NCBI GenBank assembly: GCA_031292275.1 | Contig: JARLHL010000054.1 | Location: 1-50,270, forward strand | Length of the DNA stretch: 50,270 nucleotides | Direction of reading: 5' to 3' | Origin: Desulfocapsaceae bacterium | GTDB taxonomy: Bacteria > Desulfobacterota > Desulfobulbia > Desulfobulbales > Desulfocapsaceae | Shown here: positions 1 to 50,270 of the stretch, piece after piece | Position numbering within the stretch: the stretch's first letter is position 1 | Layout: each line of letters begins with the position of its first letter | Made by a program: the position numbers and the translations under genes | Notes under the pieces: model-generated | The model's input: the letters and a program-made list of their open reading frames with translations, nothing else | Databases searched by the model: none | What the model was told of the DNA's origin: nothing

Positions 1-1
1 G

Positions 2-364
2 GAGATGCGGAGGCCGCAGAACCAGGAAAGAGCTGTTGCCCCTGGGCCGGTTCCTCAAGGAGGCAATCCGGTGCTGCGATCGGAGGAGATGCGGAGGCCG
101 CAGAACCAGGAAAGAGCTGTTGCCCCTGGGCCGGTTCCTCAGGGAGGCAATCCTGTGCTGCGATCGGAGCAGATGAGGAGGCCGCAGAACCAGGAAAGAG
201 CTGTTGCCCCTGGGCCGGTTCCTCAAGGAGGCAATCCTGTGCTGCGATCAGAGCAGATGCGAAGGCCGCAGAACCAGGAGAGGGCGGCAGCGCCTGGGGC
301 AGCTCCTCAGGAAAACAGACCGGGAGCCCGCCAGGATGGGCAGCGGAGACAGCAGGATCAGTAA
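2..364 (+). CDS. C-terminal part of a tandem-repeat protein (5' end outside window)
   Basis: The reading frame is open at the left edge and ends at the TAA at 362-364. It encodes four copies of a 28-residue unit beginning MRRPQNQERA and ending near PVLRSE; the last copy diverges and runs into a short Gln/Arg-rich tail ending RRQQDQ. The codon before the first visible Met (GAG, positions 2-4) matches the Glu that ends the first complete unit, so the array probably continues upstream and the first Met is internal. The composition is rich in Pro, Gln, Arg and Gly with no hydrophobic segment, so it is probably disordered. I do not recognise the family. A start at position 5 cannot be excluded. 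Confidence 0.55.
   Translation, partial: EMRRPQNQERAVAPGPVPQGGNPVLRSEEMRRPQNQERAVAPGPVPQGGNPVLRSEQMRRPQNQERAVAPGPVPQGGNPVLRSEQMRRPQNQERAAAPGAAPQENRPGARQDGQRRQQDQ
5..340 (+). repeat. 84-bp tandem repeat array, four units
   Basis: Units lie at 5-88, 89-172, 173-256 and 257-340. The first three are almost identical at the DNA level (I count three differences between units 1 and 2); the fourth diverges in its second half. The period is a multiple of three, so copy-number change keeps the reading frame. Near-identity at silent positions suggests recent expansion or gene conversion. The array probably extends left of the window. Confidence 0.9.
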
Positions 365-482
365 GACCTCTGCGAGGTCATGTCATGATTGCAGTAAGCG
401 TGGCATACGTGCTGCGCGTAAAGGGGAAGAACACCCAAACGGGGGAGGAAGTATCATCACTCATTGAAGAGGAGGAATTTCC

Positions 483-890
483 ATGCAAGATCGACGTGAT
501 TTTTTAAAGACGACTGTGGCGGCGGCATCTCTTTTGGCCATCAACTCTGTTCCCCGGGCCTTTGCGGCTGGAAATCCCATGTATACCAATATCATTTACA
601 CCAAGGATAATCCGGGCAGATGGGTGGGCAAGGCGGCCATTCATGCCCCGCAGGTGACGGTTACCGGCTCCAAAGTCAATGTGGTCACTAATCATCCGAT
701 GTCAAACGAACATTATATCGTCAGGCATACCCTGGTCCTTGAGGACGGGACGTACATCGGCTCTACGACCTTTACCCCGGCAGATAAGCCGGAGTCGAGC
801 TATGAACTGCCAGCAGGCTATAAGGGCAAGTTCTATGCAACCAGTTTCTGTAATCTGCATGACTTCTGGCTGACTGAAAGCATGGTCTGA
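483..890 (+). CDS. Tat-exported superoxide reductase (neelaredoxin/desulfoferrodoxin family)
   Basis: This 135-residue protein opens with a twin-arginine signal (RRDFLK at residues 4-9, a hydrophobic stretch, then AFAA around 26-29), so it should be folded with its iron and exported by Tat. The mature part carries the ligands expected of the superoxide-reductase iron centre: His54, His71 and His77 (HPMSNEHYI), and Cys123/His126 in SFCNLHDFW. There is no N-terminal desulforedoxin domain, which makes it the one-iron class. The family reduces superoxide to peroxide without making oxygen, as suits an anaerobe. The start has a clear GAGGAGG site just upstream. Most family members are cytoplasmic, so the Tat signal is the notable point. 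tatA lies about 15 kb away. Confidence 0.85.
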   Translation: MQDRRDFLKTTVAAASLLAINSVPRAFAAGNPMYTNIIYTKDNPGRWVGKAAIHAPQVTVTGSKVNVVTNHPMSNEHYIVRHTLVLEDGTYIGSTTFTPADKPESSYELPAGYKGKFYATSFCNLHDFWLTESMV

Positions 891-1191
891 GCGCGCCTTG
901 AAAGGCCTTGCGCAGGCCGAAGTTGATGCCCCGGTTCTGTTTGGCTGGGGTTGCTCCGCGCGGCCTCGACTTCGCCATGGGACTGCAGCCGGTTGTGCTC
1001 ACCGTCTGCAGTCCTCCCCTCCGCCGTCAAAGCCGGATTGATGGCCGTAATTATTTTCAACGCCGCTTGCCTTTTGGTTTTTCTCCGTTCTTTCGACAAG
1101 ATGCATGCTTCTGCGCTCCATTACCTTGCCGCCGTCGAGTTGGCGTTCAAGTCAGCCCCGGTCTTTTCTTCGTCTCATTGCCCAGAGCTTT

Positions 1192-1231
1192 GATCCATTG
1201 CCGGCCACGGATCCCGAGGCGGCAATGGATC
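1192..1231. repeat. Perfect 12-bp inverted repeat (hairpin)
   Basis: GATCCATTGCCG (1192-1203) is the exact reverse complement of 1220-1231, with a 16-nt loop. It lies just beyond the stop of the minus-strand gene ending at 1238, so it could end or protect that transcript, but no T-run follows on the minus strand. The rest of the 891-1237 gap shows no gene that I can support. Confidence 0.5.
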
Positions 1232-1237
1232 CGGCTT

Positions 1238-1573
1238 TTACCCCTTTGATTTCGGTTTCTTCTCCAGAATCTCCTGGGCCCAGGACATTGCGGCCATGCT
1301 CTGGGGAAAGCCTATGGTGGAAACCAGCAGCAGCAAGGTATGGGAGATCTCCTCTGGGCTTGCCCCGGCCTGCAGGGCCCTGCGGGTATGTGAGCAGACC
1401 GATCCCTCCGACTGCCTCGCCGCCGCCGCCGCAAGTTGAATCAGCTGGGAGGTTTTTTCATCCAGGGGGCCTGCGGTCCTCAGGACGCTGCCGAGATTTT
1501 CAACGGTCTTGATGACTTCCGGGAAACGTTTGCTGATCTTTTTATAAAACGATGGCTTACTTTTATCCGACAT
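1238..1573 (-). CDS. Carboxymuconolactone decarboxylase / AhpD-like family protein
   Basis: This is a 111-residue all-helical protein starting MSDKSKP. The central stretch with Gln-Ser-Glu-Gly-Ser-Val-Cys-Ser-His-Thr followed by ALQAGASPEEI matches the Glu...Cys/His active-site helix of the carboxymuconolactone decarboxylase/AhpD fold. Only one Cys of the usual CxxC pair is present, so a peroxidase-type disulfide cycle is doubtful. I chose the start at 1573 because AGGAGAC lies just upstream of that ATG; an in-frame ATG six codons earlier lacks such a site. The gene is transcribed divergently from hisD. The substrate is unknown. Confidence 0.75.
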   Translation of the reverse strand: MSDKSKPSFYKKISKRFPEVIKTVENLGSVLRTAGPLDEKTSQLIQLAAAAARQSEGSVCSHTRRALQAGASPEEISHTLLLLVSTIGFPQSMAAMSWAQEILEKKPKSKG

Positions 1574-1816
1574 GGCTGTCTCCTTGGGCAATGTATTGAG
1601 GAAAATCCGCTCTGAACTGATTCTGTCTTGACGCGGCGCCTGAATCGGCCGGCTCCATCGTCAGATATCTGCATCCTGTCGATCAAAAGAGGCGGCAGGC
1701 CACCTTGCAATCCCTGTTTGAATCATACCAGGTGATCCCCTGCCCGGACAATGGAAAAGAGGAGCAGAGGCTTTGGCCTTCGATCACTCTCTTTGGATAT
1801 TCAATTCTGTAATACC

Positions 1817-1845
1817 TTTCTCTTTTCCAGGATTATGTTTATAAT
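1817..1845 (+). promoter_or_regulatory. Candidate promoter upstream of hisD
   Basis: A perfect TATAAT is at 1840-1845, about 83 bp before the hisD start. The matching -35 region (1817-1822, TTTCTC) is poor, so the call rests on the -10 box and AT-rich context. The 1574-1928 interval is the divergent intergenic region between the minus-strand gene and hisD; I see no gene in it. Confidence 0.35.
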
Positions 1846-1928
1846 AAACGGTTAGCCGAAATGCAGACGGAACAGAAAAAATTAACGGAAGGCTTGGCCC
1901 TATTTCCCGAGGAGGGTGGTCGGAGAGC

Positions 1929-3236
1929 ATGACTATAGTACCGGTTAAGACAGATACTCCGGAAGGAGAAAAGATACTTGCAGGACTCGTTGATCGTTTT
2001 CAGGCTGGCGATCGATCCTGTCAGGCGGCTGTGGAGGAGATCCTGGCTGCTGTGCAGGCTAGGGGAGATGCCGCGGTGATCGAATACGGCCGCCGTTTCG
2101 ATGCCCCGATGCTTACCCTTGAGCAATTGCAGGTGAGCGCTGCGGAGATGCTGGCGGCCTATGAACAGGTCGATGAGACCTTCTTGACCACGCTTGCCAA
2201 AGCCATTGAGCGGATCGAGACCTTTCATCAGCGGGAGATGGAGGATTCCTGGATGCAGACCAGGGAGGACGGTACCATCGTCGGCCGTCTCGTCAGGCCG
2301 GTGGACTCCGCCGGACTCTATGTCCCAGGCGGACAGGGCGGATCGACGCCGCTGGTCTCCTCGGTGCTGATGAACGGGATTCCCGCGGCCATTGCCGGGG
2401 TCGGCCTGCGGGTCATGGTCACCCCGCCCAACAAGGATGGGGCCGTGAGTCCGCATCTGCTGGTGGCCGCTCAGGAGATCGGTATTACCGAGATATACAA
2501 GGCCGGTTCGGCCTGGGCCATTGCCGCGCTTGCCTACGGCACCGCCTCCATCCCGCGGGTGGATGTGATCGTGGGCCCCGGCAACCGGTTTGTCACCGAG
2601 GCCAAACGCCAGGTCTCCGGCATGGTTCGCATCGATATGATCGCCGGCCCCTCAGAGGTCCTGATTGTGGCCGACCGGACTGCCGAGGCCGCCTACATAG
2701 CCGCCGATATGCTGGCCCAGGCAGAACATGATTCCCAGGCCCGGGCCGTGGCCGTGATTACCGACGCGGGCCTTGCCGCTGCCATCCCCGCCGAGCTTGA
2801 GCGGCAGTTGGCCGCATTATCACGACAGGACATAGCCAGGCGGTCGCTGGCGGAGAACGGGGTGATCCTGATTGCAGCAAACCTGGAGGAGGCCATCGGG
2901 CTTGCCAACGACATCGCCGTGGAGCATCTGGAACTGATGATAAGCGACCCCTGGGCCTGGCTCCCCCATATCCGTCATGCCGGGGCAATTTTTTTGGGCA
3001 GCAATACCCCTGAGGCGGCAGGCGACTACCTGGCCGGTCCCAATCATGTCCTGCCCACCATGGGGACCGCGCGATTTGCCTCGGCTCTGGGCGTTGAGAC
3101 CTTTCTGAAGAAGAGCTCGATTATCAGCTATTCACGGGAAGCGCTGCAGGCCGACGGTGATCATATCCGCCTGCTGGCCAATCTGGAGGGCCTGACGGCC
3201 CATGCGGCCTCAGTCAGCGAGCGGCTCAAAGGCTGA
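1929..3236 (+). CDS. hisD: Histidinol dehydrogenase
   Basis: This 435-residue protein catalyses the last two NAD-dependent oxidations of histidine synthesis, L-histidinol to L-histidine, in the cytoplasm. Family signatures are clear and in order: [22 protein letters not shown], the zinc/catalytic region AEHDSQ, the EHLEL segment with catalytic Glu-His, and GPNHVLPT near the C-terminus. The length is normal for the family. A GGAG lies a few bases before the ATG. The stop is followed 18 bases later by rsmG, so the two are probably cotranscribed. No other his gene is in the window. Confidence 0.97.
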
Positions 3237-3254
3237 TGGCAGGATGGAGGTGAT

Positions 3255-3959
3255 GTGGCCGGAAGCGTGAAAATAAAAACGGGCGGCCCCGTCGTTGATT
3301 TCCGGGCCCTGCTGCAGGAGGGCGGTCAGAAGCTGGGGATTGCGCTTGCAGATGACGCGGTGGAACGCCTCTTTGTGTACTACGAGGAACTCAGACGCTG
3401 GAGCCGGAAGGTCAATCTCATCGCCAGAGACGCAAGCGAGCAGCAGATAATCGAGAATCATTTTCTTGATTCCCTGACCATCCTGCCTCTGCTGGGCGAC
3501 AGCTCCTTTCTTCTCGATGTCGGGACCGGGGCCGGATTCCCCGGTCTTGTCTGCAAAGCGGCCAGACCCGGGCTGGCCCTGACCCTGGTTGAGCCGCGGC
3601 TCAAGCGGGTATCCTTCCTGCGGCATATCATGAGAACCCTGGGACTTGATGGCGTCAGCGTCTTGGCCTGCCGCATAGAAGATGAATCACAGCTCCCGTC
3701 GGCTACGCCCTTTACCCACATCACCAGCAGGGCCGTGACCGAAATCGGTGCTTTTCTGGACATGACCCGCAGGTTTACGCCGCTCGGGCCTGCCATTATC
3801 TGTATGAAGGGGCCTCGCTGGCAGCAGGAGCTGGCCACGGTGGCAGACGATCTGCAGGATGGAGTTCTTGAAATGGTCCGGACGGTTGAGCTCAGGCTCC
3901 CTTTTTCAGGGGCGGAGAGGGCCCTGGTGGTCCTGAAGTTTCTGGCAAAAGTGGAGTGA
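3255..3959 (+). CDS. rsmG: 16S rRNA (guanine527-N7)-methyltransferase RsmG
   Basis: This is a 234-residue SAM-dependent methyltransferase of the GidB family, which methylates G527 in the 530 loop of 16S rRNA. The N-terminal helical part contains YYEELRRWSRKVNLIA, a typical RsmG stretch. Motif I is LLDVGTGAGFPGLV, followed by the VEPRLKRVSFLRHI segment and SRAVTEIGAFLDM. I take the GTG at 3255 as start because GGATGGAGG precedes it at good spacing. It follows hisD closely, suggesting cotranscription. The intergenic stretch 3960-4176 before leuB has no gene that I can support. Confidence 0.95.
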   Translation: MAGSVKIKTGGPVVDFRALLQEGGQKLGIALADDAVERLFVYYEELRRWSRKVNLIARDASEQQIIENHFLDSLTILPLLGDSSFLLDVGTGAGFPGLVCKAARPGLALTLVEPRLKRVSFLRHIMRTLGLDGVSVLACRIEDESQLPSATPFTHITSRAVTEIGAFLDMTRRFTPLGPAIICMKGPRWQQELATVADDLQDGVLEMVRTVELRLPFSGAERALVVLKFLAKVE

Positions 3960-4155
3960 AGCTGCTATAGTGGCATGGTAGTTGCTGCCGTCCTCGCCAA
4001 AGGCCGTTGGGGAGGCTGCAGGGATTTCCTTTCCCCTGATGTCAGGGCTGAAGGTGAAGGATATGTTCTTTGGCAGTCTGTGAGCCTGAAATTGAAAAAG
4101 AGTTTGAGCGCCTGCTTTCCTCGTACGGAGACGGGCCGTGAAGGGCAGAAAATAG

Positions 4156-5250
<1,095 letters not shown>

Positions 5251-5266
5251 GAGAGACGTGGCGCCC

Positions 5267-6187
5267 ATGTCCCATAAGGATGATATCATGATGGTGGCCA
5301 ATGAGGCCTCCACTGATCTGGGCCGCAAGGTCGCAGCGGCGCTGGACCGTCCCTTTTCGGAGATGGTCCGCAAACGCTTTGCCGATGGTGAGTGTTATCA
5401 TGCTTTTCCAGGCGATCTGGCGGGTAAGAAGCTGGTCATCATCGGCGCCACCCATGATGACGCCTCCTATCAGGAGCTGCTGGACCTGATCCAGGGCGGG
5501 CGATACTGGAATGCGGCCTCCGTCAATGTGGTCATCCCCTATCTCGGCTATTCCACCATGGAGCGGGCCAAGCCGGGCTCCAATGAGATACCCAAAGGGG
5601 TCACCCGGACCCGGCAGATCTTCCGGGCCAGGCCGGACTTCGTGACCTTCATCGATCTGCATTCGGAGGCGGTCCTGCATGCCCATGCCGGTGAGATCAG
5701 CACCTTCCACGCCTGGACCGATGCCCTGGCCGCAGAGAAGATCAGAAGCTGCGGGTTTTCCGACTTTGTTCTGGTTTCTCCCGACTACGGCTTTTCCAAA
5801 CGGGTGGCGAGGCTGGCCAGCATTCTGGGTTGTCCGCATACGGCGGCGGACAAGGACCGGTACGATGTCGACAAGACTATCGTCGGCCAGGTCTCCAGCG
5901 TGGTTCGGGGGCGGACGGCCATCGTCTGCGACGATATGATCAGGACCGGCGGCTCGATCATCCAGACGGCCAGGCGCTGTATGGAGGCCGGGGCCGTCGA
6001 GGTGGCGGTGATGGCCACCCATCTGGTGATTGCCGGGAATGCCAGAGAGCGTTTTCTGGAAAGCCCCATCACCCGGGTTATCGGTTCCGATACATATCCG
6101 GGTCGGGTCAGCGACGACCTGCTGGACATCTATTCAGTGGCGCCCCTGATCGCCGGGGTTCTCAAGAAACAGCTGAAACTGCCGTGA
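5267..6187 (+). CDS. Divergent ribose-phosphate pyrophosphokinase (PRPP synthetase) family protein
   Basis: The protein (306 residues from this start) has the two-domain phosphoribosyltransferase-like fold of PRPP synthetases: KRFADGECYHAFPGDLAGK early on, then FIDLHSEAV, and the PRPP-binding loop VCDDMIRTGGSI. The DLH motif is followed by SEAVLHAHAG where canonical enzymes have the conserved GFF-type sequence, so this is a distant member and may differ in regulation or substrate. Start choice is open: an ATG at 5288 (giving MMVANEAS) has AAGGA seven bases upstream and aligns better with the family N-terminus; 5267 has a weaker GAGAG. The gene follows leuB by under 20 bases and is probably in the same transcript. 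Confidence 0.8.
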   Translation: MSHKDDIMMVANEASTDLGRKVAAALDRPFSEMVRKRFADGECYHAFPGDLAGKKLVIIGATHDDASYQELLDLIQGGRYWNAASVNVVIPYLGYSTMERAKPGSNEIPKGVTRTRQIFRARPDFVTFIDLHSEAVLHAHAGEISTFHAWTDALAAEKIRSCGFSDFVLVSPDYGFSKRVARLASILGCPHTAADKDRYDVDKTIVGQVSSVVRGRTAIVCDDMIRTGGSIIQTARRCMEAGAVEVAVMATHLVIAGNARERFLESPITRVIGSDTYPGRVSDDLLDIYSVAPLIAGVLKKQLKLP

Positions 6188-6268
6188 TGCCGATTTTTAT
6201 GCCTTTCATCGGGCTCTGTTCCCTGTGTCTCCTTGTTCTTCCAGAGGAAATCTTCCGGCCATAATGCC

Positions 6269-8890
6269 ATGAAACAGGAAAACATAGCCCGCATCCTCAA
6301 GAAATCCATTCTCTTCCAGCAGCTGGAACAGAGCCAGTTGCAGAAGGCGGCGGCCATCGGACGTGTGGTGACCTTCAGGGAAGGCAGCTATATCTATCGC
6401 CAGAACGACCCTGGCGAAGGCTTTTATGTGGTAGCGGCCGGTGATGTGGCGCTTGTCCTGTCGCAGGAGAAGGGGCGGGAATGCGTAGTCAGCCGCATCG
6501 GTCCCGGCGGTCATTTCGGCGAGACCTCGCTGATCACCGGCAAGCCTCATTCCCTGGGGGCGAAAGCCAGCTGCGATCTGATCCTGGTTTGTTTCAACAG
6601 ACGGGTATTCTACGAGGATCTTCTCGGGGATGAGCTTATCCGTGAGCGGATGAATGTGGCCCTGGCTGAGAGGCTGCGGGTTTCGTTGCGGGAACAGGGT
6701 GATACGTCCGGCCATAAAGGAGGATCAGCAGGCACGTTCAACGCCGTGGACGAGCATGCCCTCTTCGAGGGGGCTCTGACTGATGATACCGGCGAGAAGA
6801 GTCTTGGCGCCAGCAGGATTTCTACTACCGCCAAACGAACCCAGAGCATCACCGGTCTCTTTGCAAAAAATCTTGATCCGGTCTTTTTGAACGGGGAATC
6901 CGGGACCGGGAAGAAGTTTCTGGCCAAACAGATCCACCTCCAGGGTGTCTATGCCCACGGACCTTACATTGAGATAGATCTCAGGGACCTGGAAGAGGAT
7001 GTGATGGCTGAGAAGCTGTTCGGCAACCAGCAGGACGCCTTTCCTTTCACCCACGCCAGGCAGTTGGGGATTTTTGAACAGTTCGGCAGAGGGACCGTCG
7101 TTTTACTGAATGTGGAATTTTTGAGTCTTCCTCTGCAGCAGAAACTGTTGAAGGCCATTGATGCGGGGAGCTTTACAAGGATTGGCGGCAGCAGACAGAT
7201 TCCCTTTCAATGCCGGGTGATCTTTGTCAGCGAAGAGGCTACAGAAAACCTGATCGCCTCGGATACCCTGCTCCCCCGAATGATTGAGGTCCTGCAGCGC
7301 CAGCATTACAGGGTGCCGCCGATTCGGGAGCATAGACGGGATCTTCCACGCTTGATTGAGCATTATCTTCGCCGGTACAGCCGGGAGTTCGGTAAAAACA
7401 TCCATAAAATTTCGCCGAATTCCATGGGAATTCTCCTTAATTACGATTGGCCCGGCAATCTGACGGAACTGGGAAGCGTGATCCAGAGGGCGGTGATGCT
7501 GGCCCAGAAGAACGAGATCCTCACCGATCAGATCCTTTTGGGGCTCCCCAAGACCGAAGGGAAGTGGGAGTTTAACATCCTGCGTATCCCCTGGGTCAAG
7601 GGCATTCTGCAGAGCAAGGTATTTCCGGCCTTTCCCAGGGCAGTCGTCGGATGTATCTTCCTTGCCGCGGTCCTGGCGCTCTTTTTCGGACCGAAGAATC
7701 CTGAAAAAAATATTGGCATAACCCTCAGTTGGATAATCGGCTGGCCCCTGCTCTATTTTTCCTTCTTTTTTCTGGCCAGACTCTGGTGCAGCGTCTGTAC
7801 CCTGGCGGTGCCGGGCCGGATTGCCCAGTCCATTGTGAAGCCGGAACGGAACACTCCGGAATTCATTAAAAAATATTCCGGCTGGATCATGGCCAGCCTC
7901 TGTATTCTCGTCCTCTGGGTGGAGATTGTCTTTGACGCCTATAATACCCCTTTCATCGGAGGCTGGGTGATTGTGGCCGTGACCCTCGGCTCATTTATCT
8001 TCAGCATCATTTTCAAGCGGCGGGTCTGGTGCCGATATGTCTGTCCGCTGGGCGCCATCAACGCCATTTTTGCCATGCCTTCGGTGCTGGAGTTGCGGGC
8101 CAATCGCCATCTCTGTCTGAACCGTTGCCGCCAGCATGTCTGTTTCGGCACCGAAAATGAGCAGGAGGGATGCCCCATGTTCCGGCACCCCTTCCTGGTC
8201 GACAACAACAGGGATTGCATCCTCTGCGCAAAATGCATCAAGAGCTGCAAGGAAAATTCCATCCACCTGAATCTCCGGCTGGCACCGCAGGAACTGTGGA
8301 GCCTTGAGACACCCAGACGGCCGGACAGCTTTCTGATTGTCGCCCTGGGAGCGATTTTTTTTCCTTTTGCCCTCCAGGGAAACTTCTTCAAAATGGTGGG
8401 TCGGGGGGTGGGATACCTCCATCCCGGTTTCGATATTCCGATAGCGGTGTCTGCAACGCTTGTCTTTTTCGGGTTGATCCTGCTTTTTGAGATCGGTTAC
8501 GGGGTGATGGTGGCGATACAGGCCCGATATACCGCAGTCAATAAGGATGTCCTGCTGCCCCTGCTCGGCTACGGCTTTATTCCGCTGATCCTTGGCTGCT
8601 ACCTGGGCGTCCACTTTGAACTGTTTGTCAGCGGGGCGTGGCGGATATGGCCGAATTTCCTTGACCTGATGGGGCTTGAGCCCGTTTATCAGGCACGGCG
8701 GATCCTGAGCCCTGACACCACGGCCGTTCTCCAGGCTATCACTGTTCTGGGCGGTATGCTGGCCTCCTTCTACGCGATCTTCAGGATTATGGCCCGTCTG
8801 AAAGGCAGCAGGAAATTCTCCTGGAAGATGCTGGCGCTTCCTTACAGCTTCATGATCGTCCTTGGCGGTCTGTCCCTCTCTATCATTTAG
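6269..8890 (+). CDS. Cyclic-nucleotide-binding / degenerate sigma-54 AAA / membrane polyferredoxin fusion
   Basis: Three modules are joined in about 873 residues. Residues 1-130 form a Crp-type cNMP-binding domain (FREGSYIYRQNDPGEGFYVV, then GGHFGETSLITGKPHS). Residues about 180-430 resemble a sigma-54 activator AAA domain: a Walker A GESGTGKK is intact near residue 209, but the GAFTGA loop reads DAFPFTHA and the Walker B acidic pair is lost (GTVVLLNVEF); DWPGNLTEL is kept. From about 440 come several membrane helices with a CSVC pair, a CRYVCP motif, clustered cysteines (CLNRC, CFG, GCP) and a ferredoxin motif CILCAKCIKSC near residue 651, like NapH/NosR. There is no C-terminal DNA-binding domain. 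It is probably a membrane redox protein gated by a cytoplasmic sensor rather than a transcription activator. The ATG at 6269 gives MKQENIARI; the ribosome site is weak. Confidence 0.85.
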   Translation: MKQENIARILKKSILFQQLEQSQLQKAAAIGRVVTFREGSYIYRQNDPGEGFYVVAAGDVALVLSQEKGRECVVSRIGPGGHFGETSLITGKPHSLGAKASCDLILVCFNRRVFYEDLLGDELIRERMNVALAERLRVSLREQGDTSGHKGGSAGTFNAVDEHALFEGALTDDTGEKSLGASRISTTAKRTQSITGLFAKNLDPVFLNGESGTGKKFLAKQIHLQGVYAHGPYIEIDLRDLEEDVMAEKLFGNQQDAFPFTHARQLGIFEQFGRGTVVLLNVEFLSLPLQQKLLKAIDAGSFTRIGGSRQIPFQCRVIFVSEEATENLIASDTLLPRMIEVLQRQHYRVPPIREHRRDLPRLIEHYLRRYSREFGKNIHKISPNSMGILLNYDWPGNLTELGSVIQRAVMLAQKNEILTDQILLGLPKTEGKWEFNILRIPWVKGILQSKVFPAFPRAVVGCIFLAAVLALFFGPKNPEKNIGITLSWIIGWPLLYFSFFFLARLWCSVCTLAVPGRIAQSIVKPERNTPEFIKKYSGWIMASLCILVLWVEIVFDAYNTPFIGGWVIVAVTLGSFIFSIIFKRRVWCRYVCPLGAINAIFAMPSVLELRANRHLCLNRCRQHVCFGTENEQEGCPMFRHPFLVDNNRDCILCAKCIKSCKENSIHLNLRLAPQELWSLETPRRPDSFLIVALGAIFFPFALQGNFFKMVGRGVGYLHPGFDIPIAVSATLVFFGLILLFEIGYGVMVAIQARYTAVNKDVLLPLLGYGFIPLILGCYLGVHFELFVSGAWRIWPNFLDLMGLEPVYQARRILSPDTTAVLQAITVLGGMLASFYAIFRIMARLKGSRKFSWKMLALPYSFMIVLGGLSLSII

Positions 8891-9518
8891 ATCAGCCAGG
8901 CCTTCCCCGGATTTGTGTGCCAGGGCCGGACACGTCAAAGGTATTGTCCCTGCACTTTATCGTCTTCTCCTCTTTGAACTGCCATGAAGCATAAGGGCGG
9001 AAGAGAGATGCGCTGTCTGCCGCAGGCGCAACAGACGGACCGTGCGGGGCGAAACGGGCGGTCAGGTCCGCCTATACCGATTGGTGGAATAACTGAAACG
9101 CGGTCAGAAACGAGACTCCACGTACAGTTGCTGAAAGTGACTGAAGATGCTGAGCAGATGGGACCGGGCTCGTGAGGTCTTTGCCGGCAAGTGGTCTGAA
9201 ACCCTGATATTGCAAAGGGAATGATGTGAAAAGAAGGGGAAAAAGAAACCGGATAGAATCAACTATACCTTGTTGAATCTATCCGGTCAGGGGGGCTGAT
9301 TAGGTTATTGCTTACACGTAGATATATAAGCAAAAGGCGTTCCATTTTATACGTCGCAGGATGTGAGTATGATAACTATATGTAATTATTATGTATAGAA
9401 TTTTATGTCGGCGGCGGCCAGAGTTAAATCGGAATTGTTCCGGTTTTTCGTATTACTATAATGTAATTAGATGGAAAATTACGTAATTCTGGATCCGTTA
9501 AGGGTATACCGATCCGGA
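8891..9518. other. 628-bp intergenic region between convergent genes
   Basis: I find no convincing gene here. The left part (about 9000-9200) is GC-rich and contains short inverted repeats such as GTCTG...CAGAC around 9016-9040. The right part (9300-9480) is markedly AT-rich. A strong hairpin at 9249-9288 is listed separately. A short frame at 8984-9175 has no supporting composition or similarity. The region could hold a small RNA or a decayed element, but nothing identifies it. Confidence 0.5.
9241..9288 (-). terminator. Rho-independent terminator for the minus-strand U32 gene
   Basis: The arms 9249-9264 and 9273-9288 form a 16-bp stem with one mismatch around an 8-nt loop. Read on the minus strand, the stem is followed directly by TTCTTTTTCC, the T-rich tract expected of an intrinsic terminator. 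It lies about 230 bp beyond the stop of the gene ending at 9519. On the plus strand no T-run follows. Confidence 0.65.
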
Positions 9519-11441
9519 TCACATCAAGCCGGAAGTGTCTCTCTTGCTCTTCGTCTTTGCTGCAGCGTGCGAATTCGTCTCGGCATCGGGGTCTGCATGC
9601 CGGCATTTCTGCTGCCTCACCTCTTCTGTCCGCAGCAGGACCGTCATCTCGCATTTTCGGCAGTCAAAGGCCAGGTCGTAGGTCCCGGTGTTGTCGGTGA
9701 TGGTCAGGGGCTCAGTCGGCCCTGGAGTATGGAGGCCGTGAATTGGGCAGAGATTCAGCTGGGCCTTGATACAGTATTTGCAGGTCATAAGGACTGTATG
9801 CCTCTCAGCTGTCGAGGGCTTTGCGGCGAGGTCTGCGCCATGCCGCCTGTAAAAGGTCCTGGCGCAGCCGTTGGCAAGATCCTGCGGGCTTCCGAGGCTG
9901 GCCGGCCACGGCGCTGCATTTCTGCTCAGCGGCCTGCGGAAGAGGGGATGGCGTCGCAGGCGGGTTTCCAGATGGGCGGCCAGGGCCCTTCGGCGGATGT
10001 CGTTGATCGTTGACATCGGGATATGGGGGATAGGGTCCATGTTCAGGCTTACCTCCTCCACTGTAAAAATGGTGCTGCCGCTTTTTCGGGCCTGCTGGAT
10101 CAGGATTTCCAGCATCCTGTCGGGGTTTTGGGCCTTTTCTCCGGATAAAGAGGTGTTGACGGAAGTGTGGCATCCGTCCTCGTCGCTGATGGCGAAGTCA
10201 AGACCGGCCGCCGTCCCTGTGATGGTGACGCCTGCCGCGATCTTCCGGCAGTTCCCGCTATGTTTCAGCTGGTTGATAAAGGCCGTATCAAGGTTTCGGT
10301 ACATGATCGTTCCGGGCAGAATGGCCACAGGATCCCGTGGGTAGATACGTTCACCCTCAAGCCTGTTGACCCGCAGTCCCACCAGGTTTTCATCTGCGTC
10401 GAAAAAGCACAAACCGTCCCCGTTGGCGATCCGGTAGGGAGACTCCAGAGTAAAGAACCGGGAGGTGACTGTGCCGACCCGGCCGATCCTGGCACCTGTC
10501 GATTTTGGGGTCTTCAGGGCGCCCGGCCTGTTTCTCTGAGTTGTCAGAAAATAGTCCGTCCCGCCACGGTGAAAGGTTCGGGCCGGATCGGGTGAAAAGT
10601 CGAAGGTGCATCTGCCCGAAGAGGCCCGCCGCAGATTGTGGTCGGCAGCGATGATCCGGTCCAGGGTCTGCCGGTAAAAGGCTGTGAGGTTTTTTACCGT
10701 GGAGATATCCTTCAATCGTCCTTCGATCTTGAATGAACTGATGCCCGCATCGATGAGCTGCCGGAGATGCCCGGAGAGATCCAGATCCTGCAGCGACAGC
10801 AGATGGCTGCCCTTTTTCAGAATGTTGCCGTCGCCGTCTTTAAGGGTATAGCGATGCCTGCAGAACTGGGCGCAATTGCCCCGGTTGGCGCTCCGGTCAG
10901 CCACTACCTCGCTCATGGTGCAGCGGCCGCTGTATGAGACGCAGAGCGCCCCATGGACGAAGAACTCCAGAGGAACCGAGGTGGACTTCCTGATTGCCGC
11001 GATCTGTTCCAGATTGAGTTCGCGGGCCAGTACCACCTGGGTAAAACCCGTATCTTCCAGGAACCGGACCTTTTCTGCGGTCCGGTTGTCGCACTGGGTG
11101 CTCGCGTGCAGGGGGATTGGCGGCAGGTCGCACTCCAGCAGCCCCATATCCTGGATGATCAGGGCATCGACGCCGATGGAGTGGAGTTCTGCGGCAATGC
11201 CCGCCGCCTCCCTGATCTCTCTGTTGTTAAGAAGGGTGTTCAGGGCCGCATAGACCCTTGCATGGAAGCGGTGGGCATAGTTGGTCAATTCCCGGATCTC
11301 GGCAATGCTATTGGCCGCTGCCGCCCGGGCGCTGAATTTTGGAGCGCCGATGTAGACGGCATCAGCCCCGTGATCGATGGCGGCCATGCCGGTGGCGCAG
11401 TCCCTGGCGGGAGAGAGGAGTTCAAGGGTACGGGGATTCAT
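9519..11441 (-). CDS. Peptidase U32 family protein, RlhA/YdcP-like
   Basis: This 640-residue protein has the U32 architecture: a TIM-barrel start (ELLSPARDCATGMAAIDHGADAVYIGAPKF), the HASTQCDN segment, FVHGALCVSYSGRC and the cysteine motif NRGNCAQFCRHRY, then SLQDLDLSGHL and FKIEGRLK. The length and the C-terminal extension with MTCKYCIKAQLNLCPIH match the RlhA branch, which in E. coli makes 5-hydroxycytidine at position 2501 of 23S rRNA, rather than the shorter tRNA-hydroxylating TrhP branch. The cysteines probably bind an iron-sulfur cluster. Despite the name, proteolytic activity is doubtful. The ATG at 11441 lacks a strong ribosome site. The rRNA role is inferred from the family. Confidence 0.85.
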   Translation of the reverse strand: MNPRTLELLSPARDCATGMAAIDHGADAVYIGAPKFSARAAAANSIAEIRELTNYAHRFHARVYAALNTLLNNREIREAAGIAAELHSIGVDALIIQDMGLLECDLPPIPLHASTQCDNRTAEKVRFLEDTGFTQVVLARELNLEQIAAIRKSTSVPLEFFVHGALCVSYSGRCTMSEVVADRSANRGNCAQFCRHRYTLKDGDGNILKKGSHLLSLQDLDLSGHLRQLIDAGISSFKIEGRLKDISTVKNLTAFYRQTLDRIIAADHNLRRASSGRCTFDFSPDPARTFHRGGTDYFLTTQRNRPGALKTPKSTGARIGRVGTVTSRFFTLESPYRIANGDGLCFFDADENLVGLRVNRLEGERIYPRDPVAILPGTIMYRNLDTAFINQLKHSGNCRKIAAGVTITGTAAGLDFAISDEDGCHTSVNTSLSGEKAQNPDRMLEILIQQARKSGSTIFTVEEVSLNMDPIPHIPMSTINDIRRRALAAHLETRLRRHPLFRRPLSRNAAPWPASLGSPQDLANGCARTFYRRHGADLAAKPSTAERHTVLMTCKYCIKAQLNLCPIHGLHTPGPTEPLTITDNTGTYDLAFDCRKCEMTVLLRTEEVRQQKCRHADPDAETNSHAAAKTKSKRDTSGLM

Positions 11442-11534
11442 GGGGTATTAACGTTGCTTCCGGAAATTTCTGGATGGAGCGCCTCTGTCCTTAACCAGCT
11501 CTCACTCTAGTCATCTTCGGGTATTTGCGCCAGT

Positions 11535-11563
11535 CCTGCCGGACAGGCAGGGTCGCCCTGTCC
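11535..11563. repeat. Two mutually exclusive GC-rich hairpins
   Basis: CCTGCC (11535-11540) pairs with GGCAGG (11546-11551), and GGACAGG (11541-11547) can instead pair with CCTGTCC (11557-11563). The two stems share bases and so exclude each other. They lie between the minus-strand methyltransferase and U32 genes. A related palindrome occurs at 15871-15898. Confidence 0.5.
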
Positions 11564-11590
11564 CTGTTTCGGCCTCAAACCGCCGAAGGT

Positions 11591-12673
11591 TCAGTCCCGC
11601 CAGATCCTGTGTATGGCCAGATTATTTTTCTCTTCAAAGTACCGGAGCACCTCCCATTGCAGGCCTGTCTCAGGAAAATAGGGGCTGAGGTCAGGGCGCG
11701 ACATCAGGTACATCCGGCCTTCAGGCTTCAGATGAGAGGGCAGCTGCGCCAATACCCGCATGAGCAGTCTGCCTTTAAAGTCGTACCGGTTGGGATCCTG
11801 AACCCGGCTGTCACTGGTCGGCAGCGGGGCCTCGAAGAGGATGGCATCATAGGCCTTTTCGACGTCGGTCAGGCCGTCGCTGAGCCATGCATGCACCAGA
11901 TGCTCCGTCCGGGTTCGCCTGCAGGCGGCAACGGTATTGGCAATGGCAATGGGGTTGATGTCGGTGGCGTCAACATGAATTCCATATTTCAAGGCGATAC
12001 AGATGGCCTCAAGGCCCGCTCCGGTCCCCAGGACCAGGATATCCCCGCAGTCGCCGAGATCGGCAAGGACGGCCTCCAGGAGATTCTGATCATAACAATT
12101 GTTGTAATAAAAGACGCTGGGAAAGAGAGGGATCGTACAGACGCCGCCTCGTGTCTCTCTGAACAGATCGGTGACAATTTTGATCTCAGGCCTGGTATTC
12201 CAGAAAATCCTGCAGTCCAGCTGGCCGGATAGAGGCGTGTCCAGCCAGGACGGCTCCAGGGCCTTGATCATGTCGTCCATGGATTTCGAAAAAAAATCCT
12301 CCACGGCCCCTCGAAGCATCGGCAGAATCCACTCCCCTTGCGTATAAGCGTCCAGCAGGAGCGTTGAATGACAGAAAAGGATCTCGTCGCTTCCTCTCAG
12401 AAAGACGATGAAAATCGGAAAAACCCTGCCCTGAACGCGGTAGGCAAGAAGAACGGCGGTATTATCATTGGCCTCCAGCAATGCAGCGGCAGGGGCCTCC
12501 AGGCGAATCACGAGATACTCGTCCGCATGTCCCCTCTCATCCTGGGGAAGCTCAACTCCCAAGGCGTCGAGAAAAAGCCTGAGGTCTCCCTCCTGCGTTG
12601 AAGGTCCCGGTGGGCTGTGCGGCATAGGGATACCCAGGTGATACGGTAAAAGAAAGTTATAACTCGGGACCAT
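11591..12673 (-). CDS. SAM-dependent methyltransferase-like protein
   Basis: This protein of up to 360 residues has a Rossmann methyltransferase core in its second half: motif I ILVLGTGAGLEAICIA, the acidic turn DATDINPIAIANT, and FEAPLPTSD where N6/N5-type enzymes have NPPY. The N-terminal 170 residues do not resemble a domain I know. The substrate is unknown; the altered motif IV argues against a simple DNA or PrmC-type enzyme. An alternative start 16 codons downstream (12625, MPHSPPG) is possible and neither has a strong ribosome site. It runs toward the U32 gene on the same strand, so the two may share a transcript. Confidence 0.7.
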   Translation of the reverse strand: MVPSYNFLLPYHLGIPMPHSPPGPSTQEGDLRLFLDALGVELPQDERGHADEYLVIRLEAPAAALLEANDNTAVLLAYRVQGRVFPIFIVFLRGSDEILFCHSTLLLDAYTQGEWILPMLRGAVEDFFSKSMDDMIKALEPSWLDTPLSGQLDCRIFWNTRPEIKIVTDLFRETRGGVCTIPLFPSVFYYNNCYDQNLLEAVLADLGDCGDILVLGTGAGLEAICIALKYGIHVDATDINPIAIANTVAACRRTRTEHLVHAWLSDGLTDVEKAYDAILFEAPLPTSDSRVQDPNRYDFKGRLLMRVLAQLPSHLKPEGRMYLMSRPDLSPYFPETGLQWEVLRYFEEKNNLAIHRIWRD

Positions 12674-12911
12674 CGTTCATGTTTTCCGATACAATCTGAG
12701 CCTCTACCATATGCATGCTCATCCGGCAAGAGGGAAAATGAAGCCTGGCTGTGCCAGGAGGTAGATGATGTGCGCCCCTTTGCTGCTCCTTTGTGATCCC
12801 GCGGCCAGGCCGGGCACCGCCTTTCATGGAGCCGCCCGGCTTAGGCCGGTTGACGGCACAGGCTGCAGTTCCCTGCCGGCCGGAATACACTCAAGCAGAT
12901 GGTTACGGCTC

Positions 12912-13178
12912 CTAGTGCTCTGCACAGGACGGAAGATCAAAATTGTGTTTGAGCTGCGCAATCTGCATCCCCAGCGGAATGCATGATCTTCCTTCCAGGC
13001 AACTGGCGGCCTCATCTGTTTCAATGAATGTCCGCAAAAAGCGGTTCTGATGGTGCAGGGCAACGACCCAGGCCTTGATTTCTTCGTTGTAGTCAACGTC
13101 GATATCGACCCCGCAGACGCCGGCGTCGGGGAAAACATCCTGGATTTTTTTGCAAAGTTCCTCTTTGGTGATCTTCAT
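12912..13178 (-). CDS. Conserved-looking hypothetical protein, 88 residues
   Basis: The start at 13178 has a clear GGAGG at good spacing, which is the main support. The protein is small, soluble and mixed in charge: it opens MKITKEELCKKIQDVFPDAG, continues with an acidic DIDVDYNEE stretch, and ends with a Cys-containing tail (LPSCAEH). Three further cysteines (two in the first quarter and one pair-like CLEGRSC near the middle) could bind metal, but no recognised motif is formed. I do not recognise the family. It is divergent from the gene at 13495, with a 316-bp gap between them holding nothing that I can support. Confidence 0.6.
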   Translation of the reverse strand: MKITKEELCKKIQDVFPDAGVCGVDIDVDYNEEIKAWVVALHHQNRFLRTFIETDEAASCLEGRSCIPLGMQIAQLKHNFDLPSCAEH

Positions 13179-13494
13179 GGCAGCCTCCGTAGTCTCTCAA
13201 TGAGGGCAGAGCGAGTTTTTTCCGCCTTATGGAAATAATGTAAGAACGGGCAGGAGATAAACAAGCTCCCCCCGCCGCCGGTATTTCTCAGGATTACCTG
13301 CTATGAGGACAGCGTGCAGCCTTCCGCCTGCTGGCTGACGGGATCGTAATTACGGGTATTTGCTCCCGTATGTATCGTGATTATGCTTTTCTGTGGAGAG
13401 GAACCGGCGCAAACAAGGATGGGCGCAGATACTCAAGGCTGTACAGGGCAGCGGGGATGTCCCGACCTGCCGGAGATTGTGCGGAGGATTCGCC

Positions 13495-14016
13495 ATGAAG
13501 CATTCCAGCAAGGCTAAAGAGGTCTGCGTCTGCGATTGGCAGGGAGAAAAAATGTGTGCAATGACGGCAGGCAGCACGCCGCAGGCGTGCGGATTAGGCC
13601 AGGAAAAGATAGTGGAAATGCTCTATACAGGGATACTCGTCGATGGCAGGAAAGGCGGTCTGGTACTCGGACCATCCCATGAGGAAGGCTTTATCTACCT
13701 CTTGCAGGAGGGGCCGTCCGGGTGTTATGGCGTTGTCGGAACCATGGAGGGGGGAGAGTATCTCCTCTCCCGGAATGCCTACCGTCTGTTCCGCCGCCGG
13801 ATTGATGCGATCAATGCCTGGAGGGATCCGGAGGCACGGCCGGAAAACATTGCCGTATCCAGAAAGACCCGCATCCTCAACGCCTTCGGCCCAGACTGCG
13901 ATGGTGCCATTTTTGTTGACAGCGGAGGGCAGTTTGTCGTCAACAGGTATGCGACAAACAGGTTCTATTCAGAGATCGAAGACCTCAATTACCGGGGTGA
14001 GGGGTTGGTGGCATGA
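13495..14016 (+). CDS. Hypothetical protein, 173 residues
   Basis: I chose the ATG at 13495 (MKHSSKAKEV) because GGAGG lies about ten bases upstream; the frame is open further upstream but without a ribosome site. The N-terminal 35 residues carry several cysteines (CVCDWQ, KMCAM). The remainder is a soluble domain with LVLGPSHEEGFIYLLQEG, GVVGTMEGGEYLLS, a basic helix YRLFRRRIDAINAW and FVDSGGQFVVNRYATNRF. No known family comes to mind and no membrane segment is evident. It ends about 95 bp before the convergent flavin oxidoreductase gene. Confidence 0.6.
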   Translation: MKHSSKAKEVCVCDWQGEKMCAMTAGSTPQACGLGQEKIVEMLYTGILVDGRKGGLVLGPSHEEGFIYLLQEGPSGCYGVVGTMEGGEYLLSRNAYRLFRRRIDAINAWRDPEARPENIAVSRKTRILNAFGPDCDGAIFVDSGGQFVVNRYATNRFYSEIEDLNYRGEGLVA

Positions 14017-14111
14017 TGATGAAATGCAGGGACGCCGGTCGTTGATCAGAGGCCTCGGCACGGACGAAGAGGCTCTTGTAAAACCCCTTCGTCTATGAAG
14101 GTCTGGCGTAT

Positions 14112-15176
14112 CTACCGGGCGGCGCGCAGATACTGCCTGGGCCAGACGGCCTCCACCTGCAGTGCCTTGGCGGCGTGCAGGGGCCAGTAGGGGTCGCGCA
14201 GCATCTGGCGTCCCAGCAGCACGGCGTCGGCCTGGCCGGTGGCGACTATCTGTTCGGCTTGGGCCGGATCGGTGATGAGGCCGACTGCTCCCGTGGCAAT
14301 TCCGGCCTCGGCGCGAATCCTGGCTGCGAAGGGGACCTGAAAGCCGGGGCCGAAAGGGATAGGCTCACGGGGGACGGCAAAACCTGATGAGCAGTCGATG
14401 AGGTCGGCACCGATATTTTTCAAGGCTCGGGCCAGGGTCACCGACTGGTCAGCGTCCCAGCCTCCGGCAAGCCAGTCGGTAGCTGAGATCCGGACGAAGA
14501 ACGGCAGTTCCGCAGGCCATTCTTCGCGTATCGCCCGAGCCACCTGCAGGGGAAAGCGCAGACGGTTTTCCAGGCTGCCTCCGAAGTGATCCTGACGCTG
14601 GTTCACCAATGGCGAGAGAAATTCATGGAGGAGGTAGCCATGAGCCATATGCAGCTCAACGACCTGGAATCCGGCGGCAATGGCCCTCTGGGCGGCGGCC
14701 CTGAACTGCGCTTCGACCCGATCCAGATCGTCGGGTGTCAGTGCGCATGGCTCCTGGTGCCCGCTGTCGAAGGGGGTCGCGGTCGGGGCCAGCGTCTGCC
14801 AGCCGCCTTCATCGGCTCCCAGCGGCCCGCCGTCCAGCCACGGAAGGTTGCAGGAGCCCTTGCGTCCGGCATGGGCGAGCTGAATGCCGGCCGTGACACC
14901 GTGTTCCCGGATGAAACGGGTGATCGGCAGAAAGGCCTCTGCTTGGGCGTCATTCCAGAGGCCGCTGTCGCCGGGGCTGATACGTCCTTCGGGGCTGACC
15001 GCGGTGGCCTCTAGCATGACCAGTCCGGCGCCGCCGACGGCCCGGCTGCCGAGATGCACGAGATGCCAGTCGATGGGCAGTCCCTCCCTGCTGGAATACT
15101 GGCACATGGGAGACACGAAAATCCGGTTGCGGATGGTAAGGTCCCGCAGGTTCAGGGGTGAGAAAAGCATACTCAT
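14112..15176 (-). CDS. NADH:flavin oxidoreductase, old yellow enzyme family (YqjM/NamA-like)
   Basis: This is a 354-residue TIM-barrel FMN enzyme. The start carries SPMCQYSS, in which Cys25 and Tyr27 match the YqjM-type residues near the flavin. ELHMAHGYLLHEFLSPLVN supplies the substrate-anion-binding His pair and the catalytic region, and FGGSLENRLRFPL is a family hallmark. The C-terminal GLITDPAQAEQI and DAVLLGRQMLRDPYWP form the phosphate-binding part. The family reduces activated C=C bonds with NADPH or NADH; the physiological substrate is unknown. The length fits YqjM rather than the longer, iron-sulfur-containing dienoyl-CoA reductases. Confidence 0.92.
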   Translation of the reverse strand: MSMLFSPLNLRDLTIRNRIFVSPMCQYSSREGLPIDWHLVHLGSRAVGGAGLVMLEATAVSPEGRISPGDSGLWNDAQAEAFLPITRFIREHGVTAGIQLAHAGRKGSCNLPWLDGGPLGADEGGWQTLAPTATPFDSGHQEPCALTPDDLDRVEAQFRAAAQRAIAAGFQVVELHMAHGYLLHEFLSPLVNQRQDHFGGSLENRLRFPLQVARAIREEWPAELPFFVRISATDWLAGGWDADQSVTLARALKNIGADLIDCSSGFAVPREPIPFGPGFQVPFAARIRAEAGIATGAVGLITDPAQAEQIVATGQADAVLLGRQMLRDPYWPLHAAKALQVEAVWPRQYLRAAR

Positions 15177-15584
15177 GGTCTGTCTCTGTCGTTAAGGTGA
15201 GCGGAACAGGGAATGCCTTGTCCTGGCTGGCTTCTGTTACCCAAAGGACTGGCTGGGAGTGCCGGCGGGCACGCTGCTGAAAGGACCTGCGCGATTGTGC
15301 CGGCCATAAACTCCTGCCAGCAGAGCGGTAAGATTTCTGATCTCCGGATATCTTGGAGGACTTCCCCTGCTGTACAGGCTCTGCGTATACGGTGAGAAGG
15401 CCGTCTTCGGCCCTGTAGAGAGGAGAGGCCAGCACCTCTTCGGATTCTGCAGATCCTGTCTTTCCTCCCCGTCAGGTCTGCTCTTCCTCGCCTCGGTCCA
15501 GGCCGACTGTGTCCGAAAAAAAAGTCGCATGGATGTCCGGGGGCGAGAGGCTTGATCTATGGCTTTCCGGACAGGAGGGGCCCG
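15177..15584. other. Intergenic region without a recognisable gene
   Basis: This 408-bp stretch separates the flavin oxidoreductase start from the tatA stop, both on the minus strand. It holds an A8 run near 15518-15525 (T8 on the minus strand), which could serve termination of tatA, but I see no clear stem before it. The short frames here lack ribosome sites and similarity. Confidence 0.5.
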
Positions 15585-15815
15585 TCAGACCTCCTTGTTG
15601 ACCGTTTTCTGGGGTTCTTCCTTCTTCTGCTCGATCGGGGCCGCATCAACTGAATCTGTTTTGTCCTCCGTCACATCCTTCATATTTTTTTTGAAGGATT
15701 TGATGCTCTTTGCCAGACCTTCGCCGATCTCCGGCAGTTTTCCCGGCCCGAAAATGATCAGAACGACGATCAAAATGAGGATCAGATGCATGGGTTGAAA
15801 AAGTCCTGAAAACAT
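15585..15815 (-). CDS. tatA: Sec-independent translocase component TatA/TatE
   Basis: This 76-residue protein has the TatA layout: a very short N-terminus, one membrane helix (LILILIVVLIIFGPGKLPEI) containing the FG hinge, then an amphipathic helix (GEGLAKSIKSFKKNMK) and a charged unstructured tail. TatA forms the protein-conducting assembly for folded proteins with twin-arginine signals; the superoxide reductase at 483-890 is a likely client. The start at 15815 is fixed by AAGGAGG eight bases upstream; the frame extends 18 codons further without a site. No tatB or tatC is nearby. Short TatB-like proteins are longer and lack this simple tail. Confidence 0.93.
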   Translation of the reverse strand: MFSGLFQPMHLILILIVVLIIFGPGKLPEIGEGLAKSIKSFKKNMKDVTEDKTDSVDAAPIEQKKEEPQKTVNKEV

Positions 15816-15870
15816 GGAAGCCTCCTTATTTCGTTGGTAAAATATATCGACATATGCTCTGGCCGTCATG

Positions 15871-15898
15871 CGCCTGTCCGGGCAGGCCCGGACAGGCG
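15871..15898. repeat. Perfect 12-bp GC-rich palindrome
   Basis: CGCCTGTCCGGG (15871-15882) pairs with CCCGGACAGGCG (15887-15898) around a 4-nt loop. It lies about 55 bp upstream of tatA. The core resembles the palindrome at 11535-11563. No T-run follows on either strand, so it is not a classical terminator. Confidence 0.6.
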
Positions 15899-16017
15899 GC
15901 CGGCACCAGTGTCTTTTTGCATTCTTTGATTATAAGGATGATTTAGCCAACTGCACTCAGTCTTGCAATATAATCTTCCATTTCCTCTGCGAAACGGTAT
16001 GCCGCAGGAGATGGCGG

Positions 16018-16041
16018 GGGATGAGTCATCCGACTCATCCC
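16018..16041. promoter_or_regulatory. Perfect 10-bp inverted repeat, possible operator
   Basis: GGGATGAGTC (16018-16027) and GACTCATCCC (16032-16041) flank a 4-nt spacer. The site lies between the divergent tatA and ferric-reductase-like genes. Its length and symmetry fit a dimeric repressor site, but a simple RNA hairpin is equally possible. The rest of the 15816-16267 gap shows no gene. Confidence 0.35.
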
Positions 16042-16267
16042 GCTTCTCCCGGCATCGATTTCCGTCCCCTATTGTATGCTGATTGCGCCCAAAAAGATAC
16101 ATGAACTTTCCGGCCAGGCCTTAAGGGTGATTTTATGTTTGAAATTACTGCTCTATTGAGGCAATAGTAAGGACATCGTCTGATCTGCTGTTTCTTTCGC
16201 ATTCCCTGCAATCTGCAGCGGCTGCGTCTGGGCGTGAGCACCGCAGCATAAAGGAGCTTTTGGGGCA

Positions 16268-16927
16268 ATGGACAGAGCAAAAAAATCCGGACAGGGCTCT
16301 TGCCGGCTGGTGCCCTTCAGACTTATGGTTGTCCTGGGCTTTGCTGTCCTTCTGGGCGGGGCGCTGGCGGTTCCGTTCCAGTACCAGACCGAAACACTCT
16401 GGTATAAGACCGGGGTCGATAAGGTCCTGCTGCGAACAGGACAGCAGGCCGGTTTGACAACCCTCGTCCTGCTGCTTGCGCAAATCGTTCTTTCCTTGCG
16501 GGGGCGTTTCCTCGAAGGCCTTTTCGGTGCTGCATGCCTGTTGCGCTGGCATCGGTTCAACGGTCCGCTCCTTGCCTGCACGGCCTGCTGTCATGCGATC
16601 CTGGTCCTGGCCCCTGAGGGGCTGGGCAATATCCCCATGGGGAAAAAATACTGGCCGGAAATGGTAGGCGAGGGGCTCTTTATACTCCTCCTGGCCACGG
16701 TTCTCCTGTCGCAGTTCCGGTCCAGGCTGCAGCTGGACTATAAGACCTGGAGGGCCGTGCATAGACCCCTGGGCTATCTGATTCCGGTCCTGGCCCTGAT
16801 CCACGTCCTTTTTGTCAGCGAGTCGTTCGCTCAGGGTGCACCCAGAGCGGTTCTGCTCGTTGTCTTTGCCGTACTCACCCTGTTTGCCGTCCTGGTGAAG
16901 ACGGGGCGCTGGAGGGCGCGGTCGTGA
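16268..16927 (+). CDS. Ferric-reductase-like transmembrane protein
   Basis: This 219-residue protein has about six hydrophobic segments with histidines placed as in the ferric reductase/cytochrome b fold: WHRFNGPLLACTACCHAILVL in the middle and WRAVHRPLGYLIPVLALIHVL in the second half, each with a pair of His spaced to ligate haem across helices. It lacks the FAD/NAD-binding domains of full ferric reductases, so it is more like the haem-binding membrane subunit (compare MsrQ). AAGGAGC precedes the start. It is divergent from tatA. No molybdopterin partner is next to it; the following gene, a YceI protein, is 128 bp downstream and may be functionally linked, since YceI proteins bind isoprenoid quinone-like lipids. 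Confidence 0.8.
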   Translation: MDRAKKSGQGSCRLVPFRLMVVLGFAVLLGGALAVPFQYQTETLWYKTGVDKVLLRTGQQAGLTTLVLLLAQIVLSLRGRFLEGLFGAACLLRWHRFNGPLLACTACCHAILVLAPEGLGNIPMGKKYWPEMVGEGLFILLLATVLLSQFRSRLQLDYKTWRAVHRPLGYLIPVLALIHVLFVSESFAQGAPRAVLLVVFAVLTLFAVLVKTGRWRARS

Positions 16928-17054
16928 GGTCGGGCTGGCCCTTTGTCGCATCGGCTGGCTGCAAGGCAATGCTAAACTGGTGAAGGCCCCCTGAAGAGAG
17001 CGTTCAGGCTGTCTTAGGGGAGAATATGTCGCATATAATTTTCTGGAGGCTGGC

Positions 17055-17651
17055 ATGAAAAGAATATCTGGATTAGGGATTGCACTGTTGCTGTCTGTCG
17101 TTATGGCCCATAACAGCTTTGCCGTCGTTCGTGACTGGACCCTGGATAAAGATCATTCCAACATCTATTTCAGTGTGGATCATATCTATGCCAAGATAAA
17201 CGGGCGTTTCGATACATTCACCGGCACGGTCAACTTCGATCCGGCCAATCTGCGGGAAAGCCGGATCTCTTTTGCCATTACCGTGGACTCCATTGATACC
17301 AACGTCAGCAAACGAGACAAGCACCTCCTTTCGGCAGATTTCTTCGACGCCGGCAAGTATCCGTCGATCACCTTCGATTCCACCGCAATCACGGATGCCG
17401 GAAACGGGATGTATCAGGTGGCCGGGAAACTGAATATCAAGGGGAAGACCTATGATCTGACCCTTCCGCTCAAACTGGCGGGCATCAAAGACCATCCTGC
17501 CGATCCGAAAAGCCAGGTGATCGGTTTCAATGGGACCGTAACCCTCGATCGGCATGTCTACAATGTCGGGGATCCGAAATTCTACGCCATGGGCCTAGTC
17601 GGCAAGGATGTCGAGATCCTGGTCAGTATAGAGGCGCTCAGCCCCAAATAA
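17055..17651 (+). CDS. YceI family periplasmic lipid-binding protein
   Basis: A cleavable signal peptide (MKRISGLGIALLLSVVMA, then NSFAVV) leads into a lipocalin-like beta barrel. Hallmarks of the family are WTLDKDHSNIYFSVDHI, the middle region VDSIDTNVSKRDKHLLSADFFDAGKYPSITF, the LNIKGKTYDLTLPL strand and the GFNGTVTLDRHVYNVG segment. Family members bind polyprenoid or amide lipids in the periplasm. The total of 198 residues is typical. GGAGG stands seven bases before the ATG. The last step of the job here is unknown; it lies next to the ferric-reductase-like gene on the same strand. Confidence 0.93.
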   Translation: MKRISGLGIALLLSVVMAHNSFAVVRDWTLDKDHSNIYFSVDHIYAKINGRFDTFTGTVNFDPANLRESRISFAITVDSIDTNVSKRDKHLLSADFFDAGKYPSITFDSTAITDAGNGMYQVAGKLNIKGKTYDLTLPLKLAGIKDHPADPKSQVIGFNGTVTLDRHVYNVGDPKFYAMGLVGKDVEILVSIEALSPK

Positions 17652-18320
17652 CAGGCTCTCCCGATCCTGCCTTCCTGTGAGGCACCCTGGTTTTGCTGCC
17701 GGGTTGCCCCACAGGAATTTGCTTTTCTCCTCCCCGGCCTTGCCTGTGGCACAACCGTATCTCTTCTCATGGCTGGCGCTGCAGCGAAGTCGCCTGAATG
17801 TATCATCACCTCTCCGCGAAGATCCGGGATTGTTGGAAAAGTAGAAAAAATATCTTTTCCGAACAGCTTCTTTATCCAATCCTAACGCATTCAAAATTTA
17901 TTTCCCTGATAATCGTCAGCAGACCGGTGAACAGTATGACCAGCATGTCCATATGCTGGTTACTGCCGTGGATTTTGATGGCCTGAAGAGGGTTATTGTG
18001 ATGTAACTATCTTGATATAAACAATAAAGAATGAATTTTCTGGTGTCTGCAGACGCCATTGAATCTGGGTGGGGTAAACTGGCCGGATGGAGAAGTCAGG
18101 CCTGCGGGCTGATTCTGTTCCCGTGGTCTGTCAGGGAGTGGTTACACTCCAATTAAGGATAACGAAAATAAATGGTTGAGAATATAATGCCTCATGGAGT
18201 CCTGCGGATAAATGCTCAGGTCTACAGGGAAGGAAAAGGCTGCGGTCTGTCTGCTTCTGCATGCGTTGAATCAGAGAGGAAGAGCTTCCGGAAACTGACC
18301 CTTGTCTGTGGTGAATACCT
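17652..18320. other. 669-bp intergenic region with two inverted repeats
   Basis: No supportable gene is present. A long imperfect stem (17702-17715 with 17743-17756, 12 of 14 pairs) follows the YceI stop by 50 bp and may end or stabilise that transcript. A second stem pairs 17831-17841 with 17854-17865 (GGAAAAG/CTTTTCC core plus a bulge). The region further right, ahead of the chemoreceptor gene, shows no clear promoter. Confidence 0.45.
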
Positions 18321-20024
18321 ATGACGAGAATGATCGGGGCAATGGCCAATTTCCTTATAAAACCAGTTTGTTGTGCGTATGGCAAAACGATCGGGAGTGT
18401 GCAGTTGTCCATTCGCGGCCGCATCTGGCTGTGGAATGCAGTGGCCTGCACTACTCTCCTCTTTATCATTGTCATCAGCCTGTTTCAGGCCCATCGGAAC
18501 CAGGACGCCATTCAGCATATTATCCGGCAAAGCTTTCCCGGGATTCTGCTGGTATCGGATTTGGAATCCACCCTGGAACGTCTGCAGGCCGATGTCTCTG
18601 GCATGGCGCTGGAGACTGATGGAAACCAGAAGACCAGGGACCAGGTGGATCTGGCCCACCGGAAGGTCAAGCAGATGCTGGATAAGTGCCCGGATCTGCT
18701 GACGTCCGAGAGGCAGCGCGGTTTACTGGAGGAGTTGCGCGGGAGCCTGAAGGGCTATTTCAAGGCCGTCGACAACGTCCGGAAAATGGCTGTTGCCGGA
18801 AATCTGGAGATTGCCCAGGCTGTGCTTGCCGGTTCAGTGAATCCCTCTCTGGTTGAGGTGGAGCAGGTGGTTGACACCCTGAAGGTCGAGGCCGGACGGA
18901 ACCAGGAATCTGCCACCAAGAAACTTGGCCGGGACATGCGGCGGGCAATCCTTCGCTTTATCGGCCTTGCCGTGCTGGCTGTCGTTGTCCTGTTGAGCAT
19001 TGGCACCATACTGCAGCGACGCATTCTCCATCCGCTGCAGCTGATGGATTCGACCATACAGCAGATTACCAATGATCTGGATTTCACCCTTCGCATCCCT
19101 CGGCAGGGAAATGATGAGCTGGGACGCTCAATGGAGGCCCTGAACCATCTCCTCGCCACTCTGCAGAGAAGTCTGGCCGAGATGATTGCGGTGATTTACG
19201 ACAGCATCCAGGCAACTGAAATCATGCGCCAGGAGGCCAAGGTGGTCGAGGACATTGCTGAAACGGGAACCCGGGCCTCAATGGATATCCATCGTGCAGC
19301 CCAGGACATCGCCGGCCATATCCGGCTGATCTCTCAACATACCAGGACAGCCGCCGACATTACCCAGCAGTCAGGACAGATCGCCACGCGCAACGCCGAA
19401 ATCATCCGCTCGGGCGTAGCCGAGATCGACGGTGTGGAGGCCATAGTCAGCAAGGCTGCCCAGCGTATTTTCACCCTGGTTGATGCCGGGAAGAAGATCG
19501 GCAGTGTTGTCGGGGATGTGCAGAATATCACCAAGCAGACCAATCTGCTTGCCCTGAATGCGACCATAGAGGCCGCCCGGGCCGGTACCGTCGGACGTGG
19601 ATTTGCGGTGGTGGCGGGTGAGGTCCGGAATCTGGCTGCAGAAACCGAGAAGGCCGCCAATGAGATCGGACGAAGGGTTGTCGATATACAGGGCATTTCG
19701 ACGGCTTCAGCCTCGGAGATGCATCAGATGATCGATCTTGTAAACGCCAGCATATCGGCCACCCGCCCGGCGGGTGAGGCCGTTGCCCAGATCGAACGGG
19801 AGAGTGGTAAGGTCCTCAATGTCGTGTCCGCAATCTCGGATGCCATCTCAGCGGGTGATCAGTCCGGCGAGGAGATAACACATCTCTCCCAGGATATCGT
19901 CGAATTGTTGCATAAAGCCCAGTCGGCGGCGCATCGGACGGCTGATTCCGCCGACAACATCCAGGATATTGCCGCCCGCCTGACCGGCATCATTCATCGA
20001 TTTCGAATTGAATCGGCACACTGA
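18321..20024 (+). CDS. Methyl-accepting chemotaxis protein
   Basis: The protein has up to 567 residues: a first membrane helix ([14 protein letters not shown]), a periplasmic helical sensor of about 150 residues of the four-helix-bundle kind, a second membrane helix ([19 protein letters not shown]), a HAMP linker ([16 protein letters not shown]) and a cytoplasmic coiled-coil signalling domain. The hairpin tip [18 protein letters not shown]...[15 protein letters not shown] is close to the canonical CheA/CheW-binding sequence, with Thr in place of Ala. There is no CheR-binding pentapeptide at the C-terminus. Start choice is uncertain: ATGs at 18321, 18330 and 18342 are all in frame and none has a strong ribosome site. 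The ligand is unknown. Confidence 0.92.
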
Positions 20025-20067
20025 TATCATGAATGTCCGGTTAAGGACCTGCATGGGGATTTAAATT

Positions 20068-20331
20068 ATGGAGAGAGCCTTGCTGGTCCGGATCAAGAGA
20101 TTCGGATTCAGCTCCTTCCGGCTGCTCTACATCCTCAATGACAATACGAGCATCGCGGTCTGGGTGGGTATCATAGTCCTGGCGGGGCTTGTCCCCATCC
20201 TCTTCAGCACCGGCACCGATGTCGTGAAACGGATTGTCGCCCCCATGGTGGGTGGCGTTGTTACTTCAACCATTCTTGAGCTGATCATCTACCCGGCCAT
20301 CTTTCTACTCCGGAAGAAACGGAGGCTGTGA
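20068..20331 (+). pseudogene. Remnant of a CusA-type heavy-metal RND efflux transporter
   Basis: The 87-residue reading frame ends with TDVVKRIVAPMVGGVVTSTILE and YPAIFLLRKKRR, which is the C-terminus of CusA/CzcA-type RND pumps (normally over 1000 residues). It also contains SIAVWVGIIVLAGL, which in intact pumps lies roughly 70-80 residues upstream of that end, directly joined here to VPILFSTG. This suggests an internal in-frame deletion as well as loss of almost the entire N-terminal part. A functional transporter is impossible. It could be expressed as a two-helix peptide, but decay is the simpler reading. Confidence 0.7.
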
Positions 20332-20604
20332 TGCGGGACGTCTGCACAATATTTTTGTTATTGACAGCCTGTAGCCCCATGGCTAGGGTAATCCCGTGGT
20401 CGGAATCCGAACGGCAAAGCATTGTGCCAAAAACAAATTCTGTCATATCCGTGCCCAGAGCATATCCGGGCAGGTCCTGAGCCCGTCGCCGCAGGAATCC
20501 TCCGAGAGAGAGGAACATCACGGAATTTGCCGAAGGCAACGTTTACTCCACGCCGAGGGCATTGCCTCCTGAAGGCTGTGAGAAAGATATTTTTGGAGAA
20601 TCAA

Positions 20605-21282
20605 ATGAAAATTCTATGGTGGCCGCTGCTCGTCATGGTCGCCTGCCTCTGGTGTTCGGCCAACGCCATTGCGGCAGACCCTCTGATGGACCGAATCAGG
20701 CAACTGGAGCCGAGCATCGGTGTCTATCCTCCTAACATCAAAAACGAGGAGGACTTGCATGCGGTCAAAAAACAGTACGCCGAAATCAAGTCGGAACTTG
20801 ACGGGCGCCTTGCGGATCACCCCGAAGACCAGGAACTCCTCTTCATGCGCGGGTACCTGCAGAGCATGGGGCATAACTTTGACTATCCCGGGGCATGGCA
20901 GGGGGCGACGGATGATCTGAGGGCCCTGCTTACCGCCAATCCGGCTCACATTCCCGCCCTGCTTGAATTGGCAAAGCTGTGGGTGAACAGCGATCCGGCT
21001 TTGGCTCCCGAGGCCGAAAAACTCTTCAGGGGGGCGCAATGCTATAAAGGAGATGAACCCCTGGAAGAGGCCCAGAAGGGCATCTTCTTCGCCCTCTATT
21101 ACCAAGGAAAGATGGCGGCAGCATTACGCCAATCCGAATATCTGAAGCTGACGTGGCCCGGAAACCCGCAATACCAGGAGCTCTACGAAATGACACGGAC
21201 CGTGCTGGCCCGATCCAACCCGAAAGGCGGTGTGAAGAAACACAAATCCGCCAAGCCTCCCATGGCAACCTGCGATAAATAA
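20605..21282 (+). CDS. Exported TPR-repeat protein
   Basis: This 225-residue protein starts with a signal peptide (ILWWPLLVMVACLWC, then SANAIAA). The mature region carries helical pairs with TPR spacing: LADHPEDQELLFMRGYLQSM, LRALLTANPAHIPALLELAKL, AEKLFRGAQ and YYQGKMAAALRQSEYLKLTWPG, resembling the C-terminal half of CcmI/CycH cytochrome c assembly factors. No haem-lyase genes are adjacent, so that link is weak. The start is set by TTGGAGAA eight bases before the ATG. The tail is basic (KGGVKKHKSAK). The function is not known. Confidence 0.7.
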   Translation: MKILWWPLLVMVACLWCSANAIAADPLMDRIRQLEPSIGVYPPNIKNEEDLHAVKKQYAEIKSELDGRLADHPEDQELLFMRGYLQSMGHNFDYPGAWQGATDDLRALLTANPAHIPALLELAKLWVNSDPALAPEAEKLFRGAQCYKGDEPLEEAQKGIFFALYYQGKMAAALRQSEYLKLTWPGNPQYQELYEMTRTVLARSNPKGGVKKHKSAKPPMATCDK

Positions 21283-21392
21283 TTCTATTTCTAAATCAAC
21301 ATGAGAACGCGAAGGCAAGCGAGCAGCGACGAGACAGTACATGAAGTGCGGAGAGGAGCCGCATGGCGCAGCCGACAAAGTTATCGTCTGAC

Positions 21393-21490
21393 TTTATATG
21401 AAAGTCTCCCGGAAGCAGCATCCTTGCCATACTGAAATGAGGAACTTTCATGTTTCGTTGAGGCTGGTCAATCTGGTCCAGCCCTGCTGG
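21393..21490 (+). repeat. Dispersed intergenic repeat, copy A
   Basis: A 98-bp unit starting TTTATATGAAAGTCTC and ending near CCAGCCCTGCTGG. It matches copies B, D, E and F; the left half carries TATGAAAG and CTTTCAT as an inverted pair, the right half GGCTGG/CCAGCC. It is directly followed by copy B. Confidence 0.85.
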
Positions 21491-21592
21491 TTTATATGAA
21501 AGTCTCGTTACGATGCTGGCCACAGGCCATACTGAAATGAGGAACTTTCATGTTTCGTTGAAGCTGGTCAATCTGGTCCAGCCCTGCTGGTT
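21491..21592 (+). repeat. Dispersed intergenic repeat, copy B
   Basis: A tandem second copy of the same unit. From GCCATACTGAAATGAGG onward it is almost identical to copy A (one difference, GAGGC against GAAGC), while the inner part of the left arm differs. This suggests local duplication or gene conversion. Confidence 0.85.
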
Positions 21593-22115
21593 AGAATTGG
21601 ACTAACACGCATGCACTGACCGGTGTAAACCGGTCCGGGCCTCATCCTTCCCTGAATGAAGCCTCCCTCGAATATTGAGGATATCCGCCCCTGACGATAC
21701 CTGCGAAAAAGTCAAAGGGGTTCTGTCATAATTGCGTGTGAGAGTATCCCCAGTTTTTTTCAGGGACGGCACATTCCTTTTGATTTTCCCAAGAGGCTTT
21801 CATCGCCAATACATTCTTATTTTCAAAGAGATACAAGCAGGAATCTTCTGGCAGGAACTGTCTTTGGCCAATTTATTCTTGGGTTTGATTTCTTCGCTGA
21901 TATCGCATATCCTATCTTTTACAAAGAGTCTTTGTACTTTCCTGTAAGAATTTCCCGCAATTTTTTTATAACCCCCTCAAGAGGGCCCGGAAGAGCGCCC
22001 GATGGCGCATATTCCAAATGCTGCCTTTCCGGTTGAACTGGCTATTTCAATCAAGCGGAGCTTTCGCCTCAAAACCATAAGTCTGTATTCTGATAAAAGG
22101 AGCCTGCGCAAAAAA
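21593..22115. other. Leader region upstream of the autotransporter
   Basis: No gene can be supported in this 523-bp stretch. It is AT-rich from about 21830 to 21970. A short frame at 21732-21947 is hydrophobic by composition but has no ribosome site. A small CCCTC/GAGGG hairpin is near 21974-21985. AAGGAG at 22097-22102 is the likely ribosome site of the autotransporter. Confidence 0.45.
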
Positions 22116-22152
22116 ATGACCCTGGTCTTCCACCTCCTGCCCGGATCCCCTC

Positions 22153-25137
22153 TTGCTTGTAACCCAGCTGTTCTGCGGCGGCCTATTTTCCCTGCAGGCC
22201 TATGCCACCGATTACACCAGCAGCATTACCGGCACGCAGGAATTGCAGGATGGCGACAGCCTTACCGTCGCCGGGATCGGACTGAACCAAACCAATGGAA
22301 CGATCACCGGTCTTGGCTCCCTGACTATCACTACGACCGGAGGCTTGGGGGCGCATGCCGTCTCTGCCCAGGGGGCTCATTCGCGGATCAATCTTGCCGG
22401 TCCGACGGTCATCGCCGCGTCAGGCGATGGCCTGCACGCAGATAACAGTGGGGAGATGAGTATCTCCGGCACATCCACCATTACCGCCGATGGGGATGGT
22501 GTCTATGCCAATAAAACCGGCTCACTGGTCGATCTTAAAGGCCCGACCCGCATCACCGTCAGCGGCAATGGCAGCAGGGGCGTCGCCGCTGAAGGGCAGT
22601 ATTCATTGTCCAGCACCGGCGGCATCGTTCAGAGCGCCGGAGACGTCAAAATTTTTACCACGGGCAGCTCCTCCCCCGGTGTATATGCCTACAGCGGTAA
22701 GATCATGCTTAACGGGACGACGACCGTCGACACCAAGACCGCTAATTCGTACGGTATTTATGCCGGTTCTTCTAATACCGCCAAAAATCTCAGCGAAATC
22801 TTCTTAAAGGACACTACCGTTGATACCGCAGGCTCCGAGGCCCATGGTATCTATGCCTATAACCAGTATTCCCAGATCTTTCTGGATGGGGCCAAAACCA
22901 CGGTCACGACTACTGGCAAAAAGGCCTATGGCCTCTTTGTGAACCTTGGAGGCCGGATTACCGCCGCGCCGGGTTCGACACTGACAGTCACGACGACAAA
23001 TACTGATAGCAGCGGCGGCGATCCGATTGGCATTTATGCAACGGGGGCGGGAAAAGTCAGCCTGGAAAACGTCACTGTCACGACGGCGGCGGCCAGGGGC
23101 ATGCTGGCGCAGGCCGCCGCTACGATTACCGCGACCGGGGCGGTGAAGATCAAGAGCGGCGATGTCGGCGTCCAGGCGGCCAACGGAGGACTCATCGATC
23201 TGACGGGCACGACCCGGATCGATACCTCGACAGGTTTAAACGCCCATGGCGTTAGTGCATCGGGTGCTGTCACGGTGGTCAATATCCATAATTTTATAAT
23301 CACGACCAAAAGCACCAGCCCCAGCCATGGGGCTTATGCCGATAGCGCGACCTTGAATTTGAAAAATGGCCGCATCAGTACGCTGGGCGCGGGGGCCGAT
23401 CTCTATCAGACGACCTGGGGCGGGGCCACGAATACGACGGGCATAAACGCCAGTGGGGTCAATATTTATACCTCCGGCGGGACGGGGAATAATTCGAACG
23501 GGGTGCATATTTATTACAGTGCCGGCTGGATCAGCATCGACAACAGCAATATCGTCACCGGCGTACAGATGGCCGCCGACGGTACGCCGCTGCGTAATGC
23601 CGATAATACCTACGCCTTCAACACCAGCGCCGGCGGTAACGGCATTGTGGCCGATTATGCCGGTACCGTCTATGTCAATACCGACCGGACGACGCTGCAG
23701 CCGACGGCCGGCACCAGCTCCATCATCGTGCACGGCGCGGGACGTGCCGGGATGATGACCAATAATGCCAACACCAAGATCCTGGCGGCCAACACGGATC
23801 TTGAAGTCTATGGCAATAACGGCCGTGGCTTGCTGGCGTCGAACGGGACAATAGGCATAACAAACAGCAGTATTTTTACATCGGGCGCAGGTGCCCTGGG
23901 CGTTTCCCTGACGACGTCCGCAAGCTCTGTTCTCTTCAACGGCGAGGGGAACAGCATCACCACGGCGGGGACCGATTCGCATGCAATCAGCGTTTCCGGC
24001 GGGGCGAAAAAGATCTTCGACGGCAGCGCCGGCAATGTCCTGCCGACGGTCGCGGTCACAGGCGCCGGTTCGGCGGCATTGAGGGCGACAGGGTCGGGCA
24101 GCGTTCTGACGTTGGCAGGGACGACGGCCTTAAGTACTTCAATGATGTCCGGCGCCGGCACCTGGGGGGCGAAGGCCGAAGGCCTCGGCAGCATTGCCTT
24201 TACCGGCAGCAGCTCGACCGGCGGCAGCGCCCTGTGGGCCAATTCCTCAGGCAGCCTGGTCCTGAAGGATCAGGCTGATGCGACAGGCTCGCATGTCAGG
24301 CTCACTGGAACCTCCAGTTCTCTTGACCTGCGGTCGCTGACCGGCGATGCCTGGATCGGTTCGCTGGAAGGGAACGGCAGCGTCCAGTTCGGCAGCAAGA
24401 CGCTGAGCTTGGGCAGCATCGGCGCCTTGGGCGGCAGCCTGCTCGACAATGCCGATTTCTCCGGCAGTTTCACGATTGACCCCGGCAGCACCTTCGAGCT
24501 CGACCTGGGGCTGGACAATCAGACCGGGAGCTTTGACCTGCCCTGGAACGGGCGTGATCTGACCAAGGCCGGCGAAGGGACGCTGATCTTCTCGGCTGGC
24601 CAGACCTACACCGGCACGACCACGCTGAACACCGGCCAGGTGCAGCTTGCTGCCGCGCATGTCATCGACAGCAGCTCGGATGTCATCGTCCACCAGGGCA
24701 CGCTTGACCTGGGCAGGTATGATCAGACATTCAACCGTCTGAGCGGTCTCGGCGGCACGATTCAGTTGGGCGGAGCGACACTGGGCGTCAATAATGCGAT
24801 GGACGGGGACAACAGCCACTACGCCGGGAATATCGTTGGCGCCGGCGACCTGGTAAAGACCGGAGCAGGGGAACTTATCCTCAGCGGGACGACGGGGTGG
24901 TCCGGCGACACCCACCTGGGACAGGGCACCCTGACCCTTGACGGCAGCAACGGCGGAGGGCAGCTGAACAGCGATATCTACGGCGTCGCCGGCAGCACGC
25001 TCAATCTGCATAACCGCGCTGCACTGCGCGGCATGATCGACCCCGCCGACGTCAATATCCGCAACAGCCGCTGGGGATCTTACGGCGGACTCCATCGTCG
25101 CCCGGCTGTCGCTGACCGATGCCCTGATCAGCTTTGA
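22153..25137 (+). CDS. Autotransporter passenger segment (open frame between frameshifts)
   Basis: The longest open part of the broken autotransporter covers the end of the signal peptide and nearly all of the passenger. It is made of short beta-helix rungs with repeated phrases such as GDGVYANKTG, SHGIYAYNQYS, GAHAVSAQG and NAHGVSASG, then SGTTGWSGDTHLGQGTLTLDG, which is the autotransporter-associated beta-strand repeat (PATR). There are very few cysteines. As a stand-alone protein it would need the upstream TTG at 22153 and would lack a complete signal peptide, so independent expression is unlikely. Confidence 0.6.
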   Translation: MLVTQLFCGGLFSLQAYATDYTSSITGTQELQDGDSLTVAGIGLNQTNGTITGLGSLTITTTGGLGAHAVSAQGAHSRINLAGPTVIAASGDGLHADNSGEMSISGTSTITADGDGVYANKTGSLVDLKGPTRITVSGNGSRGVAAEGQYSLSSTGGIVQSAGDVKIFTTGSSSPGVYAYSGKIMLNGTTTVDTKTANSYGIYAGSSNTAKNLSEIFLKDTTVDTAGSEAHGIYAYNQYSQIFLDGAKTTVTTTGKKAYGLFVNLGGRITAAPGSTLTVTTTNTDSSGGDPIGIYATGAGKVSLENVTVTTAAARGMLAQAAATITATGAVKIKSGDVGVQAANGGLIDLTGTTRIDTSTGLNAHGVSASGAVTVVNIHNFIITTKSTSPSHGAYADSATLNLKNGRISTLGAGADLYQTTWGGATNTTGINASGVNIYTSGGTGNNSNGVHIYYSAGWISIDNSNIVTGVQMAADGTPLRNADNTYAFNTSAGGNGIVADYAGTVYVNTDRTTLQPTAGTSSIIVHGAGRAGMMTNNANTKILAANTDLEVYGNNGRGLLASNGTIGITNSSIFTSGAGALGVSLTTSASSVLFNGEGNSITTAGTDSHAISVSGGAKKIFDGSAGNVLPTVAVTGAGSAALRATGSGSVLTLAGTTALSTSMMSGAGTWGAKAEGLGSIAFTGSSSTGGSALWANSSGSLVLKDQADATGSHVRLTGTSSSLDLRSLTGDAWIGSLEGNGSVQFGSKTLSLGSIGALGGSLLDNADFSGSFTIDPGSTFELDLGLDNQTGSFDLPWNGRDLTKAGEGTLIFSAGQTYTGTTTLNTGQVQLAAAHVIDSSSDVIVHQGTLDLGRYDQTFNRLSGLGGTIQLGGATLGVNNAMDGDNSHYAGNIVGAGDLVKTGAGELILSGTTGWSGDTHLGQGTLTLDGSNGGGQLNSDIYGVAGSTLNLHNRAALRGMIDPADVNIRNSRWGSYGGLHRRPAVADRCPDQL

Positions 25138-25412
25138 ACCCGGCGGGGCGTTCAAAACCCTGAGCGCGACCTCGATGGGCGGCAACGGCACCTTCGCCCT
25201 CAATACCAATATTGCCGGCCACCAGGGCGATCTGATCAGCGTCGAGCAGGTAAGCGGTGACTACCTGGTGCAGATTGCCGACAACCGTCAGGCTGCAAGC
25301 GGCAAACCGGCGCCGCTGAAGATCGTCAGTGTCAGCGAGCCGCAATCCGGCAATACCGTCTTCCGCCTGGAAAACGATGCCCTGACGGTGGAACCCTACC
25401 GTTTCGGCCTCT

Positions 25413-26396
25413 ATGACGGGCCAGGCGCTGGGACTCGATCCGGGCAGCTGGTATCTGGCAGCCCAGGGCCTGAGTCCACAGACGCGTATCGTCTTGGGCG
25501 GCGCTGCCAGTCAGGCCCGGAACTGGTTCATCAGCAACGATTCCCTGTTCAAGCGGATGGGGCAGCTCAGAATCAGCGAACCTGCGGGCAGCCAGGACGC
25601 TCTGCAGGCCTGGGGGCGCGGATATGGCTGGCAGACCAGGGCCGATCTGGATGAAATCCGCTACCGGGATGACTACCGCGGTTTCAACCTTGGCGCCGAT
25701 AGATCCTGGACCCTGCCTCAGGGCCAGCTGTCCACTGGCCTGTTTATCGGTGCAGGCATCAGCGAACGCGGCATCGAATGCAGCCCTGGCGATGCCAGGT
25801 CCGAGCTGACCTCCAGCGGCGTCTATGTCTCCCAGCTGTACCGGAGCGGCTGGTATCTGGACGCGGTGATGCAGGTCGGTCATTATAAGAATACCATCAG
25901 TTCCGCAAACGATCTCGGCCCGGTGCGCGGTGAATACGGCAATACCGGCTATGGCGCTTCTTTGGAGGTGGGGAGGCAGATTCCGCTGGCTGGGCAATGG
26001 TTCGTCGAACCGCAGGTCCGGGGAAGTTTTGTCCATTTCGGCGGATCCGCATATGCGACCAATCAAGACCTTGCCGTCCAGCTGGACGGTGCCGATGATT
26101 ATGATATCCGAGCCGGGGCCAGGCTGGGGCAAGATCTGGCACTAGCCGACGGTTTTCTGCAGCCTTATCTGTCTTTTATGTATGGCAGGAGCTGGATGAC
26201 AGGAGGCGGCCTGAGTCTGGCCGACGGCAGTTACCGCACGCAAACAGGGCGCAACTCCGAGCGCTATGAGCTTGGGGCCGGGATGGCCTGGCAGGCCGGT
26301 GCCAACCAGCAGTTCTTCATCGACTGCAGTTACACCCATGCCGATACCTATGACGTGCCCTGGCAAATCACTTTAGGGTATCGCTTGAGCTGGTGA
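25413..26396 (+). CDS. Autotransporter beta-barrel segment (open frame after second shift)
   Basis: This 327-residue frame holds the translocation unit: the alpha-helical linker region SQARNWFISNDSLFKRMGQL, then AWGRGYGWQ and about twelve amphipathic strands (FIGAGISERG, GVYVSQLYRSGWYLDAVMQ, LEVGRQIPLAGQWFVEPQ, ARLGQDLALADGFLQPYLSF), ending in LGYRLSW with the aromatic C-terminal residue expected for Bam-dependent insertion. It is intact in sequence but separated from its passenger by a one-base shift at 25416-25418. Confidence 0.7.
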   Translation: MTGQALGLDPGSWYLAAQGLSPQTRIVLGGAASQARNWFISNDSLFKRMGQLRISEPAGSQDALQAWGRGYGWQTRADLDEIRYRDDYRGFNLGADRSWTLPQGQLSTGLFIGAGISERGIECSPGDARSELTSSGVYVSQLYRSGWYLDAVMQVGHYKNTISSANDLGPVRGEYGNTGYGASLEVGRQIPLAGQWFVEPQVRGSFVHFGGSAYATNQDLAVQLDGADDYDIRAGARLGQDLALADGFLQPYLSFMYGRSWMTGGGLSLADGSYRTQTGRNSERYELGAGMAWQAGANQQFFIDCSYTHADTYDVPWQITLGYRLSW

Positions 26397-26428
26397 TCCG
26401 GCCAGTTTGGTCCAGCTATGCCGGTTTA
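26397..26428 (+). repeat. Dispersed intergenic repeat, partial copy C
   Basis: Only the right end of the repeat is present: TCCGGCCAGTTTGGTCCAGC followed by TATGCCGGTTTA. It begins right at the autotransporter stop codon, so copies of the family lie on both sides of that gene. Confidence 0.6.
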
Positions 26429-26528
26429 CAGATACGCTCTAAGGTTGACATGGGCAGGACAGTTCCTATAATAGCCTCCTGTAAATCCGGTTCTCCGGCT
26501 CATTCTTTCTGCTATCAAGGCTGTATAT

Positions 26529-29500
26529 ATGAAAAATTATCGCGAGATTCCCTATAACTTTACCTCGGCCGACGACAAACTCATCATCAATCTTCTCTTC
26601 GGAGCGGGCGTCTGGGAGGACCTGGAGGAGCTGCGAAGCCAGAGAATCACCGGCCGGTCGGCCCGGCTTGTCATGCGCCTCATGGGCGATCTCTTCATCC
26701 TCAGGCGCAATCCCTTCCTCTTTCAAGAGTTGATTGACTCACCGCTGCGGCGACGGAAGTTTATCAAAACTGCGACGGAGGATTTGGATATAATTGAAAA
26801 GTCTGCGAAGGTTGGCCGAGTCGGCATGGACCGCAGCAGCAAAGTGATCAATCTGGTGAAGATCTGCCGCGCCCGGCTCAGCGAGTTAAAAAAGGAGATA
26901 GTCGGCGCGCCTGCCGCCCGTGCCCGGATGCAGAAAAAGCTGGGCGCCATCGTCGGCAAGGAAAATGTCCGCTTCGATCCCTTTACCCTGATCAGCCACG
27001 CCACCGATGCCACCGACTGGCGTCTGTTTCTGCCCCTGGCGGTCCTGCGGCCGTCCCATGAGACGCAGGTCCCGATGATGATGCAGGCTGTGGCGGAACT
27101 GGGGCTGCAGATCATCCCCAGAGGCGGCGGCACCGGACTTACGGGCGGCGCCGTGCCGGTGACCAGCAGCTGTGTGATCTTGAATACCGAGAGACTGACC
27201 CGGATCCATGATATCGCCTACCGGGACTTTCCCCATCTGGGCGAGGGGGTGAGGGTGCCGGTACTCAAGGTCGAGGCGGGGGTGGTCACCGCCGATGCCA
27301 TCGCCTGTGCGGCCCGCCATAATCTGGTCTTTGCCACTGACCCGACCAGCGCCTGGGCCTCGACCATCGGCGGCAATATTGCCGAGAATGCCGGCGGCAA
27401 GACGGCGGTCCTCTGGGGGACGGCCATCGACAACATCCTTGCCTACACTATCGCCATGCCCGGCAGGGGGCTTTTGACCGTGCGGCGGGTCGAGCATCCC
27501 ATGCGCAAGATCCTGCCGGGAGATACGGTCAGGTTCCAGGTCGTCGAGGAGAGGGGCCGGGTCATCAGGGAGGTGGAACTGGCCGGGACTGAGATCCGCA
27601 AGAAGGGGCTCTGGAAGGATATCACCAATAAGGCCCTGAAGGGGCTTCCGGGTTTCCAGAAGGAGGGGACCGACGGGGTGATCACCTCCGGGGAATTCGT
27701 GCTGCATCAGGCCTATGAGAAGAAGATCACCTTCTGCCTGGAATTTTACGGCCAGGATATGGACGAGGCCAGCCGGGTCATCGTCAAGATCTCCGAGGAA
27801 TTCGTCAACGAAGGCAAAGAGGCCCTGATGGCCCTTGAGCACTTTGACGAGGAGTATATAGGTGCCATAAAGTACAAGTTCAAGGCGGCCAGAAGCGAGA
27901 GGCCCAAGGCGGTTCTGCTTATTGATATGGTCGGCCACAACAGCGCTCAGGTCCTGGGCGGCAAGCAGCGGCTGGAAAAGCTTCTTGAGCCGTATAAAAA
28001 TACCGAGCTTTTTACCGCCCAGGATGCCGATGAGGCCGCCCGCTTCTGGCGCGACCGCAAACGGCTGGGGGCAATTTCCGCCCGGACCAACGCCTTCAAG
28101 CTCAACGAGGACATTGTTCTTCCCCTGCCAGCCCTGGCTGAGTTTGCCCGCTTTGTCGACGAATACAACAGAAACGAGGATATTTACAACAAGGATCTCT
28201 TTGTCCGCAGGACCATTGAGTATCTAAAGACCGCCGAGCCCATCGAGGATCCCGACTGGCTGGAGGCTAAAATGCCCAAGGCCAATGAATTGTGCAGCGA
28301 GACCCTGGAAAATCTCAGATTGCGCCGCGAAGATGGAAGACGCCATGAAGGGCATATCAGGAAGCTGCTGGACGATCTGCTGGAGCTTTTCAGCGGTTAC
28401 AGCCGGGTCAGTTCCATCATCGAGGCCATGTACCACGAGGTCCGCTCCCGGCGGATCATCATAGCTACCCACATGCATGCGGGCGATGGCAATATCCATG
28501 TCAATATCCCGGTCTTCTCCAATGATCGCGAGATGATGAAGCGTGCCGAGAAGACGGCTGAAGACATCATGTCCAAGGCTGTGGAGTTGGACGGCGTCGT
28601 CAGCGGTGAGCACGGCATCGGTATCACCAAGATGAAGTTCCTCGAAAAGACACGGCTTGAAGAACTGAGGGCCTACCGCAGGGAGGTGGATCCGGGGGGG
28701 CTCATGAATCCGGGCATGCTCAATGATCCGGCGATCATCGACAAGGTCTTCACCCCCTCCTTCAATCTGCTGGAGCTGGAGGCAAAAATCCTCCAGTACG
28801 GCTCCCTGGCCCAGCTTTCCTCTATGATCTCCAAGTGCGTCCGCTGCGGCAAATGTATGCCGGTCTGTTGCGTCTATCATCCCGGGAGCAATCTCTTCTT
28901 CCATCCCCGCAACAAAAACATGGTCATCGGCGCCCTGATCGAGGCGTTGCTCTACGATATGCAGCGCTCCCATCTGCCGCGCTTCAACCAGCTGAAGAAT
29001 CTTGAGGAGATCGCCGACCACTGCACCCTGTGCCATAAGTGCCTGACCCCCTGCCCGGTGGATATCGACACTGCCGAAGTCTCTGTGCTCGAGCGGGAGA
29101 TCTTGAGCGATCTTGGCTACAAGCATACCGCTCCGGCCACCCGTCTCTCACTTCTATATCTCAAGAGCAGGAACAGGACGGTCAACCGCATCTTTAGAAA
29201 AGGGATCCTGGAGTGGGGCGGCGAGGCCCAGAGGCTGGCCGCTCAGGCCTATAAAAAGGCGCCGCCGGCGATCACCGACAGAGGCTGGCGGCTGTTGAAC
29301 ATGGTTAAATCGCCGATGATGCCGGTCTCGCAGCTGTCGCTGGGGGCGACCCTTCCGGAGTATTCGGAACGGGAGGCCCTGATGGTCGATCCCGAAGGGC
29401 CGGTGCAGAAGACCGTCTTCTATTTTCCGGGCTGCGGTTCGGCCCGCATGTATGCCGAGATCGCGATGGCCTCCATCTACCTGCTGGTCAAGAGCAACAT

Positions 29501-30155
29501 CCGGGTCATCCTGCCGCCGGCCTTTCTCTGCTGCGGTTTTCCGGCCAGGGCCAACGCCAGGAAGAAGATGGCGGGGGTCATCAGCCTCAGGGATACCATC
29601 ATCCTCACCCAGATCAGGGAGATGCTGGGGCATCTGATCTTTGACGCCCTGGTGGTCAGCTGCGGCACCTGCCGGGAGGCCCTGCAGGGGATGGGCTGCG
29701 GTGAGATCTTCGACTGTGGCATCGAGGACGTGTCCCGTTTCGTCATGGAGAACGCCAACGGCCGTTTCACCGTAAAGCGCCCGACCGCCATGCTCTATCA
29801 TACCCCCTGCCATGATTCCCTGGATGGCGAGGGCGCCGGCCTGCTGGGCCGGGTCTTCGCCGAGGTGCGCAGCGTCCCCAACTGCTGTTCAGAGGCCGGC
29901 ACCCTGGCCATCTCCAGGCCCGATATCGCTCATGCCATGCTGCAACGGAAGCGGGAGTCGCTGGAAAAGGTCATCGCCGGGCATAATGTCATCGCCACCA
30001 ACTGCCCTTCCTGCCTGTCGGGGCTCGGTCGCAGCCGGGAGATCGGCATCAGCCCGAAGCATATGGCGGTCATTCTGGCCGAAGCTGTGGGCGGAGAGAA
30101 CTGGAAGGAGGAATTTGCCCGCCTGGTGGCCAAGGCCGAAAAGGTGACCTTTTAG
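26529..30155 (+). CDS. Giant FAD-linked oxidase / iron-sulfur CCG-domain protein (DUF3683 type)
   Basis: A single 1208-residue chain joins what GlcD and GlcF-type subunits do separately. Residues 1-110 form the DUF3683 head. Next is an FAD-binding PCMH domain with PRGGGTGLTGGAVP, then the FAD-oxidase C-terminal domain with HMHAGDGNIHVN and GVVSGEHGIGITKMKFL. After that come two [4Fe-4S] motifs, CVRCGKCMPVC and CTLCHKCLTPCP, and two CCG modules (FPGCGS...CCGFP, SCGTCREAL; HTPCHDS...CCSEAG, NCPSCLSG). The plan is that of a 2-hydroxyacid (lactate/glycolate) dehydrogenase passing electrons to a membrane or soluble carrier; the substrate is not known. No lactate permease or ETF genes are adjacent. 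The ribosome site before the ATG is weak. Confidence 0.9.
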   Translation: MKNYREIPYNFTSADDKLIINLLFGAGVWEDLEELRSQRITGRSARLVMRLMGDLFILRRNPFLFQELIDSPLRRRKFIKTATEDLDIIEKSAKVGRVGMDRSSKVINLVKICRARLSELKKEIVGAPAARARMQKKLGAIVGKENVRFDPFTLISHATDATDWRLFLPLAVLRPSHETQVPMMMQAVAELGLQIIPRGGGTGLTGGAVPVTSSCVILNTERLTRIHDIAYRDFPHLGEGVRVPVLKVEAGVVTADAIACAARHNLVFATDPTSAWASTIGGNIAENAGGKTAVLWGTAIDNILAYTIAMPGRGLLTVRRVEHPMRKILPGDTVRFQVVEERGRVIREVELAGTEIRKKGLWKDITNKALKGLPGFQKEGTDGVITSGEFVLHQAYEKKITFCLEFYGQDMDEASRVIVKISEEFVNEGKEALMALEHFDEEYIGAIKYKFKAARSERPKAVLLIDMVGHNSAQVLGGKQRLEKLLEPYKNTELFTAQDADEAARFWRDRKRLGAISARTNAFKLNEDIVLPLPALAEFARFVDEYNRNEDIYNKDLFVRRTIEYLKTAEPIEDPDWLEAKMPKANELCSETLENLRLRREDGRRHEGHIRKLLDDLLELFSGYSRVSSIIEAMYHEVRSRRIIIATHMHAGDGNIHVNIPVFSNDREMMKRAEKTAEDIMSKAVELDGVVSGEHGIGITKMKFLEKTRLEELRAYRREVDPGGLMNPGMLNDPAIIDKVFTPSFNLLELEAKILQYGSLAQLSSMISKCVRCGKCMPVCCVYHPGSNLFFHPRNKNMVIGALIEALLYDMQRSHLPRFNQLKNLEEIADHCTLCHKCLTPCPVDIDTAEVSVLEREILSDLGYKHTAPATRLSLLYLKSRNRTVNRIFRKGILEWGGEAQRLAAQAYKKAPPAITDRGWRLLNMVKSPMMPVSQLSLGATLPEYSEREALMVDPEGPVQKTVFYFPGCGSARMYAEIAMASIYLLVKSNIRVILPPAFLCCGFPARANARKKMAGVISLRDTIILTQIREMLGHLIFDALVVSCGTCREALQGMGCGEIFDCGIEDVSRFVMENANGRFTVKRPTAMLYHTPCHDSLDGEGAGLLGRVFAEVRSVPNCCSEAGTLAISRPDIAHAMLQRKRESLEKVIAGHNVIATNCPSCLSGLGRSREIGISPKHMAVILAEAVGGENWKEEFARLVAKAEKVTF

Positions 30156-30279
30156 GGCCGATCCATATCCAGGATGCGAATATCGAGGGAGCCTGCACCG
30201 ACGGACCGATCCTCTTCCGACCAGCGACCGGGTGGAAGCCGGATTGAGGCAGGTGATATGGCCGCGGGTTTCAGGGCGC

Positions 30280-30747
30280 TCAGCGAGGGCTTTCCCCGCG
30301 GAGCAGACGGGTCAGCAGGCGGTCCAGAGATGAGGCGAAACGTTGCCGATCGGCCATGCTGAACTGTGCCGGCCCCCCTTGAATCTGTCCTTCGTCCCGG
30401 AGCCCGGTCAACAGATCACGCAGAGAGAGTCTCTCGCCGATAGTGTCGGCGGTGTAGAGTTCGCCCCGCGGATCCAGGGCGACTCCGCCCTTGCCCACGA
30501 TCCTTGCGGCCAGAGGGATGTCGGCGGTGACCACCAGGTCGGCGGCAGCGGCGTGGTGCACGATATAATCGTCGGCGGCATCGGGGCCTTCCGGTACCGT
30601 GACGGACTGGATCAACCGGCTTCCCGGCGGCCCGGCGATTCGTTTGTTGGCGACCAGATAGAGCGGCAGTGACAGCCGGTCTGCGGCCTTGAACAGTATT
30701 TCCTTGATGACCCGGGGACAGGCGTCAGCGTCAACCCATATTTTCAT
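30280..30747 (-). CDS. YaiI/YqxD family protein (DUF188)
   Basis: This 155-residue protein begins [18 protein letters not shown], the signature of the family, with Asp residues like those of PIN-fold nucleases. Further conserved segments are [34 protein letters not shown] (read in parts), the [16 protein letters not shown] stretch and a C-terminal basic tail. The length is typical. The biochemical role is not established in the family; a metal-dependent nuclease is the usual guess. A dispersed repeat (copy D) lies just upstream, separating it from the thioesterase operon. Confidence 0.92.
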
Positions 30748-30759
30748 CGTGTTTCATTA

Positions 30760-30855
30760 AAACAGCAGGGCTGGACCGGACTGGCCGGCCACAATAAGTA
30801 TGAAAGCTTGTCATTTCAGCATGGCAAGGCCGCGGCTTAAACGAAGCTTTGGCAT
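30760..30855 (-). repeat. Dispersed intergenic repeat, copy D (inverted)
   Basis: Read on the minus strand it follows the consensus from a degenerate TATATGAAAG end through GGCCTTGCCATGCTGAAATG to GGCCAGTCCGGTCCAGCC. It sits between the start of the YaiI gene and the end of the thioesterase gene. Confidence 0.75.
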
Positions 30856-30915
30856 AGGTGTACTTTGAATCCGGTTGCTCCTGCTGTGCGGCCTCCGTCA
30901 CGAACGGGACGGCCT

Positions 30916-31383
30916 TCATTCGAACCGGCCTGCTCGCCATTGTTCCCGAAAATCCAGCATCCAGTCCGGCGGGGCCAGAAGAAGACCGCCGCCGAGATCC
31001 GTCAGAACCTGCACGGTATAGCCGGTGGTTGCGATCTGCCCCTGCGGATCAATGATGGCATAAGAAAAATCCAGGCGCAGAGCCTCGTTCCAGTGCAGGC
31101 TGGTCTCGATTCGGATGATCTGATCGAATCGCAGCGGAGATCGGTAGTCCAGATGCATCTGGACAAGGGGGGCCAGCACCCGATGCCGGATAAAAGCCCC
31201 ATAGGCCAGACCGTACCGATCCCCGAAGGCAATCCTGCCATCTTCAAGAAAGCTTGGATAGCGGCCGTGCCAGACCATGCCGGCGGCATCCACCTCCTCG
31301 AAACGGATCCGTCTGTCGGCCGTGACCAGGAGCGGGGCGGGGGAGCCCGGCCTCTCTTTGAAGTAAGTCTTCGGATATCCCAT
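30916..31383 (-). CDS. Acyl thioesterase, 4-hydroxybenzoyl-CoA thioesterase/YbgC family
   Basis: The 155-residue hotdog protein carries the 4HBT active-site pattern FEEVDAAGMVWHGRYPSFLEDGR (Asp...Gly...His-x-x-Tyr; read in parts), followed by PLVQMHLDYRSPLRFDQIIRIE. It should hydrolyse an acyl-CoA or acyl-ACP thioester. The ATG at 31383 (MGYPKTYF) lies five bases after the stop of the preceding dehydratase, so the genes are one operon; a TTG three codons earlier overlaps that stop and is less likely. In aryl-polyene clusters a thioesterase of this family (ApeK type) stands beside hotdog dehydratases, as here. Confidence 0.82.
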   Translation of the reverse strand: MGYPKTYFKERPGSPAPLLVTADRRIRFEEVDAAGMVWHGRYPSFLEDGRIAFGDRYGLAYGAFIRHRVLAPLVQMHLDYRSPLRFDQIIRIETSLHWNEALRLDFSYAIIDPQGQIATTGYTVQVLTDLGGGLLLAPPDWMLDFREQWRAGRFE

Positions 31384-31388
31384 GATGT

Positions 31389-31775
31389 TCAATGCTCGGG
31401 GAAAAAGGTGCAGTTGCCGTTGGCCACGGGCGTATTATCCATCCTTCTGATGGAGAAAGCGGCGGTCCAGAGGCCGTCTGTTTCTTTCAGCAGGAGGGTG
31501 CAGCGGATCTTTTCGTCGGGCGGGATCATCCCCTGGAATTTTGTCCGTCCGAAGCCTGCCGGGATCAGGGGGCGGGCCAGGGCCAATTCGGCCGTATGGC
31601 GAATGGCAGCCAGCTGGACGATGGCCGGCAGCACGGGCCGGTCCGGGAAGTGGCCTGCAAAGCCGGAAAAGGATGCCGGAAAACAGAAAACAGAGGATGC
31701 CGACAGACCATGCACCTGTCTTTCAGTTTGGAATTCCTGGCAGCAGGCCGAGAGCTGCCGTTGCAGTGATTGCAT
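31389..31775 (-). CDS. FabZ/ApeI-like hotdog 3-hydroxyacyl-ACP dehydratase
   Basis: A protein of 128 residues with the FabZ-type active-site loop FAGHFPDRPVLPAIVQLAA, including the catalytic His of GHFP. Downstream it has KFQGMIPPDEKIRCTLLL, the typical second half of a short hotdog. The usual Glu/Asp helix position is occupied by VQLAAI, as in ApeI-type proteins rather than housekeeping FabZ. The start at 31775 (MQSLQRQL) is chosen because AGGAGG stands six bases upstream; two ATGs further up would put that site inside or against the start codon. The gene lies in an operon with a second dehydratase and a thioesterase. Confidence 0.78.
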   Translation of the reverse strand: MQSLQRQLSACCQEFQTERQVHGLSASSVFCFPASFSGFAGHFPDRPVLPAIVQLAAIRHTAELALARPLIPAGFGRTKFQGMIPPDEKIRCTLLLKETDGLWTAAFSIRRMDNTPVANGNCTFFPEH

Positions 31776-31825
31776 GTCCATCCTCCTGTTAGTCCCACCG
31801 GCCCGTCCGATCCGGAGCTGAGGTA

Positions 31826-32296
31826 TCATTGGGCCGGCCCCTGGTCTTTTGCCTCCCAGACCTTCACCTCTCCGTGCGCAAGGATTTCCGTGTCCTCAAA
31901 AACTGTGCCTTTGATGATTTTTACCGGACCGAACTCAAAAATCATTACGATTTCTATCCGCAGAACCGCCCCGGCAGCGGGAGTCTTCCACAGCTGGAAC
32001 TTATCCAGGCCGACCAGGAAACCGAAAACGGGCGGCTGTCTTCCGGTCAGGGCATCATAGCCGCTGGCTGCAGCCATGGTCTGAGCCATGATCTCGACGA
32101 AGAATTCCGGAAGGAGTCCCCGGTCGGGATCAATGAAGAATGCGCTTTCAGGAACATGCGCCAGGGCAATGGCCGTATCGCCAGCCTTTTCAATCAGGCT
32201 GTCGAGGAAGAGCATGGGCGGCCGGTGGGGCATAAGCAGCCCCGCCGGGCAGGGGAGCCGGACCATAGGGGCCCGGACTGATCCCCCGGCCATCAT
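31826..32296 (-). CDS. ApeP-like hotdog dehydratase
   Basis: The 156-residue protein contains LLMPHRPPMLFLDSLIE, the opening of ApeP/FabA-like hotdog proteins, then a helix with EFFVEIMAQTMAAASGYDAL that supplies the conserved Glu/Gln-Ala region. FGFLVGLDKFQLW and LRIEIVMIFEFGPVKII complete the fold. In aryl-polyene pathways such a protein works with an ApeI-type partner to dehydrate 3-hydroxyacyl-ACP intermediates. Its ATG overlaps the stop codon of the small membrane protein gene (ATGA), indicating translational coupling. There is no ketosynthase or acyl-carrier gene nearby. Confidence 0.75.
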   Translation of the reverse strand: MMAGGSVRAPMVRLPCPAGLLMPHRPPMLFLDSLIEKAGDTAIALAHVPESAFFIDPDRGLLPEFFVEIMAQTMAAASGYDALTGRQPPVFGFLVGLDKFQLWKTPAAGAVLRIEIVMIFEFGPVKIIKGTVFEDTEILAHGEVKVWEAKDQGPAQ

Positions 32297-32589
32297 ACTG
32301 GCTGATTCCTGTCCTTAAAACCGATCATCGGGAGGTAGACCAGGACCGCCGGCCAGCAGACCAGGATCACGATCACCCAGATGATCTTCATCTCCGAGCG
32401 TTTGAATATCCGCAGGAATATATCCCTGAGGACAATAAACATAAAAATGATATTGACGACCAGTCCTGCCAGGGTCATCGGCAGCAGAAACCGCAGCTGC
32501 CGGTATTCCGGGCAGCGGATCAGGACTGCCGTCAGGCTGATGATAAACAGTATTGCAAAAAAAGAATAGAATTTCTCTCCGGTTCTCAT
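32293..32589 (-). CDS. Small membrane protein, 98 residues
   Basis: Three hydrophobic segments are visible: FYSFFAILFIISLTAVLI, FLLPMTLAGLVVNIIFMFIV and IIWVIVILVCWPAVLVYL, with a basic loop (RDIFLRIFKRSEMK) between the last two. The third segment and its PMIGFKDRN tail vaguely resemble the PLDc_N-type helix, but I would not assign a family. The gene stands between the amino acid lyase gene and the ApeP-like gene and overlaps the latter by four bases. GGAG lies about 11 bases before the ATG. It may anchor or assist the lipid-like product of the operon; that is a guess from position. Confidence 0.65.
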   Translation of the reverse strand: MRTGEKFYSFFAILFIISLTAVLIRCPEYRQLRFLLPMTLAGLVVNIIFMFIVLRDIFLRIFKRSEMKIIWVIVILVCWPAVLVYLPMIGFKDRNQPV

Positions 32590-32684
32590 GAGAGTCTGTC
32601 TCCTGCTTAGAGAAGGAAGGCCCTGGTGGGGCCGGTAATACCCTCGGCTGCGGCCCGGTTCAGGCCGGAAAATACGTGGTCAGA

Positions 32685-34244
32685 TCATCGAATATCCTGC
32701 TGGAAAAGAGCAGCTTCCTGAAGATCGTCGTGGAAGATGCGGCTGTTGTCGTAGACCTGGAAATCGCGGTTCAGAATGGCAAAGATCTTTCCGGTGCCGA
32801 AACCGAGTCTGTCCGCGTTGCGGAAGGACAGGGCCTGGAGGTCGGCCAGCGTCTCCAGCGTGATGATATGCTTGGCGTTACCGACCAGCCTGAGGGCCTT
32901 GCGGGCGGCCACCGTCCCCATGCTGACCACATCCTGGTTGGAGGCGTTGCAGGAGATGGAGTTGACGCTCATCGGCGAGGCCAGATTCCGGTTTTCGGCA
33001 GTCGACGAGGTTGCAAGATATTGCGCCCCCATGAAACCCATGGTCAGGCCGACCTCGCCAGGGATCAAATGCTCTGGCAGCCCCTCGTTCAGGCTTCGGT
33101 CCAGGAGCTTGTTTATCCGTCGTTCCGACAGGTTGCAGAGGGTGGACAACGCGATGCAAAGGCTGTCCATGGCAAAGCTGATGCTCTGACCATGGAAATT
33201 GCCGCCGTGCAGGATCTTGCCCTGCCTCGGAATGATGATCGGGTTGTCGTTGGATGAGTTGGCCTCTACTTCCACCGTCCTGATCACCGCGGCGATGGTC
33301 TCCCGCACCGGGGCCAGGACCTGCGGGGTGCAGCGGATGGAATAGACATCCTGGACGTTGATGCTGGTCTCGAAGACCGGGACCTCGGCGGTACTCTGTC
33401 TCCGGATCCGTTGGTGCATATCCTCTCGGAGGGTGATATTGCCGGTGCCGCTGTAAAGCTGCCGGATAATGGAGGCAACTTCCATCTGGCCCGGATGGGG
33501 TTTGACCAGGTGAAGGTCGGCATCAAAGGCGTCGTCTATGCCGCCGAATATCTCGATGGCGAAGGCCGCATTGACGCAGGCGACATTAAGGAGTTTTTCC
33601 GCTCCGAAAAGGGCAAATGCGGCGATGGCCGTCATCGCCGCAGTGCCGTTCATCAGTGCCAGGCCCTCCTTATAGCTGAGGGAGAGCGGTGCAAGTCCGG
33701 CCCTGGCCAGCGCAGTCCCCGCATCCATCGGCTCTCCCTGCAGCGTGACTCTGCCGCGGCCAATGATAGCCAGGGACATGTGCGCGAGATGGATCAGATC
33801 GCCCGAGGCACCGACGCTCCCCGACTCGGGGATAGAGGGCGCAAGCCCCGCGTTAATCATGTCGCGCATCAGCTCCAGGAGTTCGATGCGGACGCCGGAG
33901 AAGCCTTTGACCAGGGTATTCAGCCGCACGGCCAGGATGCCCAGAGCGACGGAAGGGCGGATCGGTTCTCCCAGGCCAGCTGCGTGGCTGAGGATCAGGT
34001 TGGTCTGCAGGGTTTCGATGTCCTTTTCATGGATGATCTTGTTGCACATGGGGCCAAAGGAGGTATTGACTCCGTAGATAATCTTCTTTTCCCGGATGGC
34101 CTGTTCGAGAAAATTCCTGGACTCGCGGCAACGTTCGATGGCCTCGCCGTCAAGGGCGACCTCCACCTCTCCATTGCCGATGGCGACGATGTCCCGGCAG
34201 GTCAGATCATTTCCTGTCAGCCGCAGAACTCTTTTCATATTCAT
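32685..34244 (-). CDS. Aromatic amino acid ammonia-lyase (histidine/tyrosine ammonia-lyase family)
   Basis: This 519-residue enzyme has the MIO-forming triad Ala146-Ser147-Gly148 in SGSVGASGDLIHLAH, the YGVNTSFG loop with its catalytic Tyr, NSSNDNPII and GNFHGQSISFAMD. The substrate-selecting pair after LQTNLIL is Ser86-His87, as in histidine ammonia-lyases, whereas characterised tyrosine and phenylalanine lyases often have His-Leu or Phe-Leu. No hutU, hutI or hutG is present; the downstream genes are hotdog dehydratases and a thioesterase, a neighbourhood known for lyases of flexirubin and aryl-polyene clusters. Family membership is certain; the substrate (histidine or tyrosine) is not. ATGs at 34244 and 34238 are both possible starts. 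Confidence 0.88.
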   Translation of the reverse strand: MNMKRVLRLTGNDLTCRDIVAIGNGEVEVALDGEAIERCRESRNFLEQAIREKKIIYGVNTSFGPMCNKIIHEKDIETLQTNLILSHAAGLGEPIRPSVALGILAVRLNTLVKGFSGVRIELLELMRDMINAGLAPSIPESGSVGASGDLIHLAHMSLAIIGRGRVTLQGEPMDAGTALARAGLAPLSLSYKEGLALMNGTAAMTAIAAFALFGAEKLLNVACVNAAFAIEIFGGIDDAFDADLHLVKPHPGQMEVASIIRQLYSGTGNITLREDMHQRIRRQSTAEVPVFETSINVQDVYSIRCTPQVLAPVRETIAAVIRTVEVEANSSNDNPIIIPRQGKILHGGNFHGQSISFAMDSLCIALSTLCNLSERRINKLLDRSLNEGLPEHLIPGEVGLTMGFMGAQYLATSSTAENRNLASPMSVNSISCNASNQDVVSMGTVAARKALRLVGNAKHIITLETLADLQALSFRNADRLGFGTGKIFAILNRDFQVYDNSRIFHDDLQEAALFQQDIR

Positions 34245-34524
34245 AACTGCTCTTTAGTTTATAATCAGAACAATATCCTGAAAGTATCGTCAGTGCCGGT
34301 ATCGGGCGGCCCTTGCCGATCCGCAGACAACGGCAGCGCTTCAGCCCCTTCTGTCGTAAAGAAAGGAGGGTCTGATATCCTGTTTTGAGGACGGGCATCG
34401 CTTATACAATAGCAGGAATTTTTTGCGGATACGGCAGTGCAGAACTGGCCTTGCCGAGGAGTTCTGTACTGCAGAGACGTTCAGGCATGGAGAGTGAAAA
34501 TGCAAGGATCATAGAGAAGACGCG

Positions 34525-35637
34525 TTATCTCGAAGCCGCCTGCCTGAAAAAATCCTTCAGGAAGGTTTTCCTCCACCCTTCCATCTGGCGGAGCATCTTC
34601 GATTCACATGATTTATTCAGGATTTTGACCAGCAGCTTGAATTCCGAACCGTTGCCGATGATGGCGGGATCGATTCCCTGTACCTCACCCTTGAGCTGGA
34701 TCAGATGATTCAGCCTGGCCAGGGCCTCCTGATCTTTTTTGGTCAGTTTGATCCCCCGTGAGAGGGGGGGCTCTGCGGGAATTTGTGAGGCAAGGCCCAG
34801 CTTGACCGCGGCCGCCATCTTCTCTCCATACCTATCTGCTGCCCGTGCGGAAATGCTTGTTCCCTCTCTGATGTCGTTTACGTCCTGCAGCTGTTTGCGG
34901 GCAATGCCGAGCAGGACGGCATCGGGGACGATATGACCACGAGGACGGTCCAGGCTGCGCGCCTCCTTTTCCCGCCAGGTGGCCAACTCCCTGAGGATTG
35001 AAAGCCCATGAGGATTCAAACTGCCGGCATCCTTGATCTTCAGATATCGCTCTTCGTCTTTATTGTTCGTATACGTGGCCGGATCGTCCAGATGCTGCAG
35101 TTCCTCCTGCAGCCATGATTTGATTTCCGGGCCGATGATGCTACTGAGTATCAGAATCCTGACCGCCCGGAGATAACGGACATCGTCCAGGGCGTAAGCA
35201 ATCTGCTCGGGAGCCAACGGGCGCTTGAGCCAGTTGGTCCGGGTCTCGGTTTTTTTGAGGTCGATATCGAGCAGAATTTTTACGAGATTGCAGAGGGATA
35301 ATGTGGCCGTAAGACCGGTGAACCCCGCCGCCAGACGGGTATCGAAGATATTCTTCGGACTGGAGCCAGTGGCCCGGCTGAGAATAGCCAGATCCTGCGG
35401 CGCATCATGAAATATCTTGACGACCTGCGGATCAGCCAGCAGGTCGCCGAGGTTGGAAAGATCCTGCAGGGCAATCGGATCGATCAAAAAGCAGTCCTCA
35501 TCGGAGAGGGCCAGTTGAATGAGGCCCAGACGAGGATAGTATGTGCGTTCCCAGATAAATTCAGTGTCGAGTGCTACTGCGTCTGTTCTTCTGGCCCGTT
35601 CAACAAGCTCATGTAATTCGGTTTGGGTTGTGATCAT
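34525..35637 (-). CDS. rnd: Ribonuclease D
   Basis: The 370-residue protein has a DEDD exonuclease domain: DTEF near residue 25, FHDAPQDLAIL, and YALDDVRYL with the Tyr of the DEDDy subclass. The second half contains an HRDC region (ILRELATWREKEARSLDRPRG, read in parts, then VPDAVLLGIARKQ). RNase D trims tRNA 3' ends and other stable RNAs. The length is normal. It is upstream of the lyase operon on the same strand, with a 280-bp gap that holds no gene, so it is probably a separate unit. A dispersed repeat copy lies 20 bp upstream of its start. Confidence 0.93.
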   Translation of the reverse strand: MITTQTELHELVERARRTDAVALDTEFIWERTYYPRLGLIQLALSDEDCFLIDPIALQDLSNLGDLLADPQVVKIFHDAPQDLAILSRATGSSPKNIFDTRLAAGFTGLTATLSLCNLVKILLDIDLKKTETRTNWLKRPLAPEQIAYALDDVRYLRAVRILILSSIIGPEIKSWLQEELQHLDDPATYTNNKDEERYLKIKDAGSLNPHGLSILRELATWREKEARSLDRPRGHIVPDAVLLGIARKQLQDVNDIREGTSISARAADRYGEKMAAAVKLGLASQIPAEPPLSRGIKLTKKDQEALARLNHLIQLKGEVQGIDPAIIGNGSEFKLLVKILNKSCESKMLRQMEGWRKTFLKDFFRQAASR

Positions 35638-35657
35638 AAGAGCATACGTCTATTTTA

Positions 35658-35757
35658 TTATATGAAAGTCTCGTTTGAGCGGCGGCCTTGCCATGCTGGA
35701 ATGACGAGCTTTCATAATTTATTATGGCCGGTCGATCCGGTCCAGCCATGCGGGTTT
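35658..35757 (+). repeat. Dispersed intergenic repeat, copy E
   Basis: The best-preserved plus-strand copy, 100 bp. TATGAAAG (35661-35668) pairs with CTTTCATA (35709-35716), and TGGCCGG with CCGG-T-CCA in the right half. Degenerate pieces of the same sequence continue to about 35850 (GAAAGTCTTGTTTGAAGC, then GGTCTGGCCATGCTGG), so a second decayed copy may follow. The rest of 35638-36119 has no gene that I can support. Confidence 0.85.
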
Positions 35758-36032
35758 GGAAAGTCTTGTTTGAAGCATTGAATCAGACGTACCAAGCAGA
35801 CTTACATTCCTGCGGCTGGGAAAGTCCGGTCTGGCCATGCTGGCGAGTCTCTGAAAAATAAGGACTCCATGTCCTGATTGAATCCGTATGCAACCAAAAA
35901 GACATAAAGTAAGGAAAAAGACAAGGGGAATTATTACAACCTGATAAGAAAACCATTATTTTATCCGTCGTTGCCATTCTGGAGCCGGAGGGAATGGGAG
36001 GTTCGGTTTTTCCGCGTTATTTTGAAAAGAGA

Positions 36033-36061
36033 TTGACAATTTGCGGCAGCCAAGACATAAG
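36033..36061 (+). promoter_or_regulatory. Candidate sigma-70 promoter of yejB
   Basis: A perfect TTGACA (36033-36038), a 17-bp spacer and CATAAG (36056-36061, four of six matches) lie about 60 bp upstream of the yejB start. Confidence 0.5.
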
Positions 36062-36119
36062 AAACCAAATCGGAGACAACACACTGCTGCAGTCACAGAG
36101 GCCATACCGTGAAGAATCA

Positions 36120-37172
36120 ATGACTTTTTACATTGCAAAACGCATTCTCTTAATGATTCCGACCCTCTTTGGGGTCATGTTGATCACTTTTATCATTACT
36201 CAGTTCGTCCCTGGAGGTCCGGTCGATAAACTTATTGCCGAAATCGAGGGCCATGGTCGGGGAGGGGGTGAGGTGGGAACCAGCGTCTCATCAATGTACC
36301 GGGGCAGCTCGGGGCTTGATAATGAGCGGCTCGCCCGGCTGAACGCCTTGTACGGCTTCAACCGTCCGCCGGTGGAACGGTTCCTGATCATGATGAAGAA
36401 CTATCTGCTCTTCGATTTCGGCGAGTCATACTACTATCACCAGAGCGTCGTGGATCTCGTCATCTCCCGCCTGCCCGTGTCCATGTCGCTGGGGCTCTGG
36501 AGTTTCCTCATCGTCTATGGCGTCTGCGTGCCGCTGGGTATCAAAAAGGCCGTCAGGAATGGTTCCCGATTCGATATCGTCAGCAGCGCCGTCATTCTCG
36601 TCGGCTACGCCATACCGGGATTTGTCCTGGGGATTGTCCTGATCGTACTCTTTGGCGGCGGAAGTTTCTGGAATGTCTTTCCTCTCCGCGGACTGGTCTC
36701 GGACAACTGGAAGGATCTCAGCCTCTTCCTGAAAATTACAGACTATCTCTGGCATATGGTCCTGCCGATCACCGCCAGCGCAGTGGGCAGCCTGGCCGTG
36801 ATGACCATGCTTACCAAGAATTCTTTTCTGGAAGAGATCCGCAAGCAGTATGTCCTCACTGCCCGCGCCAAAGGGTTGACAGAAAAACAGGTCCTCTACG
36901 GGCATGTCTTTAGAAACGCAATCATTCCCATTATCACCGGGTTCCCGGGGTATTTCATCGCCTCGTTTTTTACCGGAAGCCTGCTCATCGAGACCATTTT
37001 TTCTCTGAACGGGATGGGCATGCTGGCCTATGAGTCGGTCATGAACCGCGATTATCCGGTGGTGCTGGGGACGCTTTACTTTTTCACGCTCATCGGGCTT
37101 GTCTCCCGTCTGCTCTCCGATCTCAGCTATGTGCTTGTGGATCCCCGGATCAGTTTTGAGCGTGTCGAGTAG
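36120..37172 (+). CDS. yejB: Peptide/microcin C ABC transporter permease YejB
   Basis: The 350-residue inner-membrane protein starts MTFYIAKRILLMIPTLFGVM and has six membrane helices. The extra soluble segment with GGGEVGTSVSSMYRGSSGLD near residue 50-70 sets YejB apart from OppB/DppB. The EAA loop reads YVLTARAKGLTEKQVLYGHV, which contacts the ATPase. I start at 36120 because the membrane-insertion start follows directly and the upstream in-frame extension is not hydrophobic. The partner yejE follows after 138 bp containing a repeat element. The binding protein YejA and the ATPase YejF are not in the window, so they must be elsewhere or substituted. Confidence 0.92.
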   Translation: MTFYIAKRILLMIPTLFGVMLITFIITQFVPGGPVDKLIAEIEGHGRGGGEVGTSVSSMYRGSSGLDNERLARLNALYGFNRPPVERFLIMMKNYLLFDFGESYYYHQSVVDLVISRLPVSMSLGLWSFLIVYGVCVPLGIKKAVRNGSRFDIVSSAVILVGYAIPGFVLGIVLIVLFGGGSFWNVFPLRGLVSDNWKDLSLFLKITDYLWHMVLPITASAVGSLAVMTMLTKNSFLEEIRKQYVLTARAKGLTEKQVLYGHVFRNAIIPIITGFPGYFIASFFTGSLLIETIFSLNGMGMLAYESVMNRDYPVVLGTLYFFTLIGLVSRLLSDLSYVLVDPRISFERVE

Positions 37173-37198
37173 GCATCATGTCGGTCCTGGATATCGAT

Positions 37199-37300
37199 AA
37201 ACCAGCATGGCTGGACCGTACTGGCCGGCCCCACAACGAAATATGAAGGCGCATTACTCCGGCACGGCAAGGCCGCTCCTCAAACGAGATTTTTATATAA
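37199..37300 (-). repeat. Dispersed intergenic repeat, copy F (inverted)
   Basis: On the minus strand it runs TATAAAAATCTCGTTTGAGG, GGCCTTGCCGTGCCGGAGTA, then TTTCGTTGTGGGGCCGGCCA and GGTCCAGCCATGCTGGTTT (in parts), closely matching copy E. It fills the gap between yejB and yejE and so is probably transcribed with them. CCAGC-ATG-GCTGG forms a small hairpin at its right-hand consensus end. Confidence 0.85.
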
Positions 37301-37310
37301 ACAAACGGGA

Positions 37311-38348
37311 ATGGAAGCCAAGGCGACACAGCATCTGAGTCCCGGCAGAAGACGCTGGAACCGGTTTAAAAAGAACAGGCGCGGCTATTACAGCCTGCTG
37401 ATTTTCGGCGTATTTTTCTGTCTCAGCCTTGGCGCTGAGATTCTCAGTAATAATGTGCCCTTCTTTGTCGTCTACAAGGGTGGATATTATTTCCCTTTTT
37501 TGAAAGTCTATCCCGAGACGGTTTTCGGCGGCGATTTTGAGACGGAGACAGACTATCAGGACCCGTTCTTCCTCACCCAGATGGGACATGACGGCAACAG
37601 CGCCTATTATCCTCCCAACCGGCACGGATACAATTCTATCAACCTGAATATTGACGGCCCCCTGCCGTCGCGCCCGACAAAGACAAACCTGCTGGGGACC
37701 GATGACCGCGGCCGTGACGTCCTGGCCAGGCTGCTGTATGGCTTCAGGTTGAGCGTGCTGTTCGGCTTCGCCCTGACCCTGGTCGGGACCGTCCTGGGAA
37801 TTATCGCCGGGGCCGTCCAGGGATTTTTCGGCGGTCGGGTGGACCTCTTTTCCCAGAGATTCATCGAGATCTGGAGCTCAATGCCTGAACTCTATCTGCT
37901 GATCATTTTTGCGTCGATCTTCAAGCCAAGTCTGCTGCTGTTGCTCCTGCTCCTGTCGCTGTTCAGCTGGATGGGCCTGTCCGATTATGTCAGGGCCGAA
38001 TTTCTCAAAGGCAGGAATATGGACTACGTCCAGGCTGCCAGGGCCCTGGGTGTGAGCAACATTACTATCATGTACCGCCATCTTCTGCCCAACGGCATGG
38101 CCCCGGTCATTACCTTCCTCCCCTTCCGGATGTCGGCAGCCATACTGGCCCTGACAAGTCTTGATTTCCTCGGGCTTGGTGTGCCGCCTTCTACTCCCAG
38201 CCTGGGTGAACTGCTTGCTCAGGGAAAGGCCAATATCGATGCATGGTGGCTCTCGCTATCAGCCTTCATCGTCCTGGTCGGAACACTCATTCTCCTCATT
38301 TTTATCGGTGAGGCCCTGCGGGAAACCTTCGACCCCCGACAGAGGTGA
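37311..38348 (+). CDS. yejE: Peptide/microcin C ABC transporter permease YejE
   Basis: This 345-residue permease has an N-terminal cytoplasmic stretch (RRRWNRFKKNRRGYYSL) followed by the first membrane helix, a long periplasmic loop with GGYYFPFLKVYPETVFGGDF and PPNRHGYNSINL that is typical of YejE, and the NLLGTDDRGRDVLARLLYG motif of OppC-like permeases. The EAA loop reads YVQAARALGVSNITIMYRHL. With YejB it should form the membrane channel for oligopeptide import. The ribosome site before the ATG is weak; the inserted repeat may have altered the leader. No ATPase gene follows; the next gene is mlaE behind its own promoter. Confidence 0.92.
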   Translation: MEAKATQHLSPGRRRWNRFKKNRRGYYSLLIFGVFFCLSLGAEILSNNVPFFVVYKGGYYFPFLKVYPETVFGGDFETETDYQDPFFLTQMGHDGNSAYYPPNRHGYNSINLNIDGPLPSRPTKTNLLGTDDRGRDVLARLLYGFRLSVLFGFALTLVGTVLGIIAGAVQGFFGGRVDLFSQRFIEIWSSMPELYLLIIFASIFKPSLLLLLLLLSLFSWMGLSDYVRAEFLKGRNMDYVQAARALGVSNITIMYRHLLPNGMAPVITFLPFRMSAAILALTSLDFLGLGVPPSTPSLGELLAQGKANIDAWWLSLSAFIVLVGTLILLIFIGEALRETFDPRQR

Positions 38349-38426
38349 AACCGGGGCGGCGCCTCTTGATGCCTGACAAGGGTATCCTTTTTCCGGATTC
38401 CTATTCAAAATTATTTTTTCTTAATA

Positions 38427-38455
38427 TTGACATACCTTAATTGAGCTTCTATTGT
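38427..38455 (+). promoter_or_regulatory. Sigma-70 type promoter of the mla operon
   Basis: A perfect TTGACA (38427-38432), a 17-bp spacer and TATTGT (38450-38455) lie in an AT-rich stretch 90 bp ahead of mlaE. Confidence 0.6.
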
Positions 38456-38545
38456 AGTTCAGATTCGTAACTGGATCGCCAAAATAAAAAAATCTTTTGT
38501 TGAAGTATATAAAATGTGGATGAAATGCCCGATTGTTAATGACTC

Positions 38546-39337
38546 ATGCAGCCTAATCCAATAGCTAAGCTCGGCAATACCGGGCTGTATATACTCGGTG
38601 ATCTCGGTCGGATGGGATTGTATCTTTTCCGGGCGCTGCGGGGCGTCTTCAGGCGTCCCTTCCGTTTTATGGAGCTTATCCGCCAGATACACTTTATAGG
38701 GGCCGGTTCCACTGCCGTGATTTTTTTTACGGCCCTTTCCACCGGGATGGTCCTGGGCCTGCAGGGGTATTATTCACTCAAGAAATTTGGTGCCGAGGGC
38801 ATGCTGGGCTCGGCAGTTTCCCTGACTATCATCATGGAGCTGGGACCGGTGCTGACGGCCTTGATGGTGGCCGGCAGAGCCGGATCGGCCATGTGTGCGG
38901 AGTTGGGAATCATGAGGATATCAGAGCAGATCGATGCGCTGGAATGCATGGCGGTCGATCCGTTCAGATACTTGATTTCCCCGAAATTCCTGGCTACCTT
39001 AATCTCTGTACCCCTGCTGACTGCAATCTTTGATCTGGTGGGGATCGCCGGAGGTTATCTTGTGGGGGTCAATTTCAAAGGGGTGAATCCCGGCAGTTTT
39101 ATCGACGGTATGCAGACGAGTATCACCAATCACGATATCCGGCTGGGATTCATCAAATCCGTTGTATTTGCAATGTTGGTGGTCTGGATCTGCACTGGGC
39201 GCGGATACTTTGTTCGGGAGATACGGGGGGCAGGGTTTGGAGCGGAGAGTGTCAGCAGGGTGACGACCCAGGCTGTTGTCCTCTCCTCGATCTCGGTACT
39301 GATTTTTGACTATCTCCTGACCGCTGTGCTTCTATGA
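38546..39337 (+). CDS. mlaE: Phospholipid ABC transporter permease MlaE
   Basis: The 263-residue inner-membrane protein belongs to the MlaE/TtgH (DUF140) family. Diagnostic parts are GAGSTAVIFFTALSTGMVLG, then LGPVLTALMVAGRAGSAMCAELG, and ISEQIDALECMAVDPFRYLI, which forms the coupling helix to the ATPase. Its stop overlaps the start of mlaF by four bases (ATGA). Together with MlaF and MlaD it forms the inner-membrane complex that moves phospholipids between the inner membrane and periplasmic MlaC. It is first in the operon; no ribosome site is obvious before the ATG. Confidence 0.95.
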   Translation: MQPNPIAKLGNTGLYILGDLGRMGLYLFRALRGVFRRPFRFMELIRQIHFIGAGSTAVIFFTALSTGMVLGLQGYYSLKKFGAEGMLGSAVSLTIIMELGPVLTALMVAGRAGSAMCAELGIMRISEQIDALECMAVDPFRYLISPKFLATLISVPLLTAIFDLVGIAGGYLVGVNFKGVNPGSFIDGMQTSITNHDIRLGFIKSVVFAMLVVWICTGRGYFVREIRGAGFGAESVSRVTTQAVVLSSISVLIFDYLLTAVLL

Positions 39338-40119
39338 AGAATATTGCGATAGAATTTCGGGATGTGGTGAAGACATTCACCTCCGAGGATGGCAGAAAGC
39401 AGACCGTGCTTGATAAGGTCAGTTTTTCGATTCCTGCCGGAAAGACCACCGTGATTGCCGGAGGCAGCGGACAGGGCAAGAGTGTCACCCTGAAGCTGGT
39501 CCTGGGGCTGATGCGGGTCGATGCCGGCCGGATTTTTGTCGATGGCAGAGATATTACAGATATCAGCGGGGCAGAACTTGAATCACTGCGCACACGGTTC
39601 GGCGTCCTCTTTCAAGGGGCGGCGCTTTTTGATTCCATGACCGTCTTTGATAATGTGGCCCTGCCGCTCAGGGAGAGGACAAAGATCCCGGAGGAAGACA
39701 TCCGGAAGAAGGTGATGGAGACCCTGCGGCAGCTTGAGCTTTCCGGTCATGAAGAGAAATACCCCGCTCAGCTGAGCGGGGGGATGCAAAAACGGGCGGG
39801 TTTGGCAAGGGCGCTGCAGCTGGACCCGGAAATCATGCTGTTCGATGAACCGACAACGGGGCTTGATCCGATCATGACCCGGGATATTTATCATCTCTTC
39901 TCGCGGACCCAGGCGCTGGTCGGCTATACATCCGTCATCGTCAGCCACGATATCCCCAAGGTCCTGAATCTGGCTGACCACGTTATCATCCTGAACCACG
40001 GTGCAGTTGATGTATTTGCAAGCCCTGAAGAGATCCAATGGTCGACAAAGGAAAATATCCGCGAATTTGTGAAAACAACAATGGGACAGATTTATCAGAG
40101 TCATCTGGTTGAAAAATGA
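39334..40119 (+). CDS. mlaF: Phospholipid ABC transporter ATP-binding protein MlaF
   Basis: This 261-residue ABC ATPase shows Walker A GGSGQGKS, Q-loop region FGVLFQGAALFDSMTVFDNV, signature LSGGMQKRAGLARAL, Walker B IMLFDEPTTGLDP and the switch His in SHDIPKVL. The GGMQKR form of the signature is typical of the Mla/Mce ATPases. It starts inside the mlaE stop and ends inside the mlaD start, giving two ATGA overlaps and so tight translational coupling. It powers lipid transport through MlaE. Confidence 0.96.
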   Translation: MKNIAIEFRDVVKTFTSEDGRKQTVLDKVSFSIPAGKTTVIAGGSGQGKSVTLKLVLGLMRVDAGRIFVDGRDITDISGAELESLRTRFGVLFQGAALFDSMTVFDNVALPLRERTKIPEEDIRKKVMETLRQLELSGHEEKYPAQLSGGMQKRAGLARALQLDPEIMLFDEPTTGLDPIMTRDIYHLFSRTQALVGYTSVIVSHDIPKVLNLADHVIILNHGAVDVFASPEEIQWSTKENIREFVKTTMGQIYQSHLVEK

Positions 40120-40565
40120 AAAAGAATAGCATCGAAATAAGTGTCGGTCTGTTTATGGTCGCCGGATTCCTGGCCTTTATTTATATGGCCCTGACCTTGG
40201 GCGAGGTGTCATTTTTGACCAAGGGCTCCACCTACACCATCGACGCCCAGTTCAACAATGTCACGGGAGTCAAGAAGGGCGCTTCCGTTCAGGTGGCGGG
40301 TGTCGTTGTCGGAGAGGTCAGCAAGGTGTGGCTGGGTGACAAGGGGTATGCCCTGCTGGCCCTGCGTATCGACAAAAACGTGCAGGTCCCCATTGACAGT
40401 ATGGCTTCGGTCAAGACTCAGGGGATTATCGGGGATAAGTTCATCCAGCTGGAGTTGGGAGGGGATGAGAAAATGTTTGCCAACGGCGGGACAATCCGTG
40501 ATACTGAATCTGCGGTGGATATCGAGTCGATTATAAGCAAATTCGCCTTTGGTAGCGCTAAGTAG
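40116..40565 (+). CDS. mlaD: MCE-domain lipid-binding protein MlaD
   Basis: A 149-residue protein with one N-terminal membrane anchor (SVGLFMVAGFLAFIYMAL) and a single periplasmic MCE domain: FNNVTGVKKGASVQVAGVVVGEV followed by DSMASVKTQGIIGDKFIQLELGG. MlaD forms a hexameric ring that threads lipids between MlaE and MlaC. It is shorter than the E. coli protein, mostly by lacking a C-terminal tail after the central hydrophobic helix (DIESIISKFAFG). It is coupled to mlaF by a four-base overlap. Confidence 0.95.
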   Translation: MKKNSIEISVGLFMVAGFLAFIYMALTLGEVSFLTKGSTYTIDAQFNNVTGVKKGASVQVAGVVVGEVSKVWLGDKGYALLALRIDKNVQVPIDSMASVKTQGIIGDKFIQLELGGDEKMFANGGTIRDTESAVDIESIISKFAFGSAK

Positions 40566-40615
40566 GGAGTATTTTACTATATTTTCTCAATTCATTTTTA
40601 TCAACGGTTCGTATT

Positions 40616-41374
40616 ATGAAGAGAAGACTCTTCTTTATCGTGTTCATCCTGCTTTTTGCGTCAGGAGGTGTCGTTCGGGCTGGGGAAAAGGCGGCCACGG
40701 CCAAGGGGCCCGATCTGCTCAGTGATGATTATACTGCTGAGGAAAAATCTTCCGAGGTCGCAAGTTACGATCCGCTGGAACCCATGAATCGGGTGTTTTT
40801 TACGATCAATGACAAGCTCTACTTCTGGGTCGTAAAGCCGGTAAAGAAAGGGTATGCCGCAGTCCTTCCCGAGGGAATCCGGCAGTGTTTCCAGAACTTT
40901 TTCGACAATGTCTCCTCTCCTGTAAGTTTTGTCAATAACCTGTTTCAGGGTCGATTCGAGGATGCGGGAGTGGTGCTGTCGCGTTTTGTGATAAACACGA
41001 CCCTTGGTGTTTATGGCTTTGGGGATCCGGCCCTGGTGTCGTTCAACCTGACCCCGCGGCCGGCGGACTTCGGAGAGACTCTGGGTGTTTATGGATTTGG
41101 CGAGGGTGTGTATCTGTTCTGGCCCTTCCTCGGCCCCTCCAACATCAGGGATACGGTTGGGCTTACCGCTGACGTGTATGCACATCCGGTGACTTATCTG
41201 AATTGGACGCTGGAGCAGGAGGGCGGTTATTATATCTTCAGTAAGATCAATGCCCAGTCGTTGAGTCCAGATGTGTATGAGGATGTGAAAAAATTCTCCT
41301 TTGACCCCTATGTGGCCATCCGTCAGGCGTATTTTGAACATCGGCAGGGAAAAATCGAGAAGCAGAAACAATGA
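40616..41374 (+). CDS. mlaA: MlaA/VacJ family protein without a lipobox
   Basis: The 252-residue protein carries the VacJ signature: YDPLEPMNRVFFTINDKLYFWVVKP (read in parts), then FFDNVSSPVSFVNNLFQG, GVVLSRFVINTTLGVYGFGDPA and DFGETLGVYGFGEGVYLFWPFLGPSNIRDT (in parts). MlaA removes misplaced phospholipid from the outer leaflet of the outer membrane and hands it to MlaC. The signal peptide (FFIVFILLFASGGVVRAGEK) has no cysteine, so unlike E. coli MlaA it cannot be a lipoprotein as read; it would be cut after VRA. It is in operon order E-F-D-A-C, 50 bp after mlaD. Confidence 0.94.
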   Translation: MKRRLFFIVFILLFASGGVVRAGEKAATAKGPDLLSDDYTAEEKSSEVASYDPLEPMNRVFFTINDKLYFWVVKPVKKGYAAVLPEGIRQCFQNFFDNVSSPVSFVNNLFQGRFEDAGVVLSRFVINTTLGVYGFGDPALVSFNLTPRPADFGETLGVYGFGEGVYLFWPFLGPSNIRDTVGLTADVYAHPVTYLNWTLEQEGGYYIFSKINAQSLSPDVYEDVKKFSFDPYVAIRQAYFEHRQGKIEKQKQ

Positions 41375-41451
41375 ACTGCTGGTAGGCACGGGAGTCCTGA
41401 TGTCAGGAGTTCGGTATGCTGCCAATATTTATTATTCACACATGAAAAAAG

Positions 41452-42078
41452 ATGAAAACAAAACACATTTTCTGCATGTACCTCTGGACAGTTCTTTTGG
41501 TCTTTGCGCTTGCGGCCTCGTCACAGGCGGCAAAAGGTCCGACCGAAACCATCAAACCTGTTCTTGTCGACTTGACGAGTCTGCTCAACAATCCGGGATT
41601 GCAGGGTGACGCCCACCGCGATGAGCGGAGGCAAAAAATAATGAGTACAATCAAGTCAGGATTTGATTTCCAGGAGATGTGCAAACGTGTTCTCGGCAAG
41701 ACCTGGCAGGAAATCACTCCTGCCGACAGGACCTATTTTACCGAACTGATGACCAAGCTTTTGGAGAATGTTTATATCGGGAAACTTGAAGACTATCACT
41801 ACCAGACCATTGAATATGTTGATGAAAAGGTCCAGGATGACAGGGCTCAGGTGACGACGGTGGTCTGCAAGGATGATGTAAAACTCCCGGTTAATTATGT
41901 CCTCCAGTTAACGCCTGCGGGATGGATGGTCTATGATATCAATATTGAAGGGGTCAGTCTTGTCCGCAATTATATGGAACAGTTCAGATCAATTCTTAGA
42001 ACGGATAGTTTTCAAGGCCTGATTAAGATCATCGAGGACAAAAACAAGTCGTTTGCAGGGGCCAGCAAGGCTTCATGA
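41452..42078 (+). CDS. mlaC: Periplasmic phospholipid-binding protein MlaC
   Basis: This 208-residue exported protein (signal peptide to about SSQA, residue 26) belongs to the Ttg2/MlaC family. Typical parts are FDFQEMCKRVLGKTWQEITPADRTYF (read in parts), the strand with AQVTTVVCKDDVKLPVNYVL, and WMVYDINIEGVSLVRNYMEQFRSIL (in parts). It shuttles phospholipid between MlaA at the outer membrane and MlaD. A small perfect palindrome (TCCTGATGTCAGGA, 41395-41408) lies in the 77-bp gap before it. Its stop codon overlaps the start of the next gene. Confidence 0.94.
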   Translation: MKTKHIFCMYLWTVLLVFALAASSQAAKGPTETIKPVLVDLTSLLNNPGLQGDAHRDERRQKIMSTIKSGFDFQEMCKRVLGKTWQEITPADRTYFTELMTKLLENVYIGKLEDYHYQTIEYVDEKVQDDRAQVTTVVCKDDVKLPVNYVLQLTPAGWMVYDINIEGVSLVRNYMEQFRSILRTDSFQGLIKIIEDKNKSFAGASKAS

Positions 42079-42518
42079 CTGGGGATAATGTGACGCCGCA
42101 GGCCTTTCGCTGCTTCACTTCCGATGAGGCGCTGGGGCTGCTGGCTGTGGCGACATCAATGCTGGTCCAGAAGGGAGATGCGCTTTTTCATGCCGGTGAC
42201 GTCTCCGACGGGGTTTTTTTCCTTGAGAAGGGCCGGCTTGCAGTTTTACAGGGGACAGGATTTAATGACCGCACCCAGGTCGTGGCTCTCCTGGAACCTG
42301 GATCCGCCGTCGGTGAGGGAGGAGCTGTCGGGAAAAGTCTGCGGACAGCTACCGTTGTCGCCATTGAGGACGCATTGCTGTATTATCTCAACAGTCAAGG
42401 CCTTGAAAGTCTGGGTGAGAGGAACCCTCTGGTCTTTATCAAACTCGTTAAACGGCTTCTCTTCGTTTCCAATCTGCGCCTGCAGAAATGCTCTGAGCGG
42501 CTGGCCCATATACTCTGA
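42075..42518 (+). CDS. Cyclic-nucleotide-binding domain protein coupled to mlaC
   Basis: The 147-residue protein is a lone cNMP-binding (Crp-type) domain: LVQKGDALFHAGDVSDGVFFLEKGRLAVLQG (read in parts) forms the first strands, and LLEPGSAVGEGGAVGKSLRTATVVA corresponds to the phosphate-binding cassette. In that cassette the usual pair FGE...R(S/T)A is changed to VGE...RTA, so Glu and Arg are kept and ligand binding is plausible. There is no DNA-binding helix-turn-helix and no catalytic domain. Its ATG overlaps the mlaC stop (ATGA), so it is made with the Mla proteins; it may adjust lipid transport or sense a signal for it. Confidence 0.82.
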   Translation: MTGDNVTPQAFRCFTSDEALGLLAVATSMLVQKGDALFHAGDVSDGVFFLEKGRLAVLQGTGFNDRTQVVALLEPGSAVGEGGAVGKSLRTATVVAIEDALLYYLNSQGLESLGERNPLVFIKLVKRLLFVSNLRLQKCSERLAHIL

Positions 42519-42798
42519 AAGGTCCACTGTGCGATTTGCGTGAATATTTTCAAGACCTTCCTTTTCAGTTTTGGCTTTAATTCGGCATATTGATGTGATG
42601 TCCTTGATCATTTTCAGCTTCTGAACTGCTTGTGGCTTGGGGACGGCAGCCAGGACTGTAATGAGGAATGGATTGACGTCGGGATATGCAGTGAATTTTC
42701 CTGTCGGCCAATTTTTTTCTGGCCATTCTCCTATAAATTGATTACTTTTGCCTTCTTTGTCATTCTGGAAGAGTCGGTGCTGGTTGTTGAGTGAGAGA

Positions 42799-43314
42799 AT
42801 GAAAGTTTTATTGAATCAGATAGCAGCAGGGAATAATCACTATTCCATTCGGGATACGGGGTGGTTTCCGGCTGAAGAATTTACTCTGAGCCGGGTTGAC
42901 CGGATTGACATTGACTTGTCGAAAAGAGATGGTGAGACGTTTGGGATTGAAGGGGAGATGCGCCTCGTCCTTACATTTCTCTGTGATCGATGCGGGGAGT
43001 CTTATCCGTATTCCCTCGTCACCGATTTTCAGTATCTTTTCAGGATAGGGGAGGATGTTTCGCTGCATATTCAGGATATGGAATGCAGTGAGGAGGATAT
43101 CAATACTGTTTATCTGCATGAACCGGTGATTGATATCGATGAGATTCTCAGGGAACAGATAGTGTTGGCCGTGCCTTTTCGAAGGGTCTGTAATGAGGAC
43201 TGTAAGGGGCTTTGCCCGGGGTGTGGAGTGATTTTGGCGCGCGAGGCATGCAGATGTCCTCCCAAAGCGCAGAATTCACCTTTCGCTGTTTTGGGAAAAT
43301 TAAAAAATCATTGA
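42799..43314 (+). CDS. yceD: YceD family protein (DUF177)
   Basis: A 171-residue protein of the YceD/DUF177 family, linked to 23S rRNA accumulation and almost always next to rpmF, as here. It contains the paired cysteines LCDRCGE in the middle and CNEDCKGLCPGCG near the C-terminus, which probably bind zinc. The VYLHEPVIDIDEILREQIVLAVP stretch (in parts) is the conserved family helix. I start at 42799 (MKVLLNQI), where GAGAG precedes the ATG, rather than at the longer upstream frame. The 280-bp gap before it contains no gene; TATAAA at 42732-42737 is a possible -10 box. Confidence 0.9.
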   Translation: MKVLLNQIAAGNNHYSIRDTGWFPAEEFTLSRVDRIDIDLSKRDGETFGIEGEMRLVLTFLCDRCGESYPYSLVTDFQYLFRIGEDVSLHIQDMECSEEDINTVYLHEPVIDIDEILREQIVLAVPFRRVCNEDCKGLCPGCGVILAREACRCPPKAQNSPFAVLGKLKNH

Positions 43315-43357
43315 AAAATGCCGGATTATCGGCAATTTTTTATTACTGGAGGAAAAT

Positions 43358-43546
43358 ATGGCTCTGCCGAAAAGAAGACATTCGCATTCGCGAACCCACA
43401 AAAGACGCTCTCATGATGCATTGACTGCGCCCGGATTGTCCCTCTGTTCGGAGTGTGGAGAACCCAAAGAACCCCATCGTCTATGCGGGGGCTGCGGAAA
43501 ATACAAGGGGCGGACTGTTTTTAATCTCGCAACTGAAGCAGAATAG
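43358..43546 (+). CDS. rpmF: 50S ribosomal protein L32
   Basis: The 62-residue protein begins MALPKRRHSHSRTHKRRSHD, which is the L32 N-terminus. The zinc-ribbon cysteines are all present: CSECGEPKEPHRLC and CGGCGKY. GGAGG is placed well before the ATG. The linkage yceD-rpmF-plsX-fabH is a widespread conserved order that ties ribosome and membrane-lipid synthesis. Confidence 0.97.
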   Translation: MALPKRRHSHSRTHKRRSHDALTAPGLSLCSECGEPKEPHRLCGGCGKYKGRTVFNLATEAE

Positions 43547-43555
43547 GAGCATATC

Positions 43556-44569
43556 GTGCGTATTGCCCTGGATGCCATGGGCGGCGACCATGGTCCAGAG
43601 GAGCTGATTGTCGGGGCATTACTTGCCGTAGAACAGGCTGACCTGTACATAAGCCTTGTGGGCGATGAGTCTCTTCTGCAATCGCATCTGAAGAAAATAG
43701 CATCTGGCTCGCAGGCTGCAGATCGTCTGCAGATCATTCATGCATCCCAAGTAGTGGGAATGGACGAACATCCTGTTGATGCTATTCGCAAGAAGAAAGA
43801 TTCTTCTATTGTCGTAGCCTTTGATCTGGTTGCGCGCGGAGAAGTGGAGGCGGTTGTCAGCGCCGGGAATTCCGGCGCGACGATGGCAGCTGCTTTGCGT
43901 AAACTCGGACGGATCAAAAATGTTTCCCGGCCCGGCATTGCCTCTGTTTTCCCTACATTGAAAAAGCCTGTTGTGATGATGGATGTCGGGGCCAATGTTG
44001 ATTGCCGTCCCGTGCATCTCTATCAGTTCGGGGTTATGGCTGCTGCTTTTGCACGGATATATGATATTCAGCAGCCTCGGGTGGGATTGCTGACCATTGG
44101 AGAAGAGACCGGCAAGGGGAATATTCTTGTTAAAGAATCCTATGAACTGCTGAAAGAGAGTTCTTTGAATTTCATTGGCAATGTTGAGGGACGCGATGTC
44201 TTTCAAGGAAATGTGGATGTTATTGTCTGCGATGGTTTTGTCGGTAACATCTGCCTGAAAATAAGTGAAGGTCTGGCCGAAGCTGCCATGGAGATGCTCA
44301 GAAGCGAAATTGTTAAATCATCCGCGGCAAAGATTGGTTATTTACTGTCACGGCCTGCCTTCAAGGCCTTCAAAAAGCGTGTGGACTATGCCGAATATGG
44401 CGGTGCTCCTCTGTTGGGAATAAACGGGACGGGGATAGTCTGCCACGGCAAATCCAGTGGGCAGGCCATAAAGAACGCAATTTTTGAGGCGGTCCATATG
44501 GTTCGTAACAATATCAATGATGTTATTGCCAGAGACCTTGGCGCTTATGACATCTCTTTAGGGGCATGA
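43556..44569 (+). CDS. plsX: Phosphate acyltransferase PlsX
   Basis: The 337-residue enzyme converts acyl-ACP to acyl-phosphate, the donor for PlsY in phospholipid synthesis. It starts RIALDAMGGDHGP, and carries SAGNSGATMAAALRKLGRI, the VFPTLKKPVVMMDVGANVDC stretch and GLLTIGEETGKGN, ending with FVGNICLKISEGLAEA and GINGTGIVCHGKSS. The GTG at 43556 is the start; its AGGAG site overlaps the rpmF stop. The stop codon overlaps the first ATG of fabH. Confidence 0.97.
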   Translation: MRIALDAMGGDHGPEELIVGALLAVEQADLYISLVGDESLLQSHLKKIASGSQAADRLQIIHASQVVGMDEHPVDAIRKKKDSSIVVAFDLVARGEVEAVVSAGNSGATMAAALRKLGRIKNVSRPGIASVFPTLKKPVVMMDVGANVDCRPVHLYQFGVMAAAFARIYDIQQPRVGLLTIGEETGKGNILVKESYELLKESSLNFIGNVEGRDVFQGNVDVIVCDGFVGNICLKISEGLAEAAMEMLRSEIVKSSAAKIGYLLSRPAFKAFKKRVDYAEYGGAPLLGINGTGIVCHGKSSGQAIKNAIFEAVHMVRNNINDVIARDLGAYDISLGA

Positions 44570-45546
44570 TGGGGACCGTAATTCTTGGTACCGGCTCGAG
44601 TTTGCCGAAAAGAATAATGACCAACAAGGACCTGGAAGTCATTGTTGATACCGATGATGAATGGATCTTTTCCAGGACGGGGATCAGGAACAGACGGATT
44701 GGCGGGGCAGGTGAGAAGACGCATCAGATTGCTGCTGATGCTGGGCGCAAGGCTCTGGAAATGGCCGGTATCCTGCCCGAAGAACTTGATCTCGTCGTTG
44801 TCGGCACCATCAGTTCACATATGCTGATGCCGTCGTGCGCCTGTTTCGTCCAGAAGGAACTGGGTGCTGTCAACGCCTTTGCTTATGATATCAACGCTGC
44901 CTGCTCGGGGTTTATCTATGGCATGGATATGGCCGATAAATATATTCGGTCAGAAAACCAAAAGAAAATTCTGGTGATAGGTGCCGAGACCCTCTCCGGA
45001 CGTTTGAACTGGAAGGATCGTAATACCTGCATCCTCTTCGGTGATGGGGCAGGAGCCGCGGTTTTTGGTCACAGCAATGACAGTACAAGGGGCGTGGTCG
45101 GTTCCAACCTGCATTCCGACGGGAGGCTGTGGCGTCTGCTCCATATGCATACTGCCCCCAGCACAAATCCCGATCTCGAGGTGCCGGACAATCCTGGAGC
45201 CCACATTATCATGGAGGGGCGCGAGGTCTTTAAATATGCGGTCAAGGCCATGGAGGATTCAGTCTGCGCTTTACTGAAGCAGGAAAACATCAGCATGGAC
45301 TCGATCAAACTCTTCATTCCCCACCAGGCTAATATACGAATTTTAAAAAACCTGCTTGAACGTTTGCAATTTCCTGAAGAGAAGGTCTTTGTGAATGTGT
45401 CCGATTATGGAAACACATCGGCTGCATCTGTCCCCATTGCGCTGGATGAGGCGAACAGGCAAGGACTATTCGCCCGAGGGGACACGATTCTGCTCTGTTC
45501 TTTTGGCGGCGGTTTTACGTGGGGTGCATCCCTGATTAAGTGGTAA
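44566..45546 (+). CDS. fabH: 3-oxoacyl-ACP synthase III FabH
   Basis: This 326-residue condensing enzyme starts fatty-acid chains from acyl-CoA and malonyl-ACP. The catalytic triad is visible: Cys in AACSGFIYG near residue 112, His in FIPHQANIRIL and Asn in DYGNTSAAS. DTDDEWIFSRTGIRNRRI is a typical FabH start. The start overlaps the plsX stop (ATGA); a second ATG at 44569 is also possible. In many relatives fabD and fabG follow; here an acyl-CoA dehydrogenase gene comes next. Confidence 0.96.
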   Translation: MMGTVILGTGSSLPKRIMTNKDLEVIVDTDDEWIFSRTGIRNRRIGGAGEKTHQIAADAGRKALEMAGILPEELDLVVVGTISSHMLMPSCACFVQKELGAVNAFAYDINAACSGFIYGMDMADKYIRSENQKKILVIGAETLSGRLNWKDRNTCILFGDGAGAAVFGHSNDSTRGVVGSNLHSDGRLWRLLHMHTAPSTNPDLEVPDNPGAHIIMEGREVFKYAVKAMEDSVCALLKQENISMDSIKLFIPHQANIRILKNLLERLQFPEEKVFVNVSDYGNTSAASVPIALDEANRQGLFARGDTILLCSFGGGFTWGASLIKW

Positions 45547-45558
45547 AGAGGAGACAAA

Positions 45559-46716
45559 ATGGATTATTTCTTATCTGAAGAACAACAGATGATCGTTGAT
45601 ATTGCCAGGCAGATTACGGATGAAAAGATTGTTCCCCTTCGTGCCGAACTGGATGAAAAGCATCAGTTCCCAAGAGAGATCTTAAACGACATTGCCCGCG
45701 CCGATCTGTTTGGCGTACCTATCCCTGAGGAATTTGGCGGATTTGGCGGGGGGTGTTTCGACATAGTACTGGCCCTTGAACAGTTCGGGCGTGGATGTAT
45801 CGGCGTCGGCACTGCCTTTGCCGCCAGTTCGCTGGGCATTTATCCCATCCTCATCTCCGGTTCGGATGAGCAGAAGAAGGAATATCTCCCCGATGTCGCT
45901 ACGGGCAAAAGATTTGCCGCCTTTGGTCTGACTGAAGCAAATGCCGGTTCAGATGCGTCAGGTATACAGACGACGGCCGTGCTGGATGGTGACGAATGGG
46001 TGCTCAATGGCACCAAACAGTGGATCACCAACGGTGGAGAGGCCCAGATATATACCGTTGTCGCTATGACCGACAGGAGCAAAGGTGCCCGGGGTGCGTC
46101 GATGTTTATTGTCGAAGAGGGTGACCCTGGCTTTACCTGCGGGCATAAGGAGAAGAAGATGGGGATCAGGGCCTCGTCCACCACTGAGCTTATTTTTAAG
46201 GATTGCCGGATTCCCAGCGACAGGATTATCGGCAGGAGGGGTACCGGATTTATCACGGTCATGAAGACCCTGGACTCTTCACGTCCGGGTATAGCCGCAC
46301 TGGCCGTGGGACTTGCCCAGGGCGCTTTGGATGAGGCCGCAAGTTATGCCAAGCAGCGTGTCCAGTTCGGCAAACCGATTGTCGCCTTTCAGGCTGTTCA
46401 ACACATGCTTGCCGACATGGCCATCGGCATTGAGGCCGCACGTTCCCTGGTCTATGGGGCTGCGAAGCACATCGATGCGCACAAAGGTGATATGTCGAAG
46501 GTCTCTTCCATGTGCAAGGTATTTGCAACAGATGTTGCCATGAAGGTCACCACCGATGCGGTCCAGGTGATGGGCGGATATGGTTATATGTGTGAATATC
46601 CTGTGGAAAAAATGATGAGAGATGCCAAAATCCTGCAGATATATGAGGGAACGAACCAGATCCAGCGTAATGTCGTCGGCCAGGAACTCAACAAGGAATA
46701 TGCCAGATTAAAGTAA
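45559..46716 (+). CDS. Acyl-CoA dehydrogenase
   Basis: The 385-residue flavoprotein has the full acyl-CoA dehydrogenase plan: an N-terminal helical domain (EEQQMIVDIARQITDEKIVP), FGVPIPEEFGGFGGG, the FAD-binding FGLTEANAGSDASGIQTTA and WITNGGEAQIYTVVAM, and a C-terminal helical domain with GGYGYMCEYPVEKMMRDAKILQIYEGTNQIQ (in parts), which holds the catalytic Glu of YEGT. GAGGAG precedes the ATG 12 bases after fabH. Its electrons should pass to the ETF encoded downstream. Lying between fabH and fabG, it may act on acyl chains made by the fatty-acid pathway, either forming or, in reverse, reducing enoyl thioesters. Substrate and direction are not known. Confidence 0.94.
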   Translation: MDYFLSEEQQMIVDIARQITDEKIVPLRAELDEKHQFPREILNDIARADLFGVPIPEEFGGFGGGCFDIVLALEQFGRGCIGVGTAFAASSLGIYPILISGSDEQKKEYLPDVATGKRFAAFGLTEANAGSDASGIQTTAVLDGDEWVLNGTKQWITNGGEAQIYTVVAMTDRSKGARGASMFIVEEGDPGFTCGHKEKKMGIRASSTTELIFKDCRIPSDRIIGRRGTGFITVMKTLDSSRPGIAALAVGLAQGALDEAASYAKQRVQFGKPIVAFQAVQHMLADMAIGIEAARSLVYGAAKHIDAHKGDMSKVSSMCKVFATDVAMKVTTDAVQVMGGYGYMCEYPVEKMMRDAKILQIYEGTNQIQRNVVGQELNKEYARLK

Positions 46717-46879
46717 TCGGGGCCTCTGAAGGTCTGATATGCGCTGGGGCAGGCTCAATCCTATCTGCTGCGGCAGGGTATGTCAGAGGTTGCGTTTTTG
46801 GGGCTTCCGGAGAGAAACTCTGCCTCCCAACTGGTCATATTTGCAGTTTTCCTCCACATTGTAGGCAAATAGATTGTTC

Positions 46880-47662
46880 ATGAATATTATTGTATGCATT
46901 AAACAGGTACCTGACGCCAAGGATGTCCGTCTTGATCCCAAGACCAATACTCTGTCCCGTGAAGGCGTGCAGTCGATCATGAATCCCTATGACCAGCATG
47001 CCGTCGAGGAGGCCGTGCGGATCAGGGAGTCGCTGGGCGGTGAGGTCACGGTCTTGACAATGGGACCTCCCCAAGCTGAGGCTGTGTTGCGGCAGGCCAT
47101 TTCCTGCGGTGCTGATCATGGCGTACTCGTCTCCGACCGGGCCTTTGCGGGCGCCGATACCTGGGCAACCTCTTATACACTCGCCAGGGCCATTGCCACA
47201 TTGGGGAGCTTTGAGCTCGTTCTCTGCGGCAAGCAGGCCATCGATGGCGATACGGCCCAGGTGGGTCCTGGGCTGGCCATGAGGCTTGACATGCCCTTCG
47301 TGACCTGTATTCAGAAGGTTCGCGAGGCAAGTGAGACCGGTATGGTCGTGGAGCGGATGATGGATGATGGATATGATGTCATCAAGGTCACGTATCCTGT
47401 CCTTCTGACGGTGGTCAAGGACCTGAACGAGCCCCGCGTCCCTTCACTGAAGGGCACCATGAAGGCAAAAAAGGCGGTTATTAAAACCCTGACTGCGGCT
47501 GACATTAAGGCTGAGTCTGCCCTTATTGGGCTTTCCGGCTCACCGACCAAGGTCGTTAAAGTCTTTCCGCCCGAACCGCGGGGCGAGCGGTGCATGCTCA
47601 CCGGAACCGTGGATGAACAGGTTGAGCAGCTCGTTGTCAAACTGCGGCCGTATCTGCCCTAA
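46880..47662 (+). CDS. etfB: Electron transfer flavoprotein beta subunit
   Basis: The 260-residue protein begins MNIIVCIKQVPDAKDVRLD and has the nucleotide-binding region LCGKQAIDGDTAQVGPGLA, a form common in ETFs of anaerobes including bifurcating ones. ATYP-like VTYPVLLTVVKDLNEPRVPSL (in parts) is the family's conserved recognition segment. It pairs with EtfA to carry electrons from the acyl-CoA dehydrogenase encoded just upstream. I use the ATG at 46880; a TTG two codons earlier is unlikely. The 163-bp gap before it contains CCTCTGA (46723-46729) complementary to 46783-46789, with TTTTT soon after, so part of the transcripts may end there. Confidence 0.95.
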   Translation: MNIIVCIKQVPDAKDVRLDPKTNTLSREGVQSIMNPYDQHAVEEAVRIRESLGGEVTVLTMGPPQAEAVLRQAISCGADHGVLVSDRAFAGADTWATSYTLARAIATLGSFELVLCGKQAIDGDTAQVGPGLAMRLDMPFVTCIQKVREASETGMVVERMMDDGYDVIKVTYPVLLTVVKDLNEPRVPSLKGTMKAKKAVIKTLTAADIKAESALIGLSGSPTKVVKVFPPEPRGERCMLTGTVDEQVEQLVVKLRPYLP

Positions 47663-47682
47663 TCCTTGCGAGAGAATCAAAA

Positions 47683-48876
47683 ATGTTGCAAATAGATAAA
47701 GATCTGTGCATTGGTTGTGGTATCTGTGAGTCGCAATGCGCCTTCGGGGGCATCCAGGTTGCTGACGGAACTGCCAGGGTGGGAGACTCCTGCACCCTGT
47801 GCGGTGCCTGTGTCGATGCCTGCGAGGTGGGGGCCCTTTCTATCACCGGCACCGAAAAAAGCATGCAGATGAACCTGGCCGACTGGTCCGGCGTCTGGGT
47901 CTACTGCGAATTCAGACGGGGGGAACTGGCTCAGGTTTCGCTTGAACTCCTCGGCATCGGCAGGAAGCTTGCCGATGTGCGGAGAGTTCCGTTGAGTGCA
48001 GTTCTCATGGGGCATGAAACCGGGGATGCTGCAGAAAAGTTGATAGGGCATGGTGCCGACACCGTCTACAGGGTTGAGGACAGTGCTCTGGCCCTGTTTA
48101 CCGATGATATGTACGGGGCGGTTATGACCGCCCTCATCCTAAAACATCGGCCTGAAATTGTCCTTGCCGGGGCCACCGCCATCGGGCGGTCCTTTATTCC
48201 GGGTGTTGCGACACGGCTGCATACGGGCTTGACGGCGGATTGCACCAAACTCGAGATCCGCAGTGATGATGGGGCCCTGCTTCAGACCCGTCCGGCCTTC
48301 GGCGGTAATATCATGGCCACTATTGAGTGTCCGTCCACGAGACCGCAGATGGCGACGGTGCGCCCCAGGGTAATGAAGGCCCTGGAATTTGATACCCTGC
48401 GGACTGGACGTATCGTGGATGTGGCACCGCCCGCCGATCAGCTCCGGAGCAGGATTGAGGTCATTGAATCCGTTGCCTCTGAGGGCGCAAAGGTCAACAT
48501 CCAGGAGTCTGATATCCTTGTTTCGGGGGGACGCGGCCTGGATAGTGAAAGAGGTTTTGTCCTTATAGAGGAACTCGCGAAAGCCCTGAATGCCGATGTG
48601 TCTGCATCCCGGGCCGCTGTCGATGCTGGCTGGATCTCGTATCCGCATCAGGTTGGCCAGACGGGGAAGACCGTTGCGCCCAAACTGTATATTGCCTGTG
48701 GAATATCGGGGGCGATCCAGCATGTGGCCGGCATGCAGTCTGCTGATACGATCGTCGCGATCAACAGGGACCGGAATGCCCCGATTTTTGATGTAGCCGA
48801 TTTCGGAATTGTTGGCGATCTCTACGAAGTAATTCCCAAATTAATAGCAAAGATAGAGGAGCATCGCGGTTCATGA
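47683..48876 (+). CDS. etfA: Electron transfer flavoprotein alpha subunit with N-terminal double [4Fe-4S] domain
   Basis: The 397-residue protein joins a ferredoxin-like head to EtfA. Residues 1-60 hold [11 protein letters not shown] and [11 protein letters not shown], two [4Fe-4S] motifs. The remainder is Etf[21 protein letters not shown], the [23 protein letters not shown] stretch (in parts), and the FAD-binding [37 protein letters not shown] (in parts) and [22 protein letters not shown] (in parts). ETFs with such a head exist in anaerobes, for example the CarE subunit of a bifurcating caffeyl-CoA reductase. This allows electron exchange with ferredoxin or an iron-sulfur membrane protein. 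Its stop overlaps the fabG start. Confidence 0.94.
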
Positions 48877-49619
48877 AGATCCTTGCGGGTAAGACGGCGG
48901 TAGTGACCGGAGGCAGCAGGGGCATTGGCAGGGCTATCTGCTTGCGGCTTGCGGCAATGGGGGCCATGGTCTACATTAATTATGTGAGCCGGCCCGAGGC
49001 AGCAAAAGAGACCAAAAAAATGATTGAAGATGCCGGGGACTCTGCGACGATTATCGGTTTTGATATTGCCGATGCCGGTCAGGTTGAGTCTGCCTTCAAA
49101 CAGATAACAGCTGAGGCTGGATCTGTCGATATCCTGGTGAACAATGCGGGAATTACCAGGGATGGACTGATTGCCCGTATGAAGGAATCAGATTGGGATG
49201 CGGTTCTTGCCACCAATCTGAAGGGGGCCTTTCTCTGTGCGAAGGCGGTATCTAAGACCATGATGAAGAAACGCTGGGGGAGAATTGTGAATATAACCTC
49301 GGTGGTCGGGATTTCCGGGAATGCCGGGCAGGTCAATTATGCGGCGGCAAAGGCCGGCATGGTGGGAATGGCAAAGTCAATGGCCAGAGAATATGCTTCC
49401 AGAAATATTACTGTCAATTGCGTTGCCCCCGGATATATAATGACCGAGATGACGGCGGCCCTGGCAGACGATGTTCAGGCAAAACTCAAAGCGGAGATCC
49501 CCCTGGGCACCCTGGGCACCGTCGAGGACATCGCCGGGGCTGTTGCCTATCTTGTCAGTGACGATGGTCGTTATCTGACAGGCCAGGTCCTGCATGTGAA
49601 CGGTGGTATGTATATGTAG
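48873..49619 (+). CDS. fabG: 3-oxoacyl-ACP reductase FabG
   Basis: This 248-residue short-chain dehydrogenase uses NADPH to reduce 3-oxoacyl-ACP. The cofactor motif is TGGSRGIGRAI, followed by NNAGITRDGLI, and the catalytic residues lie in NITSVVGISGNAGQVNYAAAKAG (Ser, Tyr and Lys of YxxxK; read in parts). The C-terminus LHVNGGMYM is typical of FabG. It overlaps the etfA stop by four bases, so it is translationally coupled to the ETF genes, direct evidence that the ETF belongs to the fatty-acid operon. Confidence 0.95.
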   Translation: MKILAGKTAVVTGGSRGIGRAICLRLAAMGAMVYINYVSRPEAAKETKKMIEDAGDSATIIGFDIADAGQVESAFKQITAEAGSVDILVNNAGITRDGLIARMKESDWDAVLATNLKGAFLCAKAVSKTMMKKRWGRIVNITSVVGISGNAGQVNYAAAKAGMVGMAKSMAREYASRNITVNCVAPGYIMTEMTAALADDVQAKLKAEIPLGTLGTVEDIAGAVAYLVSDDGRYLTGQVLHVNGGMYM

Positions 49620-49649
49620 GATTATTGCAATGATTTCACTTGCGATTGT

Positions 49650-49678
49650 TTGAAAATATGTAATAGTTGTCTTTTAAA
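49650..49678 (+). promoter_or_regulatory. Candidate promoter of acpP
   Basis: TTGAAA (49650-49655), 17 bp, then TTTAAA (49673-49678) in the AT-rich 180-bp gap before acpP. A separate promoter would fit the need for much more ACP than enzyme. Confidence 0.35.
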
Positions 49679-49799
49679 TCCGTCTTTGTCGGCGGATGCA
49701 GATGAGCGGCGTTTCCACGTTGAAAAAAAAGAACGGTTGCGGCATGGATCAAGCACAATGCTAATACTGTGGATTACCTAAAATTAAGGGAGAATTACA

Positions 49800-50033
49800 A
49801 TGGCTGTAGATCAAAAGATGATCGATATTATTGTTGAGCAGTTGAGTGTTGAAAAAGAAAAAGTTGTACCGAATGCCTCATTTGTAGATGATCTTGGGGC
49901 TGATTCTCTGGATCTCGTTGAACTGATCATGGCCATGGAAGAAGGATTTGATGTGGAGATCCCCGATGAAGATGCAGAGAAGATCAGCACTGTTCAAGAT
50001 GCGATAGATTACGTTAACCGACTGAAGAAATAG
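49800..50033 (+). CDS. acpP: Acyl carrier protein
   Basis: A 77-residue acidic four-helix protein. The phosphopantetheine site is Ser36 in [19 protein letters not shown], and [23 protein letters not shown] (in parts) is the usual third and fourth helix region. AGGGAG precedes the ATG. It carries the growing chain for FabH, FabG and FabF, all encoded around it. CAGCGAT (50050-50056) and ATCGCTG (50074-50080) could form a hairpin between acpP and fabF, but the T-run lies in its loop. Confidence 0.97.
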
Positions 50034-50110
50034 GCGGAATTTTCAGTTGCAGCGATTATCCCCCCTTTTTTTGATCGCTGATGATACCTAGTTTCAAGGA
50101 GCCGGAAAAA

Positions 50111-50270
50111 GTGAAGCGCAGAGTTGTGGTTACAGGTGTTGGTCTTGTAACGCCGCTGGGTACAGGGGTTGAAAAATCCTGGAAGAATATCTGTGCCGGT
50201 GTGAGCGGGGTGAGGCATATAACCCGTTTTGATGCCAGTGACTTCTCGGTAAAGATAGCTGCTGAAGTGA
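50111..50270 (+). CDS. fabF: 3-oxoacyl-ACP synthase II FabF (5' part, cut by window end)
   Basis: The visible 53 residues, starting at GTG, read [16 protein letters not shown] followed by [16 protein letters not shown] and ITRFDASDF, the standard N-terminus of FabF. AAGGAG is placed well upstream. The position right after acpP supports the call. The catalytic Cys-His-His lie outside the window. Confidence 0.95.

Follow-up and report, generated by a model that had tools for sequence, protein, structure and literature searches.

The window, a stretch of 50,270 nucleotides from a Desulfocapsaceae bacterium (contig JARLHL010000054.1), contains a gene for a protein of 873 amino acids in which a Crp-like domain, a pseudo-AAA domain of the sigma-54-activator type, and a membrane iron-sulfur module were confirmed to be combined (Table 1). 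The reading frame was open throughout its stop-to-stop span from 6188 to 8890 (900 codons), and the Pfam matches were to cNMP_binding at residues 34 to 116 (64 bits), Sigma54_activat at 195 to 334 (98 bits), AAA_lid_14 at 353 to 422 (68 bits), and Fer4_5 at 565 to 602 (27.5 bits). The placement of the three parts in one frame by the initial annotation was thus borne out by the open frame, the Pfam matches, and the existence of fused relatives. The absence of a DNA-binding domain was likewise upheld, since no helix-turn-helix domain was matched in Pfam even at E-values up to 1, and the Pfam scans of 11 fused relatives, run at E 0.01 or 0.001, did not identify a DNA-binding domain either.

Table 1. 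Positions of the fusion gene, its parts, and the neighboring upstream gene in the window.
Feature	Position	Strand	Basis
Gene for a divergent PRPP-synthetase-like protein, immediately upstream at a distance of 81 bp	5228..6187	+	Pfam
Full fusion gene (873 aa) with Crp-like domain, pseudo-AAA, and membrane iron-sulfur module	6269..8890	+	Open frame, fused relatives
Crp-type (cNMP-binding fold) domain, residues 1-135	6269..6673	+	Pfam PF00027, PDB match, column counts
AAA core with lid of the sigma-54-activator type, residues 195-424, without the catalytic motifs	6851..7540	+	Pfam PF00158 and PF25601, fold, motif losses
Walker A GESGTGKK, residues 209-216, intact in this protein	6893..6916	+	Motif comparison
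Loop 1 DAFPFTHA, residues 256-263, at the GAFTGA position	7034..7057	+	Alignment with seven same-genome activators
GTVVLLNVEF at the Walker B position, residues 275-284, lacking Asp-Glu	7091..7120	+	Motif comparison
Hinge LGLPKTEGKWEFNILR, residues 424-439, from lid to first membrane helix	7538..7585	+	Conservation
Membrane module with nine predicted helices, residues 441-873	7589..8887	+	Models, charge distribution
First cysteine motif WCSVC, CX2C, Cys507/510	7784..7798	+	Cys conservation
Second cysteine motif WCRYVCPLG, CX3CP, Cys588/592	8027..8053	+	Cys/Pro conservation
Ferredoxin-like loop, Cys616, 620, 625, 635 and Cys650, 653, 656, 660; two candidate 4Fe-4S sites	8114..8248	+	Cys conservation

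The Crp-like domain and the membrane module

The N-terminal domain matched the regulatory subunits of PKA in the PDB (E 4e-19) and shares with the Crp/Fnr regulators the Crp-type N-terminal fold and the Phe-Gly-Glu motif, in which the glycine was retained in 32 of 32 and the glutamate in 30 of 32 aligned rows. It differs from these regulators in that the helix-turn-helix domain is absent and the arginine that binds the cyclic phosphate is not conserved in the fused family: this position is His94 in the window protein, and the column contained Arg in 10, His in 13, Gln in 5, Asn in 3, and Tyr in 1 of the 32 rows, the window protein included. Loci L051 and L023 were left out of the residue counts for both the cNMP-binding and the AAA domains.

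All 12 cysteines of the membrane module were invariant in the 34 rows of the alignment, including both cysteines of the CX2C motif, both cysteines of the CX3CP motif (in which the proline was present in 33 of 34 rows), and the eight cysteines of the ferredoxin-like loop. The CX2CX2CX3C arrangement at residues 650 to 660 is a clear ferredoxin-type motif; the CX3CX4CX9C arrangement at residues 616 to 635 is unusual, and its spacing varies among the relatives while its four cysteines do not. Matches to Fer4 at residues 646 to 666 were weak and below the Pfam cut-off. The models and the charge distribution predicted nine helices, with the N-terminus inside and the iron-sulfur loop, where the models were poor, in the cytoplasm. 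No solved structure matched the membrane module in Foldseek at E 0.001 or better, and a profile search for similar structures yielded weak ferredoxin-type matches only, the best at E 0.005.

The module resembles those of NapH, NosR, and RdhC in having four helices and two cysteine motifs, and the ferredoxin-like sites of NapH and NosR may also have counterparts here (as outlined in PMC5928378). The helices of NapH have been proposed in that source to form a quinol-oxidizing domain, and a similar use of quinone may be inferred for the module studied here. However, the known modules contain two CX3CP motifs, whereas the first motif here is CX2C, and the window protein has in addition a five-helix bundle after the ferredoxin loop and a cytoplasmic Crp-AAA half. 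The match to the NapH/MauN family of NCBIfam (napH, TIGR02163; residues 552 to 667) scored 45.7 bits, far below the cut-off of 213.05. Unlike NosR and RdhC, the window protein had no Pfam match to an FMN-binding domain. Of the label NapH/NosR-like in the initial annotation, we therefore retain a NapH-like membrane iron-sulfur module and regard NosR-like as loose, given the absent FMN domain and the CX2C motif. A count of three clusters was dropped, because the CX3CP-type motifs of the relatives may hold no cluster according to PMC5928378; the ferredoxin-like loop may hold two.

The lid, the hinge, helices 1 to 4, and the ferredoxin loop were the most constrained regions of the protein. The hinge had a mean modal-residue fraction of 0.933 (30 rows), which placed it among the 12 best windows of 16 residues.

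Loss of catalytic motifs in the AAA domain

Both fold and sequence of the AAA domain matched NtrC1, DmpR, and PspF, and 35 other AAA matches were found in the same genome, with up to 33% identity to the AAA domain of the window protein. NtrC-type activators are defined by ATP-driven remodeling of the sigma-54 polymerase. For the comparison of motifs we used as a control seven ordinary activators, drawn from the nine other AAA loci L002 to L010 of the same genome; L002, which was missed by the extraction pattern, and L009 were not included, and both show GAFTGA-like and Asp-Glu patterns. The partial locus L107 was excluded from the AAA counts.

GAFTGA was found in none of the 59 distinct fused AAA domains, as compared to 6 of the 7 ordinary activators by the strict motif and 7 of 7 by FTG; the window protein has DAFPFT in its place. 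The Asp-Glu pair of Walker B was similarly absent from all 59 domains and present in all 7 activators, and reads Leu-Asn in the window protein (GTVVLLNV); the two losses proposed in the initial annotation recur in all 59 domains examined. The arginine finger and the sensor-II arginine, both identified by pattern and not mentioned in that annotation, were each present in 7 of 7 activators and in 0 of 59 fused domains, with GNLTEL instead of GN[VI]REL at sensor II in the window protein. By sequence, the AAA domain thus appears to be catalytically dead. It has the AAA core and lid in common with the bacterial enhancer-binding proteins (NtrC/NtrC1, DmpR, PspF) but lacks these four motifs as well as the helix-turn-helix domain, and its C-terminus is instead the membrane module. 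A surviving sigma-54 activator was rejected, since the tested sigma-54 and ATPase motifs are lost in 59 of 59 domains.

Walker A, which had been described as intact, is so in the window protein but not family-wide: GxxxxGK was retained in 37 of the 59 domains, arginine replaced the lysine in 16, and 6 contained other variants. Because of this replacement, and because the arginine that binds the cyclic phosphate is a histidine in the window protein, binding of ATP or cNMP is no more than putative, and the response to a nucleotide or ATP put forward in the initial annotation is weak, with neither residue conserved.

A NifA variant with proline for threonine in GAFTGA is inactive, as reported in PMC4641369; the window protein has a proline at the same position, along with further changes. 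The sigma-54 loop is also lost in the NtrC proteins of Caulobacter and Rhodobacter and in VspR, which according to PMC10274813 are GAFTGA-less activators that still regulate transcription, unlike our reading of the window protein. For the NtrC protein of R. capsulatus, the same source refers to ATP binding rather than hydrolysis.

Despite the lost catalytic motifs, the substitution rates indicate that the AAA domain is under purifying selection. The dN/dS values ranged from 0.06 to 0.26 for the AAA core (computable for 6 of 9 pairs, the other three having saturated dS) and from 0.02 to 0.26 for the lid (8 of 9 pairs), and selection is evident at the sequence level on all parts of the protein.

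Distribution, variants, and gene neighbors of the fusion

A search for the architecture in other genomes, as suggested by the initial annotation, recovered the fusion from 16 of the 37 other related genomes, including three single-contig ones, and from 20 of 395 genomes taken from the phylum, the genome of the window among them. Many sulfur-cycling bacteria retain the combination, and orthologs occur in the cultivable strains Desulfoprunum benzoelyticum (L037) and Desulfopila aestuarii (L036). Other phyla were sampled via plasmids and one profile search of genome contigs, and the fusion was identified on two complete cyanobacterial plasmids. The family alignment was made without seven duplicate loci, L047, in which the frame is broken, and L001, the window itself. 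The genome of the window is a 114-contig assembly, which together with the broken frame of L047 might raise the suspicion of an assembly chimera or a pseudogene, but this was rejected as having a negligible probability given the wide retention, the plasmids, and the low dN/dS values of the domains; the relatives are fused rather than split near residue 430, although stand-alone membrane modules occur.

The tree of the membrane module was inferred from 77 modules, excluding matches below 150 bits, and was midpoint-rooted with several long branches. The AAA-fused label required two changes in this tree, interpreted as a single gain and a single loss. Nine stand-alone modules form a nested clade in which the AAA part appears to have been lost, and another four stand-alone rows were placed outside. 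Since stand-alone modules exist both inside and outside the fused part of the tree, the membrane module can work without the AAA domain. In the AAA tree, the 61 fused domains were separated from 13 ordinary activators with support values of 99/99. The cheapest reading of the trees suggests a single fusion with one later loss.

The Crp-like domain was found in all surveyed fused members except L107 and L109, which are cut by contig ends. Some relatives contained extra input domains, namely GAF (L085, L087) and FHA (L108, L112), and a Ser/Thr kinase gene adjoins L108, with another located near L121. Four of the nine rows that were placed apart from the AAA-containing portion of the tree have an N-terminal redox or metal domain, either a cytochrome c (L118), a CuA-like cupredoxin (L133), or YHS (L119, L120), probably exported as judged by hydropathy. 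L119 adjoins NapG- and NapH-like genes along with one for a molybdoenzyme of the NapA/formate dehydrogenase type.

The neighbors of the fusion gene differ between lineages, and the look for co-occurring dehydrogenases suggested in the initial annotation revealed no constant dehydrogenase or reductase partner in the neighborhoods examined. Genes for a histidine kinase and for a response regulator of the ordinary sigma-54 type are located beside L090, and the same pair was identified next to L088 by clustering and motifs. The simple ORF picker used for the neighborhoods sometimes took the wrong strand (for example at L038, L042, and in the window at leuB and the PRPP-synthetase-like gene); the synteny counts were drawn from separate analyses. 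The PRPP-synthetase-like gene, with 27% identity to the second copy in the genome, was adjacent to the fusion in all 14 other genomes that have the orthologous fusion. It was set aside as a part of the mechanism because 12 of the 37 other genomes contain this gene without the fusion, while G032 and G033 contain the fusion without a close ortholog of the gene.

A possible role in signal-gated electron transfer

The protein may be a signal-controlled membrane electron-transfer protein in which the pseudo-AAA domain acts as a transmitter through the hinge, an explanation that we favor tentatively, at slightly less than even confidence. Helices 1 to 4, with both cysteine motifs near the cytoplasmic side, would form a NapH-like, quinone-linked module, complemented by a cytoplasmic ferredoxin loop with two clusters and by the additional five-helix bundle. 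The Crp-like domain, together with GAF or FHA in some relatives, would receive a cytoplasmic signal, and the AAA domain, with neither ATP hydrolysis nor sigma-54 contact, would have been kept as a possibly ring-forming transmitter. By acting on the membrane module via the conserved hinge, it would open or close the transfer of electrons between quinone and a partner located in the cytoplasm or the membrane. We infer oligomerization, gating, and its direction; gating is the most economical reading because the input domains vary while the AAA-hinge-membrane part stays the same. The N-terminal redox or metal domains of related modules are in line with this explanation, whereas the unconserved P-loop lysine and cyclic-phosphate arginine, the stand-alone modules, and the variable gene neighbors weigh against it. 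The interpretation in the initial annotation is partly supported: an activator scaffold without a DNA-binding domain was reused on a NapH-like module, while the response to a nucleotide or ATP is weak. Neither of the outcomes it had named as refuting, homologs split at about residue 430 or, as judged by motifs, an AAA domain still suited to sigma-54, was borne out.

Signaling in the reverse direction, in which the state of the quinone or the clusters would move the pseudo-AAA and Crp-like half and be passed on to a separate kinase or activator, is unlikely but merits consideration. The two-component genes beside L090 and L088 and the kinase genes at L108 and L121 are in line with such a redox sensor, and the N-terminal redox domains of the relatives would also fit; yet neither the window protein nor the 11 scanned relatives have a fused output domain, and the neighborhoods revealed no constant partner gene. 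FHA and GAF typically serve as input modules, and this favors the membrane part as the effector. Rather less probable is an assembly or docking platform, in which the dead AAA domain would organize a larger respiratory or biosynthetic complex without switching. The drift of the P-loop and ligand residues, with constraint concentrated in the lid, hinge, helices 1 to 4, and ferredoxin loop, is compatible with a platform, but a plain scaffold would not need the sensory domains added in some members or the near-constant Crp-like domain.

It is very improbable that the protein is a membrane-held anti-activator, whose dead AAA subunit would enter the rings of ordinary activators and block or sequester them according to redox state: the fold is shared with NtrC1, DmpR, and PspF and the genome has 35 other AAA matches, but changes affect the arginine finger, sensor II, and loop 1 alike and the two AAA groups are well separated in the tree. 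Moreover, two cyanobacteria carry the fusion, and cyanobacteria are not known to have sigma-54.

Returning to the preferred explanation, signal-gated electron transfer, we consider it possible, with somewhat lower confidence, that the family represents a class of membrane electron-transfer proteins in which a sigma-54-activator AAA domain, without its ATPase and transcription functions, serves as an allosteric transmitter and lets Crp-like, GAF, and FHA/phosphorylation signals switch quinone-linked electron flow on and off. No description of the Crp-AAA-membrane iron-sulfur architecture was found in the open-access literature, as judged mainly by titles and abstract openings, and the protein is a new combination of known parts. 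Proteins of this kind that match PF00158 can be misnamed as regulators, as exemplified by a cyanobacterial relative annotated as 'nitrogen assimilation regulatory protein'. The family makes up a large and apparently single-origin branch that lost the motifs for sigma-54 remodeling but retained the fold under selection, fused to a membrane iron-sulfur module. If the gating is true, it would let cytoplasmic signals act directly on electron flow in anaerobes, bypassing gene expression, and if the transmitter reading is also true, respiration would be gated post-translationally by a domesticated transcription-factor domain.

Domains and motifs of the fusion protein

The fusion protein joins a Crp-like domain to a pseudo-AAA domain with its lid and to a membrane iron-sulfur module, and no DNA-binding domain was recovered by Pfam even at an E-value of 1, in agreement with the initial annotation. 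The AAA part matched CapR/DmpR (6iy8, E = 2e-34) and NtrC1 (1ny6, E = 6e-34) in sequence, and the N-terminus matched the regulatory subunits of PKA (E = 4e-19). The AlphaFold2 model, computed from 19 sequences, was of moderate quality (pLDDT 71, pTM 0.48), and its closest PDB structures were NtrC1, DmpR, and PspF. The window's own genome contained a single copy of the fusion, 35 further AAA matches and one nucleotide-cyclase match (PF00211).

Locations of the fusion protein, its parts and other features
Feature	Location	Remarks
84-bp tandem repeat	window 3-311	3.3 copies, 95% matches; two frames open at the window edge
Desulfoferrodoxin-family protein	window 483-890	apparent twin-arginine-type export signal RRDFLK (by eye)
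PRPP-synthetase-like gene	window 5228-6187	
Fusion protein	window 6269-8890 (+)	873 open codons
Cyclic-nucleotide-binding fold	residues 34-116	Pfam
Linker	residues 136-190	
Sigma-54-activator AAA domain	residues 195-334	Pfam
AAA lid	residues 353-422	Pfam
Hinge	residues 424-439	LGLPKTEGKWEFNILR
Fer4_5	residues 565-602	Pfam
4Fe-4S matches	residues 644-666	Pfam, sub-threshold
Fusion in a Desulfofustis metagenome-assembled genome	L047:1004-3645	split over two frames that overlap, by a frameshift or a sequencing error
Cupredoxin fused to membrane module (genome G071)	L133:2409-4274	Pfam Cupredoxin_1 and COX2

The motifs of 59 distinct fused AAA domains were compared with those of the 7 ordinary sigma-54 activators in the window's genome. 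The proposed loss of the GAFTGA loop and of the Walker B acidic pair extended to the whole family, in that GAFTGA was present in 0 of the 59 fused domains versus 6 of the 7 ordinary activators (all 7 of which had FTG), and the Walker B Asp-Glu pair in 0 of 59 versus 7 of 7, with Asp alone remaining in 2 fused domains and Glu alone in 1. The arginine-finger and sensor-II Arg patterns were likewise each found in 0 of 59 fused domains and in 7 of 7 ordinary activators. The intact Walker A motif described for the query was confirmed for this protein but not for the family, where the P-loop GxxxxGK was kept in 37 of 59 domains, carried Arg for Lys in 16, and deviated in 6. The roles of the motifs other than GAFTGA are general knowledge of the AAA family. 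In a tree of AAA domains, 61 fused domains were separated from 13 ordinary ones with 99/99 support, for which reason the simplest reading is a single motif loss with long retention thereafter. In the Crp-like domain, the Gly and Glu of the Phe-Gly-Glu motif were kept in 32 and 30 of 32 rows, respectively, but the position of the cyclic-phosphate-binding Arg of cNMP domains was occupied by His94 in the query and by Arg in 10 of 32 rows.

Recurrence, selection and phylogeny

The fusion was identified in 17 of 38 genomes (16 of 37 without the window's own), at 29% to 77% identity, and 3 of these fusion-bearing genomes consisted of a single contig. Named genomes yielded 19 fusion loci, 7 of which were identical to loci from the 38-genome set, with titles that mostly referred to Desulfobulbaceae, Desulfocapsaceae or their genera. 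Two cyanobacteria, Pseudanabaena galeata and Aulosira laxa, also carried the fusion on complete plasmids, and among 2356 matching plasmid records these two alone covered 80% of the query at one place. The domains are under purifying selection, with dN/dS values in close pairs of 0.06 to 0.26 for the AAA core (6 of 9 pairs computable) and 0.02 to 0.26 for the lid (8 of 9), and a looser linker at up to 0.74. The recurrence across genomes and plasmids, together with this selection, ruled out an assembly chimera, which the initial annotation had considered.

The membrane-module profile matched 75 of 395 genomes of the phylum at E 1e-20, a sample that overlaps partly with the 38-genome set. An AAA domain was found by profile in the same frame in 20 of the 75, including the window's own, and was absent from 2 further long frames that were checked; frames outside the retrieved set were judged too short by length alone. 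In a midpoint-rooted tree of 77 modules, 59 of them AAA-fused, with several long branches, the AAA-fused label required two changes (2 to 3 times in bootstrap trees). The cheapest reading, although not proof, would be one fusion and one later loss, the latter represented by 9 stand-alone modules nested within the AAA-fused part. A second fused paralog, about 45% identical, was observed at 6 loci (L027, L028, L029, L040, L042, L046); several genomes (e.g. G005, G016, G021) hold both this paralog and the ortholog.

The membrane module and its relatives

Twelve cysteines were invariant in 34 of 34 rows, including a stand-alone Deinococcus protein and the cyanobacterial proteins, and in the query they form the motifs WCX2C, WCRYXCPXG, CX3CX4CX9CP, and CX2CX2CX3C. 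Judging by the models and the distribution of charge, the module would have 9 helices, with the N-terminus inside and a cytoplasmic ferredoxin loop: mean K+R was 3.3, 5.5, 12.5, 2.6, and 1.9 in the loops placed inside and 1.0, 0.3, 1.1, and 1.7 in those placed outside, although the loops are unequal in length and the large inside loop also has 8.5 D+E. Helices 1 to 4 resemble the module common to NapH, NosR, and RdhC, from which the query differs in its first motif, CX2C, and in the five-helix bundle that follows. The available part of one study proposes the NapH helix module as quinol-oxidizing (PMC5928378). Profile and structure searches recovered no solved structure resembling the query's membrane module.

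Nine rows fell outside the AAA part of the tree, comprising 4 stand-alone modules, 1 module without a recognized domain (L123) and 4 in which an N-terminal redox or metal domain precedes an extra helix, namely a cytochrome c with CXXCH (L118), YHS domains (L119, L120), and the presumably CuA-like cupredoxin CSVICGPLHPFM (L133). Clustering identified NapG- and NapH-like neighbors at L111, L119, L120, and L123, and the neighborhood of L119, the one scanned, also held a gene for a NapA/formate dehydrogenase-type molybdoenzyme, with all matches below the NCBIfam cut-offs. In view of these domains and neighbors, the membrane half probably serves in electron transfer. At the hinge, the modal-residue fraction across 30 rows was 0.933, nearly as high as in the top windows, those at the cysteine motifs (up to 0.956). 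The AAA core averaged 0.55, and the contrast indicates that the joint between lid and membrane module matters.

Gene neighborhoods and proposed function

The PRPP-synthetase-like gene directly upstream of the fusion is a divergent second copy that shares 27% identity with its counterpart elsewhere in the genome, and the genes further upstream are presumably hisD, rsmG, and leuB, as named by eye. It was matched at 65% to 89% in 26 of the 37 other genomes: directly upstream of the fusion in all 14 with an orthologous fusion (12 to 212 bp between match ends), and without the fusion in 12 more. The fused paralog, in the genomes that also hold the ortholog, sits on contigs other than that of this gene. 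According to the annotation, the cyanobacterial fusions (L049, L050) directly precede a cysteine synthase gene and have psbA and the gene for a cytochrome b6-f Rieske protein nearby, with rhodanese and DsrE genes as well on the Pseudanabaena plasmid (L049), possibly constituting an island for sulfide or low-oxygen photosynthesis. Stand-alone modules directly follow trpA at L104, L105, and L113 (by clusters, and by Pfam on L104), in what looks like the end of a trp operon. No constant redox enzyme partner emerged from the neighborhoods examined.

The fused proteins also varied in their input domains: the Crp-like domain was accompanied by GAF domains in L085 and L087 and by an FHA domain in L108 and L112. 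Genes for Ser/Thr kinases were located beside L108 and near L121, and histidine kinase and ordinary activator genes adjoined L090 and, by clustering and motifs, L088. Varied inputs on a constant AAA-hinge-membrane core are typical of an effector whose sensors have been exchanged.

The best supported reading, which we hold tentatively, is a signal-gated, quinone-linked membrane electron-transfer protein, in which signals would gate electron transfer in the membrane module and the pseudo-AAA domain would serve as transmitter. The reverse direction, a redox sensor signaling inward, seems rather unlikely, and a passive scaffold still less so. An anti-activator is very improbable. Activators without GAFTGA are already known, and those described in the available part of PMC10274813 stay transcription regulators, unlike the role proposed here for the fusion. 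A full-text literature search, judged by titles and the beginnings of abstracts, recovered no account of the Crp-AAA-membrane arrangement; the parts of the protein are known, and their arrangement is new.
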